Position numbers and translations under genes: made by a program. From the NCBI RefSeq assembly GCF_011174675.1, contig NZ_JAANIG010000015.1:1-64000 (forward strand): DNA of 64,000 nt, given 5' to 3'. The notes beneath the pieces are model-generated. The model ran no database searches, was not told the origin of the DNA, and was given only the letters and a program-made list of their open reading frames with translations. The stretch comes from Perlabentimonas gracilis. Its GTDB lineage: Bacteria > Bacteroidota > Bacteroidia > Bacteroidales > Tenuifilaceae. Shown here piece by piece: positions 1 through 64,000 of the stretch (its first letter is position 1; the number at the start of each line of letters is the position of its first letter).

Positions 1-82
1 CCTCTTCCCATGCCGAACAGAGAAGTTAAGCCCACCAGCGCCGATGGTACTGCCGAAAGGTGGGAGAGTAGGTCGCCGCCAT
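1..82 (+). rRNA. rrf: 5S ribosomal RNA, 3' part
   Basis: The first 80 or so bases match the 3' two thirds of bacterial 5S rRNA: the CCGAACAGAGAAGTTAAG stretch, then CGCCGATGGTACTGC and the closing GGGAGAGTAGGTCGCCGCC. The 5' end lies outside the window. A Rho-independent terminator follows within 10 bases, as expected at the end of an rRNA operon, so 16S and 23S genes should lie just upstream. The exact 3' end is an estimate to within 2-3 bases. Confidence 0.95.
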
Positions 83-87
83 CCTTC

Positions 88-118
88 AAAGCCCCGAGCG
101 TATCGGGGCTTTTTTTTT
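88..118 (+). terminator. Rho-independent terminator of the rRNA operon
   Basis: The inverted repeat AAAGCCCCGA / TCGGGGCTTT (88-97 and 103-112) has a 5-base loop and runs into nine T. It lies directly behind the 5S gene. Confidence 0.92.
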
Positions 119-134
119 GTATAGATTTTTTTAG

Positions 135-168
135 AAAACACCGACTGTATAGCTCGGTGTTTTTTGTT
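135..168. terminator. Terminator-like hairpin between the rRNA operon and the minus-strand gene
   Basis: A stem AAAACACCGA / TCGGTGTTTT (135-144, 154-163) has T-runs on both sides. It overlaps the stop codon region of the minus-strand gene that ends at 167, so it probably ends that gene and backs up the rRNA terminator from the other side. Confidence 0.75.
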
Positions 169-2494
169 ATAGCAATCTGCTCCTTTTGTATACTAATGGA
201 ATGCAAGCCATATAGAGAATAGCACTAAATGCTAGTACTTGGTAAAAGCCATATTCAACAGCAGTGATGGTAGCAAGTGGTGCTGCAAGTACTGAAAAGA
301 AACCATTTACTCCCCATGCAATAGGAATCTGATTAGGTGATCTCTTTGTGATCATTCGCATACCTATTGGAAATACCATACCCATAAAGAAAGCAAGTGG
401 AGAAATTGTTACAACTACACATAGAATTCGAATTCCCAAATCGTAGCTCGAAATATGGTTTATGATATTATCGCTTAATATACTGTACAAAATAATGTAA
501 AGTCCAATCACAAATAGTATTTGTGGAATTCTAGAGAGTTTAATGATCGAAGACAAATAGCTACCTACAGCTGAAAAGCAAAGCAAGCTACTTATAACGA
601 TGGAACTTGCCATTATTGGATTGTTTAAGGTGAGAATTGACTTTTGAATAAATACAACCTCAAGCATCATATATGCTAATCCAATAGAGGAAAAATATAG
701 GTAAATCCAGTATGCTTTATCTTCACTACGATATTTCACTAAAGACGGAATTATTATAGCTACTAATGATATAATTAGACAAATAATAAAACTTACCCAA
801 ACAATAAAGTAACCTAGCTCTAGGTAAGTAAAACTATCAAACCCAAATACATTGATATAGTATTTAAAGTGAGATAGTTTTACGAATTGTGAAAAATAAG
901 GGCTATTGTCGCTAGGTGCTCGCAAGTTGAAAGGATAGTTAGTGATGCAGTTATTGTAGCTATCTGCTATAAGAAGGTTAGAAATATGTTGGAAGTTCTC
1001 GTCCATAAGGATATTATGCTGTGAACTATCGTAGGGGTGAACCAAGTCAAACCCTAACGTTTTGCAGAATTCTCTTGTATTACTTATTTCATCTAGATTT
1101 AATGGACTCCTTTTTATCATTACAAGTAGCGTATTCCAAGTCCTTATGGATAGCATGTGCTGATGTGGTTCTAGTTGTAGGGTGCGAAGTGTTTCAGTGA
1201 CCAGAGAAATCAGCTTAAGGTTACTACGAGCTGGGTTATCCATTACTGACGATAATACTAGGAACCCACCATCCTCAAGCAAGTTGAATGAGTTTAGTGC
1301 GGTGTTTGTAGTAAAAAGATAATCTTCCATTAGAGCATTTAGTCCAGAGTTGCCTGTGTTTCCAGCTGTGGGGAACGAGATAATATCCCATTTTTCTTTT
1401 GAAGACTTATGTAGAATCTGGCGGGGATAGCTTTGCTTAATGTTAACGCCACCATATAGTAAAGGGTAATTTGTGAGCGAATCGGCAATAAACTCAATGG
1501 GTTCGATTACATTGGGTGTGTAACCAAAGACATTTGCCAGTGATATGAAAAATGTACTGCTGGGTTGAATGTGTAATGAGGTTTTCCCATTGCTGTTTAG
1601 TAAATAGGGTAGTGCGTAAACTGTCGATTGGTAAAATGAGGAATCACTCTTTTCCTTCTCAAAAGCAAAATATGGTTGAGCGTTTAGGAATGCTATGTCT
1701 ACTAGCGGAACTTTCCCAATGTAGTTAAGGCTTAACCCGTTGGCTTGTCGTATGCTGTTTGAGGTAATTAGTTCAAGAGTGCCTTTTGATAAAGGCGTTT
1801 GCTTCGAAACCTCAGTATCGGGGATTAGAAGAGCTTTGCTTAAGGGTTTATACTGAGAGGTGAAAGGAATGCTAGGCTGTATACATAGGGTAAGCAAACC
1901 AATGACTAATGTAAGGGTTGTAAGAACTATGGTTGATTTATTAAATCTAATCAATGGAGCGCCTAGTACTGCTGCTAATCCGAATATGCTGGCAAGGTGC
2001 ATTGGGAAAAGCTCGTTCGAAAGCCAGATCATTAAAACACCTCCGAGTGCAGAACCCCCAAGGTTATATGCATACAACTTGTTTATTTGATGGTTATAGG
2101 CTGTAAAGAAAAGGCCTATAGCCAGCGCGCCTGTTACAAACGGGATAAAGAGAATGATGCTGGTGCCAAAAAGTTTGAGTAGCTGATTAAAGGAGGAGAA
2201 AAGGAGCAGGGTGTCGAAACGTAGCCAATCGGAGTTAATTACCAACGGAGCCAAGATCATTGAAAGGCCTGTAGTAAGAAACAGAATGGGTAGCACGAAT
2301 AGAATTCGACTTAAAAAGAAGTTTCTCCAAATAGCGATAATTACACCCGACGAACCGAATCCTAGCATAGCAATGGACACTGCCAGATAGGCAAAATGGT
2401 GCCACTGGCTGTACGATAGAACATTTACGATAGCCAGCTGAAATCCAATGATGGCAATAGATATTAGTAATATGGAGATTTTTTCTCTCATCAA
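167..2494 (-). CDS. Multi-pass membrane protein with a spermidine-synthase-like domain
   Basis: 775 residues. About six or seven hydrophobic segments fill residues 1-210, a soluble domain covers about 220-560, and a second membrane block runs from about 570 to the end. The soluble part has the spermidine-synthase/methyltransferase-fold pattern, including ALMEDYLFTTNTALNSFNLL and a following LLEDGGFLVLSS strand. The C-terminal WGVNGFFSVLAAPLA is typical of membrane proteins fused to this fold. The glycine-rich SAM-binding loop expected at about residue 310 reads HIQPSSTFFISLANVFG and lacks the GxGxG pattern, so catalysis in the usual way is doubtful. The start overlaps the stop of the upstream pcm gene (ATGA-type overlap), so the two are translationally coupled. 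No polyamine genes lie nearby. The substrate is unknown. Confidence 0.75.
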   Translation of the reverse strand: MMREKISILLISIAIIGFQLAIVNVLSYSQWHHFAYLAVSIAMLGFGSSGVIIAIWRNFFLSRILFVLPILFLTTGLSMILAPLVINSDWLRFDTLLLFSSFNQLLKLFGTSIILFIPFVTGALAIGLFFTAYNHQINKLYAYNLGGSALGGVLMIWLSNELFPMHLASIFGLAAVLGAPLIRFNKSTIVLTTLTLVIGLLTLCIQPSIPFTSQYKPLSKALLIPDTEVSKQTPLSKGTLELITSNSIRQANGLSLNYIGKVPLVDIAFLNAQPYFAFEKEKSDSSFYQSTVYALPYLLNSNGKTSLHIQPSSTFFISLANVFGYTPNVIEPIEFIADSLTNYPLLYGGVNIKQSYPRQILHKSSKEKWDIISFPTAGNTGNSGLNALMEDYLFTTNTALNSFNLLEDGGFLVLSSVMDNPARSNLKLISLVTETLRTLQLEPHQHMLSIRTWNTLLVMIKRSPLNLDEISNTREFCKTLGFDLVHPYDSSQHNILMDENFQHISNLLIADSYNNCITNYPFNLRAPSDNSPYFSQFVKLSHFKYYINVFGFDSFTYLELGYFIVWVSFIICLIISLVAIIIPSLVKYRSEDKAYWIYLYFSSIGLAYMMLEVVFIQKSILTLNNPIMASSIVISSLLCFSAVGSYLSSIIKLSRIPQILFVIGLYIILYSILSDNIINHISSYDLGIRILCVVVTISPLAFFMGMVFPIGMRMITKRSPNQIPIAWGVNGFFSVLAAPLATITAVEYGFYQVLAFSAILYMACIPLVYKRSRLL

Positions 2495-3192
2495 TTGGTG
2501 CTTCGTGTGAAGGGCACAAATCGAACAGGTAAAAGGCTTCGGGTAGTAATGCTTCCCCTTTTCTTCTTAACTAAAATAAGTTGCTGAACTTGGAATGGTG
2601 ATCCAACAGGAATGATCATAGTTCCACCATCCTTGAGTTGCGCTATTAACGGCGGAGGAATATGATCGGCAGCGGCTGTAACCACAATAATATCAAAGGG
2701 CCCTTTCTCGGGCCATCCGTGGTAACCATCACCAACCCGAACCTCAACATTTCGGTAATTTAATTGTTTCAACACCAGGGAAGCCGATTGTCCAAGCTGA
2801 GGTACAATCTCAATGGTGTAAACCGAATCAACAATTTCGGCCAGAATAGCTGCTTGATAGCCCGAACCTGCTCCAATTTCGAGAGCTTTCATCCCAGGTG
2901 ATGGGTTAGCTAGCTCTGTCATGTATGCAACAATGTAGGGCTGCGAAATGGTTTGGCCGTATCCAATGGGTAGGGGCCTATCGTCGTAGGCTGATGCACG
3001 GTAAGCTGCAGGGACAAACTCGTGCCGAGGAACTTTACTCATTGCCCACAGCGTTTCCTTGTGCTTAATGCCTCGTGCGCTAATCTGCGTACGAACCATC
3101 GCTTGTCGTCTCTTTGCAAAGGGATCTTCCTGCCCAAGCCCCTGAAAGCAGATTAGTAAGGCAGGAATAAGCAAGCATAACTTTTGCATCAT
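2491..3192 (-). CDS. pcm: Protein-L-isoaspartate O-methyltransferase, exported form
   Basis: 233 residues. The enzyme methylates L-isoaspartyl residues formed by protein ageing, using SAM, so that they can revert to aspartate. The Pcm core is clear: PRHEFVPAAYRASAYDDRPLPIG near residue 55-75, YGQTISQPYIVAYMTE, then the SAM loop ALEIGAGSGYQAAILAEIV and the VRVGDGYHGWPEKGPFD segment. The protein starts with a hydrophobic leader ending near GLGQ, so it is probably secreted to the periplasm; such exported Pcm forms occur in this phylum. It is the first gene of a two-gene unit with the membrane synthase-like protein, overlapping by 4 bases. Confidence 0.92.
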   Translation of the reverse strand: MMQKLCLLIPALLICFQGLGQEDPFAKRRQAMVRTQISARGIKHKETLWAMSKVPRHEFVPAAYRASAYDDRPLPIGYGQTISQPYIVAYMTELANPSPGMKALEIGAGSGYQAAILAEIVDSVYTIEIVPQLGQSASLVLKQLNYRNVEVRVGDGYHGWPEKGPFDIIVVTAAADHIPPPLIAQLKDGGTMIIPVGSPFQVQQLILVKKKRGSITTRSLLPVRFVPFTRSTN

Positions 3193-3339
3193 CTCAGCGT
3201 TTTATGGTTGCCATACAATATACAAAATTCAGAACATTAAGGCGTTATAATTAGATTTTATATACATGGTTAGGTTGATGGTTTGCTAGGATTAATCTTC
3301 CATATTTGGTAATTTTGTAGGTTCTCAAAACTGAAACCT

Positions 3340-3552
3340 ATGGATTGTAAAAAGGATTCAAATATTGGCCGATGTAATTGTACCTACCCATGCTCTAGGA
3401 AAGGGGTTTGTTGCGATTGTATTGCCTACCATCGTAAAATGGGACAGCTGCCTGCCTGCTATTTTCCCGATGATATTGAGAAGGGATACGATAGATCAAT
3501 CGATAATTTTATCCGGATCTATAACGAACGCGGTAATTTTTTGACAAATTAG
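3340..3552 (+). CDS. Small cysteine-rich protein, DUF6485-like
   Basis: 70 residues with eight cysteines in the first 40 (positions 3, 12, 14, 18, 24, 25, 27, 40), in the order C-x8-CxC-x3-C-x5-CCxC-x12-C. This pattern suggests metal binding. It resembles the short DUF6485 family, whose function is not known. There is no signal peptide, so it is probably cytosolic. It sits just upstream of the lytic transglycosylase gene with 30 bases between them and could be co-transcribed. A TAATTTTG hexamer-like box at 3310-3317 may be the -7 element, without a well-placed -33 box. Confidence 0.72.
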
Positions 3553-3582
3553 ACCTTTAATTATATTCCTCCAAAAAAGTAA

Positions 3583-4563
3583 ATGTACATGTCAGCAAAT
3601 CAAATACCCCTAAAAAGAATTTTTATTATCACCTTTACGCTGGTGGTTGTTGCAACAATTGCTGTAGCCCTAATTATTCCAAGTAAATCGGGCTTTTCTG
3701 GTGCCTACGGATTATTGTCAAAATCGGATACGTTGCGTATTCAGAATCCCGTATATCAGGTGCCAATACCCAAAGCCATTTCGTTTGCGGGAGAGCAGGT
3801 ACCCATTCATCAATTTGATGTTCGTGAGAGTCTTGACCGGGAACTACAGGTTAACACCTATTGGCATTCACAAACGGTTCTGCTGCTAAAGCGAGCAAAT
3901 CGTTATTTCCCAATAATTGAACCTATCCTTAAGGAGAAAGGTATCCCCGATGACTTTAAGTACTTAGCAGTAGCCGAGAGTGCTTTAACCCAGGCTGTTT
4001 CGCCAGCTCAAGCCGTTGGGTTTTGGCAAATACTTGCGGCAACAGGTAGGGAGCTTAACCTGGAGGTAAACGATGAGGTTGATGAACGATATCATATTGA
4101 GAAATCGACCTATGCTGCTTGCGACTTTTTGATTCGTAGCTATAATAATTACGGTAACTGGACCATGGCCGCAGCATCGTATAATTTTGGCAGAACAGGT
4201 ATAAATAGGCAAATGGCTCGACAAGGCAACAACAACTACTACGACATGGTATTGGGTGAGGAAACGGGTCGGTACCTTTTCCGCATTCTGGCATTTAAAG
4301 TCATCTTTGAGCATCCCGAGCTTTACGGCTTTCACTTAATGCCCGACGAGCTTTATCCGCCCCTTAAATTCTTTGAAGTGGAGGTTGACTCGGCAGTTAC
4401 TAGTTTTGCCCAGTTTGCTGAGCATTTTAATACTAACTATAAGATGCTAAAGCTCTATAACCCTTGGCTACGCGAGAGCTATTTAACCAATAAGAGAGGG
4501 CAGTCCTATAGTATTAAAATTCCCGAAACAGGGTTTAGAGAATCTGCATACGGTTCGTATTAG
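3583..4563 (+). CDS. Membrane-anchored lytic murein transglycosylase (SLT domain)
   Basis: 326 residues. An N-terminal hydrophobic segment (about 12-32) anchors or exports the protein. The SLT fold begins near residue 105. The catalytic glutamate is E132 in VAESALTQAVSP, followed by AVGFWQILAATGRELNL and the late motif WTMAAASYNFGRTGI. It would cleave the MurNAc-GlcNAc bond of peptidoglycan and form 1,6-anhydro ends. The C-terminal 60 residues (SYSIKIPETG) look like the start of a LysM-like or linker region but no full LysM repeat is present. An alternative ATG lies two codons downstream (3589). uvrA follows after 68 bases. Confidence 0.9.
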   Translation: MYMSANQIPLKRIFIITFTLVVVATIAVALIIPSKSGFSGAYGLLSKSDTLRIQNPVYQVPIPKAISFAGEQVPIHQFDVRESLDRELQVNTYWHSQTVLLLKRANRYFPIIEPILKEKGIPDDFKYLAVAESALTQAVSPAQAVGFWQILAATGRELNLEVNDEVDERYHIEKSTYAACDFLIRSYNNYGNWTMAAASYNFGRTGINRQMARQGNNNYYDMVLGEETGRYLFRILAFKVIFEHPELYGFHLMPDELYPPLKFFEVEVDSAVTSFAQFAEHFNTNYKMLKLYNPWLRESYLTNKRGQSYSIKIPETGFRESAYGSY

Positions 4564-4631
4564 TTTCCATACTTTTTTGCATAAGCCTCTTTACTAAAGG
4601 TGTTTTGCATTACTACTTGAATTTATTTTAA

Positions 4632-7481
4632 ATGATGACGCCACAAAAAGGAGAAGCGCTCGAAATTGATGTTCAGGGCGCTAGGGTTCATAATCTCAAG
4701 AATATAGATGTTGTAATTCCACGCAATAAGCTAACAGTAATTACTGGCCTTAGTGGCAGTGGCAAGTCATCGTTAGCTTTCGATACCATATATGCCGAAG
4801 GGCAGAGGCGATACATTGAAACGCTTTCGGCATACGCTCGCCAGTTTCTGGGAACTATGGAACGACCCGATGTGGATAAAATCACAGGCTTAAGCCCCGT
4901 TATCTCCATTGAGCAGAAAACAACTAACCGAAATCCTCGCTCCACAGTTGGTACCGTTACTGAGGTTTACGATTTCCTGCGCCTGCTCTTCGCCCGTGCC
5001 TCCATTGCCTACTCTATGAATACCGGAGAGGAGATGGTTCGGTACACCGACGAGCAGATTGTTAAGCTAATTGTAAAAAACTTTAAGGACAAAAAGGTGG
5101 CAGTCCTAGCCCCCATCATTAAAGGTCGCAAGGGGCACTACAGAGAACTATTTGAGCAGTTCAGGAAAAAGGGGTACCTGTATGCCCGTATTAATGGGGA
5201 GATTACAGAGCTTCGCCCTGCCATGAAGCTAGATAGATACAAAACGCATTACATAGAACTTCTTGTCGACAAGCTAAAGGTAACTGGTGATGATACCAAA
5301 AGGTTGTCAGCATCAATAAATACAGCGATGGGCCAGGGAAAGGGTACCATTATGGTCCTTGATATGGATGCTGATGCTAGCCGATACTACAGCCGCAACC
5401 TAATGTGCCCTTCAACTGGCATTGCCTACGAGGAGCCAGCACCCCATACTTTTTCGTTTAACTCCCCCAAAGGGGCATGCCCCCGTTGCAATGGATTGGG
5501 CACGGTTGCAGAGGCCGATATGAAGCGCATAATCCCCGATACTAAGCTGAGCATTAAAAAGGGCGGAATCCAACCTCTAGGCCCTTATAAAAGCACACTA
5601 ATTTTTTGGCAGCTCGAGGCTATTGCGTCAAAGTATGGCTTCACCATTAACGATCCCATTGAGAATATCCCCGAGGATGCTATGAATGTGATACTATACG
5701 GATCGGAAGAACAATTCACCTTAAAGAATGCCGAACTTGGGGTAAGGTCAAATTACTTTCTAAGCTTCGAGGGGGTTATTAGCTACATTCACAGCTACCA
5801 TAATAACGATGAGATGAATGGTAGAGGCCCCAAGTGGGCACAGCAATTCATACAGCACGTGGTGTGTCCGATTTGTGAGGGTACTAGGCTTAAGCCCGAA
5901 GTGGGTTGGTTTAGAATTGATGGTAAAAGCATTTCAGATGTTGCAAATCTCGATATTGAAGAGCTGGCCAAGTGGTTGCAAGGCCTTGAGGATAGATTAA
6001 ATCCAAAGCAAAGAGCAATAGCCATAGAGATATTGAAAGAGATTCGTGAGCGTGTTAGCTTTCTGCTCGATGTTGGACTGGGATACCTATCGCTCAACCG
6101 TGGGGCTGCAAGCCTGTCGGGAGGCGAAAGCCAGCGCATTCGGCTTGCTACGCAAATAGGCTCCAAGCTTGTAAATGTGCTTTACATACTCGATGAGCCA
6201 AGCATAGGGCTGCACCAACGCGATAACATTAGGCTAATTGAATCGCTTCAGCAGCTCCGCGATTCGGGCAACTCCGTTATTGTGGTGGAGCATGACGAGG
6301 AGATGATCCTTTCGGCTGATCACGTTGTGGATATTGGCCCCCTTGCTGGCCGGCAAGGAGGTAAAATTGTTGCCCAGGGAACGCCTCAGGAGGTATCGTC
6401 AACACAATCGCTTACGGCCAGGTACCTTAACCATGAGTTGGAAATTCCAATTCCAGAAAAGCGACGTAAGGGTAATGGGAAAAGTATTGCCGTGGTGGGA
6501 GCAAAAGGAAATAACCTTAAGGATATCTCCGTAAAAATTCCTTTGGGCAAATTTGTCTGCGTTACTGGCGTTTCGGGTAGCGGAAAATCCACATTGATAA
6601 ACGAGACCCTTCATCCGGCGCTAAGCAAAAAGCTTTACCGAGCAATGGACGAGCCCTTACAGTACAAATCACTTGAAGGATTAGATAATATCGATAAGGT
6701 AGTGGAGGTGAGCCAAGCGCCCATTGGTAGAACACCTCGGTCGAACCCAGCAACCTATACAGGGGTATTTACTGATATCCGTAAACTTTTTGAAATGACA
6801 CCCGAAGCTAAGATTAGAGGCTACAAGGCGGGTCGCTTTTCATTCAATGTGAAGGGGGGACGATGTGAAGTTTGTAAGGGGGCTGGTGTGCAAACCATTG
6901 AGATGAACTTTTTACCCGATGTGTACGTAACCTGTAAGGGTTGCAATGGACGTAGGTACAATCGTGAGACCCTAGAGGTAAAGTACAAGGGCAAGAGCAT
7001 TAGCGAAGTGCTCGACATGACCATAAACCAAGCCGTTATCTTTTTTGAGAATATCCCATCAATATTTCAGAAGATAAAAACGCTACAGGATGTTGGCTTA
7101 GGATATATTACCCTTGGGCAGCAGTCTACCACACTATCGGGAGGCGAGAGCCAGCGCGTGAAGTTGGCCAGCGAGCTGGCCAAGCGTGATACGGGAAAAA
7201 CCCTGTATATTCTCGATGAGCCCACCACCGGATTACACTTCGAGGATGTTCGCGTGCTGCTCAATGTTTTAAACCTGTTAGTGGATAAGGGGAATTCTGT
7301 AATTGTTATTGAGCATAACCTGGATGTAATTAAGGTGGCCGACCATATCATCGACCTTGGTCCCGAAGGAGGTGCAAAAGGTGGAGAAATTGTTTGCGAG
7401 GGAACCCCAGAGGAGGTTATTCTTGGCAAGAAAGGCTATACTGCCGAGTATTTGCACAAACATATTTATAGGAATAGCTAG
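4632..7481 (+). CDS. uvrA: Excinuclease ABC subunit A
   Basis: 949 residues, full length for UvrA1. This is the damage-recognition ATPase of nucleotide excision repair; it loads UvrB on lesions. The first Walker A is GLSGSGKSSLAFDT (about 39-52) and the second is GVSGSGKSTLINETLHPAL. There are two ABC signatures, LSGGESQRIRLATQ and LSGGESQRVKLASE. The zinc module near the second ATPase has all four cysteines (CEVCKGAG and CKGCNGRRYN). In the first zinc module the opening pair reads CPSTG, so it has three cysteines instead of four, which I believe is common in this phylum. The gene ends at a bidirectional terminator that it shares with the convergent gyrB. Confidence 0.98.
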   Translation: MMTPQKGEALEIDVQGARVHNLKNIDVVIPRNKLTVITGLSGSGKSSLAFDTIYAEGQRRYIETLSAYARQFLGTMERPDVDKITGLSPVISIEQKTTNRNPRSTVGTVTEVYDFLRLLFARASIAYSMNTGEEMVRYTDEQIVKLIVKNFKDKKVAVLAPIIKGRKGHYRELFEQFRKKGYLYARINGEITELRPAMKLDRYKTHYIELLVDKLKVTGDDTKRLSASINTAMGQGKGTIMVLDMDADASRYYSRNLMCPSTGIAYEEPAPHTFSFNSPKGACPRCNGLGTVAEADMKRIIPDTKLSIKKGGIQPLGPYKSTLIFWQLEAIASKYGFTINDPIENIPEDAMNVILYGSEEQFTLKNAELGVRSNYFLSFEGVISYIHSYHNNDEMNGRGPKWAQQFIQHVVCPICEGTRLKPEVGWFRIDGKSISDVANLDIEELAKWLQGLEDRLNPKQRAIAIEILKEIRERVSFLLDVGLGYLSLNRGAASLSGGESQRIRLATQIGSKLVNVLYILDEPSIGLHQRDNIRLIESLQQLRDSGNSVIVVEHDEEMILSADHVVDIGPLAGRQGGKIVAQGTPQEVSSTQSLTARYLNHELEIPIPEKRRKGNGKSIAVVGAKGNNLKDISVKIPLGKFVCVTGVSGSGKSTLINETLHPALSKKLYRAMDEPLQYKSLEGLDNIDKVVEVSQAPIGRTPRSNPATYTGVFTDIRKLFEMTPEAKIRGYKAGRFSFNVKGGRCEVCKGAGVQTIEMNFLPDVYVTCKGCNGRRYNRETLEVKYKGKSISEVLDMTINQAVIFFENIPSIFQKIKTLQDVGLGYITLGQQSTTLSGGESQRVKLASELAKRDTGKTLYILDEPTTGLHFEDVRVLLNVLNLLVDKGNSVIVIEHNLDVIKVADHIIDLGPEGGAKGGEIVCEGTPEEVILGKKGYTAEYLHKHIYRNS

Positions 7482-7503
7482 ACTTATGATTGAGGAGAAT
7501 ACA

Positions 7504-7534
7504 AAAAAAGATCGAGACTAATTCGATCTTTTTT
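7504..7534. terminator. Bidirectional terminator between uvrA and gyrB
   Basis: A perfect 12-bp stem AAAAAAGATCGA / TCGATCTTTTTT (7504-7515, 7523-7534) has a 7-base loop. The A and T tracts are part of the stem, so it works in both directions. It lies 23 bases after uvrA and about 45 bases after the gyrB stop on the other strand. Confidence 0.93.
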
Positions 7535-7579
7535 GTGAAGTAGTTTGCTGATTGATGTGCAGCCAAGAGCAATTGTTAC

Positions 7580-9583
<2,004 letters not shown>

Positions 9584-9657
9584 TCAAATAATACAGTGCA
9601 GACCTATAGATAAAGTCACTGAAAATCAATAATTTTAGTTGATCAGAAAAATACTTC

Positions 9658-9665
9658 CAAAGATA
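9658..9665 (-). promoter_or_regulatory. Probable -7 box of gyrB
   Basis: On the minus strand the sequence reads TATCTTTG, matching the Bacteroidota -7 consensus TAnnTTTG, about 87 bases upstream of the gyrB start. No well-spaced TTG -33 element is present, so support is partial. Confidence 0.4.
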
Positions 9666-9676
9666 GCAATAATATT

Positions 9677-9706
9677 AAAAAATCCCCCATTTTGGGGGAT
9701 TTTTTT
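9677..9706 (-). terminator. Terminator downstream of the outer-membrane barrel gene
   Basis: A perfect stem AAAAAATCCCCC / GGGGGATTTTTT (9677-9688, 9694-9705) has a 5-base loop. It lies 98 bases past the stop of the minus-strand barrel gene and upstream of the gyrB promoter, so it separates the two units. Confidence 0.88.
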
Positions 9707-9802
9707 GAGCTAAAAATATGTTTTTAAGTCTCTAAAAATCAGCGCCATAAAATACCGTGAGGGTAGTGTAGTTTAAGGGTAAATTTATTGAGAGCTAGCT
9801 GC

Positions 9803-11476
9803 CTAAAAAGCATAGGTAATTCCTCCGCGCATATTAAATCCTTGGGTTGGGTATAAGTACCAGTGGTGGTATCGGTTAGCAGTAATATTGTTGAAGTTAA
9901 GGAAGGCCGAAGCCCTTTTGTTTAGTCTATATTCAAGCCCTAGGTTTACATCCAAAATTCCATCAATCTCAATAACTTCATCATTAAAGCCTTTGATGTC
10001 CCTTTTCCCTTCGAGGATTAGCCCTGCGTGCACCAAGATCTTATCTCTTAGGTTGTACGATAGTGTGGCTCTTCCTGCATAGTTGGGTTTATGCCAGGGG
10101 TTCTCCAGCTCGTTCATTTCGTAAGTATTATACTCGGCTTGCAGTGCCAGCTTTAGCGAGGTGGTTGGGGCAATGGTTAGCTCACCTACAAAGTGAGTAT
10201 GCTGAATGTTGTCGTAAATTACATCGAAGCTATTGCTTAGGAATAGGTTGCTTGGGTCAACTGCATTCACAAAGAAGTAAGCACTGTCGATAAGCGAGTA
10301 GCTACCTGAGATATTGTATGCTACCCTAGGGCTTAGGTTCCCCTTTATCCCTCCTTTAAGGATAAACTTATGGCTTGTATTTGCCATATTTATACCAGGT
10401 ACAGCCCACGGGTTCTCAGCAAGCACCTCTGAGTAGTGGTTGTTTTTAAGGTAGCCATTAAACTGAAAGTAGGGGATAAAGTAGTTTCCAATTATATCGT
10501 ACGATAGCAATGCAATGGGGTAGAAGTGGGTTTTGGTACCCCACTCGTTAACCTCTATGGTTGTGGAAACACCTGCTTGGGTTCTCCATTGCTTACCAAA
10601 CAGTCCAATCCACGGGGCGAAGTTTATTAGGGTTTGTTTTGTAGGCGTAAGGTTAAACTCACCCGAATGATGCTTTATGCTGAGGCTTGCACCAACCTTT
10701 TCAATCTTAAAGAACTTGTCGAAGCTTGCTTTTAGCTCAATGGTGTTTTGACTATTGGAGAATTTATCGGCAAAGTTGGCAAACCTAACGTTAACCATAT
10801 GATTTAGGTGTGTTGAGTCGCTGTGGGTAGAGTAGTAGTTAAGTCCAACATTAAACTTTTGCTGCTTTTGCCTTTCAACATCCGACGGTATAGGCAGTGC
10901 TGCTTGTGTTGTATCATACCCGTAAAAGCCATAGCTGAAATTTGTGAAATCGATTCCACCATCGAGAACCGACTTGCTAAAGATCTTTTTGCCAAAGGCA
11001 CCAATGCCAAAGTGGTGAAAATCTCCATCTACCTTCTCATCGTTATCGAGCTTAATGTTCCCGAACGAACCGTTGTACTTTAGCGAAGCACCATAGGAGT
11101 AATCTTTTTGTCGTGTGCTTGAGTAGTAAACCTCGGCAAGGGGCGAGGCGTAGTTTCCAAACCCAGCCTTTACGTAGCCCCAGCTGGCTCGTGTTAGGGG
11201 TTCTGCCACCATTCTAGCAGGTGAAATCAGGTTTACGGGGAAATCTACCGTTACCGGCCTTAGGGTAAGGTTGTACGAAAAGGTTGGAGTAATCCGGATG
11301 GTATCCTCAATTTGTGGGAGCATGTTGAGTTTAAAAGCATCGGAGATGCTTGGCTCGTAAGGTCTAACAACTTGAACCTGTTGTGTTAGTTTGTCCTGCT
11401 GTCCGTACACATCAACCCAGCTAAAAAGCGAAGTGACGATGACTCCCAGTATGATGATTGCTGTTTTATTTTGCAT
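9803..11476 (-). CDS. Outer-membrane beta-barrel protein, TonB-receptor-like without plug
   Basis: 557 residues. A signal peptide (about 1-26, ending VYGQ) is followed by a short conserved N-terminal stretch (VQVVRPYEPSISDAFKLNMLP) and then by alternating polar/aromatic strands typical of a large beta barrel. The last residues (GFNMRGGITYAF) end in F, as outer-membrane proteins do. There is no carboxypeptidase-like or plug domain before the barrel, so it is not a standard TonB-dependent transporter. It follows the large TPR gene by 45 bases on the same strand and the two probably form one operon. The role is unknown; a cell-envelope assembly or surface function is only an inference. Confidence 0.75.
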   Translation of the reverse strand: MQNKTAIIILGVIVTSLFSWVDVYGQQDKLTQQVQVVRPYEPSISDAFKLNMLPQIEDTIRITPTFSYNLTLRPVTVDFPVNLISPARMVAEPLTRASWGYVKAGFGNYASPLAEVYYSSTRQKDYSYGASLKYNGSFGNIKLDNDEKVDGDFHHFGIGAFGKKIFSKSVLDGGIDFTNFSYGFYGYDTTQAALPIPSDVERQKQQKFNVGLNYYSTHSDSTHLNHMVNVRFANFADKFSNSQNTIELKASFDKFFKIEKVGASLSIKHHSGEFNLTPTKQTLINFAPWIGLFGKQWRTQAGVSTTIEVNEWGTKTHFYPIALLSYDIIGNYFIPYFQFNGYLKNNHYSEVLAENPWAVPGINMANTSHKFILKGGIKGNLSPRVAYNISGSYSLIDSAYFFVNAVDPSNLFLSNSFDVIYDNIQHTHFVGELTIAPTTSLKLALQAEYNTYEMNELENPWHKPNYAGRATLSYNLRDKILVHAGLILEGKRDIKGFNDEVIEIDGILDVNLGLEYRLNKRASAFLNFNNITANRYHHWYLYPTQGFNMRGGITYAF

Positions 11477-11521
11477 AGTGCTTAGCTTACTTGTTTAAAA
11501 GGTGTACCTGTACTTTATGTT

Positions 11522-14500
11522 TTAATTGCCCCACTGGAGCTGAATGGTATCGTTTTTACTGCCCTGCTGTTTCTCTTTTTCTTTGATAATTAGCTGGGTG
11601 AGTAGCTTCGATGCTTCATCAATTACTCCATCGTTGGTTTCGGTATAACCGTCAATTACGCTTTGGAGTGTTGCCTTGGCCTGGAAAAAGTCGTCGCGTT
11701 TGGCGTATATCTGGGCCAGAATCATAAAACTTTTTGCTAACCAGAACTGGTGTGGAGTATTTCGCTCGGCAAAGTTGAAAACCTCATCTTCGGCCTTGTT
11801 AAGCTCACCCGAGTCGAAATATATACGAACCATTCGGTACTTGGCTTCGGCTCCCTCTTGGGTTTTCAAATTGTTTGAGACATGGGCAAACTCATCGAAT
11901 GCTTCAGGGGTTCTGTTTAGCTCAAGCAGCGATTTTGCTTTGGCAAAGCGAGCTTCTCGCTCAATCTCACCAGGTAGTTTATCGGTAATAAGCACCTTGT
12001 TGGCAGCTTCAACCACCTCGCTGTGGCGCTCTAAATATTTGGCCGTGCGTAGCATACCAACACGTGCCTCCTGTAGGCTCGATTTGAGATCGGCAAGTGT
12101 CTCAAGTAGTTTAAATACTTCGTAGGCATCGGCGTATTTCTTTTGCTGCATATAGATAGCCGATGAGGCAAGTAGGGTTTGTTCGGTAAAGGGGTTTTTC
12201 TGCCTCTGTACTACCTGCGAGTACGACTCTAGGGCTTGATCGAGCCTGCCATTGCGGTGATGACAGTCGGCCATGTAGAAATGGGCATTCAGCACAAAGC
12301 TGCCTCGGGGAAATTCATCCAGATATTTTGATAGGTTTTGAACTGCCTTTTCGCAATCGCCCGACATGTATATTCGCTCTGCTGAGATGTACGATAGCGA
12401 GTCTTTCTCGGCCATACTTACATTGCCCAAGCTTCCCAGATTTGAGGCATAGGAGAAGTACTCATCAACATTCCCCATGTCAACATAAATGTTCCGAATG
12501 CCAACCAGCGCATTCTTTGCTTCAGCCGAACCGGGAAACTCCTCAACTACTCTTTTGTAGTAACGCATTGCGTTGTCGGAGTCCTCCTTGTTATAGGCTG
12601 CAATACCAAGTTGAACCAGGGCTCGCACAAAGTATGAGCTGCCTGGGAAATCTTGCTGAATGCGCGAGTACTGCTTAACAGCCTCTTCGCTTTGGTTTAG
12701 GGCAAGGTAAGTTTCGGCTAGTTCGAACAGCGCATCATCGGTATAGTTAGAGTTGGGGTATCTGTTTACAAGGCCTAACAGCTCCTCAATTTTTTTCTGT
12801 GGCCTGTCAACCAAGCCAAAGGCAATTCCTCGCTGAAGTATGGCGTAATCAACATCTATGGTATTGGTGTTAATGGCATTCTCGTAGTAGTCTAATGCAA
12901 CCCAGTACCTGCGTTGGATGTAGTATGAGTCGGCAATTCTGTTGTAAGCATCGCCAAGAAACTGGTTCTTGCTCTTGTTGGTAAGCGTGGCGAACTTGCG
13001 GAACCAAACAATGGCGTCGTCGTAGTTCTTTAGCTTGAAGTGGGCGTAGCCCAGATTGTAATGAGCCAAATGGTATTCTGGCAGGTCGAAGGCGCCGGGC
13101 GAGAGTAGGAACTGGTCGTAGTCGTTGGCCGCTTTCTGAAAATCTTCAAGCCTATAGTACGACTCCCCTCTCCAGTATAGGCTTAGCGCAAGCAGCCTGT
13201 CGCTAAATTCGGGGTACTTAAGCGATAGGGTGAACTTTTCGGCAGCCTCCTCAAAGTTAAGGTTTTGGAATAGCTCAATGCCTCGGTAGAATGCAACGCG
13301 TTGATATGCTCGCCTGATGGAGGCATCTTTAGTCGTTATCTTATCGAGCGACTCTAAGGCCTGCCTATAGTTTTTTGTGTTGCTGTAGGCTAAAACAAGG
13401 TAGTTGTAAGCCTCATCTATCCGCGGGCTGTTTGGGAATAGCTGGATATACAGTTGGAATGCTTCAATTGCCTCGTTAAATGGATTGTATAGGGTTTCGT
13501 AGGTAATTTTTGCAAAATTGAAAAGAGCATCTTCCTTTATGTCGAGATCAAAATCGGCTTTTGAGGCCATGGAGAATGCTTGGCGTGCTTTCGCTTTTTG
13601 GTCGAGCTTAAGGTAGCAGTCGGCCAAATGGTAGTATGCATTTTGGCTAAGGATATCCTCTTCGGTAGGAACACGCTCGAGATATTTAACTGCTTCGTCG
13701 AAGCGGAAATTTCTATAGTAAATAAATCCTACTAAGTAGTTATCCTCTCGGGTGAGCGAGGTGGCTTTTTCAACAAACTGCTCAATGTAGGGTATGGCTT
13801 TTTCGTACTGGCGCAGCCTGTAGTACGATTCGGCAATTAGGCGGGCAATCTCAGGAGCCCGTCGGGCATTGGCCGACTCAAGTACAGGAGGAGCATATTC
13901 AATTACCTTGCTGTACTGCCTCTGCAGGTAGTAAATTTGGGAGATGTAGTAGGGTACTAGGGGAGCAAAAGTTTCGTCGTTGCTTAGCTTCTCGAACCCT
14001 CGTAGAGCCGTTGCATAGTTCTTTTGGTCGTATGCAATATGCGAGTAGTAATATGTAGCAGGGGCTGCAAACTTATTGTGAGTATCCTTTATCTCAAAAA
14101 AGGCTCTGCCTGCCAGGTCGAAGTTATCCTGCATAAAATGGCTATACCCCAACTTAAACAAATATTCGGCCTTTTGATCACTGTCTAGTCCATTACGGTT
14201 TGTTTGGCCGAACCAGTAAATAGCATCCTTATATTTACGCTCACGATACCTGAGTTTGGCTAGCTCAAAATATCCTAAGTTAACTTTTTGGTTATCGGGG
14301 TAACTATTTATGAAGGTACGCATCAGGTACTCAGCATCCTCGTTGAATAGCTCAATGGCGCATAGGGCATTATAATACTCAGCCTCGCCCTTAATATGCA
14401 ACTCATTTCTGTTGGCATGCTTAGTGGCTAGCTCGAACTGCTTTTGCGCAGAGGCAAAATTTCCCTTCTCGAAAAGGTCGATTCCGTTGCGTAGGTACTT

Positions 14501-14620
14501 ATCGGGATGCGTATGGTAAACTGTTTCCTGAGCCATTGTAGCACAACCCATTACAATAAGTGTGGCTGCGGCAAGTGCTCGTAACGATTTTGCAAACATA
14601 GTTTTCGGCTTAATTTTCAT
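11522..14620 (-). CDS. Large exported tetratricopeptide-repeat protein
   Basis: About 1032 residues starting at the ATG at 14620; an in-frame ATG 12 bases upstream gives four more residues (MYFY) that spoil the leader. The leader MKIKPKTMFAKSLRALAAA is followed by a hydrophobic run and MGCATMAQ, so it is exported, possibly as a lipoprotein. Almost the whole protein is made of TPR units with W/Y/A/Y/P spacing, for example AEYLFKLGYSHFMQDNF and NAYYHLADCYLKLDQKA, at least 15 in number. It should act as a protein-protein scaffold in the periplasm or at the outer membrane, probably with the barrel protein encoded 45 bases downstream. Confidence 0.88.
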   Translation of the reverse strand: MKIKPKTMFAKSLRALAAATLIVMGCATMAQETVYHTHPDKYLRNGIDLFEKGNFASAQKQFELATKHANRNELHIKGEAEYYNALCAIELFNEDAEYLMRTFINSYPDNQKVNLGYFELAKLRYRERKYKDAIYWFGQTNRNGLDSDQKAEYLFKLGYSHFMQDNFDLAGRAFFEIKDTHNKFAAPATYYYSHIAYDQKNYATALRGFEKLSNDETFAPLVPYYISQIYYLQRQYSKVIEYAPPVLESANARRAPEIARLIAESYYRLRQYEKAIPYIEQFVEKATSLTREDNYLVGFIYYRNFRFDEAVKYLERVPTEEDILSQNAYYHLADCYLKLDQKAKARQAFSMASKADFDLDIKEDALFNFAKITYETLYNPFNEAIEAFQLYIQLFPNSPRIDEAYNYLVLAYSNTKNYRQALESLDKITTKDASIRRAYQRVAFYRGIELFQNLNFEEAAEKFTLSLKYPEFSDRLLALSLYWRGESYYRLEDFQKAANDYDQFLLSPGAFDLPEYHLAHYNLGYAHFKLKNYDDAIVWFRKFATLTNKSKNQFLGDAYNRIADSYYIQRRYWVALDYYENAINTNTIDVDYAILQRGIAFGLVDRPQKKIEELLGLVNRYPNSNYTDDALFELAETYLALNQSEEAVKQYSRIQQDFPGSSYFVRALVQLGIAAYNKEDSDNAMRYYKRVVEEFPGSAEAKNALVGIRNIYVDMGNVDEYFSYASNLGSLGNVSMAEKDSLSYISAERIYMSGDCEKAVQNLSKYLDEFPRGSFVLNAHFYMADCHHRNGRLDQALESYSQVVQRQKNPFTEQTLLASSAIYMQQKKYADAYEVFKLLETLADLKSSLQEARVGMLRTAKYLERHSEVVEAANKVLITDKLPGEIEREARFAKAKSLLELNRTPEAFDEFAHVSNNLKTQEGAEAKYRMVRIYFDSGELNKAEDEVFNFAERNTPHQFWLAKSFMILAQIYAKRDDFFQAKATLQSVIDGYTETNDGVIDEASKLLTQLIIKEKEKQQGSKNDTIQLQWGN

Positions 14621-14751
14621 GTAAAAATACAAATAATGCGCCTAAGGTACTGCTATTGCGCTTGCTTTATATCAACATCAAACTGTTAATAACTCGAAAT
14701 TATTGTACGGTAATTATTCAGATTGATTTTGGGTGGTGCAATTAACATTCT

Positions 14752-14781
14752 TTGGCTTTCAGTTGTTGTTAGTTATATTTG
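14752..14781 (+). promoter_or_regulatory. Bacteroidota-type promoter of idi
   Basis: TTG (14752-14754), 19 bases, then TATATTTG (14774-14781) exactly match the TTG-N19-TAnnTTTG consensus of the primary sigma factor in this phylum. The start codon lies 25 bases downstream of the -7 box. This is the best-formed promoter I found in the window. Confidence 0.75.
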
Positions 14782-14805
14782 TAATACATCCTAAAATATC
14801 TTAGC

Positions 14806-15345
14806 ATGACTAATCAGATAGCAATTGTAGACTCAAGCGATAATGTAACCGGGTACGATGAGAAACTGAAGGTACATGTAGAGGGGCTTCTGCATAGAGC
14901 CTTTTCAATATTTATTTTTAACTCGGCAGGTGAGCTAATGCTGCATCAGCGTGCCCTTAGTAAATACCACTCGCCAGGGTTATGGACAAATACATGTTGC
15001 AGCCATTTACCCCAGGGCATGGATATGGAGCAAGCTACACATCGGCGGTTAATGGAGGAGATGGGATTTGATGCCGAGTTGGAGTTTGTAGAAAAATTTC
15101 ATTACCGTATCGACTTCGACAATGGTTTAACTGAGAACGAGATAGATCATATATACATAGGCTTTTTCGAAGGTGAACCCAATCCCCATGCCGATGAGGT
15201 GGAAAGCTACACTTGGATGACCCTACCCAACCTGAAGCGTGATATTGAGGCTAATCCCCAGAAGTACACCTACTGGTTAAAGCATATTGTTGAGCATCAC
15301 TACACCGACCTGTGCGATGCTCTTGCCAAGTACCAAAAAGCGTAG
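14806..15345 (+). CDS. idi: Isopentenyl-diphosphate delta-isomerase type 1
   Basis: 179 residues, the usual size for bacterial type 1 Idi. It interconverts isopentenyl and dimethylallyl diphosphate in isoprenoid synthesis, in the cytosol, using a metal ion. The catalytic cysteine is C65 in WTNTCCSHLPQG. The catalytic glutamate is E112 in GLTENEIDHIY. The metal-binding histidines H24 and H30 (KVHVEGLLHRAFS) are in place, and the Nudix-like helix is RRLMEEMGFDAELEF. The gene is monocistronic, with its own promoter, and converges on the copper ATPase gene with 22 bases between stop codons. Confidence 0.95.
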   Translation: MTNQIAIVDSSDNVTGYDEKLKVHVEGLLHRAFSIFIFNSAGELMLHQRALSKYHSPGLWTNTCCSHLPQGMDMEQATHRRLMEEMGFDAELEFVEKFHYRIDFDNGLTENEIDHIYIGFFEGEPNPHADEVESYTWMTLPNLKRDIEANPQKYTYWLKHIVEHHYTDLCDALAKYQKA

Positions 15346-15367
15346 GCCTGTTGAATACGCGCTTGGG

Positions 15368-17584
15368 TTATTCTTCTAGCTTTATGGTGCGTAACCTTAG
15401 GCTATTGCTAACCACTGAAACTGAGCTGAGCGCCATGGCCATACCTGCTATCATTGGGTCGAACTGAAAACCAATGAATGGGTAAAGTATGCCAGCAGCC
15501 AATGGAATACCTATAATGTTGTAGATAAATGCCCAGAAAAGATTTTGCTTCACCGTTCGCATGGTAAGCTTCGAGAGCCTAATGGCCGTTGCAATATGGG
15601 TTAGGTCGGAGTTGATAAGCGTAATCTTGGCTACATCCATTGCTATATCGGATCCCTTGCCCATGGCAATGCTAACATCAGCAAGAGCTAAGGCGTGCGA
15701 ATCGTTTATTCCATCGCCCACCATTCCTACAATCTTTCCTTGGGCCTGCAGCTTCTCTATGAATTCAGCCTTTTCATGTGGCAGCATCGAAGCCTTGTAA
15801 TGGCTAATCCCTACTTGTTGTGCCACTATTTTGGCCGTTTGCTCGTTATCGCCAGTTAGCATAACAGGTTCCACACCTAACGCCTTCAACCTTTGAATGG
15901 CGGCTGCCGATGAGTCCTTCACCTTATCGGCAATGGATATAATGGCAATTACAGCATCTTTGCTGGCAAAAAACATGGTGGTTTGTCCCTTTTGGCTCCA
16001 TTGAGCCACTTGGTCGGCAAGGGGCTGCGATACTTGTATGTTGTTTTTATCAAGTAGTTTTCTATTTCCAACAAAGTAGTCCTTATCATCTACAGTGGCC
16101 ATTACCCCCATTCCCGCATGGGCTTCAAATCGGCTTACCGATACAATCCCTGAGCCATCCTTTAAGTGGTTAACAATGGCTTCGGCCAAAGGGTGTTCCG
16201 ACTGGCTCTCGATGGAGTAAAGGATGGATTGGTCTCGCTCTGTTCCAATGTTGCTAGCCCACTGAATATTAGTTACAGTTGGCTTGCCTTCGGTTATGGT
16301 TCCCGTTTTATCGAGCACAATGGCCGAAAGTTTATGAGCTGTTTCAAGGCTTTGGGCGTCCTTTATTAAGATATTTTTTTCGGCACCCTTGCCTATACCC
16401 ACCATTATGGCGGTTGGTGTTGCAAGGCCAAGAGCACATGGGCATGCAATGGCCAATACAGTTACTAGCGCTACAATACCTTGTACAACCCCTTGGTTCC
16501 CCCCAAGAATTACCCATACTCCAAAGCTTAAAAGGGCAATGGCCATTACAATGGGCACAAATATACCAGCAATCCTATCGGCCAACTTTTGTACTGGGGC
16601 TTTAGAACCCTGAGCTTCTTCCACCATCTTAACAATTCGGCTCAATACTGTTTCCGACCCCACCTGCTGAGCAGCTATGGTAAGAGATCCCTTTTGATTG
16701 GCTGTACCCGCATAAACTTTATCGCCTTTCATCTTCTCAATCGGAAGAGGCTCGCCAGTAATTGTGCTCTCATCGATAAACGAAACCCCCTTGGTAACCA
16801 CTCCATCAACAGGGACTCTTCCTCCTGGTTTTAATAGTACTTGCTGTCCTACTTTTAGATCGGAAATGTGGATGTCCTTTAGGCTATTGTTCTCTATTAC
16901 GGTAACGGTATCGGGTTGTAGCCCCATCAATTTACGTATGGATGATGAGGTTTTTCCTTTGGCTCGCTCCTCGAGCCATTTGCCCAGTAGTATAAAAGTG
17001 ATAATTACCGATGCCGACTCGAAGTATACATGGGGCTCAATTCCACGGTTTAGCAAGAATGAGGGGTTTATGGTGTTGAAAACACTAAATGCGAATGCAA
17101 TACCTGTGCTAAGGGCAACCAGCGTATCCATATTGGCCTTTAGGTGAGCCGCCTGCTTCCAAGCATTGGTAAAAAACCCGCGGCCAAACCAAAAAATTAT
17201 AGGGATTGAAAAGATTAAAGAAATAATTGGGGAGTACTCCCAATGCATAAAGAACATTCCTAGAATAAACACTGGAAACGTGAGGATTCCTGCCCACACA
17301 GTCCTTGTTCGCATTTTGTTAGACTCCAGTTGACGGATATTATCCGTGGCCCTATGGTCATGCTCGCTTTCAATTAGTAGGTCATATCCAACCGATCGTA
17401 TGGCTTGTTGAAGTTTCTTGGGTGAAGCCAGCTGAGGATCGAAGTTAACCCAAGCTGTTTGATTGGCCAGATTAACGCCTGCGTCTGCAACACCATCTAA
17501 GCTTTTGAGCATACTCTCAACGCTGGCTGAGCAGCCAGCGCATGACATCCCTGTTACCGGATATATATGTTTCTCTGTTTTCAC
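15368..17584 (-). CDS. copA: Copper-translocating P1B-type ATPase
   Basis: 738 residues. One N-terminal heavy-metal-associated domain carries GMSCAGC (12-18). The membrane metal site is CPC at 381-383 (AIACPCALGLATPTA), as in Cu+ exporters. The P-type core has TGEPLPIEK (276-284), the phosphorylated aspartate in DKTGTITEGKPT (425 on), SEHPLAEAI with the HP dipeptide, and MVGDGINDSHALALADVSIAMG. It exports Cu+ (or Ag+) from the cytosol with ATP. There is no copper chaperone or CueR-like regulator beside it. Silver or another monovalent ion cannot be excluded. Confidence 0.93.
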   Translation of the reverse strand: MKTEKHIYPVTGMSCAGCSASVESMLKSLDGVADAGVNLANQTAWVNFDPQLASPKKLQQAIRSVGYDLLIESEHDHRATDNIRQLESNKMRTRTVWAGILTFPVFILGMFFMHWEYSPIISLIFSIPIIFWFGRGFFTNAWKQAAHLKANMDTLVALSTGIAFAFSVFNTINPSFLLNRGIEPHVYFESASVIITFILLGKWLEERAKGKTSSSIRKLMGLQPDTVTVIENNSLKDIHISDLKVGQQVLLKPGGRVPVDGVVTKGVSFIDESTITGEPLPIEKMKGDKVYAGTANQKGSLTIAAQQVGSETVLSRIVKMVEEAQGSKAPVQKLADRIAGIFVPIVMAIALLSFGVWVILGGNQGVVQGIVALVTVLAIACPCALGLATPTAIMVGIGKGAEKNILIKDAQSLETAHKLSAIVLDKTGTITEGKPTVTNIQWASNIGTERDQSILYSIESQSEHPLAEAIVNHLKDGSGIVSVSRFEAHAGMGVMATVDDKDYFVGNRKLLDKNNIQVSQPLADQVAQWSQKGQTTMFFASKDAVIAIISIADKVKDSSAAAIQRLKALGVEPVMLTGDNEQTAKIVAQQVGISHYKASMLPHEKAEFIEKLQAQGKIVGMVGDGINDSHALALADVSIAMGKGSDIAMDVAKITLINSDLTHIATAIRLSKLTMRTVKQNLFWAFIYNIIGIPLAAGILYPFIGFQFDPMIAGMAMALSSVSVVSNSLRLRTIKLEE

Positions 17585-17991
17585 GACGTGTTTTTATTGG
17601 AAGAACAACATTTGTTACATTATGTTTTCGCCTTAGGGTAAACAATATCCCAATTTTGTGTGCTATAGTAGATCTTGTAAAAGTATCTTATTCCTAAGAT
17701 TAATCTGGGTACAAGAGTGTGCTTTATTTTATTCCCTTAGCAATAATAATAATGGAGGATCACGGTTTATACTTTATGCTCTCGGGTTAATGAGTGTTAA
17801 AACTATAAAAACTATTTATGGTATTTCGGTTTTCTAATTTACCTTTGCGGCAGAATAAAGTCAGCATAAAGTAAAAAAAACATTAAGCATTAAGTGGTGT
17901 TTACGCTTGTTGGCATAGCATTTGCATAGCTTATTCCTGATTTATCGATAAGTAAGATTTTATTATTGTAACAATAAAAAGGTTAACTACC
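17585..17991. other. Intergenic region between copA and the acyl-carrier-like gene
   Basis: 407 bases, divergent promoter region. A TACCTTTG box at 17840-17847 fits the -7 consensus for the plus-strand gene, with no clear -33 box. A palindrome TTATTG-TAA-CAATAA (17963-17977) lies 14 bases before the ATG at 17992 and could be an operator or a leader hairpin. I see no copper-responsive operator and no RNA gene here. Confidence 0.5.
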
Positions 17992-18261
17992 ATGTCAGTA
18001 TCAGAAATTTACAACAAGGTTAAGTGGTTATTACTAGTGAATTTTAATGTAAAAGATATTGTTAACTATTATAATGCTGATTTAAAAAAGGATCTAGGGA
18101 TGGACAGCTGGGACGTGAATATGTTGCTTTACCTCGTGGAAAGCAACTTTAACGTTAGGTTCAGCAGTGGTACCGAGAAAGATATTGCCAGATTAGACCA
18201 ACTTGTTTCGTTAGTTTACGAGGCCAGTAAAGCTTCGCAGAGGCTAAAGCAAATTGCATAA
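17992..18261 (+). CDS. Acyl-carrier-protein-like small protein
   Basis: 89 residues. The region DLKKDLGMDSWDVNMLLYLVESNFNVRF (30-58) follows the ACP pattern in which a conserved D-S precedes helix 2; S39 would receive the phosphopantetheine arm. The residue after it is Trp (DSW) instead of the usual Leu (DSL), so it is not the housekeeping fatty-acid ACP. The C-terminal helix DIARLDQLVSLVYEASKA also fits the fold. No ketosynthase, acyltransferase or phosphopantetheinyl transferase is nearby, so the partner enzyme is unknown. It has its own upstream region and a likely terminator. Confidence 0.65.
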   Translation: MSVSEIYNKVKWLLLVNFNVKDIVNYYNADLKKDLGMDSWDVNMLLYLVESNFNVRFSSGTEKDIARLDQLVSLVYEASKASQRLKQIA

Positions 18262-18358
18262 CCTCCTTTTGGGTAAAACAATCTCATTACTACATATTAT
18301 TCTGCAAGATTTAATGTAAAGGAAGTTAATTCTTCGTTTAGGCTGCTTTTGTACCCAT

Positions 18359-18390
18359 AACCCACTGTCCTGAGTTGGGTTTTCTTTTAA
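18359..18390 (+). terminator. Probable terminator of the acyl-carrier-like gene
   Basis: AACCCA (18359-18364) and TGGGTT (18376-18381) form a short stem, and the sequence after it is T-rich (TTTTCTTTT). The loop is long, so strength is uncertain. Confidence 0.5.
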
Positions 18391-18521
18391 TTTTTTAACC
18401 AACCAAAACTATCCCCTGCTGTATTGCTTATGCACGCTGATTTTTTATTGTACAGTTGTGCCTTTCATTGGCACCAAATTAAGCTACTATATACGGAAAG
18501 CTAAATAATTGTAAAATCAAA

Positions 18522-18536
18522 AAACTATTATAGTTT
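18522..18536 (+). promoter_or_regulatory. Candidate TetR operator
   Basis: The inverted repeat AAACTA-TTA-TAGTTT lies about 16 bases upstream of a TATCTTTG -7 box (18553-18560) and 48 bases before the tetR start. Its position between the -33 and -7 regions suits autorepression by the TetR protein, but one short palindrome in AT-rich DNA is weak evidence. Confidence 0.35.
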
Positions 18537-18552
18537 ATTTAGTTTTGGTATT

Positions 18553-18560
18553 TATCTTTG
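18553..18560 (+). promoter_or_regulatory. Probable -7 box of the efflux operon
   Basis: TATCTTTG matches TAnnTTTG and lies 23 bases before the tetR start codon. A well-placed TTG -33 box is not visible, which would fit a regulated promoter. Confidence 0.5.
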
Positions 18561-18583
18561 CACCCTTAAATTTTTAGTAAGCA

Positions 18584-19198
18584 ATGGAAGTTAAAGAGAG
18601 AATTATAGAGGGCGCTGCTCAGCTATTCCTTCGGGAGGGTGTACGTAAGGTGACGATGGATCAGCTAGCTTCATCGCTTGGTATATCCAAAAGAACGATT
18701 TACGAAGTGTTTAGCAACAAGGATGAGATCCTTAAGGAGACCATTCTGAGGCATATAAATCAGCAAAGACTGCAAACAGAGCGTTTGTCGCAGGAGTCGG
18801 AAACTGCTTTGCACTTTTTCGTTTCAATACTTAACCAAGGAATTGAAAACCTAAAAGCAGTAAATCCCCAATTTGTGAATGAGTTGAGGGTTTACTACCC
18901 ATCCATATGGTCGTCGATAATTTGTACAAGTCAAGATTATAACATTTTTCAAACCATTAAGATAATTCAAAGAGGGATAATCGAAGGTGTTTTTCGTGAT
19001 GATATGGATGTAACTGTTGTTTCTAAATTTATCATAGAGTCGCTATCAATTTTGGCAAACCAAGATATCTTCCCAACTCATATTTACGCTCCTGCCAAGT
19101 TGTACCGCGATTCAATAATTACCCTTGTGCGTGGCATTTGTTCGGTAAAAGGTATTCAGATGCTCGAAAATGAGCTCAATAGCAGAATTAATAATTAA
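18584..19198 (+). CDS. TetR/AcrR-family repressor of the efflux operon
   Basis: 204 residues. The N-terminal helix-turn-helix is IIEGAAQLFLREGVRKVTMD, then QLASSLGISKRTIYEVFSNKDE, the standard TetR signature, up to about residue 50. The rest is a helical ligand-binding domain with no recognised ligand type. It is the first gene of an operon: tolC-like follows after 15 bases, and the adaptor, RND pump and PG0541 genes come next. It probably represses this operon and lets go when a pump substrate binds. Confidence 0.92.
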   Translation: MEVKERIIEGAAQLFLREGVRKVTMDQLASSLGISKRTIYEVFSNKDEILKETILRHINQQRLQTERLSQESETALHFFVSILNQGIENLKAVNPQFVNELRVYYPSIWSSIICTSQDYNIFQTIKIIQRGIIEGVFRDDMDVTVVSKFIIESLSILANQDIFPTHIYAPAKLYRDSIITLVRGICSVKGIQMLENELNSRINN

Positions 19199-19213
19199 TC
19201 AAAAATTGTTAAA

Positions 19214-20581
19214 ATGTTTAATCACATTGTTTTTAAAATCCTAATTATAGGCCTTGCTTCATTGCAGCTTGGCGCAACGAGCGCACATGGGCAAGATACC
19301 CTAAGGCTAAATCTCGATCAAGCCTTGGAGATTGCATTGTCGGAGAACCCAACCATAAAGCTTGCCGACAAGGAAATTGAGCGCACACAGTACTACAGGC
19401 GAGAGATGCTGGGCGGGTTTTATCCGAACCTAAGCGGTAGTGCACAGTACACCCGAAACATTGAGCCACAGGTTATATTTATGCCCGATGGTATGTTTGG
19501 CCCAGGTACAGGTGGCCCACTAAAAATTGGCTTCGATAATAGCTACACTGCAGGTTTGTCGCTCTCAGTCCCGTTAATCGCTCCCTCACTTTTCAAGATG
19601 CTTAGGATATCTGAAACTGATATCGAGATAGCGTTGGAAAAATCTCGTGAGTCGAAACTGAATATGGCGAGCGAGGTGAAGAAAGCCTTTTACAACCTGC
19701 TTCTGGCACAGAATTCCTACGAGGTGATGGGCATGAGTATGGAGAATGCTCAAAAAAACCTGCAGAACATTAAGAACTTATTTAGTCAGGGTTTGGTTGC
19801 CGAGTACGATGTTATTAGAAGCGAGGTGCAGGTTCGAAACCTTAACCCAACCTTTGTGCAGGCAGAGAATGCGGTAAACCTTTCGGCAATGATGCTGAAA
19901 ATTTTGCTGGGCGTAGGAACCGATGTGGAGCTCGAGATTGAGGGCGATCTGTCGGATTACGAGGAGGAGTTGGCTCAAGGCATCCCGGGCAAATCCCTTA
20001 TGCTAAACCAAAACACAACCCTGCGTCAGCTGGAGTTGCAGGAGCTTAAGCTCAATCAGCAGTTCCAGCTAATTCGGACTACTCGACTTCCCATGCTGGC
20101 GGCATTTGGTAACTATCAGTACCAATCGCAGGCAAACGATTTTAAATTTGCCGACTACAACTGGGTAAGCACCAATATGGTTGGCTTACAGCTACAGGTT
20201 CCAATATTTCAGGGTTTTACTAATAAGTATAAGGAGCAGCAGGTGCTGGTTGGAATCGATCAGCTCAGAATACAGCGCGATTATCTAAACCAAAACCTTA
20301 CCCTACAGGCTCGTAACGCTATTACCAGCATGATGCGTGCCGCCGAGCAAATTAGCTCAAGCAAGGAGGGTATTGCTCAGGCGGAGCGTGGCTATAGCAT
20401 TGCTCAAACCCGCTACAACACTGGTAGTGGAACAATTCTGGAACTCAACGATGCAGAAGTTTCCCTTACTCAGGCTAAGCTTAACTACAACCAGGCAGTT
20501 TACGATTTTCTTCAGGCCAAGGTCGATTATGAATCGATACTAGGAGACGAAGGGGTGATTGTTGGCCAAACTTTGAATTAA
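19214..20581 (+). CDS. TolC-family outer-membrane efflux channel
   Basis: 455 residues. The signal peptide runs to about residue 26 (SAHGQ). The two outer-membrane-efflux repeats are seen as long helical regions, one around LDQALEIALSENPTIKLADKEI (30-55) and another around ERGYSIAQTRYNTGSGTILELNDAEVSLTQAKLNYNQAVYDF near the C-terminus. TRYNTGSGTILEL is the usual TolC-family motif. It forms the outer-membrane tunnel for the RND pump encoded downstream. The adaptor gene begins 50 bases after it. Confidence 0.93.
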   Translation: MFNHIVFKILIIGLASLQLGATSAHGQDTLRLNLDQALEIALSENPTIKLADKEIERTQYYRREMLGGFYPNLSGSAQYTRNIEPQVIFMPDGMFGPGTGGPLKIGFDNSYTAGLSLSVPLIAPSLFKMLRISETDIEIALEKSRESKLNMASEVKKAFYNLLLAQNSYEVMGMSMENAQKNLQNIKNLFSQGLVAEYDVIRSEVQVRNLNPTFVQAENAVNLSAMMLKILLGVGTDVELEIEGDLSDYEEELAQGIPGKSLMLNQNTTLRQLELQELKLNQQFQLIRTTRLPMLAAFGNYQYQSQANDFKFADYNWVSTNMVGLQLQVPIFQGFTNKYKEQQVLVGIDQLRIQRDYLNQNLTLQARNAITSMMRAAEQISSSKEGIAQAERGYSIAQTRYNTGSGTILELNDAEVSLTQAKLNYNQAVYDFLQAKVDYESILGDEGVIVGQTLN

Positions 20582-20630
20582 TAGAGAGTACGATATAAAA
20601 ATTGAAATCCTTTTAAAATAATTTTCACAG

Positions 20631-21671
20631 ATGAAAACATTAAGTGCAGCTAAATACCTAGTAGTATTTTTGGCCATAGCTTTGGCCTCATGCTCAGGAG
20701 GGCAATCGGTTGATATGGAATCCGAGGAGCAGTCAGTGCCATTGGTTAGAGTGTCCACCCTTGTAACTCAAATGATAGAGCAAGAGGTTGATTATACTGG
20801 TAATGTACAGGCTTTTAAAGAGAATCACATTAGCCCAAATCAACCATCCCGTATTCGTAAAATTTTCGTTGAAGTTGGCGATATGGTTAAGCAAGGGCAG
20901 CTTCTGGTTGAGATGGATAACACCAGCTTTGATCAGGTAAAAACCCAACTCGATAACCTGGAGAAGGAGTTCGCAAGGCTCGATACTTTAAACCGAATTG
21001 GAAGCATCCCTCAGCAGCAGGTCGATCAGGTAAAAACCCAGCTCGACATCATGCGAACCAACTACAAAACCATGACGGAGAATACCCAGCTTCGCTCACC
21101 AATCAATGGTGTAATCACAGGACGATACTACAACGATGGCGATATATACTCCATGACTCCCAATCCTACGGGTAAAGCGGCTGTGGTATCTGTTATGCAA
21201 ATTCAGCCGGTAAAGGTGTTGGTAAATGTTCCCGAGATGTATTTCCCCAACGTTAAGCAGGGTATGAGTGCCGCTGTTACCCTCGATATCTACCCTGATA
21301 AATTGTTTAATGGCAAAGTACATTTAGTGCACCCAACTATTGATCCCATGACGCGTACGTTTACAGTTGAGGTTGAGGTGGTTAATAATGAGATGTTTAT
21401 TCGCCCAGGGATGTTTGCTCGTGTAAGGTTTGGGTTTGGACAAATTGAGCGGGTTGTAGTTCCCGATTTGGCTGTACAACGTCAGCCCGGCACCAACGAT
21501 AGGTTTGTGTTTGTGGTTGATGATAATGTGGCTAAGCGTAAGGTGATAAGAATTGGCCGTAGAATTGACGATAGCTTTGAAGTGCTCTCAGGACTTACCG
21601 CAAACCAAAAAGTGGTTGTGGCCGGTCAAGCTAGCCTCCTCGATGGTAATACCGTTGAAGTTGAAAAGTAG
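20631..21671 (+). CDS. RND efflux periplasmic adaptor (membrane-fusion) lipoprotein
   Basis: 346 residues. The leader ends in a lipobox (ALASC, C21), so it is a lipoprotein, probably of the inner membrane. The biotinyl-lipoyl-like part is VEVGDMVKQGQLLVEMDN near residue 85-100, then a coiled-coil hairpin (VDQVKTQLDIMRTNY). The second lipoyl half is TQLRSPINGVITGRYYNDGD, followed by the barrel and membrane-proximal domains ending at the C-terminal DGNTVEVEK. It links the RND pump to the TolC-like channel. The pump gene follows after 27 bases. Confidence 0.94.
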   Translation: MKTLSAAKYLVVFLAIALASCSGGQSVDMESEEQSVPLVRVSTLVTQMIEQEVDYTGNVQAFKENHISPNQPSRIRKIFVEVGDMVKQGQLLVEMDNTSFDQVKTQLDNLEKEFARLDTLNRIGSIPQQQVDQVKTQLDIMRTNYKTMTENTQLRSPINGVITGRYYNDGDIYSMTPNPTGKAAVVSVMQIQPVKVLVNVPEMYFPNVKQGMSAAVTLDIYPDKLFNGKVHLVHPTIDPMTRTFTVEVEVVNNEMFIRPGMFARVRFGFGQIERVVVPDLAVQRQPGTNDRFVFVVDDNVAKRKVIRIGRRIDDSFEVLSGLTANQKVVVAGQASLLDGNTVEVEK

Positions 21672-21698
21672 TTTTCCCTAAATCTCACTGAATAGATT

Positions 21699-24600
21699 AT
21701 GAGTTTATATAGTACCGCAGTTCGGAAACCCGTAAGTACAATCCTTATCTTCATTGGAGTGATTGTATTTGGTTTGTTCTCGCTTAACAGGCTGTCCATA
21801 GACCTGTACCCCGAGATCGACCCACCCATCATCAGCGTGTTTACCACCTATCCTGGTGCTAATGCTGCTGATATAGAGACTAATATTACCCGCTTGCTAG
21901 AGGATAACCTCAATACGGTGAGCGACCTAAAGAAGCTTACCTCATCATCAAGGGAGAATATCTCGCTAATTATACTAGAATTTGAGTGGGGCACCAACTT
22001 GGATGAGGCCACAAACGATGTGCGCGATGCCATAAGCCGTATCGAGAGGTATTTGCCCGAAGATTCGGAGAAGCCTGTGATATTCAAGTTTAGCACCAGC
22101 ATGATGCCCATCCTTATGCTCTCGGCTACTGCTGAAGAGAGCTACAGCGCATTGAACAAAATTTTAGATGAGCGCATTGTGAACCCCCTAAACCGTATCG
22201 ATGGGGTTGGTGCAGTTGGTATTTCGGGCGGACCTAAGCGCGAAATACAGGTGAATGTTGACCCCCGCAAGTTGGAGGCCTACAATCTAACCGTTGAGCA
22301 GCTTGGCAATGCAATTCGGATGGAAAACCTGAATATGCCCGCAGGAACTATCGACCTGGGCTCAAAAACATTCCCGCTCAGGGTTCAAGGTGAATTTTCC
22401 GATAGCGATGTTTTAAACGATATAGTGGTTGGTAGCTTTGCTGGTAGGCAAATTAAGCTAAAGGATGTTGCTGTGGTGAAGGATACCCTGGCCAAGCTCA
22501 CCATGGATGAGCGCCGCAACGGTATGCCCGCCGCACGTATCATTGTGCAAAAGCAGTCGGGTGCCAACACGGTTAAAATATCCAAGGAGGTGCTTGAGCA
22601 GCTGCCCATCCTTATGCGAACTCTGCCTCCTGACATTACCATTGATACAATCTTCGATTCATCAGAGTTCATTGAGAACTCCATTGATAGCTTAACCATA
22701 GCCGTTCTCTTTGCAGGTATATTTGTAATGCTGGTGGTGCTATTCTTCCTCGGAAGGTGGAGAGCCACATTCATCATTATACTTACCATTCCTGTTTCGC
22801 TTATTGTTTCCTTTATCTACCTCTATGTTACAGGTAACTCTATCAATATTATATCGCTATCGTCGTTATCTATTGCCATAGGTATGGTGGTTGACGATGC
22901 CATTGTGGTGCTAGAGAATATCACCAAGCATATTGAGAGGGGGAGTTCACCTCGCGAGGCATCTATTTATGGTACCAACGAGGTGGGATTGGCCGTTGTG
23001 GCAACTACTCTAACCGTTGTGGCTGTATTCTTCCCGCTAACGCTTGTGGGAGGTTTAAGTGGAATTATGTTTAAGCAGCTGGGTTGGATTGTAACCATTG
23101 TGGTAGTTGTGTCAACCATTGCAGCCTTGTCGTTAACGCCAATGCTCTCATCGCAGATGCTAAGGCTTAACCCACCACGACGTAAGGGGCTGGCCAAGCT
23201 TATCTTCGACAACTCCGAAAGGATGCTTACGGCCATTGATAACTTCTATGTTAAAACCCTATCGTGGGCCATTAGGCACAGGGTAGTAGTGGTTGTTGCT
23301 GCAATAGTTGTTTTTGCCTCAAGCATGCTACTAGTGGGTAGGGTAGGTACGGAGTTTATACCACCCTCCGATAACGCCCGGGTTGCCATTGAAATAGAGC
23401 TACCCATGGGTATTAGGGTTGAGAAAACCCAGCAGGTTGCGCGAGATATTGAAGCGATAATACAAAATAAGTATCCAGAGGTGGAGATGATTTCAACCAG
23501 CTCAGGTTCCGCCGACGATAGGAATATCTTTTCGGCCATGGGAAGCAACGGAAGCCATATCATCAATATGACCCTTCGCCTCTCTTCCAAAACTGAGCGC
23601 GAAAGAGATATTTATTTAATTAGTGATTTGATAAGAGAGGACTTGGCTCAGGTTCCCGATATTTCATCGTTCTCAGTTACGCCTGGTGGCGGTGGCGGTT
23701 TTGGCGGCCAAAGCCAGCTTGAGGTAATCATCTCAGGATACGATCTCGATGTATCGGGAGAATTTGCGCGTGAGCTTGCCGAGCGCATGAAGAGTATCCC
23801 TGGCACCCGCGATGTGGATGTGACACTCGAGGAGTCGAGGCCTGAGTACCAGGTGGAGTTCGATCGCGAGAAGCTGGCTTTCTACGGATTAAATACCACC
23901 ACGGCTTCAACCTTTGTAAGGAATAGGATTAACGGCTTGGTGGCGGCTAAGTATAGGGAAGATGGTGATGAGTACGATATTGTTGTCCGCTACGCCGAGC
24001 CTTTCCGTGAGTCAATCGAGTCAATTGAAAATATTCTAATCTACAATAATCAAGGACGAGCCGTTAGAGTGAAAGATGTTGGGGCGGTTAAGGAGTACTC
24101 TGCTCCGCCGTTCATTGAGCGCGAGAACCGCCAACGGGTGGTTAAGGTTACCTCGGCCCTATACAAAGCTTCGCTAACCGATGTGGTAAGCAATATTTGG
24201 GCAGAGATTGATAAAATGGAAGTTCCCCAGGGTATTGGTATCGATATTGGGGGAGATGCAGAGCAGCAGCAGGAGTCGTTTGCCGACTTGTTCTCGCTAC
24301 TTCTGCTAATCATCATGCTGGTGTATATCGTTATGGCCACTCAGTTCGAGTCACTGCGCTCTCCTTTCATCATCATGTTCACCATTCCTTTTGCGTTCAC
24401 TGGTGTTATACTATCGTTGTGGCTAACGGGTGAAACCCTTAACCTAATATCAATGATTGGCTCGGTGATGCTAGTGGGTATTGTGGTAAAGAATGGTATT
24501 GTGCTGGTTGACTATACTAACCTCATGCGCGACAGGGGACTTTCGTTATCGCAAGCAGTGCTTTCTTCGGGTCGTTCAAGACTTCGCCCAGTGCTTATGA

Positions 24601-24818
24601 CCACCTTAACCACAGTGTTGGGTATGCTACCATTGGCCATTGGTTTTGGCGAAGGCTCTGAAATATGGCGACCTATGGGTGTAGCTATTATGGGCGGTTT
24701 AACCTTTTCAACCGTTATAACACTGGTTCTTATTCCTGTGGTTTACACCATGTTTGGCGCAAATAGGCTTAAGAAGGAGCGTAAAAGGATGGAAGAACTG
24801 GTTGAGGGTATAAATTAA
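21699..24818 (+). CDS. RND-family efflux pump, inner-membrane subunit (HAE-1 type)
   Basis: 1039 residues, the standard RND size. Twelve membrane segments are expected, and the two halves show the duplicated layout. The proton-relay aspartates are the DD pair in IAIGMVVDDAIVVLENI in TM4. The relay lysine is in GIVVKNGIVLVDYTN in TM10. The hydrophobic loop of the second periplasmic domain carries GGGGGFGGQSQ, a glycine-rich insert. It uses the proton gradient to export drugs, bile-type amphiphiles or similar compounds; the substrate cannot be told from sequence. Family members in this phylum stand in the same gene order. Confidence 0.95.
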   Translation: MSLYSTAVRKPVSTILIFIGVIVFGLFSLNRLSIDLYPEIDPPIISVFTTYPGANAADIETNITRLLEDNLNTVSDLKKLTSSSRENISLIILEFEWGTNLDEATNDVRDAISRIERYLPEDSEKPVIFKFSTSMMPILMLSATAEESYSALNKILDERIVNPLNRIDGVGAVGISGGPKREIQVNVDPRKLEAYNLTVEQLGNAIRMENLNMPAGTIDLGSKTFPLRVQGEFSDSDVLNDIVVGSFAGRQIKLKDVAVVKDTLAKLTMDERRNGMPAARIIVQKQSGANTVKISKEVLEQLPILMRTLPPDITIDTIFDSSEFIENSIDSLTIAVLFAGIFVMLVVLFFLGRWRATFIIILTIPVSLIVSFIYLYVTGNSINIISLSSLSIAIGMVVDDAIVVLENITKHIERGSSPREASIYGTNEVGLAVVATTLTVVAVFFPLTLVGGLSGIMFKQLGWIVTIVVVVSTIAALSLTPMLSSQMLRLNPPRRKGLAKLIFDNSERMLTAIDNFYVKTLSWAIRHRVVVVVAAIVVFASSMLLVGRVGTEFIPPSDNARVAIEIELPMGIRVEKTQQVARDIEAIIQNKYPEVEMISTSSGSADDRNIFSAMGSNGSHIINMTLRLSSKTERERDIYLISDLIREDLAQVPDISSFSVTPGGGGGFGGQSQLEVIISGYDLDVSGEFARELAERMKSIPGTRDVDVTLEESRPEYQVEFDREKLAFYGLNTTTASTFVRNRINGLVAAKYREDGDEYDIVVRYAEPFRESIESIENILIYNNQGRAVRVKDVGAVKEYSAPPFIERENRQRVVKVTSALYKASLTDVVSNIWAEIDKMEVPQGIGIDIGGDAEQQQESFADLFSLLLLIIMLVYIVMATQFESLRSPFIIMFTIPFAFTGVILSLWLTGETLNLISMIGSVMLVGIVVKNGIVLVDYTNLMRDRGLSLSQAVLSSGRSRLRPVLMTTLTTVLGMLPLAIGFGEGSEIWRPMGVAIMGGLTFSTVITLVLIPVVYTMFGANRLKKERKRMEELVEGIN

Positions 24819-24865
24819 TTGCACCCATAGGCCGTAGAGTATTACAAATGTAAATTTATTACGAG

Positions 24866-25159
24866 ATGAAAACAGTATTCATATCATATAATCAAGCTCT
24901 CACCGAGCGCGTTGAGGCAATTCTCGATCACCACGCAATACGAGGTTTTACCCGTTGGGTTGATGTGCAGGGCCGAGGAACACATAAGGGCGAGCCCCAT
25001 ATGGGAACCCATACATGGCCTGCCATGAACTCGGCCATTCTAACTGTAATCGAGGATCGACAGGTTGATCCGTTGCTCGCATCGCTTTCCAAACTTAATA
25101 ATCAGTCGGAAATGCAAGGACTTCGTGCCTTTGTTTGGAATGTAGAAGGCGGAATTTAG
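24866..25159 (+). CDS. PG0541-family transporter-associated protein
   Basis: 97 residues, no signal peptide. The sequence (MKTVFISYNQALTERVEAIL, then GEPHMGTHTWPAMNSAILTVI) matches the small PG0541 family, which is found next to RND pumps; in Porphyromonas gingivalis the order PG0538-0541 is the same. A beta-alpha-beta pattern like PII or CutA proteins is suggested by the spacing, but I cannot confirm the fold. It lies 48 bases after the pump gene and before the operon terminator. It may sense or tune pump activity in the cytosol; this is inference. Confidence 0.8.
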   Translation: MKTVFISYNQALTERVEAILDHHAIRGFTRWVDVQGRGTHKGEPHMGTHTWPAMNSAILTVIEDRQVDPLLASLSKLNNQSEMQGLRAFVWNVEGGI

Positions 25160-25184
25160 CTTCAAACAATCTAGAAATTGCAAC

Positions 25185-25233
25185 GGGGATATTTGGGTTT
25201 AACTTTAAAACCCAAATATCCCCTGCTTTTTAT
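25185..25233 (+). terminator. Strong Rho-independent terminator of the efflux operon
   Basis: A perfect 16-bp stem GGGGATATTTGGGTTT / AAACCCAAATATCCCC (25185-25200, 25208-25223) has a 7-base loop and a T-rich tail. It separates the efflux operon from the response regulator gene. Confidence 0.95.
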
Positions 25234-25290
25234 TACGGAGAATAAAATTATTATTCTAATTTTACCCATAAATCTTAATCTCTATTTGTA

Positions 25291-25653
25291 ATGGCAGCAA
25301 AACACATTCTACTCGTTGAGGATGTATACTACAACCAAGTGCTTATTGAGTCGCTACTTATTGATTGGGGATACACCGTTTCAATTGTAAAGAATGGAGA
25401 GGAAGCTTTGGCAATTATGAGGGAACAGAATTTCGATCTGATTGTCCTCGACATAATGATGCCTGTTATGGATGGGTTCACTTTCCTCGATGAAAAGAGG
25501 AAGGCCAAAATAGATTTGCCCGTGGTTATACTCTCGGCTCGGAACGATATGAAGAGCATACAGAAAGCGCTTGAACTTGGTGCTCAGGATTACGTGGCAA
25601 AGCCTTTTAATTCCTACGATTTGAGGAATAAGATTTCACTCTATCTTGATTAA
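25291..25653 (+). CDS. Single-domain response regulator (CheY-like)
   Basis: 120 residues, a receiver domain only. The phosphoacceptor is D54 in LIVLDIMMPVMDGF. The acidic pair E10/D11 (LLVEDVYYNQ) and the lysine in QDYVAKPFNSYDL (about K104) complete the active site. There is no output domain, so it must act by docking on other proteins or as a phosphorelay shuttle. Its cognate kinase is not adjacent. The transporter-like gene that follows starts 28 bases downstream when the likely start at 25682 is used. Confidence 0.88.
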   Translation: MAAKHILLVEDVYYNQVLIESLLIDWGYTVSIVKNGEEALAIMREQNFDLIVLDIMMPVMDGFTFLDEKRKAKIDLPVVILSARNDMKSIQKALELGAQDYVAKPFNSYDLRNKISLYLD

Positions 25654-25681
25654 TAGCTGCATTGTTTACCAAGAGTTTTCT

Positions 25682-26413
25682 ATGAAATGGCTAGTCTTTT
25701 CAAGGTTGATCCTCCTGCTCATAGTTATTTGCTCCTCGTTTGTTTTAAGTGCACAGGATTCGTTTCAGCCCGATAGGCCCGGTTTTAGCACAGGAACTTA
25801 CACTCTGCCTAAAGGGGAGGTATACCTCGAAGTGGGTTACCTGCTATCCATCCCATCGTCTCAATACGGTTCTACTATTCATAGCCTCCCTCAAAGCAAC
25901 ATCCGATTCGGACTTGCCCCTAAACTTGAACTTAACCTAATGTGGGATGGCTTTTCCAAGGTTATCGGCGAAAAAGGGTTTAATGCATTTGATAGTTTTG
26001 GTGTCGGGGCTAAGTTTCGAGTAGTTTATAACCAGAGGTTTAACCTTTCGTTGTTGGGTATTGTAACCAGTTCAGAAGACCTTAGCATTAACCCTGTGTT
26101 TGGTGTTTTGTGGGACTACTCATTATCTGAACCCCTCGATTTGTTTGGAGTAGTTCACCTTGCACACAGCAAGAGTAACGGTGTGTATAGCGAGCTTTCG
26201 TTAGGATTAGCTTATTCTATTTCTAGCAAAATAAGTGTTTTTACAGAGTACTTCAATAGTATAGGGTTATCCTCGCAATTTTTAGCTCACAATGGATCGG
26301 TAGGTGCAACCTACCTAATAACAAACAATTTGCAACTCGATATATTCTACGAAAAAGAGATATCACCTGCCGGTTATAACAACCTGGGTGCTGGGCTATC
26401 TAAACGGTTTTAG
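25682..26413 (+). CDS. Outer-membrane transporter-like beta-barrel protein
   Basis: About 243 residues when started at the ATG at 25682 (MKWLVFSRLILLLIVICSSF); the longer frame from 25646 only adds 12 residues and overlaps the previous gene. The signal peptide ends near LSAQDSFQ. PDRPGFSTGTYTLPKGEVYLEVGY is typical of the family annotated as transporter / MetA-pathway of phenol degradation. The rest is amphipathic strands and the C-terminus is GLSKRF, ending in F. Function is unknown. It follows the response regulator gene closely and may be in one unit with it. Confidence 0.75.
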   Translation: MKWLVFSRLILLLIVICSSFVLSAQDSFQPDRPGFSTGTYTLPKGEVYLEVGYLLSIPSSQYGSTIHSLPQSNIRFGLAPKLELNLMWDGFSKVIGEKGFNAFDSFGVGAKFRVVYNQRFNLSLLGIVTSSEDLSINPVFGVLWDYSLSEPLDLFGVVHLAHSKSNGVYSELSLGLAYSISSKISVFTEYFNSIGLSSQFLAHNGSVGATYLITNNLQLDIFYEKEISPAGYNNLGAGLSKRF

Positions 26414-26665
26414 CTCTTTGATGCCGAATTTTTATTACCCTCACCATTCGGATAAACAATCTCTTGTTTTTTGTACAAATTGTAAAAGTGTTTACCTGTT
26501 GTTTAAAAGGTTTTACGCTCTGTTATGATTATTTGGTCAACCAAAAACCAAAGTTTTACGGTCAAAATTGAGTGTTCATCAAACTTTGCTATGTTGTATT
26601 CCATATTGAGTTATATTTGTACAATATGATAGTATTGTCTCACAGGTAATTTGGTGTATCTCCTT

Positions 26666-28867
26666 ATGGTTCGATGGTTTATTTTGTTATCTTTTTTGTT
26701 GCTTTCGAATGTGCTTCCTGCTCAGAATTGGAACTTGATATACCAAAGAGAGCTCGAGGCCGAGGAATTTTTGATTGACAAGCAGTACGAGCGAGCAGCA
26801 AAAAAGTATGAGGATGCTCTTAAGCTAATTCCCACCAGCGCAAACCTTAAGTTCAAGGTGGGAAGTGTTTACCTGTTAACTCCAACCAAAAAACATTTAG
26901 CACTCAATTATCTTAAAGAGGCCGCTAAGGGTGCATCAACAGAGTTTAACCCACGTGCCATAAAGGAAGAAGCTGCACCCATTGACGCCTGGTACCAGCT
27001 GGGTAGGGCATTGCAGATGGACAATCAGTTTACCGAGGCCATTTCTGCATTCGAGAAGTTTAAGTCCTTGCTCGACCCAAGCGATCCCTTTGTAACTAAT
27101 GTGAATAAACGAATTGAATCCTGCCGCAATGCCCCTCAGCTTATGGCCGATGAGCAGGGGCTTGAGACTATCAACCTTGGGAATATTATCAACAGCAAGG
27201 ATGCTAATTTCAACGCGGTTGTATCTGGCGATGGCACAACGCTAGCCTACACTAGGCAAGGCAACCGAGGATACGAGGTGTACGTGGCTAAACGAAAGGG
27301 CGATGCTTGGGAGCGTCCTAGGCGAATTACCGATGATATTCGTGGCGGATTCCTAAAGACCGCATCGCTATCGTACGACGGAACTTGGCTCTATTTGGTC
27401 GATGATTTTGCTTCAACGCAAAGTATTTACGATACCTTTTACGACGAGGGGTGGGTTCGCTCCAAAAGGCTGAAGAAACCCATAACCAGCAAGTTTAACG
27501 AAAGCCACGCAGCCGTTTCGCCCGATGGTAAAACTCTATACTTTACCAGCGATAGACCCGGAGGGCGTGGCGGGCTAGATATTTATAAATCCTCTCAGGA
27601 TAGTAGAGGACGTTGGGGCGATCCCGTTAACCTTGGCCCCAGAGTTAATACGGAACTCGATGAGGATACTCCATTCCTTACACCCGATGGGCGTTACCTG
27701 TTTTTTAGCTCCCAGGGACACAACAGTATGGGTGGTTTCGATATTTTTTATGTCGACTTGAATGGCTCCGGCGAGCCCATAAACCTAGGCTACCCTGTAA
27801 ACGATGCAGGCGATAATTTGTTTTACTACCCTCAGTCGCTAACCAAAGGCCTTATGGCTCTTTCGCAAAGCGATGGGTTTGGCCCGCAGGATATTTACGA
27901 GCTACAAATTACTCCCTTGGTAACACTAAATGGCAACCTCGCAGTGGTTGATAACCAATCGGCTCCAGCCGATGAACAGGTTAGAGTCGAGATAATTGAC
28001 TTGCAGTCCACCGATATGATTGCACAAATAAGCGCTAGCCTTACCGATAAGTCGTTTACCAAGAGATTACGCCCAGGCGATTACCTAGTACAAGCCAAAG
28101 CCAATGGTTTTGAGGATTTTGAAATGAACTTTACCATAGCAGCAACCCAAGCACCACAGGATTTAAACATATCGCTAATACCAATACCCCAAGAGCCCGA
28201 ACCAGAGTCTCTGCTTGCTATGCAGCAAGATATTGAGGAAGAAATAATACAGCTAGAACCCGAGCCAAAACACCTCGACCCTTCGGCAGGCTCAGGGAAC
28301 CGCGAACTCAGCGAATCGCCTCAATCAATTCAATCACAACCAGAGCTTAAGCCTCAACCTCAACCAAAGGCTCAGCCCGTTAGGTCATTCGTTGTTGAAA
28401 CACTTCCTACCGAAGGGTACTACACGGTTCAATTTATGGCGTTGCTAGTGCCGGTTCCCGAGAGTCATTTCCAGAATATAGACGGGGTACTGGTTACTCA
28501 AGGTGCCGATGGTTACCATAGGTATTCGGTTGGTGCTGTGGCTACTAGGGGAGAAGCGCAGGTAATACAGCAACAGCTGCGCGGCTTGGGGTACAGCGAA
28601 TCGTTTATTAAGTATAGTAATTCATCTCAAGCAAAAGCTGCCCAAAAGATAGAATACGAATCGCAATTCACCATTCAGGTGATGGCTCTTAGGAGTCCTG
28701 CCGATATGAGTAGGTTTAGCAACCTGCCCGATGTTAAGGTTGAGCAGGGCGACGATTCGTTCTATCGATACTACACCGGAAACTACTCATCGCATCAACA
28801 GGCAAGCGATGATTTACCTCGTATCGAGCGAATTGGATACAAGGGAGCCTTTGTGCGTAAGCTCTAA
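26666..28867 (+). CDS. Exported TPR-PD40 protein with two C-terminal SPOR repeats
   Basis: About 733 residues from the ATG at 26666; an upstream TTG at 26651 is a poorer start. A signal peptide (VLPAQ) is followed by a TPR region (about 25-160). Four or five PD40 (WD40-like) blades come next, with SPDGKTLYFTSDRPGGRGG and TPDGRYLFFSSQGHNSMGG, then a carboxypeptidase-like or Ig-like domain and a Pro/Glu-rich linker (PEPKHLDP). Two SPOR-type repeats end the protein (YYTVQFMALLVPVPESHF and FTIQVMALRSPADMSRF). SPOR domains bind denuded peptidoglycan glycan strands, so the protein is likely held at the cell wall or septum. It has no OmpA domain, unlike many PD40 relatives in this phylum. Confidence 0.85.
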   Translation: MVRWFILLSFLLLSNVLPAQNWNLIYQRELEAEEFLIDKQYERAAKKYEDALKLIPTSANLKFKVGSVYLLTPTKKHLALNYLKEAAKGASTEFNPRAIKEEAAPIDAWYQLGRALQMDNQFTEAISAFEKFKSLLDPSDPFVTNVNKRIESCRNAPQLMADEQGLETINLGNIINSKDANFNAVVSGDGTTLAYTRQGNRGYEVYVAKRKGDAWERPRRITDDIRGGFLKTASLSYDGTWLYLVDDFASTQSIYDTFYDEGWVRSKRLKKPITSKFNESHAAVSPDGKTLYFTSDRPGGRGGLDIYKSSQDSRGRWGDPVNLGPRVNTELDEDTPFLTPDGRYLFFSSQGHNSMGGFDIFYVDLNGSGEPINLGYPVNDAGDNLFYYPQSLTKGLMALSQSDGFGPQDIYELQITPLVTLNGNLAVVDNQSAPADEQVRVEIIDLQSTDMIAQISASLTDKSFTKRLRPGDYLVQAKANGFEDFEMNFTIAATQAPQDLNISLIPIPQEPEPESLLAMQQDIEEEIIQLEPEPKHLDPSAGSGNRELSESPQSIQSQPELKPQPQPKAQPVRSFVVETLPTEGYYTVQFMALLVPVPESHFQNIDGVLVTQGADGYHRYSVGAVATRGEAQVIQQQLRGLGYSESFIKYSNSSQAKAAQKIEYESQFTIQVMALRSPADMSRFSNLPDVKVEQGDDSFYRYYTGNYSSHQQASDDLPRIERIGYKGAFVRKL

Positions 28868-29032
28868 TCCCCACTGTTTAAGATTATCCTTAATGCAGTA
28901 TTCCTTTGCAAACTGAATACAAAACAATTGTATCTGCTTGCTGGGTATGTTGCTCTTTTTTTATAATATTGTAGGGTCGGTAACGGTAAATCTTATTATT
29001 TATATGCTAAAAAATTAACCAATTTCAGTCCA

Positions 29033-29878
29033 ATGAAAAAAACCTTAATTACAACCCTGTTTATTCTTCTTGCATCGATTTGTGTATTCGCACAATCGCT
29101 ACTCTACAAGGTAACTGGCGAAAATATGCAATATCCCGTTTACATCTATGGAACTATACACGCATTACCACAGGCCGACTTTTTTATCGATTCGGTTGTA
29201 ATTGAGAAATTTGCTGAGGCCGATAAACTTGTGCTCGAGATCGATATGTCGAACCCCAATATGGCCTTCGAGGTGCAATCGGCCATGATGATGAAGGATA
29301 ATAGCATTGATAATATACTCACACCTGAGGAGTATGCTAGGTTATCGAAGTTTTTTGCCGACTCGCTGCAAATGCCCATAGCTATGCTTAACAGCGTTAA
29401 GCCGTTGATGCTGTCGTCGTTCTTGCTCCCCAAGCTAATTGGTACGCAGGTGGCATCGTATGAAGGATACTTTATGCAGCAAGCTGTAGCGCAGCAAAAG
29501 CAAATTGGTGGGCTTGAAACGGTTGTTGAGCAGATTAGCCACTTGGATATGATTCCCCTACCACAGCAAGCTCAAATGCTTATGGAGAGCATTGATGATT
29601 TTAATAAGTCGCGTAGCGAATTTAAACGATTGGTAGAAACATACCAAAGTCGCGATGTTGAGGCTGTTTACCAAGTGGTAATGGAAACCGAGGAGGAGTA
29701 CAAAGAGTTTGGCGAGTTCCTTATCGACAAGCGCAACGAGAATTGGATTCCAAAGATTATAGAGTTGGGCAATGCTCAAACCACATTTGTGGCCGTTGGC
29801 TGCGGTCATCTGGGTGGCGAGAAGGGTGTGCTTAACTTGCTGCGCAATGAGGGTTTTGAAGTAAAAATGATGGAGTAG
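29033..29878 (+). CDS. TraB/GumN-family exported protein
   Basis: 281 residues. A leader up to about residue 20 (FAQSLLYKV) exports it. The TraB fold is shown by YIYGTIHALP (residues 38-47) with its conserved G-T-x-H and by the C-terminal TFVAVGCGHLGGEKGVLNLL, which holds the second conserved G-x-x-H. Family members have been proposed to be metal-dependent proteases related to Tiki, but activity in bacteria is not proven. The C26 peptidase gene follows after 55 bases on the same strand. Confidence 0.87.
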   Translation: MKKTLITTLFILLASICVFAQSLLYKVTGENMQYPVYIYGTIHALPQADFFIDSVVIEKFAEADKLVLEIDMSNPNMAFEVQSAMMMKDNSIDNILTPEEYARLSKFFADSLQMPIAMLNSVKPLMLSSFLLPKLIGTQVASYEGYFMQQAVAQQKQIGGLETVVEQISHLDMIPLPQQAQMLMESIDDFNKSRSEFKRLVETYQSRDVEAVYQVVMETEEEYKEFGEFLIDKRNENWIPKIIELGNAQTTFVAVGCGHLGGEKGVLNLLRNEGFEVKMME

Positions 29879-29933
29879 AAAGCTAATCGCCGTTAGGGGT
29901 GTTCAACTTTTTAAATCAAACTAAGAGGTTTAT

Positions 29934-31046
29934 ATGAAAAAGATTTTATTGATGGTTGTATCTGTGCTAACTATTTTGTCGTGTGCACAGCCAAAAACCG
30001 ATGTGGTAATTACCACCGATGAGTTATCAGCATTTAAGCCCACCATTGTGCTCATGCACCCCACGGTGAATAATCTAAAAACTTTCATATCGCTTACCGA
30101 ACAGGATATTTTCCCATTCCCAGTAGAGGCTAATGTGTTGGGCGTATATCATAGCAAAGGCGCGTACGATTATAGCCAATCGGTAGATTTCCTAAAGGAT
30201 TTAAAAGATACTAGGTTCGGTTTGCTATCCTTGGACGGAAGCCTAAACCCAAACAACCTATACAAAAAGAATGGATGCAGTAATGCGTTTAGAGCAATCT
30301 TCGAGAATTCAAATGGCATAATTTTCTTCGGTGGACCCGATATGCCCCCATCGGTCTATAACAATCCTGTAAACCTGCTAACCTCAATAACCGATGTCCA
30401 TAGGCACTATGTGGAGCTCTCCTTCCTCTTTCATCTACTTGGCGGTAGTCAGAATGAAGAGGTGAAACCCCTGCTCGACAGCAAGCCCGAATACGCTATC
30501 CTTGGTATTTGTCTCGGGATGCAAACCATGAACGTGGCAACCGGCGGCACCATGGTGCAGGATATCCCCACCGAGATTTACGGTTTAACAACCGTTGAGG
30601 AGGTTTTAGCATTGGATGAAAACATGCAGCATCGAAACTACTACTCAAACCTTGGTGTTGACAAGGATTTGATTTGGGGTCATTTTCATCAAATTCAGTT
30701 TGAGCAGGGCAGTCTGTTCGATTCTTTGAACGGAAATACACAGGAACTACCTTATATCTGGAGTAGCCACCACCAGGCGCTAAGCAAGCTGGGTAAAGAT
30801 ATTATTCCCATTGCCAGGAGTATGGATGGGAGAATAATTGAAGCCATTAAGCATGCTATGTACCCCAACGTGTTGGGAGTACAGTTCCATCCCGAGGTAC
30901 CCTCGATTTACGATACTGAGAGCAAGCTCAAGAGGATTCCGTTTGAGCAGAATCAGCAATCATATATCGATTTATACCCAATTGGCAAGGGCGAAGATTT
31001 CCACCGTGCTTTTTGGCGAATGGTGGGGAAGAGCTATGAACGCTAG
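29934..31046 (+). CDS. Gamma-glutamyl-gamma-aminobutyrate hydrolase-like peptidase C26 lipoprotein
   Basis: 370 residues. The leader ends in a lipobox (TILSC, C17), so this is an exported lipoprotein, unlike the cytosolic PuuD of E. coli. The class-I glutamine-amidotransferase-like fold is clear. The nucleophile is C193 in LGICLGMQTMNVATGG and the histidine is in GVQFHPEVPS; the SSHHQAL stretch matches the family. It would hydrolyse gamma-glutamyl amides outside the cytosol. The region 60-150 lacks similarity I can recognise. It is probably co-transcribed with the TraB-like gene. Confidence 0.85.
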   Translation: MKKILLMVVSVLTILSCAQPKTDVVITTDELSAFKPTIVLMHPTVNNLKTFISLTEQDIFPFPVEANVLGVYHSKGAYDYSQSVDFLKDLKDTRFGLLSLDGSLNPNNLYKKNGCSNAFRAIFENSNGIIFFGGPDMPPSVYNNPVNLLTSITDVHRHYVELSFLFHLLGGSQNEEVKPLLDSKPEYAILGICLGMQTMNVATGGTMVQDIPTEIYGLTTVEEVLALDENMQHRNYYSNLGVDKDLIWGHFHQIQFEQGSLFDSLNGNTQELPYIWSSHHQALSKLGKDIIPIARSMDGRIIEAIKHAMYPNVLGVQFHPEVPSIYDTESKLKRIPFEQNQQSYIDLYPIGKGEDFHRAFWRMVGKSYER

Positions 31047-31426
31047 GGCACAAAGGCGCAAATAATAATAACGCACAAGCACCTTTGGTATCGAAAATCT
31101 TGTAACATTAGGGTGATTTATTGCAAAGGAAATTAAGTCCTATAGGTACTATACATCCTTAAACAATGGAACTTTCGGTTGTTTTTTCGCACCGTTAGTA
31201 TACTTTGTGGTTTACTCTCCTTCAATGATGTTGTGTATACTTCCGTGTTAATTTACCATGCGTAAATACGTACACCACTGTTCGTTATCGCACAATTCCC
31301 CGCCAACCCTGTTTGTTTTAACGAAATGATACATTGCAATATACGCTAAATGGCGTGTTGTTTGCATAAGTCTGATAATCTTATGTTTAAAACAAAATCG
31401 ATTTAATAATCTAAAAATTTTTAGTT
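31047..31426. other. Intergenic region before the FISUMP gene
   Basis: 380 bases. The first 50 bases contain short-period GCGC-rich steps (ACAAAGGCGCAAATAATAATAACGC) of a type also seen at 34921-34940. A perfect 14-bp palindrome CTAAAAATTTTTAG (31411-31424) lies two bases before the ATG at 31427 and would fold over the ribosome-binding region. No clear promoter box or RNA gene is visible. Confidence 0.4.
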
Positions 31427-32320
31427 ATGGAAAAGAATTTACTTGTAAAGGTTTTACTCGTAACGGTTGGAGTATTTTTATTTTCTTGTTGTAACAACAA
31501 GGTTGAACAGGAAGCATTTCCTCCTATTGCAGATTTTAGTGTTTCTAATGATCAGATCTATGTTTGGGAGAAAGTAACCTTTTTTGATGCTTCGGATAAC
31601 GAGCCCATTGAATGGGAATGGTTTTTTGAAGGTGGAGATCCCGAAGTATCCGTTGATCGAGAACCTGAAGTACTGTATAAAGAAGCTGGAATTTACAGAG
31701 TTAAACTTACGGTTAAAAATGAGAACGGTGAAAGCGAAAAGGAGTTGGAGAGTTTTATAAAGGTAAGTGAATATCAAAATTATTTCGGAACCCTTACCGA
31801 TCCTCGTGATGGACAGGAATACAAAATAGTTAAAATTGGTAATGTAGATATTATGGCTGAGAACCTTAGTTACCTAACAGGCGATGCTGTGTACTACGAT
31901 AATGACCCAGCCAATGGCGAAAAATATGGGTTACTTTACAAGTGGGAGACTGCCCTTGAGGCTTGCCCCGCAGGGTGGCGATTGCCAACAAAGAACGAGT
32001 ATAGTATGATTCGGGAGTATCTGGGAGGAGAGAATGTTGTAGGAGGAAAGCTGAAAATGTCTGGTACAGAATTCTGGATGTCACCTAATAAAAATGGAAC
32101 AAACGAGACTGGCTTCTCGGCTGTTGGAGCAGGAGGCTATTTTCCTGGACACCTTGAGTTTTTTGGTATGCATGAATTTACCTCTTTTTGGACTCAAACA
32201 GAGGCGACCGATGAGTTGGTTTGGTGTGTAGAACTTGCTAGAACAAGTGGTATGATGTATATATCAAACAACTACGGAAAGGAACCTTCCTATTTCTCTG
32301 TAAGATGTATTAAGGACTAA
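31427..32320 (+). CDS. PKD and FISUMP domain surface lipoprotein
   Basis: 297 residues. A lipoprotein leader ends in LFSC (C21). Residues about 33-115 form a PKD-type beta sandwich (PIADFSVSNDQIYVWEKVTF, with WEWFFEGG and YRVKLTVKNENGESE). From about 120 the FISUMP domain begins (LTDPRDGQEYKIVKIG) and continues with MAENLSYL, CPAGWRLPTKNEYSMI, GFSAVGAGGY and a final YFSVRCIKD. FISUMP (Fibrobacter succinogenes major paralogous domain) proteins are surface lipoproteins of unknown function, common in this phylum. It is a single gene closed by a strong hairpin terminator. Confidence 0.88.
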   Translation: MEKNLLVKVLLVTVGVFLFSCCNNKVEQEAFPPIADFSVSNDQIYVWEKVTFFDASDNEPIEWEWFFEGGDPEVSVDREPEVLYKEAGIYRVKLTVKNENGESEKELESFIKVSEYQNYFGTLTDPRDGQEYKIVKIGNVDIMAENLSYLTGDAVYYDNDPANGEKYGLLYKWETALEACPAGWRLPTKNEYSMIREYLGGENVVGGKLKMSGTEFWMSPNKNGTNETGFSAVGAGGYFPGHLEFFGMHEFTSFWTQTEATDELVWCVELARTSGMMYISNNYGKEPSYFSVRCIKD

Positions 32321-32542
32321 TTTGTTTCAGTTTATTATCTTCTACAAGATTAAGTTGTTAAGTCAATAGGCATCGCACAACCTTAAAGAGAAAGGCGAAT
32401 CTGTTCATCCTACTTTTAGGCGGATGGAGGTGGAGTGGATTCATAGTCAGGTAAATCTTCCAATGAGCAGGCAAGCGGTCAGCGTTTCATATAGATTAGA
32501 TGGGTAATAAATTTTTTTTGAATCATTTGTAGTTGAAAAAAT

Positions 32543-32581
32543 ATCCGTTGGGAGCGTAAACACCCAACGGATTGTTTTTTT
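32543..32581. terminator. Bidirectional terminator after the FISUMP gene
   Basis: A perfect 10-bp stem ATCCGTTGGG / CCCAACGGAT (32543-32552, 32563-32572) is followed by TGTTTTTTT on the plus strand and by A-rich DNA (T-rich on the minus strand) on the other side. It lies between the FISUMP gene and the convergent 32597 gene. Confidence 0.88.
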
Positions 32582-32596
32582 GTAGTAAACCAAAGG

Positions 32597-33022
32597 TTAT
32601 TCCTCCTCCTCCTCAAGGTAGATAAGCATCACCACGCAGTCGTTCTCGCACTTCTCATTAAACTCAATGTAAAGGTGGTATGCACCAGTCTCGTTCACCT
32701 TAAGCCTCGATACCGAATGATTTTTTTCACTATCAACCTTGGTGTTAAGGGTTACTGGGTACTCCTCTTTATCGCTAACATAAAGTTTGATGTTCGATAT
32801 GGGGGTTGATGGGTTAACAAAATGCAAAGCGTACCTGATGTCTTTTCTTAGTATTATCGAGAACCTCGTTACATTACTGTCAGATTGTTTTACCTCGAAA
32901 TCCTTGAGGAATGCACCATCGTACTCTTTACTCCAGTCAATCTTTTCGCTAATAGCGCATTGCGCATTTGCTGTGGCTTGTAAAGCCAGCAGTAGTAAAA
33001 GCGTGCTTAGTATTGTTCTCAT
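32597..33022 (-). CDS. Small secreted protein of the ECF/FecR operon
   Basis: 141 residues. The signal peptide is MRTILSTLLLLLALQATANA, with cleavage before QCAIS. The mature protein is about 120 residues with beta-strand character and three cysteines (C22, and the C-x3-C pair in EKCENDCVVML). It ends in a run of five glutamates. I do not recognise the family. It begins 24 bases after the FecR-type gene on the same strand, so the three genes sigma, anti-sigma and this protein probably form one operon. Confidence 0.7.
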   Translation of the reverse strand: MRTILSTLLLLLALQATANAQCAISEKIDWSKEYDGAFLKDFEVKQSDSNVTRFSIILRKDIRYALHFVNPSTPISNIKLYVSDKEEYPVTLNTKVDSEKNHSVSRLKVNETGAYHLYIEFNEKCENDCVVMLIYLEEEEE

Positions 33023-33046
33023 AAGTGGTTGGTTAATGTTAGTAGT

Positions 33047-33916
33047 TTATTTTGATATAATTACCTTGCCATGCAGTCTTGTTGCCTTAATTGCAGTCTT
33101 GTCTTCAATTGCAGCCAAAATACTATCGAGCGATAGGTTGGTAAATGTGCCTGTAAAGCTTAGGTAGGCAATTGTATCATCTGCAATTTCAATATCTTGC
33201 CCATAGAACTTTTCTAAAACTTGTGTTACTTTAATCATTGGGGTGTTATCAAAAGCTATATTGCCAGTTTTCCACGCTAGGTAGTTGGGGTTGTTGTTTG
33301 ATGTAGCAAAAACTAGGCTGTTGGTTCGGCTAACCGAGCAGTAGTTGCCTTTGGTTACCAGTAGCGAGAGCCCTTGCCCCAGAATATTATCTGCTACCTT
33401 TAAGCTACCGCGGCTTACTGTTATATCAATATCATTATCGTTTGGGTAAGCTTTAATATTGAGTGCAGCTTTGTTTTCTATTGATATTATTGCATTGCCA
33501 GCCCTTAGGGTGTATGGTGCTTTGGCCGCACCTTCGGTTTCAAGGTAAATCTCACCATCAATATCCATGATGAACTCGCCGCTTTTGCGAACTGAGTAGG
33601 CTATTGAGCTGTTTTTATTTAGCCATACCCTACTGCCATTGGGCAACCGTTGTTCGGTTATGCTATCGGTTTGGTTCTGCAGTGCTATAACTTCTGGTGC
33701 AAAAACGTTGCAGTTTACTGCAAACACTATTATCAATGCTATTGCGGCTGCCGTTGAGGTGGCTATCAGAGCTATGCGCCTTAGCGAAGTTTTACTGTGG
33801 TTGTAGGTTTGTTGATAGTGGGTCCAACCCTTTTCGGGTGTCCACTGCACCTCTTTTGGAACCGTATTTAATTCGGCAACCTTATCTCTAAATATATTGT
33901 CAATTCTATTGTTCAT
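33047..33916 (-). CDS. FecR-type anti-sigma regulator
   Basis: 289 residues. A cytosolic N-terminus of about 45 residues is followed by one membrane helix (RIALIATSTAAAIALIIVFA). The periplasmic FecR domain has RLPNGSRVWLNKNSSIAY and FIMDIDGEIYLETE, and the C-terminal domain (DUF4974-like) covers the last 70 residues, from IKVTQVLEKFYGQDIEI on. It should hold the ECF sigma factor at the membrane and relay a signal from the outer membrane. No TonB-dependent transducer is encoded next to it. The sigma gene overlaps its start by 11 bases. Confidence 0.9.
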   Translation of the reverse strand: MNNRIDNIFRDKVAELNTVPKEVQWTPEKGWTHYQQTYNHSKTSLRRIALIATSTAAAIALIIVFAVNCNVFAPEVIALQNQTDSITEQRLPNGSRVWLNKNSSIAYSVRKSGEFIMDIDGEIYLETEGAAKAPYTLRAGNAIISIENKAALNIKAYPNDNDIDITVSRGSLKVADNILGQGLSLLVTKGNYCSVSRTNSLVFATSNNNPNYLAWKTGNIAFDNTPMIKVTQVLEKFYGQDIEIADDTIAYLSFTGTFTNLSLDSILAAIEDKTAIKATRLHGKVIISK

Positions 33917-34463
33917 GGCAAATCATTTTTTCTGATAATAATATCTGAAGCGCCCTGCGGGCACGCAGCAGGTAAACTCTCGAACTCGATTCCTCTATGC
34001 CCAACCTGATGGCAATTTCTTTATGGTTATACCCATCGATGACATAAAGATTAAATACGGTACGTTGCTCGCTGGGTAGTTCCTGTATCATTTTGTAGTA
34101 ATCTTCGGCTGTTAAGTTGGTGTCGGATTGTAATTCGGTTTGTGGCTCGTTATTGTCCATTTCGCTAATGCTGGTAAACTCATTCTTTTTGCGCAGCAGG
34201 GTAAGCGCCTCGTTTACTACTATTTTTTTCATCCAGCCCAAAAGCATTTGGTTGTTGGTGTAGGTAAAGGTGTGTATGTTCTTGAAAATACTATAGAACC
34301 CACTATTCACTATGCTTGCAGCATCCTGCTCGTTGTTTACATACCTGTATGCAACCCTAAATAGATGTGGTGAAAACATTTGGTAGAATTGATGCTGCGT
34401 TTTGGTGTTGTTACGTTTTAGCTGCTTTATCGTGTTGTTCATAAAAAGGCTTTGGGGTGACAT
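33906..34463 (-). CDS. ECF-type RNA polymerase sigma factor
   Basis: 185 residues from 34463, or 178 from the inner ATG at 34442 (MNNTIKQLKRNN), which gives the more usual ECF start. Region 2 is FYQMFSPHLFRVAYRYVNNEQDAASIVNSGFYSIF. Region 4 is LPSEQRTVFNLYVIDGYNHKEIAIRLGIEESSSRVYLLRARRAL, with the typical helix-turn-helix. There is no extra C-terminal domain. It is translationally coupled to the FecR-type anti-sigma gene. Confidence 0.93.
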   Translation of the reverse strand: MSPQSLFMNNTIKQLKRNNTKTQHQFYQMFSPHLFRVAYRYVNNEQDAASIVNSGFYSIFKNIHTFTYTNNQMLLGWMKKIVVNEALTLLRKKNEFTSISEMDNNEPQTELQSDTNLTAEDYYKMIQELPSEQRTVFNLYVIDGYNHKEIAIRLGIEESSSRVYLLRARRALQILLSEKMICHEQ

Positions 34464-34585
34464 ACTATAACCATAATGTGCAATTTGGTAGAAACGTTAC
34501 ATCGATTTGAAAAAAAATGAATAAAAATATGTGTCAAATAACTGAGTGCCGTCAGGTACAGTATATTCCGTAACTGACGGCACTA

Positions 34586-34839
34586 AGAAACTGTTTAAGT
34601 TTAAATTATAATTTTTTATACAGCCCCCGTAGGTGGCAAATAGCGATGGAAAAAATACTTTCTTGAAATCTTAGCGCCTCGTAGAGTGCGCAATAGATAT
34701 TTTTTCTTTATTGCACCCTCTCTGGGGTGCTTCGTTAAATTTTTACTAGTTTTCAATCGCTATTTGCCCCTGCCTAAAGGCCAGGCAGGCTCTAACGAGG
34801 GCGGCTGTTAATTGAGATTTCAAAATTTAAACAGCTTCT
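34586..34839. repeat. MITE-like imperfect palindromic element
   Basis: The terminal inverted repeats are AGAAACTGTTTAA (34586-34598) and TTAAACAGCTTCT (34827-34839), 12 of 13 matching. A second, stronger pair lies inside: GGCAAATAGCGATGGAAAA (34635-34653) and TTTTCAATCGCTATTTGCC (34750-34768), 18 of 19 matching. CAGCC and GGCTG lie between the two pairs. The centre holds a small hairpin, GCACCC-6-GGGTGC (34713-34730). The right arm alone carries an extra ~21-bp palindrome at 34769-34789. There is no transposase gene, so if mobile it depends on one elsewhere. Confidence 0.65.
34769..34789. repeat. Small palindromic insertion in the inverted repeat's right arm
   Basis: A 21-bp palindrome, CCTGCCT ... 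AGGCAGG, interrupts one arm of the 34586-34839 element. The opposite arm, read in reverse complement, passes directly from CGCTATTTGCC to ACCTACGGGGG, so the insert is missing there. It resembles the insertions at 37903, 38119 and 38978 in the repeat array, in the opposite orientation. Confidence 0.65.
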
Positions 34840-34946
34840 AAAAAGTTTTTTTTGCATCCTTTTTTCACTGTATGCAAAAAGTAACGCTTACATCTTAATA
34901 TAATGTTGCAATCTTTTTTGCGGCTTAGCGCCTTAGCGTTAATTAT

Positions 34947-37880
34947 TTAGTTAACTATTATCTCATCAATAAAAATAAAAGCATTGCCGCCAGCCCCAAG
35001 GTGCCATTTGGGTATTTTGCCAAAATTTGTGGCTTTCACTTTTACGTACTGCCCCTTGGTGTTTACCTTTTTACCTAAATCCTGTTGCTGAATCTCGTAA
35101 TCGTCGAAAGGAATTTTGTTTTTGATATTTGCAACCTGAGTAAAGTTTTCCCCATCGTTTGATACGTAAAATGTTACATCCTTGGGCATCCAAATCCATG
35201 AGCGTATGTCCTGCACAAAGCCAGCGCCCATATAGCTAATGGGCTGTACCTTGCCCAAATCTAACACAGCCTCAAAATCGGTTGCTTGGTATCCCATCCA
35301 GCCGCCCAAGCGCCAGTTCGATGCGCCTCGCACGCCATCAATAAGTGCTTCGGGGCCTCCGGCGTGGTAGCTGGGGCTCCATTTCGATTTAATATCAATG
35401 CTCCGATTAATATCAATTTTCACAAACTCGGCTTGCACTGGGAAACTATAGCCCACACCATCCTTGTAAGTTACTGTCTTTAGGGTTGTTGTACCTATTA
35501 GCATAAGCGGCTCCTTATATTTGTTTGATTGTTTGGTTGGCGTTTTGCCGTCGAGGGTATAGTACACCTCACAATCGGGTATGATAGTGCCAATGGTAAC
35601 CTGCATTGTATCGCGAATGCGACGTTCTTCGGACTGGATATAGGGTACGGGTAAAAGCAATTCGTCTGTAATGGTGGTTTTGGGAATATCATTATCGTTT
35701 GTTCCCCAGTTCGTATTGGGATTTTTCCCCATCTCGAAGTGCAGATGCCCTCCGCTCATAATATCGCTATGCGAAATGTATGATTTGGTGTAGTCCTTGC
35801 TGTTTAGCTTTACCGATTGGATATAGAAATTCTTTTGTGAAACGTTGCTGGCCGTAATTTTAAACGTGTTGCCATTCTCCAAATTAATCTCCATTTCTGG
35901 AAACCAAGGGGTGCCAATTGTGTAGTCGGGTTGCCCCGGGCTAACAGGATAGAAACCCATTGCGCTCATGATTAGCCATGCCGACATCTGACCGCAGTCC
36001 TCATTGCCGCTAAGCCCATCGGGCTTATGGGTGTACAACTCGTCCATAATTTGACGAACACGCTGCTGCGTTTTCCATGGTTGATTAAGGTAGTTGTATA
36101 GGTAGGCCATATGGTGACTGGGCTCGTTGCCGTGGGCATATTGTCCAATTAATCCAGAAATGTCCTTTTGATCTTTTCCGGTGATTTTACTGTCGGTCTC
36201 GAACATCTCGTCGAGCTTAGTGGCAAGGTTCTCTTTACCACCGTGTAGTTTGTACAATCCAGTAATATCCTGCGGAACGTAAAAACTGTACTGCCATGAG
36301 TTGGCCTCAGTAAAGTGCCAATCTACCGTGGTGGGATTGAAAGGCGTGAGCCAACCGCCATTAAGGCGTGGGCGCATAAATCCTGTTGTGGGGTCGAAGA
36401 TGTTTTTGTAGAACTGTGCCCTGTGGATATACTCGCGGTAAATATCGTTCTTGCCCATCTGTTTTGCCATAAGGGCAATACACCAGTCGTTGTAGGCGTA
36501 CTCTAGGGTTTTCGATATAGACTCGTGCTCCTTATCGCCGGGGATATGGCCGTATTTTTGGTATGCTCCCAAGCCAAAATGCTCACGCGTTGCGCTGTGA
36601 ATCATTGCCTGCAGCGCTTTATCCGTATCAAAGCCATAAATTCCCTTAGTGTAGGCATCGGCAATTACCGATATGGCGTGGTTGCCAATCATGCAGTAGG
36701 TTTCGTTGGCGGCCAGCTCCCAAATGGGGAGCAGTCCACCCTTCTGGTACATATCGAGCATTACGTTGATAAAGTCCTTTGTGCGCTCCTGCTCAATAAT
36801 AGTCATAAGCGGATGCCACGTGCGGTAGGTGTCCCAAAGGGAAAATACGGTGTAGTTGGTAAACCCTTCGGCGGTGTGGATCTGCTTGTCCATTCCACGA
36901 TACCTGTTGTCCACATCCATAAAGGTGTTGGGTTGCAGAAATGCATGGTACAGGGCAGTGTAGAAAACTGTTTTTTGCTCATCGCAACTGCCCGAAACAA
37001 TTATTTTGCTTAGCTCATTATTCCATGCATTGTATGCTTTTTGCTTCACCTCATCGAATCCCCAACCGGGCAATTCTGCTTTTAGATTTTTGTGCGCACC
37101 ATCGGCATCCACAGCCGAAAGGGCAACCTTTACCTCTATCGCCTCATCTTTTAAGGTTTCAAATCCAACGAAAGCCTTTATGTTTGTGCCTTGCGCTTTA
37201 TTGCTATCAATAAAACTATCATCCTTTGCAATGCCTTTGCGCACGAATGGCTTGGAGAATTCCATATGGAAATACCAAACCATATCGTTGGCCCAGTTGG
37301 TTGAGCGGCGCATTCCGCGAATCTCGGTATCGCTAATAATCTCTATCCACGAGTCGGTTACACGGTCTCTATGCTCTAGGTCGATAATTATATTTGCCTC
37401 TGATGTTTCAGGAAAGGTGTAACGATGGTAACCCACACGTGTTGTGGTGGTGAGTTCGGCCAAAACTTCGGGCTTATCGAGGAAAACGCTGTAATAGCCA
37501 GCTTTGGCACTTTCATTCTCCTTCTGAAAAGGTGATAAATACTCAGTATTTACTATTGTTGGCTCGCCAACAATGGGCATTAGCAGGATATCGCCATAAT
37601 CGCCCACGCCCGTTCCGTTGAGGGCGGTATGGGTAAAGCCGTAGATTACCGAGTCGGTGTAGTGATAACCCGATGCGCCATCCCAGCCACCAAGGCGGGT
37701 ATCGGGACTAAGCTGTACCATTCCAAATGGCATAGTGGCACCGGGGTAGGTGTGCCCATGGGCATCGGTACCGATAAAGGGATTTACAAAATCGGCAGGG
37801 TTTTCCACTCTGCTTTCGGTTGTGCAGGCTGTGGCCAGAAGTGCTATGCACAATACTTGTAGTTTGATTTTTGTTTTCAT
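34947..37880 (-). CDS. GH92 exo-alpha-mannosidase lipoprotein with C-terminal carbohydrate-binding modules
   Basis: 977 residues. A lipobox-like ATAC (C19) suggests surface anchoring. The GH92 catalytic core is complete: NPFIGTDAHGHTYPGATMPFG near residue 33, the catalytic acid E586 in AHGNEPSHH, and the acidic motif with D628 in GLSGNEDCGQMSAW. GH92 enzymes are calcium-dependent inverting exo-alpha-mannosidases. After the core come a CHB_HEX-type Ig-like module (CEVYYTLDGKTPT, about 770-830) and an F5/8-type-C-like module to the end. The same module pair ends the GH20 enzyme at 55010. It is the last gene of the mannoside operon, separated from GH2 by the repeat array. Confidence 0.93.
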   Translation of the reverse strand: MKTKIKLQVLCIALLATACTTESRVENPADFVNPFIGTDAHGHTYPGATMPFGMVQLSPDTRLGGWDGASGYHYTDSVIYGFTHTALNGTGVGDYGDILLMPIVGEPTIVNTEYLSPFQKENESAKAGYYSVFLDKPEVLAELTTTTRVGYHRYTFPETSEANIIIDLEHRDRVTDSWIEIISDTEIRGMRRSTNWANDMVWYFHMEFSKPFVRKGIAKDDSFIDSNKAQGTNIKAFVGFETLKDEAIEVKVALSAVDADGAHKNLKAELPGWGFDEVKQKAYNAWNNELSKIIVSGSCDEQKTVFYTALYHAFLQPNTFMDVDNRYRGMDKQIHTAEGFTNYTVFSLWDTYRTWHPLMTIIEQERTKDFINVMLDMYQKGGLLPIWELAANETYCMIGNHAISVIADAYTKGIYGFDTDKALQAMIHSATREHFGLGAYQKYGHIPGDKEHESISKTLEYAYNDWCIALMAKQMGKNDIYREYIHRAQFYKNIFDPTTGFMRPRLNGGWLTPFNPTTVDWHFTEANSWQYSFYVPQDITGLYKLHGGKENLATKLDEMFETDSKITGKDQKDISGLIGQYAHGNEPSHHMAYLYNYLNQPWKTQQRVRQIMDELYTHKPDGLSGNEDCGQMSAWLIMSAMGFYPVSPGQPDYTIGTPWFPEMEINLENGNTFKITASNVSQKNFYIQSVKLNSKDYTKSYISHSDIMSGGHLHFEMGKNPNTNWGTNDNDIPKTTITDELLLPVPYIQSEERRIRDTMQVTIGTIIPDCEVYYTLDGKTPTKQSNKYKEPLMLIGTTTLKTVTYKDGVGYSFPVQAEFVKIDINRSIDIKSKWSPSYHAGGPEALIDGVRGASNWRLGGWMGYQATDFEAVLDLGKVQPISYMGAGFVQDIRSWIWMPKDVTFYVSNDGENFTQVANIKNKIPFDDYEIQQQDLGKKVNTKGQYVKVKATNFGKIPKWHLGAGGNAFIFIDEIIVN

Positions 37881-37902
37881 TTCAGTTTTTTTTTGGCACG
37901 CG

Positions 37903-37924
37903 CCTGCCTGCTGGCAAAGGCAGG
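37903..37924. repeat. Palindromic insertion in array unit U1
   Basis: A 22-bp palindrome (CCTGCC...GGCAGG) lies between GGCACGCG and GAGCAC. In U2 and U5 these two flanks are joined directly as GGCACGCGGAGCAC, so U2 and U5 are empty sites for the same insertion. Confidence 0.75.
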
Positions 37925-38118
37925 GAGCACTCGGATTTTAAAGATTTAAAACGATTTTTTTTCTTTCTTATCTGCGTTCATCCTCAAAATCAGCGTCATC
38001 AGCGTTCTATGTTTTTGGCACGCGGAGCACGCGGATCTGTGAGATCTTAAACGGATTAATTAGCTACGCTTTTATCATTTCAATCAGTGTCATCAGCGTT
38101 CTATTTTTTTTGCACGCG

Positions 38119-38140
38119 TCTGTCTGCTGGCAAAGGCAGG
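38119..38140. repeat. Palindromic insertion in array unit U3
   Basis: A 22-bp copy of the same palindrome, with two T-for-C changes in the left arm (TCTGTC), lies between GCACGCG and GATAACGCGG. U4 shows the empty form, GCACGCAGATAACGCGG. Confidence 0.72.
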
Positions 38141-38260
38141 GATAACGCGGATTTTAAAGATTATAGACGGATTTATCACCGGCACTCTTATCAGCGTATA
38201 TCATTTTAATCGGCATCATCGGCGTTCTATTCTCTTAGTTTTCATATCATTTTTTTTAGC

Positions 38261-38323
38261 ACGCAGATAACGCGGATTTGTGAGATTTAAAACGGATTTT
38301 TTTCCTTCCTTTCTTATCTGCGT
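38261..38323. repeat. Hairpin of array unit U4
   Basis: ACGCAGATAA (38261-38270) is the exact reverse complement of TTATCTGCGT (38314-38323), with a loop of 43 bases. The same perfect 10-bp pairs occur in U8 (39120-39129 with 39173-39182) and U10 (39348-39357 with 39401-39410), and with one mismatch in U6. Confidence 0.7.
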
Positions 38324-38444
38324 ACATCCTCAAAATCAGCGTCATCAGCGTTCTATTTTTTTTGGCACGCGGAGCACTCGGATTTTAAAGATTATATACG
38401 GATTTATATCAGCGTATATCATTTTAATCGGCATCATCGGCGTT

Positions 38445-38849
38445 CTATTTCTTAGGATTAATATCTGGTTTCCTTACGTTTGAAAATGCAATCCTTTTAA
38501 ATTCGGGTTTCTTTCCAAAGTTCAGTAGAAGTCCTACCTCAATATTTGTTGCTTTTAAGTAGTTGAGAAGTTGACACTCGTCGTCTTTGCGAATAAATTC
38601 ATTGGCCTTGATCTCAATTATTACAGAGTTCTCAACAATTAAGTCGGCAAAGTATTTACCTACTTTGTGGCTTTTGTAAAAAACATCAATGGGGTATTGG
38701 TCATCAAAATAAACTCCTCGTTCATCCAATTCGATGGCCATGGCAGTTTCGTATACCTTTTCAAGAAATCCATAACCAAGCGTGTTGTAAACATCATAAA
38801 ATACTCCAATTATAATCTCAGTTAGGTCTTTGTGTAATAGTTTTGTCAT
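38445..38849 (-). CDS. GxxExxY protein, predicted PD-(D/E)XK nuclease-fold (PDDEXK_3)
   Basis: 134 residues. The family motif G-x-x-E-x-x-Y is G27-FL-E30-KV-Y33. Further on, D69 (YFADLIV) and the E79-x-K81 motif (IIEIKANEF) fit the PD-(D/E)XK nuclease core, with Q93 and Y97 (ECQLLNYLKA) as the usual helix residues. Catalytic activity has not been shown for this family, to my knowledge. The gene fits exactly between repeat units: U6 begins 17 bases upstream of the ATG, and the stop codon TAG is formed by the CTA within the conserved end of U5. It lies inside the mannoside operon but has no obvious link to sugar use. Confidence 0.9.
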   Translation of the reverse strand: MTKLLHKDLTEIIIGVFYDVYNTLGYGFLEKVYETAMAIELDERGVYFDDQYPIDVFYKSHKVGKYFADLIVENSVIIEIKANEFIRKDDECQLLNYLKATNIEVGLLLNFGKKPEFKRIAFSNVRKPDINPKK

Positions 38850-38866
38850 ATGCTTTCGATTTATTT

Positions 38867-39443
38867 GGCACGCAGATAACGCGGATTTTAAAGATTATAG
38901 ACGGATTTATCACCGGTACTCTTATCAGCGTATATCATTTTAATCTGCGTCATCAGCGTTCTGTTTTTTTGCACGCGCCTGCCTGCCTGGCAAAGGCAGG
39001 GATCACGCGGATTTGTGAGATTTAAAACGGATTTATTTCCTTTCTTTCTTATCTGCGTACATACTTAAGGTCAGCGTCATCAGCGTTCTATTCTCTTAGT
39101 TTTCATATCATTTTCTTGCACGCAGATAACGTGGATCTATTAGATTTAAAACGGATTTATTCCCTTTCATTCTTATCTGCGTACATCCTCAAAATCAGCG
39201 TCATCAGCGTTCTATTTTTTTAGCATCCGGATAACGCGGATTTTAAAGATTTTAGACGGATATATCACCGGTACTCTTATCTGCGTTCATCCTTAAGATC
39301 AGCGTCATCAGCGTTCTATTCTCTTTGTTTTCGTATCATTTTCTTGCACGCAGATAACGCGGATCTATTAGATTTAAAACGGATTTATTCCCTTTCTTTC
39401 TTATCTGCGTACATCCTTAAGATCGGCGTCATCGGCGTTCTAT
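38867..39443. repeat. Right half of a ten-unit repeat array (units U6-U10)
   Basis: Five more units in the same orientation: U6 38867-38964, U7 38971-39091, U8 39118-39215, U9 39223-39319, U10 39346-39443. U6, U8, U9 and U10 are 97-98 bp; U7 is 121 bp because of its palindromic insertion. Gaps alternate between T-runs (U6-U7, U8-U9) and a ~26-base spacer, TCTCTTAGTTTTCATATCAT followed by TTTCTT (U7-U8, and with two changes U9-U10). Forms A and B are mixed (A: U6, U9; B: U7, U8, U10). U10 ends exactly at the stop codon of the GH2 gene (39443-39445). Confidence 0.92.
38978..39000. repeat. Palindromic insertion in array unit U7
   Basis: A 23-bp copy of the palindrome (CCTGCC...GGCAGG, one base longer in the loop side) lies between GCACGCG and GATCACGCGG. 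It has the same position and orientation as the copies in U1 and U3. Confidence 0.72.
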
Positions 39444-41977
39444 TACAAATGCATAATTCTAAGTTGTTCTTTAAATGTTTCAATTGGTAAATCGGTTTTG
39501 CAGAATATTGTTACTTCCTCGTTTGGCAATATATGCATAAAGTTATCGCTAAATTTTGCGTGGCTATGGGTTAGGTACAGCTGAACGTGGGCAGCGAAGG
39601 TTTTGGAGGTTAATCTAATGTTGAACCCATCTTTTACTTCCTCAATTTTTGTTTCGACAGCTGCCGTTGGTAGTTCAAGCATACCAAGTGGAGTTAGAAA
39701 CTTGCGGTTTACGTACTGTTTACCATTGCCATCGATAAATCTCGCCTCCAGCATCACCCTTTCCTTTTTAATATCAGCAAAATACGAATCTGATTTTTCT
39801 GAAATTATAGGTAATGATGTGTTGGCTTTGGCTGTGATCTCTTTGGATAACAGCGTCTTTATATTGCCATCAAAATCAATTACAATAATTTCCAAAGTTC
39901 CTTCGGTATCTTCTATTTTATCGGATACTAGGTGAACCTCAAATTGATTGTTGTAATCAATTGCCGAAACCAGAATATCGGAGTAAAGTTCTCGAACCTT
40001 GTACTGCAGGGCTTTCCAGTTGCCAAACACATCGGTTCCGCTCCAGCTGGTAACGGGCCAACAATCGTTTAGTTGCCAGTATAGCGTGCCCATGCAGTAG
40101 GGCATTGCGCTGCGCTGCGCCTCAATGGCCAGTCCAATTCCCTTGGCTTGCACCAGCTGACTTAGGTAAATAAACTCATCCAGCGTTTCAGCGTATAGCC
40201 CTTCCATCTGAAGGTACGAGTTGATGGTTTGGTAACCCGTAGGATGCTTCTGGTGACATTGTAGGGTAGGGGAGAATAGGTAATCCTGTTCCTCGGATTG
40301 GAATGTGCGAATGGTCGAAATGGTGGGCATTGCCTGCAGACCAAACTCGCTGGCAAAGCGTGGTACCTTCTCAATGTATGTTTCAACGGGTTGTACTCCC
40401 CACCAAACACCCCAGTAGTGTGAGCTGCCGTGGGTTAAACTTTTCTCCCGGCCCCAGCCGTAAAGCGGCGAGGTGGATAGGTAGTATTGTTGTGGGTCGT
40501 GTTCCTTAACGGCATTGGGTAGCACATTATGAAAAACATTTTTGTAACCTGCCCAAATAGATGTTGAATCTTTCTTTGAAATATTGTGAGCCTTTTGCCA
40601 GCCCCAGTTATGCCAACCCTCATCAACCTCGTTGTTGCCACACCAAAGAGCTATGTTGGAGTGGTTGCGTAGCCTTTTTACCTGTTGTATGGCTTCCTGC
40701 TTTACGTTTTCAACGTAATCGTCGTTGCCCGGATACATTGCGCAGGCAAACATAAAATCTTGCCAAACCAGAATGCCATTGCGGTTGCAAAGCTCGTAAA
40801 AGATATCATCCTCGTAAACCCCGCCACCCCATACGCGTAGCATATTCATATTCGACTCAACGGCTCGGGCAATAATATCCTCATAATTTTGCTGGGTAAC
40901 CTTGGTAACAAACGAGTGCTGTGGGATGTAGTTGGCGCCCTTCATATATACCCTATGGCCGTTTAGCTCAACGTATAGGGCTTGACCGTGCTCGTCGTCC
41001 TCAAGAACTGTTCTGAGGGTTCTAACTCCAAAGGGAATTTCTTTTGTATGGTTATAACCCGATTCGGTTATTAGCTCAATGCGCAAATCGTAAATATGTG
41101 ATTCGCCCAGGCCATTACTCCACCAGAGTTTTGGGTTGTTGATTTTAAACGCGATGCTGTGGCTATGATTGACTGATTGGAGACTGATTGCTTGATTGGT
41201 TAGTTGTGTGTTAGTCTTGGAATCAATTACTCGGATTGTAGCATTTTCGTTGATTTCAGATTCTACCCAGTAGGTTAAGCCGATGGTAGCCGCTTGTTCT
41301 GTAATATTTTTGGTATAGATGTGGAAATCGGTTTGGCGATGGGTGTTCCAAGCCTCAAGGTAAACCGGTTTGTGTATTCCTGCAGTGATAAATCGAGGGC
41401 CCCAGTCCCAACCAAAATGGTATGCCGCCTTGCGCGCAAAGTTCCATTTGCCGCCGGGTAGGGGATAGCCCAGAGCTAAGGAATCCTCGAAAAATTTGTT
41501 TAATGCCGATTGGAAATGAACTTCCAAAAGGTTGTTACCAACTTTGAGTAGTTCCCTACAATTGATTTCCCACTTGCGGTGCATATTGTTGGCCTGCAGT
41601 ATTTTTTGACCGTTAAGCGTTACATTGGCGTAGGTGTCTAATCCTTCAAATACAAGTTTGATGTTATTGTTTGCAAGCAGGATGGAATCGACGGTAAACT
41701 GAGCTTTGTAAATCCAATCCCGCTCGCCAATCCATTGTAGCTTCTCCTCGTTACAGCCGTAGAATGGGTTATCGATAACGCCATTGTTTCTTAAATCGGT
41801 GTGGACTGTTCCAGGTACGTTGGCCGGATACCAATCGGGTTCACTGCTATCTCGGAAAATCCAGTTGGTATTCAACTCCATCCTTTCAACCAGTTCCCTT
41901 CTAGGCTCATCCTTGCAAGATGATAATATGAGCATTGCAACGGTAAAAAAAGAAATGATAGTAAGGCGATATCTCAT
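39443..41977 (-). CDS. GH2 beta-mannosidase lipoprotein
   Basis: 844 residues. The lipobox is LSSC (C21). The sugar-binding domain (LVFEGLDTYANVTLNGQKI, about 107-125) is followed by the Ig-like domain and the TIM barrel. The acid/base is E450 in WCGNNEVDEGW and the nucleophile is E544 in FASEFGLQAMP; the W-C-G-N-N-E form is typical of beta-mannosidases rather than beta-galactosidases. It would remove non-reducing beta-mannose, for example the Man-beta-1,4-GlcNAc core link of N-glycans, at the cell surface or in the periplasm. The upstream GH92 gene ends 13 bases before it. Its stop codon directly touches repeat unit U10. Confidence 0.94.
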   Translation of the reverse strand: MRYRLTIISFFTVAMLILSSCKDEPRRELVERMELNTNWIFRDSSEPDWYPANVPGTVHTDLRNNGVIDNPFYGCNEEKLQWIGERDWIYKAQFTVDSILLANNNIKLVFEGLDTYANVTLNGQKILQANNMHRKWEINCRELLKVGNNLLEVHFQSALNKFFEDSLALGYPLPGGKWNFARKAAYHFGWDWGPRFITAGIHKPVYLEAWNTHRQTDFHIYTKNITEQAATIGLTYWVESEINENATIRVIDSKTNTQLTNQAISLQSVNHSHSIAFKINNPKLWWSNGLGESHIYDLRIELITESGYNHTKEIPFGVRTLRTVLEDDEHGQALYVELNGHRVYMKGANYIPQHSFVTKVTQQNYEDIIARAVESNMNMLRVWGGGVYEDDIFYELCNRNGILVWQDFMFACAMYPGNDDYVENVKQEAIQQVKRLRNHSNIALWCGNNEVDEGWHNWGWQKAHNISKKDSTSIWAGYKNVFHNVLPNAVKEHDPQQYYLSTSPLYGWGREKSLTHGSSHYWGVWWGVQPVETYIEKVPRFASEFGLQAMPTISTIRTFQSEEQDYLFSPTLQCHQKHPTGYQTINSYLQMEGLYAETLDEFIYLSQLVQAKGIGLAIEAQRSAMPYCMGTLYWQLNDCWPVTSWSGTDVFGNWKALQYKVRELYSDILVSAIDYNNQFEVHLVSDKIEDTEGTLEIIVIDFDGNIKTLLSKEITAKANTSLPIISEKSDSYFADIKKERVMLEARFIDGNGKQYVNRKFLTPLGMLELPTAAVETKIEEVKDGFNIRLTSKTFAAHVQLYLTHSHAKFSDNFMHILPNEEVTIFCKTDLPIETFKEQLRIMHL

Positions 41978-41990
41978 TACACGATTGTTT

Positions 41991-44300
41991 TTAGTAATGC
42001 TTTATGCTCCAGCGCGATCGGGCACCCATGTAGAATGTCAGCTCGCCACCAGCCAAAATATCATAATGACTTATTTTATTGTTGATTATATCTTGCCCGT
42101 TTAGCTTTGCTTTTAGCACATATTTATTGTCGGGCGACTGGTTAACTGCTCTAATTCTAAAGGTTTTGCCATTCTCAAGGTTTATTGTGGCCGATTTTAC
42201 CAATGGGCTGCCCAGCTCGTAGTATTCAGAGCCCGGTGCAACAGGGTAAAAGCCTAGTGCGCTAAAAATATACCAAGCGCTCATTTGACCAAGGTCGTCG
42301 TTTCCGCTAAGGCCATCGGGGGTTGGCTTGTACTTGGTGTCGATAATCAATCTAACCGTTTCCTGCGTTTTCCATGGATTTGCGGTCCAGTTGTATAGAT
42401 ATGGAATATGGTGCGATGGCTCGTTGCCATGCACGTAGTTCCCAATTATTCCCTCGCGGGTTATATCCTCGGTATTCTCGAAATACTTATCGGGTAGGTG
42501 CATATTAAAAACCGAGTCGAGGTAAACCTCCAGCTCTCTTTGGCCGCCCAGCAGCTCCATTAGCCCTTCCACATCGTGAGGCACATAAAGCGAGTAGTTC
42601 CACGCATTACCTTCAATAAAGCCTTGTCCGTGGGTGTCGAGCACATCAAAATCCTCTTTAAATGTTCCATCCAATAGGCGTGGTCGCATAAAACCTATGG
42701 ATTTATCGAAAACATTTCGATAGTTCTGTGCGCGCTGCGTAAATTCTTTGTAGATATTTTCGTTGCCTAGCTTTTTGGCCATTTGGGCTATTGTCCAATC
42801 GTCGTAGGCAAACTCCAGGTTTTTCGATACCGAATTGTTGGAGATATCCTCTGGAACATAGCCAAGCTTAATGTAATGATCCAATCCATCGTACCAGCCA
42901 TTGCTGGCGGTTTGTACGGCAGCATCGAGGGCAAACTGTGTGTCAAAATTGGCATTACCCTTCACAATGGCATCGGCAAGGAGCGAAACGGAGTGGTAGC
43001 CAATCATACACCAGTTCTCGTTGGCGTAGTGGCTCCATACGGGCAGCATTTTATGTACGCTTTGCGAGTAGTGCGCCAGCATTGATTTTATCATATCCAT
43101 ATTGCGATTGGGCTGAATCACATTGAAAAGCGGATGTAACGCCCTGTAGGTATCCCAAAGCGAGAAGGTGGTGTAGTTGGTGAAACCCTCAGCGGTGTGA
43201 ATATTCTGGTCGAGTCCTTTGTACTGACCATCAACATCCATATAAACGGTTGGGCCAAGGAAGGAGTGGTAGAGCGAGGTGTAGAAGTTAACCTTATCGT
43301 CGTCGGTTAGGGTTTCTACCTCAATCCTTGACAGCTCCTTATTCCATAAATTTTGCCCTTCCCGCACCACTCGATCGAAGTCCCAGTGCGGCGTTTCTGC
43401 AGCAAGGTTTTTTAAAGCGCCGTAGGTGCTAACTGGCGATATGGCCACCTTCATTAAAATTTGCTCATTGTTATCGGTTTCAAAATCGAAATGACACTTT
43501 ATTTCACGCCCAGCATTTTCGGGGAAATTGCTGTTCTGGTCGAATCGTCTCCAAAATCCACGGTAAATCAGTTCCTCACTGTTGACTAATCCATAGGATT
43601 TGAAAGGCTTTGAAAACGATATGGCGAAATACACCGTGCGGGTGCGTGCCCAGCCGTGGGTTTGCCGGTAACCAGTTATCAGGGTGTCGTTTTCGGCGCG
43701 GATAAATGTCCATACATTTTTACCGGGGTAGTTATAAATACCATGGGTTAAATCAACAATTATATGTGCATCGGACGATTTTGGAAACGTGTAACGATGC
43801 ATTCCCACCCGGGTTGTGGTGGTTAGCTCTGCGTTGATACTATAATCGCTTAGGTGAACCTGATAGTAGTTTGGCTGCGCCGACTCATTATCGTGGCTAA
43901 AGCTAGAGCGGTAGCCCGAGTCGGGATTTGTTGAAGTGCCCGGGTTTAGCCTAAGTTCACCCGTAGTGGGCATCACCAGGATATCGCCCAAGTCGGAGTG
44001 GCCTGTACCGCTAAAATGGGTGTGGCTAAAACCAACAATGGTGCTATCGTCGTACTGGTAACCTGCGCAGTAATCGTAAACCTTTGGATTGTACTTGCCA
44101 TCCAAGGAATAGGGTATGGTGTCGGTATCGGGGCTTAGCTGAACCGAACCAAATGGAACTGTTGCACCTGGAAAGGTGTGTCCCATTCGCTGGGTGCCAA
44201 TAAATGGGTTTACCCAATGAATTGGTTCCTTCTCCAATTGCTGCGCTACTGAAGAAACAGAAGTGCTTACAAACAGTATGATGGCTAAGTGTTTAATCAT
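41991..44300 (-). CDS. GH92 exo-alpha-mannosidase
   Basis: 769 residues. It has a signal peptide (VSSVAQ) and no lipobox, so it should be periplasmic. The core is complete: NPFIGTQRMGHTFPGATVPFG near residue 31, the acid E627 in YVHGNEPSHH, and D668/D669 in SGNDDLGQMSAWYIFSALGFYPV. Unlike the 34947 paralogue it has no extra C-terminal modules, so it may act on smaller imported oligosaccharides. It lies between the kinase gene (27 bases) and the GH2 gene (13 bases). Confidence 0.95.
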   Translation of the reverse strand: MIKHLAIILFVSTSVSSVAQQLEKEPIHWVNPFIGTQRMGHTFPGATVPFGSVQLSPDTDTIPYSLDGKYNPKVYDYCAGYQYDDSTIVGFSHTHFSGTGHSDLGDILVMPTTGELRLNPGTSTNPDSGYRSSFSHDNESAQPNYYQVHLSDYSINAELTTTTRVGMHRYTFPKSSDAHIIVDLTHGIYNYPGKNVWTFIRAENDTLITGYRQTHGWARTRTVYFAISFSKPFKSYGLVNSEELIYRGFWRRFDQNSNFPENAGREIKCHFDFETDNNEQILMKVAISPVSTYGALKNLAAETPHWDFDRVVREGQNLWNKELSRIEVETLTDDDKVNFYTSLYHSFLGPTVYMDVDGQYKGLDQNIHTAEGFTNYTTFSLWDTYRALHPLFNVIQPNRNMDMIKSMLAHYSQSVHKMLPVWSHYANENWCMIGYHSVSLLADAIVKGNANFDTQFALDAAVQTASNGWYDGLDHYIKLGYVPEDISNNSVSKNLEFAYDDWTIAQMAKKLGNENIYKEFTQRAQNYRNVFDKSIGFMRPRLLDGTFKEDFDVLDTHGQGFIEGNAWNYSLYVPHDVEGLMELLGGQRELEVYLDSVFNMHLPDKYFENTEDITREGIIGNYVHGNEPSHHIPYLYNWTANPWKTQETVRLIIDTKYKPTPDGLSGNDDLGQMSAWYIFSALGFYPVAPGSEYYELGSPLVKSATINLENGKTFRIRAVNQSPDNKYVLKAKLNGQDIINNKISHYDILAGGELTFYMGARSRWSIKHY

Positions 44301-44327
44301 AGGTTTCGATTCTCGATTTCAAGCAGA

Positions 44328-45434
44328 TTATAGCTTGCCAATAGCCTTAAGTGCAAAAGCGTAGGCCCCAATGGCCACGGCTTGGCTGGTACCAAGTCGA
44401 GTGCGACCAACAGCCACGTTTTTTTGCCAGCTATAGGGAACCTCCATGTTAACATTGGGAACCTTTACCATCTTTGGGTTATTTTGATAAAATGCATTGC
44501 TATCCTCATAACTTTCCAGATTAAAGGCTTTAACCTCAAGCCTATTGATATTCTGGCCATTGTAGGTAGATATTTTCCCGTTGAGCTGCGCCATCATCGA
44601 TGGGGCAAATAGGGGATAGGCATTTGAAAGACCTCCGCCAATTACCACATTGCAATCGAGGAGTGTAATGGCGTTGGCCAGCACATCGCCAAGGGTTTTG
44701 CCAAGCCTCTCGAAGCTAGCACTGGCGGCTAATGCGTCACCTTTTTGGTAGCCCAGGGCAATGTCGAAAATTTCTTTGGGGGTTAGCTTTTTATCCTCTA
44801 TGTTGCCAGTTATTTCTGAATACACACGCTGAACAGCCCGGATGCTGATGCTCTCCTCTGCAAAAACGCTTGGTTCAAGGGCATTGCGGGTTACCCAAAT
44901 CTCGGCGCCAGCCGAGTTATCGCCTAGGTACAGCTCACCATTGTGCACTATACCCGCTCCAAACCCTGTGCCCAGCGTAATGCCCAGCAGATTTTTATAC
45001 CTTTTAGAGATGTTGTGGCTTTCCAACTCATTGTTAATCTCGGGTAACATTCCGGCTATGGCCTCGCCATAGGCAAACAGATCGCCATCGTTATTTATAA
45101 ACACGGGAATTTCAAACACACCCTCGAGCATTGGTCCAAGGGCAATTCCTCCCCTGAAAGCTGGCAGATTCCCCAAATCGCCAATAACCCCGTTGGGGTA
45201 GTCGGCTGGGCCAGGGAATGCGAAGCTAATCGCTGAAGGGTCCTCCTTGAGCATCGACCTAACCTCCTTAAATCCATTTACAATGCTACTTAAGCAAAGG
45301 TTTAGGTCGTGACCGTTTGCGGGGTAGGCAATGGGGTTTACTATCTCCTTACCTCCTTTTATTGCCGAAAAAACAAAGTTTGTTCCCCCAGCATCGAGGG
45401 TCATTACTACCTCTTTTCGTTTGTTAAGTTCCAT
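44328..45434 (-). CDS. ROK-family sugar kinase
   Basis: 368 residues. The N-terminal phosphate loop is TLDAGGTNFVFSAIKGG (about 12-28), and GITLGTGFGAGIVHNGELYLG matches the ROK core. After it, the zinc-binding motif of most ROK kinases (H and three Cys in CxCGxxGCxE) is missing: the sequence reads DNSAGAEIWVTRNALEPSVFAEE. Such zinc-free ROK proteins occur in this phylum. The operon context suggests it phosphorylates mannose or a related hexose. It is joined to the MFS gene by 9 bases and to GH92 by 27. Confidence 0.87.
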   Translation of the reverse strand: MELNKRKEVVMTLDAGGTNFVFSAIKGGKEIVNPIAYPANGHDLNLCLSSIVNGFKEVRSMLKEDPSAISFAFPGPADYPNGVIGDLGNLPAFRGGIALGPMLEGVFEIPVFINNDGDLFAYGEAIAGMLPEINNELESHNISKRYKNLLGITLGTGFGAGIVHNGELYLGDNSAGAEIWVTRNALEPSVFAEESISIRAVQRVYSEITGNIEDKKLTPKEIFDIALGYQKGDALAASASFERLGKTLGDVLANAITLLDCNVVIGGGLSNAYPLFAPSMMAQLNGKISTYNGQNINRLEVKAFNLESYEDSNAFYQNNPKMVKVPNVNMEVPYSWQKNVAVGRTRLGTSQAVAIGAYAFALKAIGKL

Positions 45435-45443
45435 ATTATCAAC

Positions 45444-46622
45444 CTATTTTTTTGCAGATTTTAGGGCTACAATCAGAATGTAGAATATGCATGCGGCTGG
45501 AACTAAGAATCCCAGCTGTACGCTAATATCGGCCACGGCACCCGTGATGGGTGGGATTAGCGCACCACCCACAATGGCAGTTACCATTAGGCCCGAGAGT
45601 TCGTTTGCCCGTTCGGGCATTGCATCAACAGTAATTGAGAAGATAAGCGGGAAGATATTTGAGAAGCCTAAGCCAATCATCACTATGCCTGAGTATGCAA
45701 AATACTGGCTTCCGAAGAATAGCAGCAGCATTCCCAGTACTGATAGGAGTACGCTGTAAACCAAAAACTTGCCAGCTTTCAATTTCTTCAGGATAAATGC
45801 ACCCGCAAGGCGACCAAGAAAAATGGGCAAGAAGAATAGCCCCCAGGCCAGCCAAAGGCCAAAATCGCTAATACCATAAACCTTATCCATAAGGATTGGA
45901 ATCTGAGCGCTCATCGATACTTCGGCGCCAACGTAAAGAAAAATTCCAACCACCATAAGCAATACGAAAGGATTGCCTAGTAGCTTTAGGCTCGATGATA
46001 GGGTTGCAGGTTTTGCATCGGCACTTCTCTTCTCCTCAAACTTTAGGGAGTTAACCCACACAAGTGTAATTAGGATTATAATGGCGAACATAGGGAATAG
46101 GATGGTCCAGTCGAGTCCAAACCAAATCCCAACGGCAGGCGGCACTAAAAAGCCAAGCGATGAGCCAATGGCCTTAATAGATTGCCCCAGCGACAGGTTG
46201 CTGGAGTATTGCCCGTCGGCTGAAACATCGCGCATAATGGGGTTGCCCGCAACCTGTAGGGTAGTGGCTCCCGCGCCCAAAAGAAAGATGGAGGCGAAAA
46301 GTGCGTAAAGTTTTGTGAATGATCCCGCTTCAATTACAGCTTTGGGTCCATACATCCCGAAAAGTATTGGAATAACTAGGCCAATTAGCGCAATGGTTAA
46401 GCCCAGCAGAAGGATAAACTTTTTGCCCTTTTTATCTTGATAAACTCCCATTGGAATGGATAGTACGCCAAACATGATAAACCCGCTGGTGGTCATTAGC
46501 GAGGCCACAAAGTTTGATACCTCAAAAGAGTCCTTAACCAGCGATACCAGTGGACCCACCACGTCGCCAAAGCCCATGGCTAGGAATGCGAGAAAAATTG
46601 GAAAGGTTTTACTACGTGACAT
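45444..46622 (-). CDS. MFS sugar transporter
   Basis: 392 residues, 12 predicted membrane segments. The start FPIFLAFLAMGFGDVVGPLVSLVKDSF and the inter-TM2/3 loop GVYQDKKGKKFILLLG are major-facilitator features. Its resemblance is to the fucose/glucose proton symporter branch. It probably imports the hexose set free by the mannosidases. The LacI-type gene ends 4 bases upstream and the kinase gene starts 9 bases downstream, so it is in the middle of one operon. Confidence 0.88.
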   Translation of the reverse strand: MSRSKTFPIFLAFLAMGFGDVVGPLVSLVKDSFEVSNFVASLMTTSGFIMFGVLSIPMGVYQDKKGKKFILLLGLTIALIGLVIPILFGMYGPKAVIEAGSFTKLYALFASIFLLGAGATTLQVAGNPIMRDVSADGQYSSNLSLGQSIKAIGSSLGFLVPPAVGIWFGLDWTILFPMFAIIILITLVWVNSLKFEEKRSADAKPATLSSSLKLLGNPFVLLMVVGIFLYVGAEVSMSAQIPILMDKVYGISDFGLWLAWGLFFLPIFLGRLAGAFILKKLKAGKFLVYSVLLSVLGMLLLFFGSQYFAYSGIVMIGLGFSNIFPLIFSITVDAMPERANELSGLMVTAIVGGALIPPITGAVADISVQLGFLVPAACIFYILIVALKSAKK

Positions 46623-46626
46623 AACG

Positions 46627-47658
46627 TTATGATGTTTTAGTTGATGAATCTCTGATAATTAGCTCTACTGGTAGTTTTACCGAGCGTTCTTCTATTGTAA
46701 TCTCTTCATTATTAATTTGCCGAAGCAGGAGATCGAATGCCTTTTCCCCAATTTGCTCAATGGGTTGCGATATGGCGCTAACCGAGGGCTGCGTAAAGCT
46801 AAAGTATAGCATATCGTCGAAACCAATTAGAGCGATATCATCAGGGATACTCAGTGAAAGTTTTCGTAATGCCAACAGGCAGTGCGATGTGAGATTGTTG
46901 TTTAGAGCAAATATGGCTTCGGGCAGATTTTTGGTTTCCTTTAGCATTTGTAATCTCTCTTCCACTGCACTTTCCATATTTTTAAATGGGATATGGATAT
47001 TCCACTCGGCAGGAACTGCAATATTAGATTTTGCTAGAGTTGATACGAACGCTTGGGTCCGCTCCCTAATGGTTGATATGTATTCGGGTGTGATGGATAG
47101 AATGGCCACATTTTTTATCCCCTGTGACACAAGATGATTTGCAGCCAGTTTTGATCCCTGGTAGTTATCAGCATAAACTTGCGCTGAATTGATTCCATTG
47201 AATGTTCTGTCGATAAGAACGTGGGGCACATCGTTCAACAATCTGCTTAAATCCTCATACTTCTCCTGCGATGATGAGATGATAAGCCCATCAACCTTGC
47301 GTTCACGAAGCATCTTAACTTGTTGCAATTCCTTCTCCACATTCTCATCGGTGCTGCAGATTATTACTGTATACCCATGTTCCCACGCATAATCCTCTAC
47401 TCTTCGGGCAATGCGCGAGTAGAATCGGTTGGAGATATCGGAAACGATTAGCCCAATGGTGTTGGTTTTTCCGGTTCTAAAGCCACGAGCCAAAACATTT
47501 GGACGGTAGTTTAGCTCATCGATCTTTTCCAGCACCCGTTTCTGGGTCTCTTTACTTATGCCGTGCTCGTTGCCTTTACCATTTATAACCAGCGACACAA
47601 GGGTTTTGGAAACTCCTAGGGCATTGGCAATATCAGCTAAAGATATCTTTTTGCTCAT
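46627..47658 (-). CDS. LacI-family transcriptional regulator of the mannoside operon
   Basis: 343 residues. The N-terminal HTH and hinge are SLADIANALGVSKTLVSLVING, with IDELNYRPNVLARGFRTGKT at the hinge. A periplasmic-binding-protein-like effector domain follows. It is the first gene of the operon, 4 bases before the MFS gene, so it is autoregulated with it. A LacI-type palindrome, CTAAAACGATTTAG, sits at 47694-47707 just upstream of the -7 box. A similar palindrome stands before the GH20 gene. The effector is probably mannose or its phosphate. Confidence 0.93.
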   Translation of the reverse strand: MSKKISLADIANALGVSKTLVSLVINGKGNEHGISKETQKRVLEKIDELNYRPNVLARGFRTGKTNTIGLIVSDISNRFYSRIARRVEDYAWEHGYTVIICSTDENVEKELQQVKMLRERKVDGLIISSSQEKYEDLSRLLNDVPHVLIDRTFNGINSAQVYADNYQGSKLAANHLVSQGIKNVAILSITPEYISTIRERTQAFVSTLAKSNIAVPAEWNIHIPFKNMESAVEERLQMLKETKNLPEAIFALNNNLTSHCLLALRKLSLSIPDDIALIGFDDMLYFSFTQPSVSAISQPIEQIGEKAFDLLLRQINNEEITIEERSVKLPVELIIRDSSTKTS

Positions 47659-47675
47659 AGGTTAGGTTGTTAACG

Positions 47676-47683
47676 CAAATATA
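47676..47683 (-). promoter_or_regulatory. -7 box of the lacI-led operon
   Basis: On the minus strand the sequence is TATATTTG, a perfect TAnnTTTG match, 18 bases upstream of the lacI start codon. No TTG is found 19-21 bases upstream; the candidate operator occupies that place. Confidence 0.65.
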
Positions 47684-47693
47684 GCCTAAAATA

Positions 47694-47707
47694 CTAAAAC
47701 GATTTAG
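47694..47707. promoter_or_regulatory. Candidate LacI operator upstream of lacI
   Basis: CTAAAACGATTTAG is an inverted repeat (CTAAA and TTTAG arms, central CG), the usual form for LacI-family sites. It begins 11 bases upstream of the -7 box, so bound repressor would block RNA polymerase. The sequence is one base different from the 57497 site over the shared 12 bases. Confidence 0.6.
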
Positions 47708-47781
47708 GTGTTGAGGCAAACTTTTTCTGAAGAATATTTAATAAGGATTATTTTATTAGTCTTACTCAGTTTTAGGTTTTG

Positions 47782-48969
47782 CTAATTGGAATGGTAAGCT
47801 CTTGGGAGAGTAAAGTAAAACTTGCTTCCTTCATTTTCGGTGCTTTCAACCCAAATTGTTCCACCATGTTTTTCAACAAATTCCTTGCAAAGGTACAGTC
47901 CTAGTCCAGTACCGGGTTCGTTTGCTGTTCCTTGGCTTTTTGTTTTTCCTACAATGCTGAAAAGTCCTTGTAAAGTTGTTTCGTCCATACCAATACCAGT
48001 ATCGGAAACAACAACTGTAATATGCTGGTTATCCTGAAATGCATCCAGAGTTACGGTATCGTTACTATTCGAAAATTTAATGGCATTTGTTACAAGGTTT
48101 CTAATTATGGTTAAGAGCATATCGTTATCGGCATTCACCCTGATATCGTGGCTGAGCTTACTCCTAAGGTTAATTTCTTTTATCTGAGCAGCGCCAATCA
48201 TAAATCTCACAATATAATCGAGAATTTCTTTTAAGCTAAGATCCTTAGGTTTAAAGTCAATTTTTTTCGATTGGCAGCGACTCCAGGTAAGTAGATTTTC
48301 AAGTAGTTCGTATGCGCTATTTGCAGTTTGATTCAGGTATTTTGAAAGGTTTAACGCATTTTCAGTGTCATTATTCTCAATTTTTTCAATAATAAGTTCC
48401 GATAAACCAAGAAGTGAGTTAAAAGGATTTCTAAGGTCGTGAGCAATTATGCCAAAGAACTTGTCCTTTGTTTCATTCGCCGATTTAAGCTCGTCGCGCT
48501 GTAATTTAATCTCTTCTTTTTGGGCTTCTAAAGTATTGTTCTGCTCCTTGATGATGGAGATTGAATCTGAGAGTTTTAACATTGAATGCACTCGTGCTTG
48601 TAGCTCAATGCTATCAATTGGCTTCCTTATATAATCAACGGCTCCGCTATCTAAGGCATACTTGAGACTTTCTGAAGTAATCATAATACCCGTGCACATT
48701 ATAATTGGGATATCGCTTGTGCTGCTGTTCTCTTTAAGGAATTTTATGGCTTCAATGCCATCCATTTCAGGCATTTCCCAATCCGTAATTATTAGATCAG
48801 GAACACGCTTTAGCGCCAAATCAATGAGTACTTTCCCATTGGTAGCTCTAATTATTTTATGAGCAATACCCGTATCTCTTAATGCATCGGCAATTATTTG
48901 AACGTTATCGGGGTAATCGTCAGCAACCAGTATTGTATATGTTTTCAATTTCAACATTTTTTTAACCAA
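47782..48969 (-). CDS. REC-histidine kinase hybrid
   Basis: 395 residues (an inner ATG at 48957 is also possible). The N-terminal receiver has its phosphoacceptor at D63 in LIITDWEMPEMDG. A coiled coil follows (LEAQKEEIKLQRDELK), then HisKA with the histidine in FFGIIAHDLRNPFNS and HATPase with TNAIKFS, VSDTGIGMD and GTGLGLYLCKEFVEKHGG. It has no sensor input domain, so it probably receives its signal by phosphotransfer. It overlaps the preceding phosphatase gene by 8 bases when started at 48969. The receiver is very close to that gene's receiver. Confidence 0.92.
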   Translation of the reverse strand: MVKKMLKLKTYTILVADDYPDNVQIIADALRDTGIAHKIIRATNGKVLIDLALKRVPDLIITDWEMPEMDGIEAIKFLKENSSTSDIPIIMCTGIMITSESLKYALDSGAVDYIRKPIDSIELQARVHSMLKLSDSISIIKEQNNTLEAQKEEIKLQRDELKSANETKDKFFGIIAHDLRNPFNSLLGLSELIIEKIENNDTENALNLSKYLNQTANSAYELLENLLTWSRCQSKKIDFKPKDLSLKEILDYIVRFMIGAAQIKEINLRSKLSHDIRVNADNDMLLTIIRNLVTNAIKFSNSNDTVTLDAFQDNQHITVVVSDTGIGMDETTLQGLFSIVGKTKSQGTANEPGTGLGLYLCKEFVEKHGGTIWVESTENEGSKFYFTLPRAYHSN

Positions 48970-50266
48970 TTTTTACTCCAACAACAGTGATGTCATCAAG
49001 CTGTTTATTGCCAGCAAATAGTGCTTCAATTTTCTGCTTCTGGATATGTAATGGAGAATTGATGTTTTCGTTTATTACAGAAAGGAAATTTGATGTTCCT
49101 AGTTTTCGTCCATTCTCATTGATATTGCAAATGGTGCCGTCAGTAAACATATATATTAAGTCATTTTTCTTAAGTGTAATTGTTTCCTCTTGGAAATTTT
49201 CATTCTGGTCGTATATAAACCCACCAATTGACGCTCTGCTTCCTTTAATAACTTGCAATTGTATGGCGGGAGGGGAGTAGAAGTAAAGCGAGTGCTTTGC
49301 CCCGGAAAAGGTTACTAGTGTTGTATTGTTGTTTTTTTCGAAACGGCATATCCCAATATCCATACCCTCATCGTTACCTGAGTCAATCTGGTGTAAGGTT
49401 TTTTTTATCTTGTTCTGCAAAACCTTTAAAATTAATCCGGTTGAGTGTACTCCCATACTAAAAACGATTTCGTTGAGTAACGTATTAGCAATCATACTCA
49501 TAAATGCGCCAGGTACTCCATGCCCAGTACAGTCAACCACTGCCAAAAATTGATATGGAAATAGTTTTTGGGGTAAACTTGATGTGTATTTTTCCCCCTG
49601 TGTTGAGACCAAGGGAGCAGAAAGATCGGCGTACCAATAGAAATCGCCCGAAACTACATCTTTAGGTTTGTAAATTATGAAATTTTCACCAAGACAATCA
49701 ATTGTAGATTTTGGGGGAAGTATAGCTCTTTGGATATTTTGGGCATACTGAATACTAGAGCTGATAAGTATGTTCTTTTTCTGAATTTGCGAGTGCTGCT
49801 TTTCAATCTTATCCTTCTGCTCAAGTATTTCTTCTTTCTGGTTCTCTAGGGTTAAGTTCTGTTCCCTAATAATTTTGTAGGAATCACTGAGCCTTAGAGT
49901 TGAGTACACCCTTGACTGCAGTTCTATTGGATCAACGGGTTTCTTTATGAAATCAACAGCGCCACTGTCTAATGCCATTTTCAGATTCTGGGAGGTAGTC
50001 ATAATCCCAGTACACATAATAATTGGAATGTTTTTGGTAGCCTCAACGCTTTTAAGATACTTTATGGCTTCAATACCATCCATTATGGGCATTTCCCAAT
50101 CGGTAATAATTAAATCGGGAATACGTTTCTCGGCTAACTCGCAAAGTATCTTTCCATTTATTGCTTTTATTACCTTGTGCTTTATGCCAGAGCAGCTTAG
50201 TGCTTCGGCAATTATCACCAGGTTCTCGGAATAGTCGTCGGCAATCAGTATTGTATAGGTTTTCAT
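48962..50266 (-). CDS. REC-PP2C (SpoIIE-type) phosphatase
   Basis: About 434 residues from the ATG at 50266; a further ATG at 50305 adds 13 residues with no support. The receiver (YTILIADDYSEN to about 125, phosphoacceptor in LIITDWEMPIMDG) is joined by a coiled coil (KIEKQHSQIQKKNILI) to a SpoIIE-type PP2C domain. That domain has YKPKDVVSGDFYWY, VDCTGHGVPGAFMSMI and KNDLIYMFTDGT. Such proteins dephosphorylate anti-sigma antagonists in partner-switching systems, but no STAS or anti-sigma gene is in the window. It lies between the sensor kinase gene and the REC-kinase gene. Confidence 0.9.
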   Translation of the reverse strand: MKTYTILIADDYSENLVIIAEALSCSGIKHKVIKAINGKILCELAEKRIPDLIITDWEMPIMDGIEAIKYLKSVEATKNIPIIMCTGIMTTSQNLKMALDSGAVDFIKKPVDPIELQSRVYSTLRLSDSYKIIREQNLTLENQKEEILEQKDKIEKQHSQIQKKNILISSSIQYAQNIQRAILPPKSTIDCLGENFIIYKPKDVVSGDFYWYADLSAPLVSTQGEKYTSSLPQKLFPYQFLAVVDCTGHGVPGAFMSMIANTLLNEIVFSMGVHSTGLILKVLQNKIKKTLHQIDSGNDEGMDIGICRFEKNNNTTLVTFSGAKHSLYFYSPPAIQLQVIKGSRASIGGFIYDQNENFQEETITLKKNDLIYMFTDGTICNINENGRKLGTSNFLSVINENINSPLHIQKQKIEALFAGNKQLDDITVVGVKIG

Positions 50267-50423
50267 ATGTTGGTTTTCAAATGAATAAAATACAGATATT
50301 GACAAGATTAAAAATTATATGTCTTGCATAATCTGGATTTTACCTTTGGTAAAATTCTCGCTTTCCCAAAAAAAACTTGGGATGACGAGTAGGGCTTGTT
50401 AACGGCTTTATAGGAGAATCTCA

Positions 50424-53400
50424 TCAGGGTATTTTTAGCAATTCGAGATATTTTAATTGGTTTAGAGTTGTTATACTTTGCTTCATCTCTTTTACCCAAT
50501 TATTAATATTTATCGAATCCGTTGACTCCAGTTCTGATATTATCTCTTCAACATCATCGGTTTCGTATACTGTAAACGAATTTAAACTTTTTATTACGGG
50601 TTGTAAAACTTGAATCTCTTCATCAGTAAACGGTTGGCTTAGTAATGCCGTTTCCTCTGTTTTGACAACTGTTTGCACCTCTTGTTGGGTTATTTGCCCC
50701 ATTTTAAGGGTAAACCAAAACGTAGTTAAGCCATCTGCAGCTGTATCCACATCTATTTTGCCAGAATGAGCTTCAATTGCCATTTTGCAGAAAGCTAAAC
50801 CAAGCCCGGTTGACTTCACAGCACCAGATTTTTTTGCTACAATTTGGCCAAACTTCTGGAATACCAAGTGCTTCTTATCACTGGAAATTCCTTCGCCTTT
50901 ATTGGTAACACTTATTTGAACCGTTTCCAGTGCCGTTACGTTTGATTTTATGGTAATTGATTCGCCAATAGGGGAGTATTTGATTGCATTGGTGAGCAGG
51001 TTTATGAATACCCTTTCCAAGATCTCAGAATCTACCCAAGCTGTGATGTTGGGGTCTATTTCATTTTTAAGTATTATCGCTTTCTGCTCACAAAGGAATT
51101 GAACTTTTTCCGACGCCAGATTCCCTATTGGCTCAAGCCTCTTCTCTTTGAGCTCGAACTTCATACCCACTTCTTCGTACTTATTAACATCCAGAATGTT
51201 GAGCACCATGTTCAGCATTTGATTTGCAGACTGCTTGATTGCCATATCTTTTTTTTCTGGATCGAAAGCGTTGGGTATGTTCAGTATCATATTCAACGGG
51301 TTTTTAAGATCATGAACTATCATTGAGGTCATCCCTTGCTTAAATTCGTCCATCTCCTTGAGCTTAACATTTTGAGATTGAATCTCGTCTCGTTGCTCTT
51401 TAAGGGATTGCTCTGCCGATTTTATCCTGGTGATATCGGAGTCTATGGCAACATATTTCCTCACATTCTCATTGTAATCTACAATTGGGGTTAAGGTTGT
51501 TTGAACCCAACGGGATGTATTGCCCCTCTTTACTTCGTTTTGGTACTGAACCGATGTTTTGGTTTCTTTACAACGCTTTGTTACTTCAGCAATGTTTTTG
51601 TAATTACTTCCTATTATTAGGTTGTCGCCGTGTGATGATTTTAACTCGTTAAATGTTAGGCCATAAATCTTTGTAAACCCTTCGTTTATCCATTCGAAGT
51701 TAAAGTTCTCATCCATAATTATTACAGCGTTATCCGTTTTGCTCGCAACAATGGATAATTTTTCTAGCTCAGCGTTGGTTGCGGCGAGCATCTCGGCCTG
51801 AGCGGTAATCTCCTCCTGTCTAATTTCCAGCTCAGCCTGTTTCTCCTCAAGCTGCGTGTTGACCTCGGAAAGATCACTTGTGCGCTCTTGAACTACCCTT
51901 TCGAGCTTTGTGTTCTCTGCTTTTAAGCGCTTGGTGTTTACCTTAACAATTAGCCAGATCAACGTGACTGCTGCAAGGAGATATAAAAGGTAGGCCCAAA
52001 TGGTTCTGTAAAATGGAGGCTGAATAATTATGCTGAAGGTATCGATGGAGCTTTCCACATCATAAATGTTTCGGGCTTTTACCTTAAAAGCATATTCACC
52101 CTCCCTAAGGTTGGTGTACTCTTTCTCTGTTTGTCTGCTCCACTGACTCCAATCCTGATCGAATCCTTCGAGCTTATAGCTATACAGCGTTCTTTCTTCG
52201 AAATCGAAGAAGGGTGCTGCGTACTCAAACTCTAGCGAGTTGCTCGAATACTTTAGTACGGGGGGGGTGTTGGCTTTGCTGTACTGGCTAAAATCTAACT
52301 TACTACCGTAGTAAATTACACTGTCGTTTTTTGTATAAACTTTCCTTACGTATGTGTTAAATTTCCGTGTGTAGTCCTTGCTATCGTTTGCCATATCATA
52401 CCTATAAAGGCCTTCGCTACCACCTATCCATATAACCCCAGACTCTTCAGGGTAAAAAGCAACTAGTAGCATATGAGGAATTCTTCTAAAGGGAGTGAAG
52501 TTCCATTTGTAATCGCCATCCTTTGTAGGCTCTAAGAAACCTATATCGGCCTTGCTGTTTTCCAGAGGAATAATCCAGATCTTTCCATCGGGCATCTGCT
52601 TAAAATGAAAAACATCAGTAGAGCCGTTGCAAAACTGTTCGCCTAAATCGCAATATGGTTCAAATACATCTAGCGAATTGTTGTGTGTAAATAATCCAGT
52701 GGCAGTTCCCCAAATAATCTTATCCTTAAACTGAAAGGGTAAAATGTTCATTAGCGACTTAAAGCCATCATCTAAGGTATAACGCTTGTGTTTTAGTGGC
52801 TGGGTAATGTTATTCGGATCGGGAGTTACCCTAATTACTCCGTTTCGGAAAGTTCCTAACCATATTTCTCCATCGTCCGACTCAATAATACCCCTAATAT
52901 TTGCGTTTATTCCTTCCCATTCACCTTCTAAAACCCACTGATTTTTTTCATATTTTAGAGATACAAATGTTTCGTTTAGAATGCTATACACTCTTTTTGG
53001 GTTTACTCTTGATTGATGCAATGCACACGCGTGGTTCCCTCTAGCAATTAGCTTTGCGCTACCTCCGTTAATTTCGTATATACCATTTTGCGATCCGAGT
53101 AAAAGACTTTTTGGGTTTTGTGTCGATAAAACCTCCCAGTTTATTCCCGGTTCAATGTTTTTTACAATTTGTAGCTGGTTGTTAGTATCAATATAGTACA
53201 CGTTTTGATGTGTAGTAATATATAAAGTCCCGTTGTACCTTGTTACATACTCAACAATGCCTTCCAGCCCGTTTCCTTCTCCCCAGTATGTTAAATCGGT
53301 GCTTTGTTCTGTTTTTGATATACCTCGCGACAAGCTAATCCATATGTTCTTGTTGCTATCTACACTTAAAAATCTTGCGTAATTATTTTGTAGTAAGGTG

Positions 53401-54302
53401 GTCCTATTGTATTCGTGAATAATTTCCCCATTTGGTTCTATTAACGACACACCCTTCTTCATTGTGCCTGCCGTAAATAGCTTGTCGTTGAATTTTTCAA
53501 TTCTGCTAATGCTATTCTCTTGTAAAAACTTGCTGTTACTTAATGTTATTTTTTGTGGGGTTGTATTTTCTTGTGGTATAAAAGTAAACAAATTTGAATT
53601 TTGAGTAGCAAGTATAAGTGTGTCTTTGTTAAGCGATACCCCAGTGTAAACGGGGTCTTGTTCGTTAAACATTTCTAGTTCATAGGCGGGAACTATTTCG
53701 CCATCAATAATTTTAATTAAGCCCTCGTGTTTTAAATGTATGTAATATACGTCGTTGTGTACAAAACCAGGTGCATACTGCCCGTAGGTTTCGTTTTTTA
53801 ACAACCTTACATATCCTGTGTGTTTATCGTATTGAACAATTGCATTTTGTGCCTGAAAGTAAATGCTCTTAGATGTTGCTTTGATATTCCAAAAACTTCC
53901 TGTGTATACAGAGGTGTCGGTAAGTAGGTGGGTAAGCGTTTTGTAGTATGATTTACCCTGCTTGTCGGATGTGAAATACCCAAACTCAGTACCTCCAGCG
54001 ACGTAAATTCGGTCATTATCGGAGAAATGTATTCCATATGGTGATTCTCCTTTACCTGTTTTGTTTTTTCGCCAGGTTACCCCATCATATTCTATAATTT
54101 GGCTGGCTAGGCCAAAGTACATTATTCCGCTTTTCCCTTGCACAACGGTTAATACTTGTGGTGTGCTACCGTAATCCGTGGGGGAATAGTTTCTTATTAT
54201 TGGTAGCCCTTGTTCCTGCGAGTATAAACTGAATGTATGTATGGTAAGGACAACCAGAATATAAATGTGCTTTAGTATTTTGAAATACATTTTTTTCATC
54301 AT
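50424..54302 (-). CDS. Beta-propeller, Y_Y_Y and PAS sensor histidine kinase
   Basis: About 1292 residues, starting at one of the ATGs at 54302 or 54299; the longer frame (54422) adds a stretch with no leader. After a signal peptide (ending LYSQ) the long extracytoplasmic region is made of two-component-regulator propeller repeats (GVTWRKNKTGKGESPYG, GLFTHNNSLDVFEPY). A Y_Y_Y domain (FEYAAPFFDFEERTLYSYKL) comes next. One membrane helix follows (WAYLLYLLAAVTLIWLIVKV), then a coiled coil, a PAS domain and a kinase core with VHDLKNPLNMILN, LLTNAIKYSP and STGLGLAFCKMAIEAH. It lacks the receiver and AraC domains of typical hybrid sensors in this phylum, so its partner is probably the REC-PP2C and REC-kinase proteins just downstream. 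Confidence 0.9.
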   Translation of the reverse strand: MMKKMYFKILKHIYILVVLTIHTFSLYSQEQGLPIIRNYSPTDYGSTPQVLTVVQGKSGIMYFGLASQIIEYDGVTWRKNKTGKGESPYGIHFSDNDRIYVAGGTEFGYFTSDKQGKSYYKTLTHLLTDTSVYTGSFWNIKATSKSIYFQAQNAIVQYDKHTGYVRLLKNETYGQYAPGFVHNDVYYIHLKHEGLIKIIDGEIVPAYELEMFNEQDPVYTGVSLNKDTLILATQNSNLFTFIPQENTTPQKITLSNSKFLQENSISRIEKFNDKLFTAGTMKKGVSLIEPNGEIIHEYNRTTLLQNNYARFLSVDSNKNIWISLSRGISKTEQSTDLTYWGEGNGLEGIVEYVTRYNGTLYITTHQNVYYIDTNNQLQIVKNIEPGINWEVLSTQNPKSLLLGSQNGIYEINGGSAKLIARGNHACALHQSRVNPKRVYSILNETFVSLKYEKNQWVLEGEWEGINANIRGIIESDDGEIWLGTFRNGVIRVTPDPNNITQPLKHKRYTLDDGFKSLMNILPFQFKDKIIWGTATGLFTHNNSLDVFEPYCDLGEQFCNGSTDVFHFKQMPDGKIWIIPLENSKADIGFLEPTKDGDYKWNFTPFRRIPHMLLVAFYPEESGVIWIGGSEGLYRYDMANDSKDYTRKFNTYVRKVYTKNDSVIYYGSKLDFSQYSKANTPPVLKYSSNSLEFEYAAPFFDFEERTLYSYKLEGFDQDWSQWSRQTEKEYTNLREGEYAFKVKARNIYDVESSIDTFSIIIQPPFYRTIWAYLLYLLAAVTLIWLIVKVNTKRLKAENTKLERVVQERTSDLSEVNTQLEEKQAELEIRQEEITAQAEMLAATNAELEKLSIVASKTDNAVIIMDENFNFEWINEGFTKIYGLTFNELKSSHGDNLIIGSNYKNIAEVTKRCKETKTSVQYQNEVKRGNTSRWVQTTLTPIVDYNENVRKYVAIDSDITRIKSAEQSLKEQRDEIQSQNVKLKEMDEFKQGMTSMIVHDLKNPLNMILNIPNAFDPEKKDMAIKQSANQMLNMVLNILDVNKYEEVGMKFELKEKRLEPIGNLASEKVQFLCEQKAIILKNEIDPNITAWVDSEILERVFINLLTNAIKYSPIGESITIKSNVTALETVQISVTNKGEGISSDKKHLVFQKFGQIVAKKSGAVKSTGLGLAFCKMAIEAHSGKIDVDTAADGLTTFWFTLKMGQITQQEVQTVVKTEETALLSQPFTDEEIQVLQPVIKSLNSFTVYETDDVEEIISELESTDSININNWVKEMKQSITTLNQLKYLELLKIP

Positions 54303-55009
54303 TATTTTGTTTTCGATGAGGTGCGTTTTCAACCGATTCTGTCCTAAAATGCTCGTACAAATTAAGCAACAATTGCAACATCTTCCTTTTTGGTGCTTGT
54401 TTAAATTGTATACCCATTGCAAAAGAGCAATATGTAGATTGTAATCATTGCTTTACGTTGATTGCTCTAGGCACAGTAAGGTGCTTAAGATACAGTTTTT
54501 TTGCTAATTGCAATCAGTTGTTTACAATCGGCTGGTACCCCCCACAAAATACCTTGAAAGGTATACGAAGTACAATAGCAATAGTTGGCACATTGCAGTT
54601 AATGAATGTTTACACCTAATTCACTTGCCTGTATTATAGGGGAGTGAGTGTATATTAATCTATATCCATACGTACTGAATCTTAGGGACAAGCTGTGTGT
54701 TAAGCCAAAGAATTTGTTTCATTTTTCTTTGTCCACTTTTTGTGAAAGGATTTAAAAAAGCCCTGCTTTTATTGCATTCAAAAGGAACCTGGAGTAGATG
54801 GAATGGCCCTAGCTGCACCTAGTTTATATGTGTCAGCATTGTAACAAATAGCAATGCAATATTTCCTTTCGCCATTCTTCACAAGTTAAATATGCTTCGA
54901 GTTGCTATTACATGCAAGAATAGTTAAGACAAGGGTTATTGGAGAAATATTATTTTGTATCGATATTATTTGTGTTTACAACCTGCTATTTTGTTCTTGC
55001 GTTAAAGCC
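54303..55009. other. Long intergenic region between GH20 and the propeller kinase
   Basis: About 700 bases, AT-rich. It should hold the promoter of the kinase gene (minus strand), but I find no TAnnTTTG box with a suitable TTG. No terminator is obvious for GH20. No RNA gene or repeat was recognised. The codons at 54303-54422 belong to the unlikely N-terminal extension of the kinase frame. Confidence 0.4.
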
Positions 55010-57340
55010 TCATTCTACAACTATTTCGCTAACAAATAGAAAGGCTGGTTTTCCCTCTCCTGAATGGCCCTTGGGGCACTCTCCAATATTTTTAAGCGTT
55101 ACTCTAACGTACCTAACTTCTTTATTTGGTATCCATGTTTCAAACACAGTGGTGAGTTTACCCCCTTGATTTTGAATTTCCCAATTTTCTATTTCATGAA
55201 TAAGTTCGTAGCGTTCCCCATCCAGAGAAATCTCGAATATGGCCTTGGTTGGGAAAAATATCCATGATGTAATGTTTTGCAGAGCATCAACAGCAATTCT
55301 TTCAATTTTTTTTGGTTCGCCTAAATCGATGGTAGCCACCATATCTTTTCCAAGGAACCCCTTCCAGGTCCCATCGGAGTAGCTAATGCTACCCATAATT
55401 CCATTAACGAGGGAGTACTTTCCCCCGCCATCAAATCGTGAGCTGTTAGGGTATTCCAGCTCTATGCTTTTTATAAAGGCCTTGTGAATATTGTAATGAT
55501 TTGTCCGGATTTTTCCAACGGGCTCATTATCAATAAAAACTGCCGATTTTAAAGTGGTAGGTTGATTTATTATAATAGGCCTTTTGTAGATATTGGAGGT
55601 ATAGTTGGGCTCAGATCCGTCAAGTGTATATCTAATTGATGGGTTAATAACATCTGCATCCAGCGACACCTCGATTGCTTTATTTATGGTATCTAAATTT
55701 TGGGTTATGTTTACTTGGTAGGCGCTATGTGAGTAGTTTATACCGAGCTTCTGATATATATGGTATTGATGTACCATACGCTTCAAGAAATCAGCCCAAT
55801 CCCTTTTTTCCTTTGGCGACCAAAGCACCTCCGATAGGGCTGCAAGTCGAGGAAAGACCATATACTCCACCTGTTGTGTGGTGGGCATATACTCGGTCCA
55901 TACGTTGGCCTGTGCACCTAGGATTAGCTCTCCTTCCTTCTCAGTAAGCGCTTCGGGTATAGGTTCATAACCATAAACTTTTTTAAGGGTTGTGTAGCCT
56001 CCAATAGCAAGAGGCTCATGGGCTGGATCGCCTTGGTAGTGATCGAAGTAGCAATGGCTACCCGGTGTCATTATGGCCCTATTACCCATACGGGCTGCCT
56101 CAATACCGCCCTCTTCGCCTCGCCATGACATAACTACGGCGTTGGGCGCTAGACCACCCTCTAGGATTTCGTCCCATCCCACTAAAGTTCTATCGTGCTC
56201 GTTTAAAAATTTTTCAATCCGTTTAATAAAGTAGCTTTGTAGCTCATTTTCATCTTTTAAACCCTCATCCTTAATCCGTTGTTGGCACTTAGGGCATTTC
56301 TCCCATTCCGACTTAAAGGCTTCATCGCCTCCAATATGGATAAGCTTTGAAGGGAAAAGCTCCATTACCTCGATTAAAACATCTTCAATAAACTCGAAGG
56401 TCTCATCGTTACCAGCGCAATAGATATGGGTTATGGGCCAAACCCCACCAGGGGGAACGCCCAGGTTTTCTCCAGTGCATGAAAGCTCAGGGTATGCAGC
56501 CAAAGCCGACATCACGTGGGCAGGCATCTCAATCTCAGGCATTACGGTGATATTTCGCTCGGCAGCATATTTCACGATAGCTCGCACCTCATCCTGAGTG
56601 TAAAATCCACCATAGGTTGTAGGCTTGCCTTCAGCAGCCTCCAGTGGGCGGTCATTCCAGTGCCGGTCGCTTATGTCAGCACGCCAAGCGCCAATTTCGG
56701 TTAGCTTTGGGTATTTCTTGATTTCTAATCGCCACCCCTGATCATCAACCAAGTGCCAGTGAAACGTATTGATTTTGTGCATTGCCAAGTGGTCGAGCAT
56801 TTGGTATATAAACTCAACGGAATGGAAATGTCGTGATACATCTAAGTGCATACCACGATAGCCAAAACGAGGATAATCGATAATGTTAAGGCAAGGTAGT
56901 AACCCATTGGGGTTCGTGCTTAGGAGCTGGTAAATAGTTTGAACCCCATACAGTATGCCTGCCTTAGTGTTGGCTGTTAGAGATATTCCACTCGGTTTTA
57001 TGCTTAAGCTATAGCCTTCATACCCAATTAAATCGTTAAAGTTATTATTTAAGGCTAGAGCGATTTTTTTGAGGTTTTCGTCAGATTGTTCCTTTTGCCC
57101 ATCTAGCTTGTAACCAAGGTACGATTCCCAAAGATTTGCAGAATAATCTACAATACATTCGAGTTCGTCACTCTGATATGTAATTGGGGTGTTGGGCGTG
57201 ATCTCAAATTCGCCTCTACCAGCATTAATCTCAACGGGAGTAGGAATAACACTAACTCTATCCGTATTTACTTGATTTGTGCAACCAGCAAGCCCTACCA
57301 ATGCGTAAAGCATTATTAGTGTACAATAATTTCTGCTCAT
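55010..57340 (-). CDS. GH20 beta-N-acetylhexosaminidase lipoprotein
   Basis: 776 residues. The lipobox is LAGC (C20). An N-terminal alpha/beta domain is followed by the TIM barrel, with YRGMHLDVSRHF and the catalytic pair D339-E340 in HIGGDEAFKSEW. It uses substrate-assisted catalysis and would release terminal beta-GlcNAc or GalNAc. After residue about 540 come a CHB_HEX-type module (IRYTLDGSEPNY) and an F5/8-type-C-like module, the same pair as at the end of the GH92 at 34947. The gene is monocistronic. A LacI-type palindrome lies about 157 bases upstream, linking it to the mannoside operon. Confidence 0.95.
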   Translation of the reverse strand: MSRNYCTLIMLYALVGLAGCTNQVNTDRVSVIPTPVEINAGRGEFEITPNTPITYQSDELECIVDYSANLWESYLGYKLDGQKEQSDENLKKIALALNNNFNDLIGYEGYSLSIKPSGISLTANTKAGILYGVQTIYQLLSTNPNGLLPCLNIIDYPRFGYRGMHLDVSRHFHSVEFIYQMLDHLAMHKINTFHWHLVDDQGWRLEIKKYPKLTEIGAWRADISDRHWNDRPLEAAEGKPTTYGGFYTQDEVRAIVKYAAERNITVMPEIEMPAHVMSALAAYPELSCTGENLGVPPGGVWPITHIYCAGNDETFEFIEDVLIEVMELFPSKLIHIGGDEAFKSEWEKCPKCQQRIKDEGLKDENELQSYFIKRIEKFLNEHDRTLVGWDEILEGGLAPNAVVMSWRGEEGGIEAARMGNRAIMTPGSHCYFDHYQGDPAHEPLAIGGYTTLKKVYGYEPIPEALTEKEGELILGAQANVWTEYMPTTQQVEYMVFPRLAALSEVLWSPKEKRDWADFLKRMVHQYHIYQKLGINYSHSAYQVNITQNLDTINKAIEVSLDADVINPSIRYTLDGSEPNYTSNIYKRPIIINQPTTLKSAVFIDNEPVGKIRTNHYNIHKAFIKSIELEYPNSSRFDGGGKYSLVNGIMGSISYSDGTWKGFLGKDMVATIDLGEPKKIERIAVDALQNITSWIFFPTKAIFEISLDGERYELIHEIENWEIQNQGGKLTTVFETWIPNKEVRYVRVTLKNIGECPKGHSGEGKPAFLFVSEIVVE

Positions 57341-57496
57341 TTTATTGGCTTTTTTTGATTACGCAATTTTGTTCAGCAACCCTTAAATTGTTTTTTTATT
57401 GCTCTGTGCCGCTCATTGGCATCAGTTGCACATAGAAAAATGCATTTTGCAACCAATGAAAGTATGGTATTGATACTAAATTCATACTGAAACACC

Positions 57497-57508
57497 TAAA
57501 TCGATTTA
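57497..57508. promoter_or_regulatory. Candidate LacI operator upstream of GH20
   Basis: TAAATCGATTTA is a perfect 12-bp palindrome with a central CG, preceded by CC. Together with CTAAAACGATTTAG upstream of lacI it gives the shared motif CTAAAWCGATTTA. It is the only other such copy I found in the window outside genes. Confidence 0.58.
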
Positions 57509-57721
57509 CCCCGCAATATAGCAAATAGTTTAGCTTCAGATTCAGAAGAAGGTAAAATTATTTTAATCTATGTGTGTCGATTGCACCCAATGCATTAATT
57601 GTATGATGATATGAATGATATATACATTAGGTGAAAACTGTACCTAACCCTAACCTGTGGTGAAATAAATCCTTGTATTCTGTTAAGATGAACGGGGATG
57701 TTCTGAGAGAAATTCAGAAAA

Positions 57722-57757
57722 CAAAAAAGGCAAAGCCCACCGGAGTGGACTTTGCCT
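57722..57757 (-). terminator. Terminator of the TonB-C-like gene
   Basis: On the minus strand a 13-bp stem with one mismatch (AGGCAAAGTCCAC and GTGGGCTTTGCCT, at 57745-57757 and 57728-57740) is followed by TTTTTTGTTTT. It lies 24 bases after the stop codon. Confidence 0.88.
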
Positions 57758-57780
57758 AGCAAACTAACTAAACTACTAAT

Positions 57781-58128
57781 CTAAACCAAATTAAATTTTA
57801 TTCGCACAAACCTGGGGCCTATGTCCTCCTTGGAATACTCAGCTGTTTTCAAGGCATTCCTTTTGATTTGGCGTTCAACATGCTTTACAAGCCTAGGGTC
57901 GCTCCCCCATATTTGGCGGATTACGAGTTTCTGGTCCTCATTTTTCTCGATGACCAGATTAACCACTCCTTCCACTTTTTGCTCTTGAGCAAATTGGGGG
58001 TACTTTACAGCATTTTCAATAAAATTTGAAATAGTTGCCTCTTTCTTTTCATCTGCGGGTTTTGCTTCGGCTGTGCCAAACGATAGAAGCATTACGCCAG
58101 CAATAATTGCATACATTTTTGTTTTCAT
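57781..58128 (-). CDS. Secreted TonB-C-terminal-domain-like protein
   Basis: 115 residues. A signal peptide ends in TAEAKPADE. The rest is a single TonB C-terminal-like domain: YPQFAQEQKVEGVVNLVIEK (about 48-67), with WGSDPRLVKHVERQIKR and the last strand RFVRIKFNLV. It has neither a TonB membrane anchor nor a proline-rich spacer, so it cannot transmit energy in the standard way and must be free in the periplasm. It lies 312 bases after the NarL-type regulator gene. Its upstream region shares motifs with that of the two-component operon. Confidence 0.8.
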   Translation of the reverse strand: MKTKMYAIIAGVMLLSFGTAEAKPADEKKEATISNFIENAVKYPQFAQEQKVEGVVNLVIEKNEDQKLVIRQIWGSDPRLVKHVERQIKRNALKTAEYSKEDIGPRFVRIKFNLV

Positions 58129-58440
58129 AACTTTAATCTTTTATAATTTTTAATTTTTAATTAAAGATTGGTAATCACCATCTCAATTAGCTAATGGTGT
58201 GCCACAGGTTGTAATAATTACATTGTCAGTGGTATATGTGTGTTTTGTGTGATTCTGAATATTTTAAAATATGTACGAATACGAACAATATGTGAGTGCT
58301 ATTGAACGGAATGAAATACAGCGTATTGAATAAGATTAAAAAGTATAACAAACACGTTTGATTATGGATATGAGAAAGAACGTATGAATTGGGTGTGTCA
58401 AAGTAAAATTCTACTACTAATAATTTATTGTCTTGGTAAT
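58129..58440. other. Intergenic region upstream of the TonB-C-like gene
   Basis: 312 bases, AT-rich. It holds the box GTACGAATACGAAC (58273-58286) and TGAACGGAATGAAATACA (58303-58320), described separately. I see no terminator for the regulator gene and no RNA gene. Confidence 0.45.
58273..58320 (-). promoter_or_regulatory. Candidate regulator site upstream of the TonB-C-like gene
   Basis: GTACGAATACGAAC (58273-58286) and TGAACGGAATGAAATACA (58303-58320) resemble the boxes GTGCGAAAGCGAACG and TGAACGAAATGAATACA upstream of the two-component operon at 61128-61173. They lie 145-190 bases upstream of the gene start. This suggests one common binding protein. Confidence 0.4.
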
Positions 58441-59073
58441 TTACAGCGCCACCACATTATTCTCAACTGCCCATTTCATGAGACCAATTATTGATGAGGT
58501 TGAAGTTTTACGGTAGATATTTCTTCGATGAGCCTCAACAGTTCGTTCGCTAATGAATAGTTTCTCTGCAATCTCTTTATTCGAAAGTTCATCCAGTATA
58601 AGCCTAAGTATTTCTTCCTCCCTACAGGTAAGCATTTTGCGTGTGATATCTGCGTCAACCTTGGCCATAAGCACATCGGCAATCTCTTCGCTTATGTAAA
58701 AGCGACCAGCGATGGCTCTTTCCAAAGCAGTTTGTAAATTTCGAATGGATTGTGATTTGAGCAGGTAAGCGCTAACTCCCATAGAAACCACCTCGCCAAC
58801 AGTGACCCGATCATCACACATGCTCAGTACCACAACCTTTACCCAAGGCTTTTGCTCCTTTATCCATCTAACCAAATCGGTTCCCCGTTGGATAGGCATG
58901 TGGATATCACATATCACGATATCGGGATCTTGTATGGTGATTACCTGTTTGGCTTCAATCACACTGCATGCGGTGCCTATTATCTTGTAACCTAAACTAC
59001 TCAAAAAATTGCTTATGCTATCTATTATTAGCTGGTGATCGTCAACCAGCACTATGCTAACTTGCTTTTCCAT
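58441..59073 (-). CDS. NarL/LuxR-family response regulator
   Basis: 210 residues. The receiver has its phosphoacceptor at D56 in IVICDIHMPIQRG, with the DD pair in LVDDHQLI. The LuxR-type HTH at the C-terminus is LTCREEEILRLILDELSNKEIAEKLFISERTVEAHRRNIYRKTS. Its start lies inside the end of the kinase gene, a 17-base overlap, so the two are coupled. It should be phosphorylated by the TPR-kinase and bind DNA as a dimer. Confidence 0.95.
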   Translation of the reverse strand: MEKQVSIVLVDDHQLIIDSISNFLSSLGYKIIGTACSVIEAKQVITIQDPDIVICDIHMPIQRGTDLVRWIKEQKPWVKVVVLSMCDDRVTVGEVVSMGVSAYLLKSQSIRNLQTALERAIAGRFYISEEIADVLMAKVDADITRKMLTCREEEILRLILDELSNKEIAEKLFISERTVEAHRRNIYRKTSTSSIIGLMKWAVENNVVAL

Positions 59074-60817
59074 AGTTTCTTTTCATTTTAACTGGGATTT
59101 CAACCATTACCACTGTGAAATCTTTCTCTTTAGACGAGTCAATCATTATATTACCACTCACCTGGTTTAGCCTTGTATTAATATTTTTCCAGCCAAAGCC
59201 CTTGGAATGCTCTAGGAGCTTTGGATCGAATCCTTCTCCATCCCATGTTATGGTTAAACCGACATTGTTGTAATCGGACGCAATATCGATATTTGCATTT
59301 TTGGCTTTGGAGTGCTTAACAATATTGGCTGTAATCTCTTGCGAAATGCGAAATAGAGCCGATTCTATCTCAGATGATAAGCGTGATTCAACCCCATAAT
59401 TATTGAAATAGAATTTTATATCCGTGTTTTTTTCTAATTTACAGGTTAATTCCTCAAGCGCTGAGACCAGTCCTTCGCGGATCAAAGTGCGGGGCATAAG
59501 GTTGAATGCAACATTCCTTAGGCCACTGTATATCTCGTCGCACAGCAATAGGGGGGGGCTTAGGGCAGAATGATCCTGGTTTTGCAGATGCGATAGTTGC
59601 ATTTTAAGGACTGCTAGCTGGCTGCCAATGCCATCATGCAAATCGCGAGCAATCCGATTGCGCTCCTCTTCCTGCCCAGCAATGTATTGATTCAATAATT
59701 CTTCTTTCGATTTTGCAATTTCATATTTTAGTTGCGATAGCTTTAGAAAGTTTTTTCGTCTATAGTAGAAAAATACCGTGAATGAGCATGTTCCAAAGAA
59801 TAGTAAGAAAAAAACAGATGCTTGAAGCTTCGACGATTTCTCCTGCAGCCTTAGCTTTTCAATTATAGCCTCCTGTTTCTTTATCTCTGTTTTCTTTAGT
59901 TCTAGGTTTTTGTGGTAGTCGATAACTATTTGTTGCACCTTTTGGCTCACCTTACTGTCAATTACATTTGTTGATATGCTGTCGGTAAGGAAGTAGTATT
60001 TCGACGCTAATTCATAATTACCTTTTTCCATATGCTCCTTTGCAAAGACCTTGTATATTTCTGCAAGATATGATTTGTCCTCCTCCCGTTTCGATAGTTC
60101 TAAGGCTTTGCTAAAATAGTACGAGGACGTTGTGCTATCGCCCTGACACCTGTATATCCTACCAAGTTTATAGTAACTGGTTATAAGCGCTCTACTATAA
60201 ATATTATTAGGGTCTTTAATCGCTTTGTGAAGTAAATCGGTAGCTTCGGATGTATTGTTCTCAATAATCTTTATGGAGGCAAGGTTTACATAGGAGAATA
60301 TAATGAAGGGAAAGTTTAAGTTTTCGGACTCAACAGTTTCTATGGTTTTTCCTAGGATTTTTTTCGCAACCGCTCTGTTATTGTTTAGGTAGTGGGCCGA
60401 TCCTAGGCATACATCGCTCCACAGCTTAGCCTCGGTAGTAATTTCGTTTCCAAAAGAGTTCTTTGCATCGATGGCATAGGTTAACCCATCCTGATAATTG
60501 CCAACTAAGCAGTTGGTGTAGGCTATGTACGTTTTTGCTATTCCTGTGTATAGTGAGTCGTTATTGGTTTGGGCTAACTGTAAAGCCTCAGTAAAACGCT
60601 CCATTCCATCTACATACATCCCTTTCAATATGGCAATATGGCCCTGAGTTACTTTTCGCCTCAGGTATTCTCTTTTTAATATCTCCCTTGATGGTTTTAC
60701 CTCTCCTTCAACCTCGATGTATGGATGGCTAGATGAATAATCCCCCGTGGCAAGATTTAAAGATCTTGCTTGAAGAGAGACGAATGATAGTAATATAAGC
60801 AGTATAATATTTCTCAT
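59057..60817 (-). CDS. TPR-containing sensor histidine kinase (HisKA_3 type)
   Basis: 586 residues. A signal peptide (LQARS) is followed by an extracytoplasmic TPR region (about 60-300, for example AIAKTYIAYTNCLVGNYQDGL), a coiled coil and one membrane helix (ASVFFLLFFGTCSFTVFFYY). The HisKA_3 motif is EEERNRIARDLHDGIGSQLA, with the histidine in RDLHDG, followed by HATPase. The ATP lid reads GEGFDPKLLEHSKGFGWKNI. The sensed signal is unknown. It is the first gene of the two-gene unit with the NarL-type regulator. Confidence 0.93.
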   Translation of the reverse strand: MRNIILLILLSFVSLQARSLNLATGDYSSSHPYIEVEGEVKPSREILKREYLRRKVTQGHIAILKGMYVDGMERFTEALQLAQTNNDSLYTGIAKTYIAYTNCLVGNYQDGLTYAIDAKNSFGNEITTEAKLWSDVCLGSAHYLNNNRAVAKKILGKTIETVESENLNFPFIIFSYVNLASIKIIENNTSEATDLLHKAIKDPNNIYSRALITSYYKLGRIYRCQGDSTTSSYYFSKALELSKREEDKSYLAEIYKVFAKEHMEKGNYELASKYYFLTDSISTNVIDSKVSQKVQQIVIDYHKNLELKKTEIKKQEAIIEKLRLQEKSSKLQASVFFLLFFGTCSFTVFFYYRRKNFLKLSQLKYEIAKSKEELLNQYIAGQEEERNRIARDLHDGIGSQLAVLKMQLSHLQNQDHSALSPPLLLCDEIYSGLRNVAFNLMPRTLIREGLVSALEELTCKLEKNTDIKFYFNNYGVESRLSSEIESALFRISQEITANIVKHSKAKNANIDIASDYNNVGLTITWDGEGFDPKLLEHSKGFGWKNINTRLNQVSGNIMIDSSKEKDFTVVMVEIPVKMKRNYGKAS

Positions 60818-60837
60818 CTGTCTATTTTTTAAGTTTT

Positions 60838-61050
60838 TTATAGACCCTTGCCTGCATAAGCAGTAAGGAGGGGAACTTCCATTTTATAGATTTGATTGTG
60901 TGTTAACCCCTTTTTCTTAGATGTTTCATTTTGTATATACTTTTTTGTACTATATTCAAACAGTAAGCCAGAATTGGCAATATCCATAATATCAGATCTA
61001 TGTAATGCACTACTGTTTTTTCTAACAATTGGTGTAGTTCTCCAATCCAT
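60838..61050 (-). CDS. Possible small protein upstream of the sensor kinase gene
   Basis: 70 residues with an ATG start and a stop 20 bases before the kinase start, on the same strand. It has no signal peptide, membrane segment or recognised motif. The position between the candidate regulator site and the kinase gene makes it possible as a leader gene, but its composition does not resemble its neighbours and it may be chance. Confidence 0.22.
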   Translation of the reverse strand: MDWRTTPIVRKNSSALHRSDIMDIANSGLLFEYSTKKYIQNETSKKKGLTHNQIYKMEVPLLTAYAGKGL

Positions 61051-61127
61051 TACTATGACCGTTCTACAATGTATTACCCTATTGATTTATAAGGATTTTT
61101 TTAAATTTTCATATAAAAATTGAGGAT

Positions 61128-61173
61128 GTGCGAAAGCGAACGTTTTTGTGCGAAAGTGAACGAAATGAATACA
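61128..61173 (-). promoter_or_regulatory. Direct-repeat regulator site upstream of the two-component operon
   Basis: GTGCGAAAGCGAACG (61128-61142) and GTGCGAAAGTGAACG (61148-61162) differ in one base and are spaced 20 bases apart, two helical turns, so both lie on the same DNA face. TGAACGAAATGAATACA (61157-61173) overlaps the second. A related pair stands upstream of the TonB-C-like gene. The spacing and shared boxes fit autoregulation by the NarL-type regulator. Confidence 0.45.
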
Positions 61174-61290
61174 CTCTTTCGCTGGGAAGGTGGAGATGAA
61201 GGCTCAGTAGGTATATAATTACGAGTAGAAAAATAAAATATGTAAAAATTTTAAAGCCAATAATAGTCTAAAAGTAAACTTTGTTGATGA

Positions 61291-62184
61291 TTATTTTTTT
61301 GAGTTGTTAAAAAACTCCGAAAAAAAATGAATTTGAAATGGAAGCGCTTTGTGCCAATAGTTCCAATCGTGTTGTCCTGAATACTCTTTGTACAGGTGCT
61401 TAACTGATTGGTCGGTTAACTTTTTGTGGAATTGTCGATTTGCCTCAAGAAAAAAGTCTTCTGTTCTACAATCAATGATCATCGGTATTTGATGCTTTGT
61501 AAAAACTTCGATTTGGTTTAACACAGATTGTTCGATTAGCCACGAGGTAATATTATTCCCTTCGCCAACAGCCTTGTTAACCTCTCTGGAAATTGTTGCG
61601 ATGGTTTCCTCGGGTAGATCCCACTCCTCGATATTGAGGCTTACCGCTCCGCTCATACTGCCTGCTGCGCCAAAAACAGAGGGGTTTCTAATGGCAATAT
61701 ACAGGGCTCCCTGTCCTCCCATCGAAAGGCCGCTAATGGCTCTACCCTCAGCATAACCCTTTGTGCGGTAGTTTAAATCGATAAAAGATACTACCTCTTT
61801 GGCAATGTGGGTTTCGAACTGACTTTCTCTGTTCCATGGGCTGTTGAGGTAAAAGCCAAAAGGATCACCATCGGGCATAACAAAAATTATATTGTGCTTA
61901 TTGGCTAGCTTTTGTAAAAAACCGTCTTCCGGAAAACGGGTAAGCCAATCATTGAAGCTGCCTGTTGCTCCATGCAAAAGGTATACAACGGGGTACTTAT
62001 CATGATTAACTTGATAAGTGCTAGGGAGAACAATTGCTGCAGGAATGGTTCTGTCCATGGCTGAGCTGTATATGTATAGAGTATCGATGCCGTTTCCTAT
62101 GGCCATACCTGCCTGTACGGATGTTGTTATCAGAAGAATACAAAGTTTTACTGTAACGAATCTCATTGCTCTATTCTTTTTCAT
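61291..62184 (-). CDS. Exported alpha/beta-hydrolase esterase (esterase D / CE1-like)
   Basis: 297 residues. A leader covers about 1-25. The hydrolase core has YPVVYLLHGATGSFNDW with the oxyanion region, the nucleophile S154 in SGLSMGGQGALY, and the histidine in SGQHDWNYWHKA. The acid is probably the aspartate in IDCRTEDFF. It resembles carbohydrate-ester and feruloyl-type esterases used in glycan deacetylation, and it lies near the glycosidase genes. The substrate is not known. Confidence 0.88.
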   Translation of the reverse strand: MKKNRAMRFVTVKLCILLITTSVQAGMAIGNGIDTLYIYSSAMDRTIPAAIVLPSTYQVNHDKYPVVYLLHGATGSFNDWLTRFPEDGFLQKLANKHNIIFVMPDGDPFGFYLNSPWNRESQFETHIAKEVVSFIDLNYRTKGYAEGRAISGLSMGGQGALYIAIRNPSVFGAAGSMSGAVSLNIEEWDLPEETIATISREVNKAVGEGNNITSWLIEQSVLNQIEVFTKHQIPMIIDCRTEDFFLEANRQFHKKLTDQSVKHLYKEYSGQHDWNYWHKALPFQIHFFSEFFNNSKK

Positions 62185-62241
62185 GGTGGATCGATTAATG
62201 ATTAATTGCAGAAAGTTATGGCATTTGGATAAATAATGAAC

Positions 62242-62284
62242 AAAAAAGCACCTGCCAGTATTTTACCCGACAGATGCTTTTTTT
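62242..62284 (-). terminator. Terminator of the oligoendopeptidase F gene
   Basis: On the minus strand a 13-bp stem with one mismatch (AAAAAAGCATCTG and CAGGTGCTTTTTT, at 62271-62283 and 62242-62254) runs into a T-rich tail (TTTTTTGTTC). It lies about 25 bases after the stop codon. Confidence 0.9.
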
Positions 62285-62309
62285 ATGAATGCTAAGTTAT
62301 TACATAGGC

Positions 62310-64000
62310 TTATAGCTTGTTGATAGCTTTGAGCTCTTTCTCTAGCTGTTCAACCAGCTGGTCGAGCCTGCGCGAAACGCTTTTAATCACTTCGGGGTTA
62401 GTCATATCCACACCTGCTTTTTTTAGCTGGTTAATGGGAAAGTCACTACCACCCGACCGCAGAAGTTCGATATACTTTTCAGTAGCCGCTTTACGTTCGC
62501 GCTTGGAACCATGAACTATCTGGTCGAAAAGATGTGCCGAGGCGGCATAGCTTGTTGCATACTGGTAAACGTAGTATTTAAGCTGGAAGAAGTGCATTAC
62601 GTATGCCCATGTTCTAGATGCAAACTCGTTATGAGCCACTGCATCACCATTATAGGTCTTATTTAACTCCGCCATAATGCCGTTTAGCGCGGGTGCATTT
62701 ATGGGCTGTCCTTCCTCGGCTCGGGTGCGAACTTGTAGTTCAAAATCGGCAAAAAGGCTTTGTCGGTAAAATGTACCCACTATATTCCCTATGGCCTGAT
62801 TTAGGAGCGCAATACGCTCGTTGGGATCCTTTGACTGCTTCAGCATATAGTCGAGCAGTAAATGTTCATTAAATATTGACGCCACCTCTGCCACAAAGGT
62901 GCTATAGCGATGCGAATTGTGGGGCTGCGACTGGCTAGAATGGATTGAGTGCAGGTTATGCCCAAGCTCATGGGCTAGGGTAAACATGTGGTTCATCGTG
63001 CCGTTGTAGTTCATAAGGATATAGGGGTGCACACCATAAACGCCCATGCTGTATGCGCCACCCTCTTTCCCTGGCGTTTCGTACACGTCGATGCGGCCCC
63101 CTGCGAAGCATTTCTTTAGCTCATCTTGGTAGGCTTTCCCTAAGGGCTCAACCGCTTCAATAATCAGGCTACTAGCCTCATCCCATGAATAAACCTTCTC
63201 GAACTCGGTAATGCTAACACTGCCGTCCCAAGGGTGGTACTCATCATACCCCAAGGCTTTTCTCCTAATATCAATATATCGCCTAAGTGGTTGCGTATTT
63301 GTTTTTGCTGTTTCAATAAGATTTAGGTATACCTCTTCGGGTATATCGTTATAGTATAGCGAGGCTTGCAAATAGCTGTTATAACCCCGAGCCTTTACCG
63401 AAGCCCAATCGCCTTGGTAAACAGCGTTCAGGATTGCAGCATACGTATTCTCGTAATCCATATAGGGTTGAAAAAATGCTTCGTATGCAGCCTTTCTATC
63501 CTCACGATTTTTGCTGAATGTAACCACCTGAGAGTAGTTTCCTGGGGTCATGGATAAGGTTCTACCATCGGATAGGGTAACCTCTTGGCGCTTTATGTCG
63601 CTTGTAGATAGTTCCGTGTAAATATTTCCAGCGGTAGAAAGGGGAAGCGAGAAGTAGGAGAGGATTCGCTCGGTATCAGTGTCGAGCACATATTTTTGGG
63701 TGCGATACATTCTGGTTAACCCAAAACGAAAGGGCTCCAGCTCCTTATTTTCATCAACCCATTTTAACATCTGCTCCTCTGGGATCGATAGCATCTCGGG
63801 GCTCACCCAGCTAACCTTGGTCGATAATTCCGACATTACACCGTTTATTTCCTGATAGCGGTTGTTGGCTTCGGGGTTTCTTGAGTCCATTGATCGAAAC
63901 AGGTAGGCGTAGCAGAACAGCTTTATTCCTATTTTACCTGCCTGCTCCTCAAGGTTAACGAAATCAATAAGGTTCTGAGGATTAGTACCCAGGGTACCCT
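62310..64000 (-). CDS. pepF: Oligoendopeptidase F, N-terminus cut by the window edge
   Basis: The frame is open beyond position 64000, so the gene is partial; the ATG at 63890 is internal, since in-frame codons upstream (NLEEQAGIKIGLFCYAYLFRS) continue the family sequence. About 563 residues are visible. The zinc motif HELGH is in MFTLAHELGHNLHSIHSS. Other family motifs are ASIFNEHLLLDYML and the C-terminal LLRSGGSDFPINQLKKAGVDMTNPE. It cleaves oligopeptides in the cytosol. Full length would be near 600 residues. Confidence 0.94.
   Translation of the reverse strand, partial: GTLGTNPQNLIDFVNLEEQAGKIGIKLFCYAYLFRSMDSRNPEANNRYQEINGVMSELSTKVSWVSPEMLSIPEEQMLKWVDENKELEPFRFGLTRMYRTQKYVLDTDTERILSYFSLPLSTAGNIYTELSTSDIKRQEVTLSDGRTLSMTPGNYSQVVTFSKNREDRKAAYEAFFQPYMDYENTYAAILNAVYQGDWASVKARGYNSYLQASLYYNDIPEEVYLNLIETAKTNTQPLRRYIDIRRKALGYDEYHPWDGSVSITEFEKVYSWDEASSLIIEAVEPLGKAYQDELKKCFAGGRIDVYETPGKEGGAYSMGVYGVHPYILMNYNGTMNHMFTLAHELGHNLHSIHSSQSQPHNSHRYSTFVAEVASIFNEHLLLDYMLKQSKDPNERIALLNQAIGNIVGTFYRQSLFADFELQVRTRAEEGQPINAPALNGIMAELNKTYNGDAVAHNEFASRTWAYVMHFFQLKYYVYQYATSYAASAHLFDQIVHGSKRERKAATEKYIELLRSGGSDFPINQLKKAGVDMTNPEVIKSVSRRLDQLVEQLEKELKAINKL

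Follow-up and report, generated by a model that had tools for sequence, protein, structure and literature searches.

The window analysed here, the whole 64,000-nucleotide stretch of a Perlabentimonas gracilis contig, contains a repeat array that occupies the junction of a GH2 and a GH92 gene and brackets a small gene of the GxxExxY family, and the locus raises the question of whether repeat and protein together make up a single system, mobile or able to maintain itself and akin to REP elements, as a first-pass annotation had proposed. The reading that we prefer, and to which we assign a probability of roughly 55%, is that gene and units are one genetic element system, in which an autonomous nuclease-in-hairpin is accompanied by dependent gene-less hairpins.

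The array (positions 37888-39443; Table 1) is made up of ten units, each an imperfect hairpin about 90-125 nt long; all have the same orientation, and the gene is preceded and followed by five of them. A covariance model of the unit, with 88-120 bits for the ten copies, confirmed the arrangement that had first been described. That description was right about the array but missed the imperfect hairpin, the position of the gene inside a hairpin in most relatives, and the dependence of the motif on the protein clade. In the orientation of the gene, the unit reads TAGAACGCTGATGACGCTGAT..TACGCAGAT..loop..ATCCGTTTTAAATCT..AATCCGCGTTATCTGCGTGCC, with ACGCNGAT iterated in the left arm and its inverse in the right arm, and the folding z of the units ranges from -0.8 to -3.9. 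The gene had been placed between U5 and U6 without any bases left downstream, which fits and can now be sharpened, as U5 itself supplies the stop codon of the gene (TAG of TAGAACGC). The rest of the 4.37-Mb genome holds weak solo hairpins, the best scoring 59 bits in the covariance model, and blastn with the consensus unit returned nine array units and five weak partial matches elsewhere. Two unit subfamilies alternate along the array, and alpha-beta dimers that are 84-88% identical are duplicated inside it (38140-38357, 38875-39092 and 39229-39444), so that the unit count owes part to local segmental duplication. The units had no match in Rfam, and no terminator-like site was found in the array. 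Three units have a second palindrome, of the CCTGCC..GGCAGG type, within their right arm (37900-37925 in U1, 38115-38141 in U3 and 38976-39003 in U7), and a solo unit at G000:C42 (L013) carries comparable insertions in its loop. The surroundings of the array form a cluster of the polysaccharide-utilisation type (window positions 32597-45434), with two GH92 genes, the GH2 gene, an ECF sigma factor with its FecR anti-sigma factor and, as judged by eye, a ROK-like kinase.

Table 1. Positions of the repeat units, the GxxExxY gene and the bordering host genes in the window.
Feature	Position	Strand	Remarks and basis
GH92 gene, host	34947..37880	-	downstream of array; insertion boundary; Pfam
Unit U1	37892..38010	-	alpha; nested palindrome; adjoins GH92 start
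Unit U2	38014..38104	-	divergent, shortened
Unit U3	38109..38230	-	beta; nested palindrome
Unit U4	38256..38356	-	alpha
Unit U5	38362..38448	-	beta, with shortened loop; TAG serves as GxxExxY stop codon
GxxExxY / PDDEXK_3 gene	38445..38849	-	134 aa, intact; TIGR04256, PF13366, alignments, AlphaFold
Unit U6	38862..38964	-	beta; directly upstream of GxxExxY gene
Unit U7	38967..39091	-	alpha; nested CCTGCC..GGCAGG palindrome in right arm
Unit U8	39112..39215	-	alpha
Unit U9	39220..39319	-	alpha/beta mixed
Unit U10	39343..39443	-	alpha; array start, directly behind GH2 stop codon
GH2 beta-mannosidase-like gene, host	39443..41977	-	upstream of array; insertion boundary; Pfam; junction empty in G001

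The assignment of the protein to the GxxExxY (PDDEXK_3) family and to the PD-(D/E)XK fold, already made from the sequence, holds. The protein matches TIGR04256 (E 4.5e-39, 133 bits against a curated cut-off of 35) and PF13366 (E 1.1e-41, 142 bits against 22) over its full length, and it has G27, E30, Y33, D69, E79 and K81. Its D69, E79-x-K81 and Q93-x3-Y97 correspond to the D, E-x-K and Q-x3-Y that are invariant in an alignment of 38 sequences, and residue 90, almost invariably H in relatives, is D. The AlphaFold model (pLDDT 90.8; order H-H-E-E-E-H-E-E) has the alpha-beta-beta-beta-alpha-beta core with the catalytic D and E-x-K of the PD-(D/E)XK fold, and its nearest PDB matches are Cas4 SSO0001, lambda-type exonucleases and the archaeal Holliday-junction resolvase Hjc, a likeness at the level of the fold only; a search of the PDB by sequence yielded no informative match. 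Based on this model, the product is a predicted PD-(D/E)XK nuclease with intact catalytic residues. PF13366 was the only domain detected in the window gene, and no HuH domain was present; PADLOC gave only weak matches, to PDC-S02 (E 5e-4) and Cas4 (E 0.01). Orthologues at fixed sites have dN/dS values of 0.03-0.13, and the GxxExxY protein is therefore kept under purifying selection. PF13366 is carried by 151 of the 296 Bacteroidota genomes sampled, with one to thirteen copies detected per genome by the searches, and in the genome of the window two further GxxExxY genes are each bracketed by inverted motifs that are iterated but differ from those of the array. There was no GxxExxY match in 2.9 M viral contigs or 50,697 phages, and matches were found in 8 of 72,556 plasmids; phages and plasmids are thus not the main carriers of the genes, and an explanation as their cargo was rejected.

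For 112 unique Bacteroidota GxxExxY genes, the 150-nt 5' flank was compared with the reverse complement of the 3' flank, and 355 neighbour genes as well as mismatched GxxExxY flank pairs served as controls. A flank match score of at least 16 was reached by 72% of the GxxExxY genes, compared to 7.9% of the neighbour genes and 8.9% of the mismatched pairs (medians 18, 10 and 11; MWU p about 1e-35). The motif repeated in the arms is CRC[AGT]RA with T or G as the next base, and within the same motif class the arms of an element match each other better than they match those of other elements (T class, 18.5 versus 12, p 2e-12; G class, 18 versus 11, p 3e-22); a second set of 79 named loci, all of one motif class, gave flank scores of 19 versus 13. 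At least four motif copies are found in the flanks of 78% of the GxxExxY genes and of 8% of neighbouring genes. Direct-repeat flanks as in the window occur at 27 of the 112 genes, and most relatives have the gene inside a hairpin. The arms lie at a median distance of 24 nt from the ATG and 3 nt from the stop codon. The nearest protein relative of the window gene, which comes from another family and shares 64% identity (L136), likewise lies between two full units, which begin with TAGAAC, and at L045 a GxxExxY gene is located in the loop of a window-type unit. Two near-identical GxxExxY genes were observed in tandem, about 740 bp apart and with the same flanking hairpins, at L112 (G118:C4), and this pair is a recent duplication of the whole element.

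The last base of the motif follows the protein phylogeny. In clade A (VYNxLGxGFLEK), to which the window protein belongs, all 30 classifiable proteins have T, and 61 of 66 classifiable proteins of the larger clade, the VHxxLGPGLLES group, have G; on a tree of 114 proteins the motif class changes 3 times, as compared with 30.5 times in shuffles, and none of 500 shuffles was as low. Single members from Sphingomonas, Fusobacteriota, Treponema and Gemmatirosa, with matching motifs as judged by eye, stand outside these statistics. The agreement between motif and clade is explained as well by co-descent of gene and arms as by recognition, and both mean that they are one genetic unit. Other motifs were also encountered: at L034, L035 and L044, a GxxExxY clade (AMKVHSTLGNGFQEVIY) is found beside ORFs that resemble the HsdR N-terminal domain, and the arms iterate AATCCTAAAAATCC / GTAAATCA. 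A further clade (EVY/EVH..G(S/C/N)GFLE; L033, L110, L115 and L387) has arms of the CCACGGAA, CACAGAT or CACGGAT type, which suggests a third motif class ending in A.

We also counted triple-motif clusters in the 296 Bacteroidota genomes, 151 with and 145 without PF13366. With gene-adjacent arms included, which contribute to the association at the genome level, PF13366-positive genomes account for 977 of 1003 G-class and 279 of 304 T-class clusters, and at least five G clusters are present in 50 of the 151 genomes with PF13366 versus 1 of the 145 without it. The association of G clusters with gene presence persists when stratified by family (OR 10.5, p 1e-6), T clusters are predicted by the presence of clade A (OR 12, p 4e-10), and a reversed-pattern control was near zero in most genomes. 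Gene-adjacent arms cannot account for a genome such as G051, with 4 GxxExxY genes and 100 clusters, and most of the G-class clusters appear to be hairpins that lack the gene. In two Flavobacterium-type genomes, 20 cluster loci are devoid of a GxxExxY ORF; these clusters are mostly intergenic, and several are clean hairpins. Some solo units occur in genomes without the cognate gene. In Flavobacterium-type genomes, some G-class hairpins enclose a T-class hairpin in their loop region (L396, L398, L401 and L404), which gives the impression that insertion into hairpin loops is favoured. The first-pass annotation had considered that gene and repeat might be mere neighbours, with repeats unrelated to GxxExxY genes or with such genes mostly lacking repeats. 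Neither is the case, as clusters are concentrated in gene-bearing genomes, also within family strata, and the large majority of the genes have inverted flanks and multiple motif copies. A chance neighbourhood was thus ruled out, and the idea of one REP-comparable system is supported, as far as sequences can tell, by the excess of inverted flanks and by a motif that tracks the clade.

The insertion sites add different states of the same junctions. At the mutA-mutB junction, followed in 20 genomes, several genomes are empty (3-32 bp), some have GxxExxY elements with differing motifs, G005 has a truncated GxxExxY element, and G021 and G009 have gene-less hairpins, of which the one in G021 retains the start codon and a few codons. 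In G010 and G026, the same junction holds an IVP gene between other inverted repeats. The search for an empty GH2-GH92 site, which had been proposed as a check, was successful: the two genes are joined by 16 bp in G001 (L197), and the junction is also empty in G011. In Flavobacterium, an element at bioF-bioD starts at the bioF stop codon and provides a new one. No target-site duplication was definable at mutA-mutB, bioF-bioD or GH2-GH92, as the relatives are too diverged. Many elements occupy fixed sites and have been passed on by vertical descent.

The enzyme and its repeats resemble a single unit that spreads or maintains itself. In our model, the autonomous form would be a DNA hairpin of iterated heptamer/octamer motifs (the above CRC[AGT]RA with T or G), and the gene of the small predicted PD-(D/E)XK nuclease would be enclosed by the loop or flanked by two full units. 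Hairpins without the gene would be internal-deletion or solo derivatives that need the cognate gene in the genome, as REPINs need RAYT. We infer that the GxxExxY protein acts on its arms. The nuclease would recognise the motif of its own clade, probably as a hairpin/cruciform or as clustered sites, and may nick or cut there; host repair would then copy the element into new intergenic places or amplify it locally. The array in the window could accordingly be pictured as one autonomous copy, inserted behind the GH2 stop codon, around which gene-less units were amplified locally. A wider claim, to which we give somewhat less than an even chance, is that GxxExxY proteins drive a widespread and undescribed class of bacterial hairpin elements, consisting of a self-contained nuclease-in-hairpin replicator and gene-less satellites. 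Such elements would be PD-(D/E)XK-based and independent of REP/RAYT and all transposases, the protein clade would read the last base of the iterated motif, and selection on the protein would have kept them for long. In the open-access literature we found no paper that links GxxExxY to repeats, and a subscription paper could contain one. The motif-clade rule predicts a DNA substrate for each GxxExxY protein, and the function can be tested with short synthetic hairpins. If the model is confirmed, many hairpin repeats that lie between genes, a large class, would find an explanation.

The chief rival of this model is a capture of ORFs by hairpins. The hairpins would be moved by host recombination or by a trans-acting enzyme, small ORF families such as GxxExxY and the IVP four-helix bundle would have been captured in their loops, and GxxExxY would serve repair, defence or another function. 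Loci of PF05635, the 23S IVP four-helix bundle, that are located outside rRNA (L323-L352) have inverted arms in 83% of 23 cases, as compared with 8% of mismatched pairs. An ORF in a hairpin therefore need not be its mobiliser, because this unrelated, non-nuclease family shows the same inverted-arm layout with unrelated motifs. The IVP arms iterate quite different motifs, such as GATAAGCGACAA and GGAAGTTAGA, and G000 has 7 such IVP genes. That the mutA-mutB junction houses both ORF families in different genomes and that T-class hairpins are nested in G-class loops also agrees with captured passengers, and the purifying selection at fixed sites is what would be expected of a host-serving gene. 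However, a motif class that tracks the GxxExxY clade and a repeat number that depends on the gene are unexpected for a random passenger, and we regard this explanation as unlikely, albeit worth serious attention.

Considerably less probable is an element that functions at the RNA level like the intervening sequences (IVS) of 23S rRNA. Its arms would pair in the operon transcript around the looped-out ORF and undergo processing, by RNase III for instance. The architecture of inverted repeats around an ORF is that of an IVS (PMC4990558), the folding z of the units goes down to -3.9, and the elements are mostly co-directional in operons. This last excess is modest, however, with co-directional neighbours on both sides of 46 of 59 elements (78%) and of 206 of 314 controls (66%), and it is too weak to lean on. 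Moreover, no rRNA is involved, Rfam gave no match, and the arm mismatches are not enriched in sense-strand G-U wobbles (148 sense versus 186 antisense), so that this wobble asymmetry, as a signature of the IVS kind, was not found in the arms of GxxExxY elements. Equally improbable is an ordinary host gene whose arms act as operators or as elements of mRNA stability or termination, with the array as a tandem duplication only: arms that abut the ORF and segmental duplications in the array would fit, but dozens of gene-less copies elsewhere (as in G051), an array without a terminator-like site, and several insertion states at mutA-mutB do not.

The nuclease-in-hairpin system that we favour shares single traits with several known systems. 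According to the model, the PD-(D/E)XK fold with its Q-x3-Y motif resembles Cas4, lambda exonuclease and Hjc, but GxxExxY is a stand-alone protein of 125-134 aa, and the locus has no CRISPR or phage recombination context. In homing endonuclease genes, including that of the PD-(D/E)XK enzyme I-Ssp6803I, a small nuclease is the only gene of the element. GxxExxY, as a predicted small PD-(D/E)XK-type nuclease, is likewise the sole gene, but its elements have no intron or intein, bring their own repeated arms, and use many intergenic sites rather than one conserved target. As with MITEs and IS elements, gene-less internal-deletion copies exist beside gene-bearing ones with shared inverted ends (G021 at mutA-mutB), but there is no DDE, HuH, tyrosine or serine transposase, and the arms are iterated motifs.

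In the 23S rRNA IVS, an ORF (S23/IVP, PF05635) is enclosed by terminal inverted repeats, which fold into a stem-loop, and these sequences have been termed selfish (PMC4990558). The placement of an ORF between inverted repeats is shared, whereas GxxExxY elements are found at junctions of protein-coding operons, outside rRNA, and encode a different protein; the recurrence of this layout at IVP genes may be relevant to how the IVS arose, a question of long standing. The closest parallel is REP/REPIN-RAYT (TnpA_REP, REPtron), in which the repeats depend on the gene and have evolved together with the enzyme groups (PMC8266576, PMC3116915, PMC2817692). In both cases, a single-copy-like gene is accompanied by a population of cognate imperfect palindromes that depends on it, and GxxExxY proteins, like RAYTs, are kept under selection. 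Unlike in REPIN-RAYT, whose defining feature is an HuH Y1 transposase, the protein here belongs to PD-(D/E)XK (PF13366), the arms iterate 7-8-mers, the gene is often inside the hairpin, and the repeats are mostly in the tens instead of hundreds. On inspection of the unit consensus, no GTAG/CGTC tag was noticed. The GxxExxY gene and its hairpins can thus be read as a REPtron-like pair that is built on an unrelated nuclease and, if confirmed, this would be a second, independently evolved enzyme type among REP-like repeat systems.
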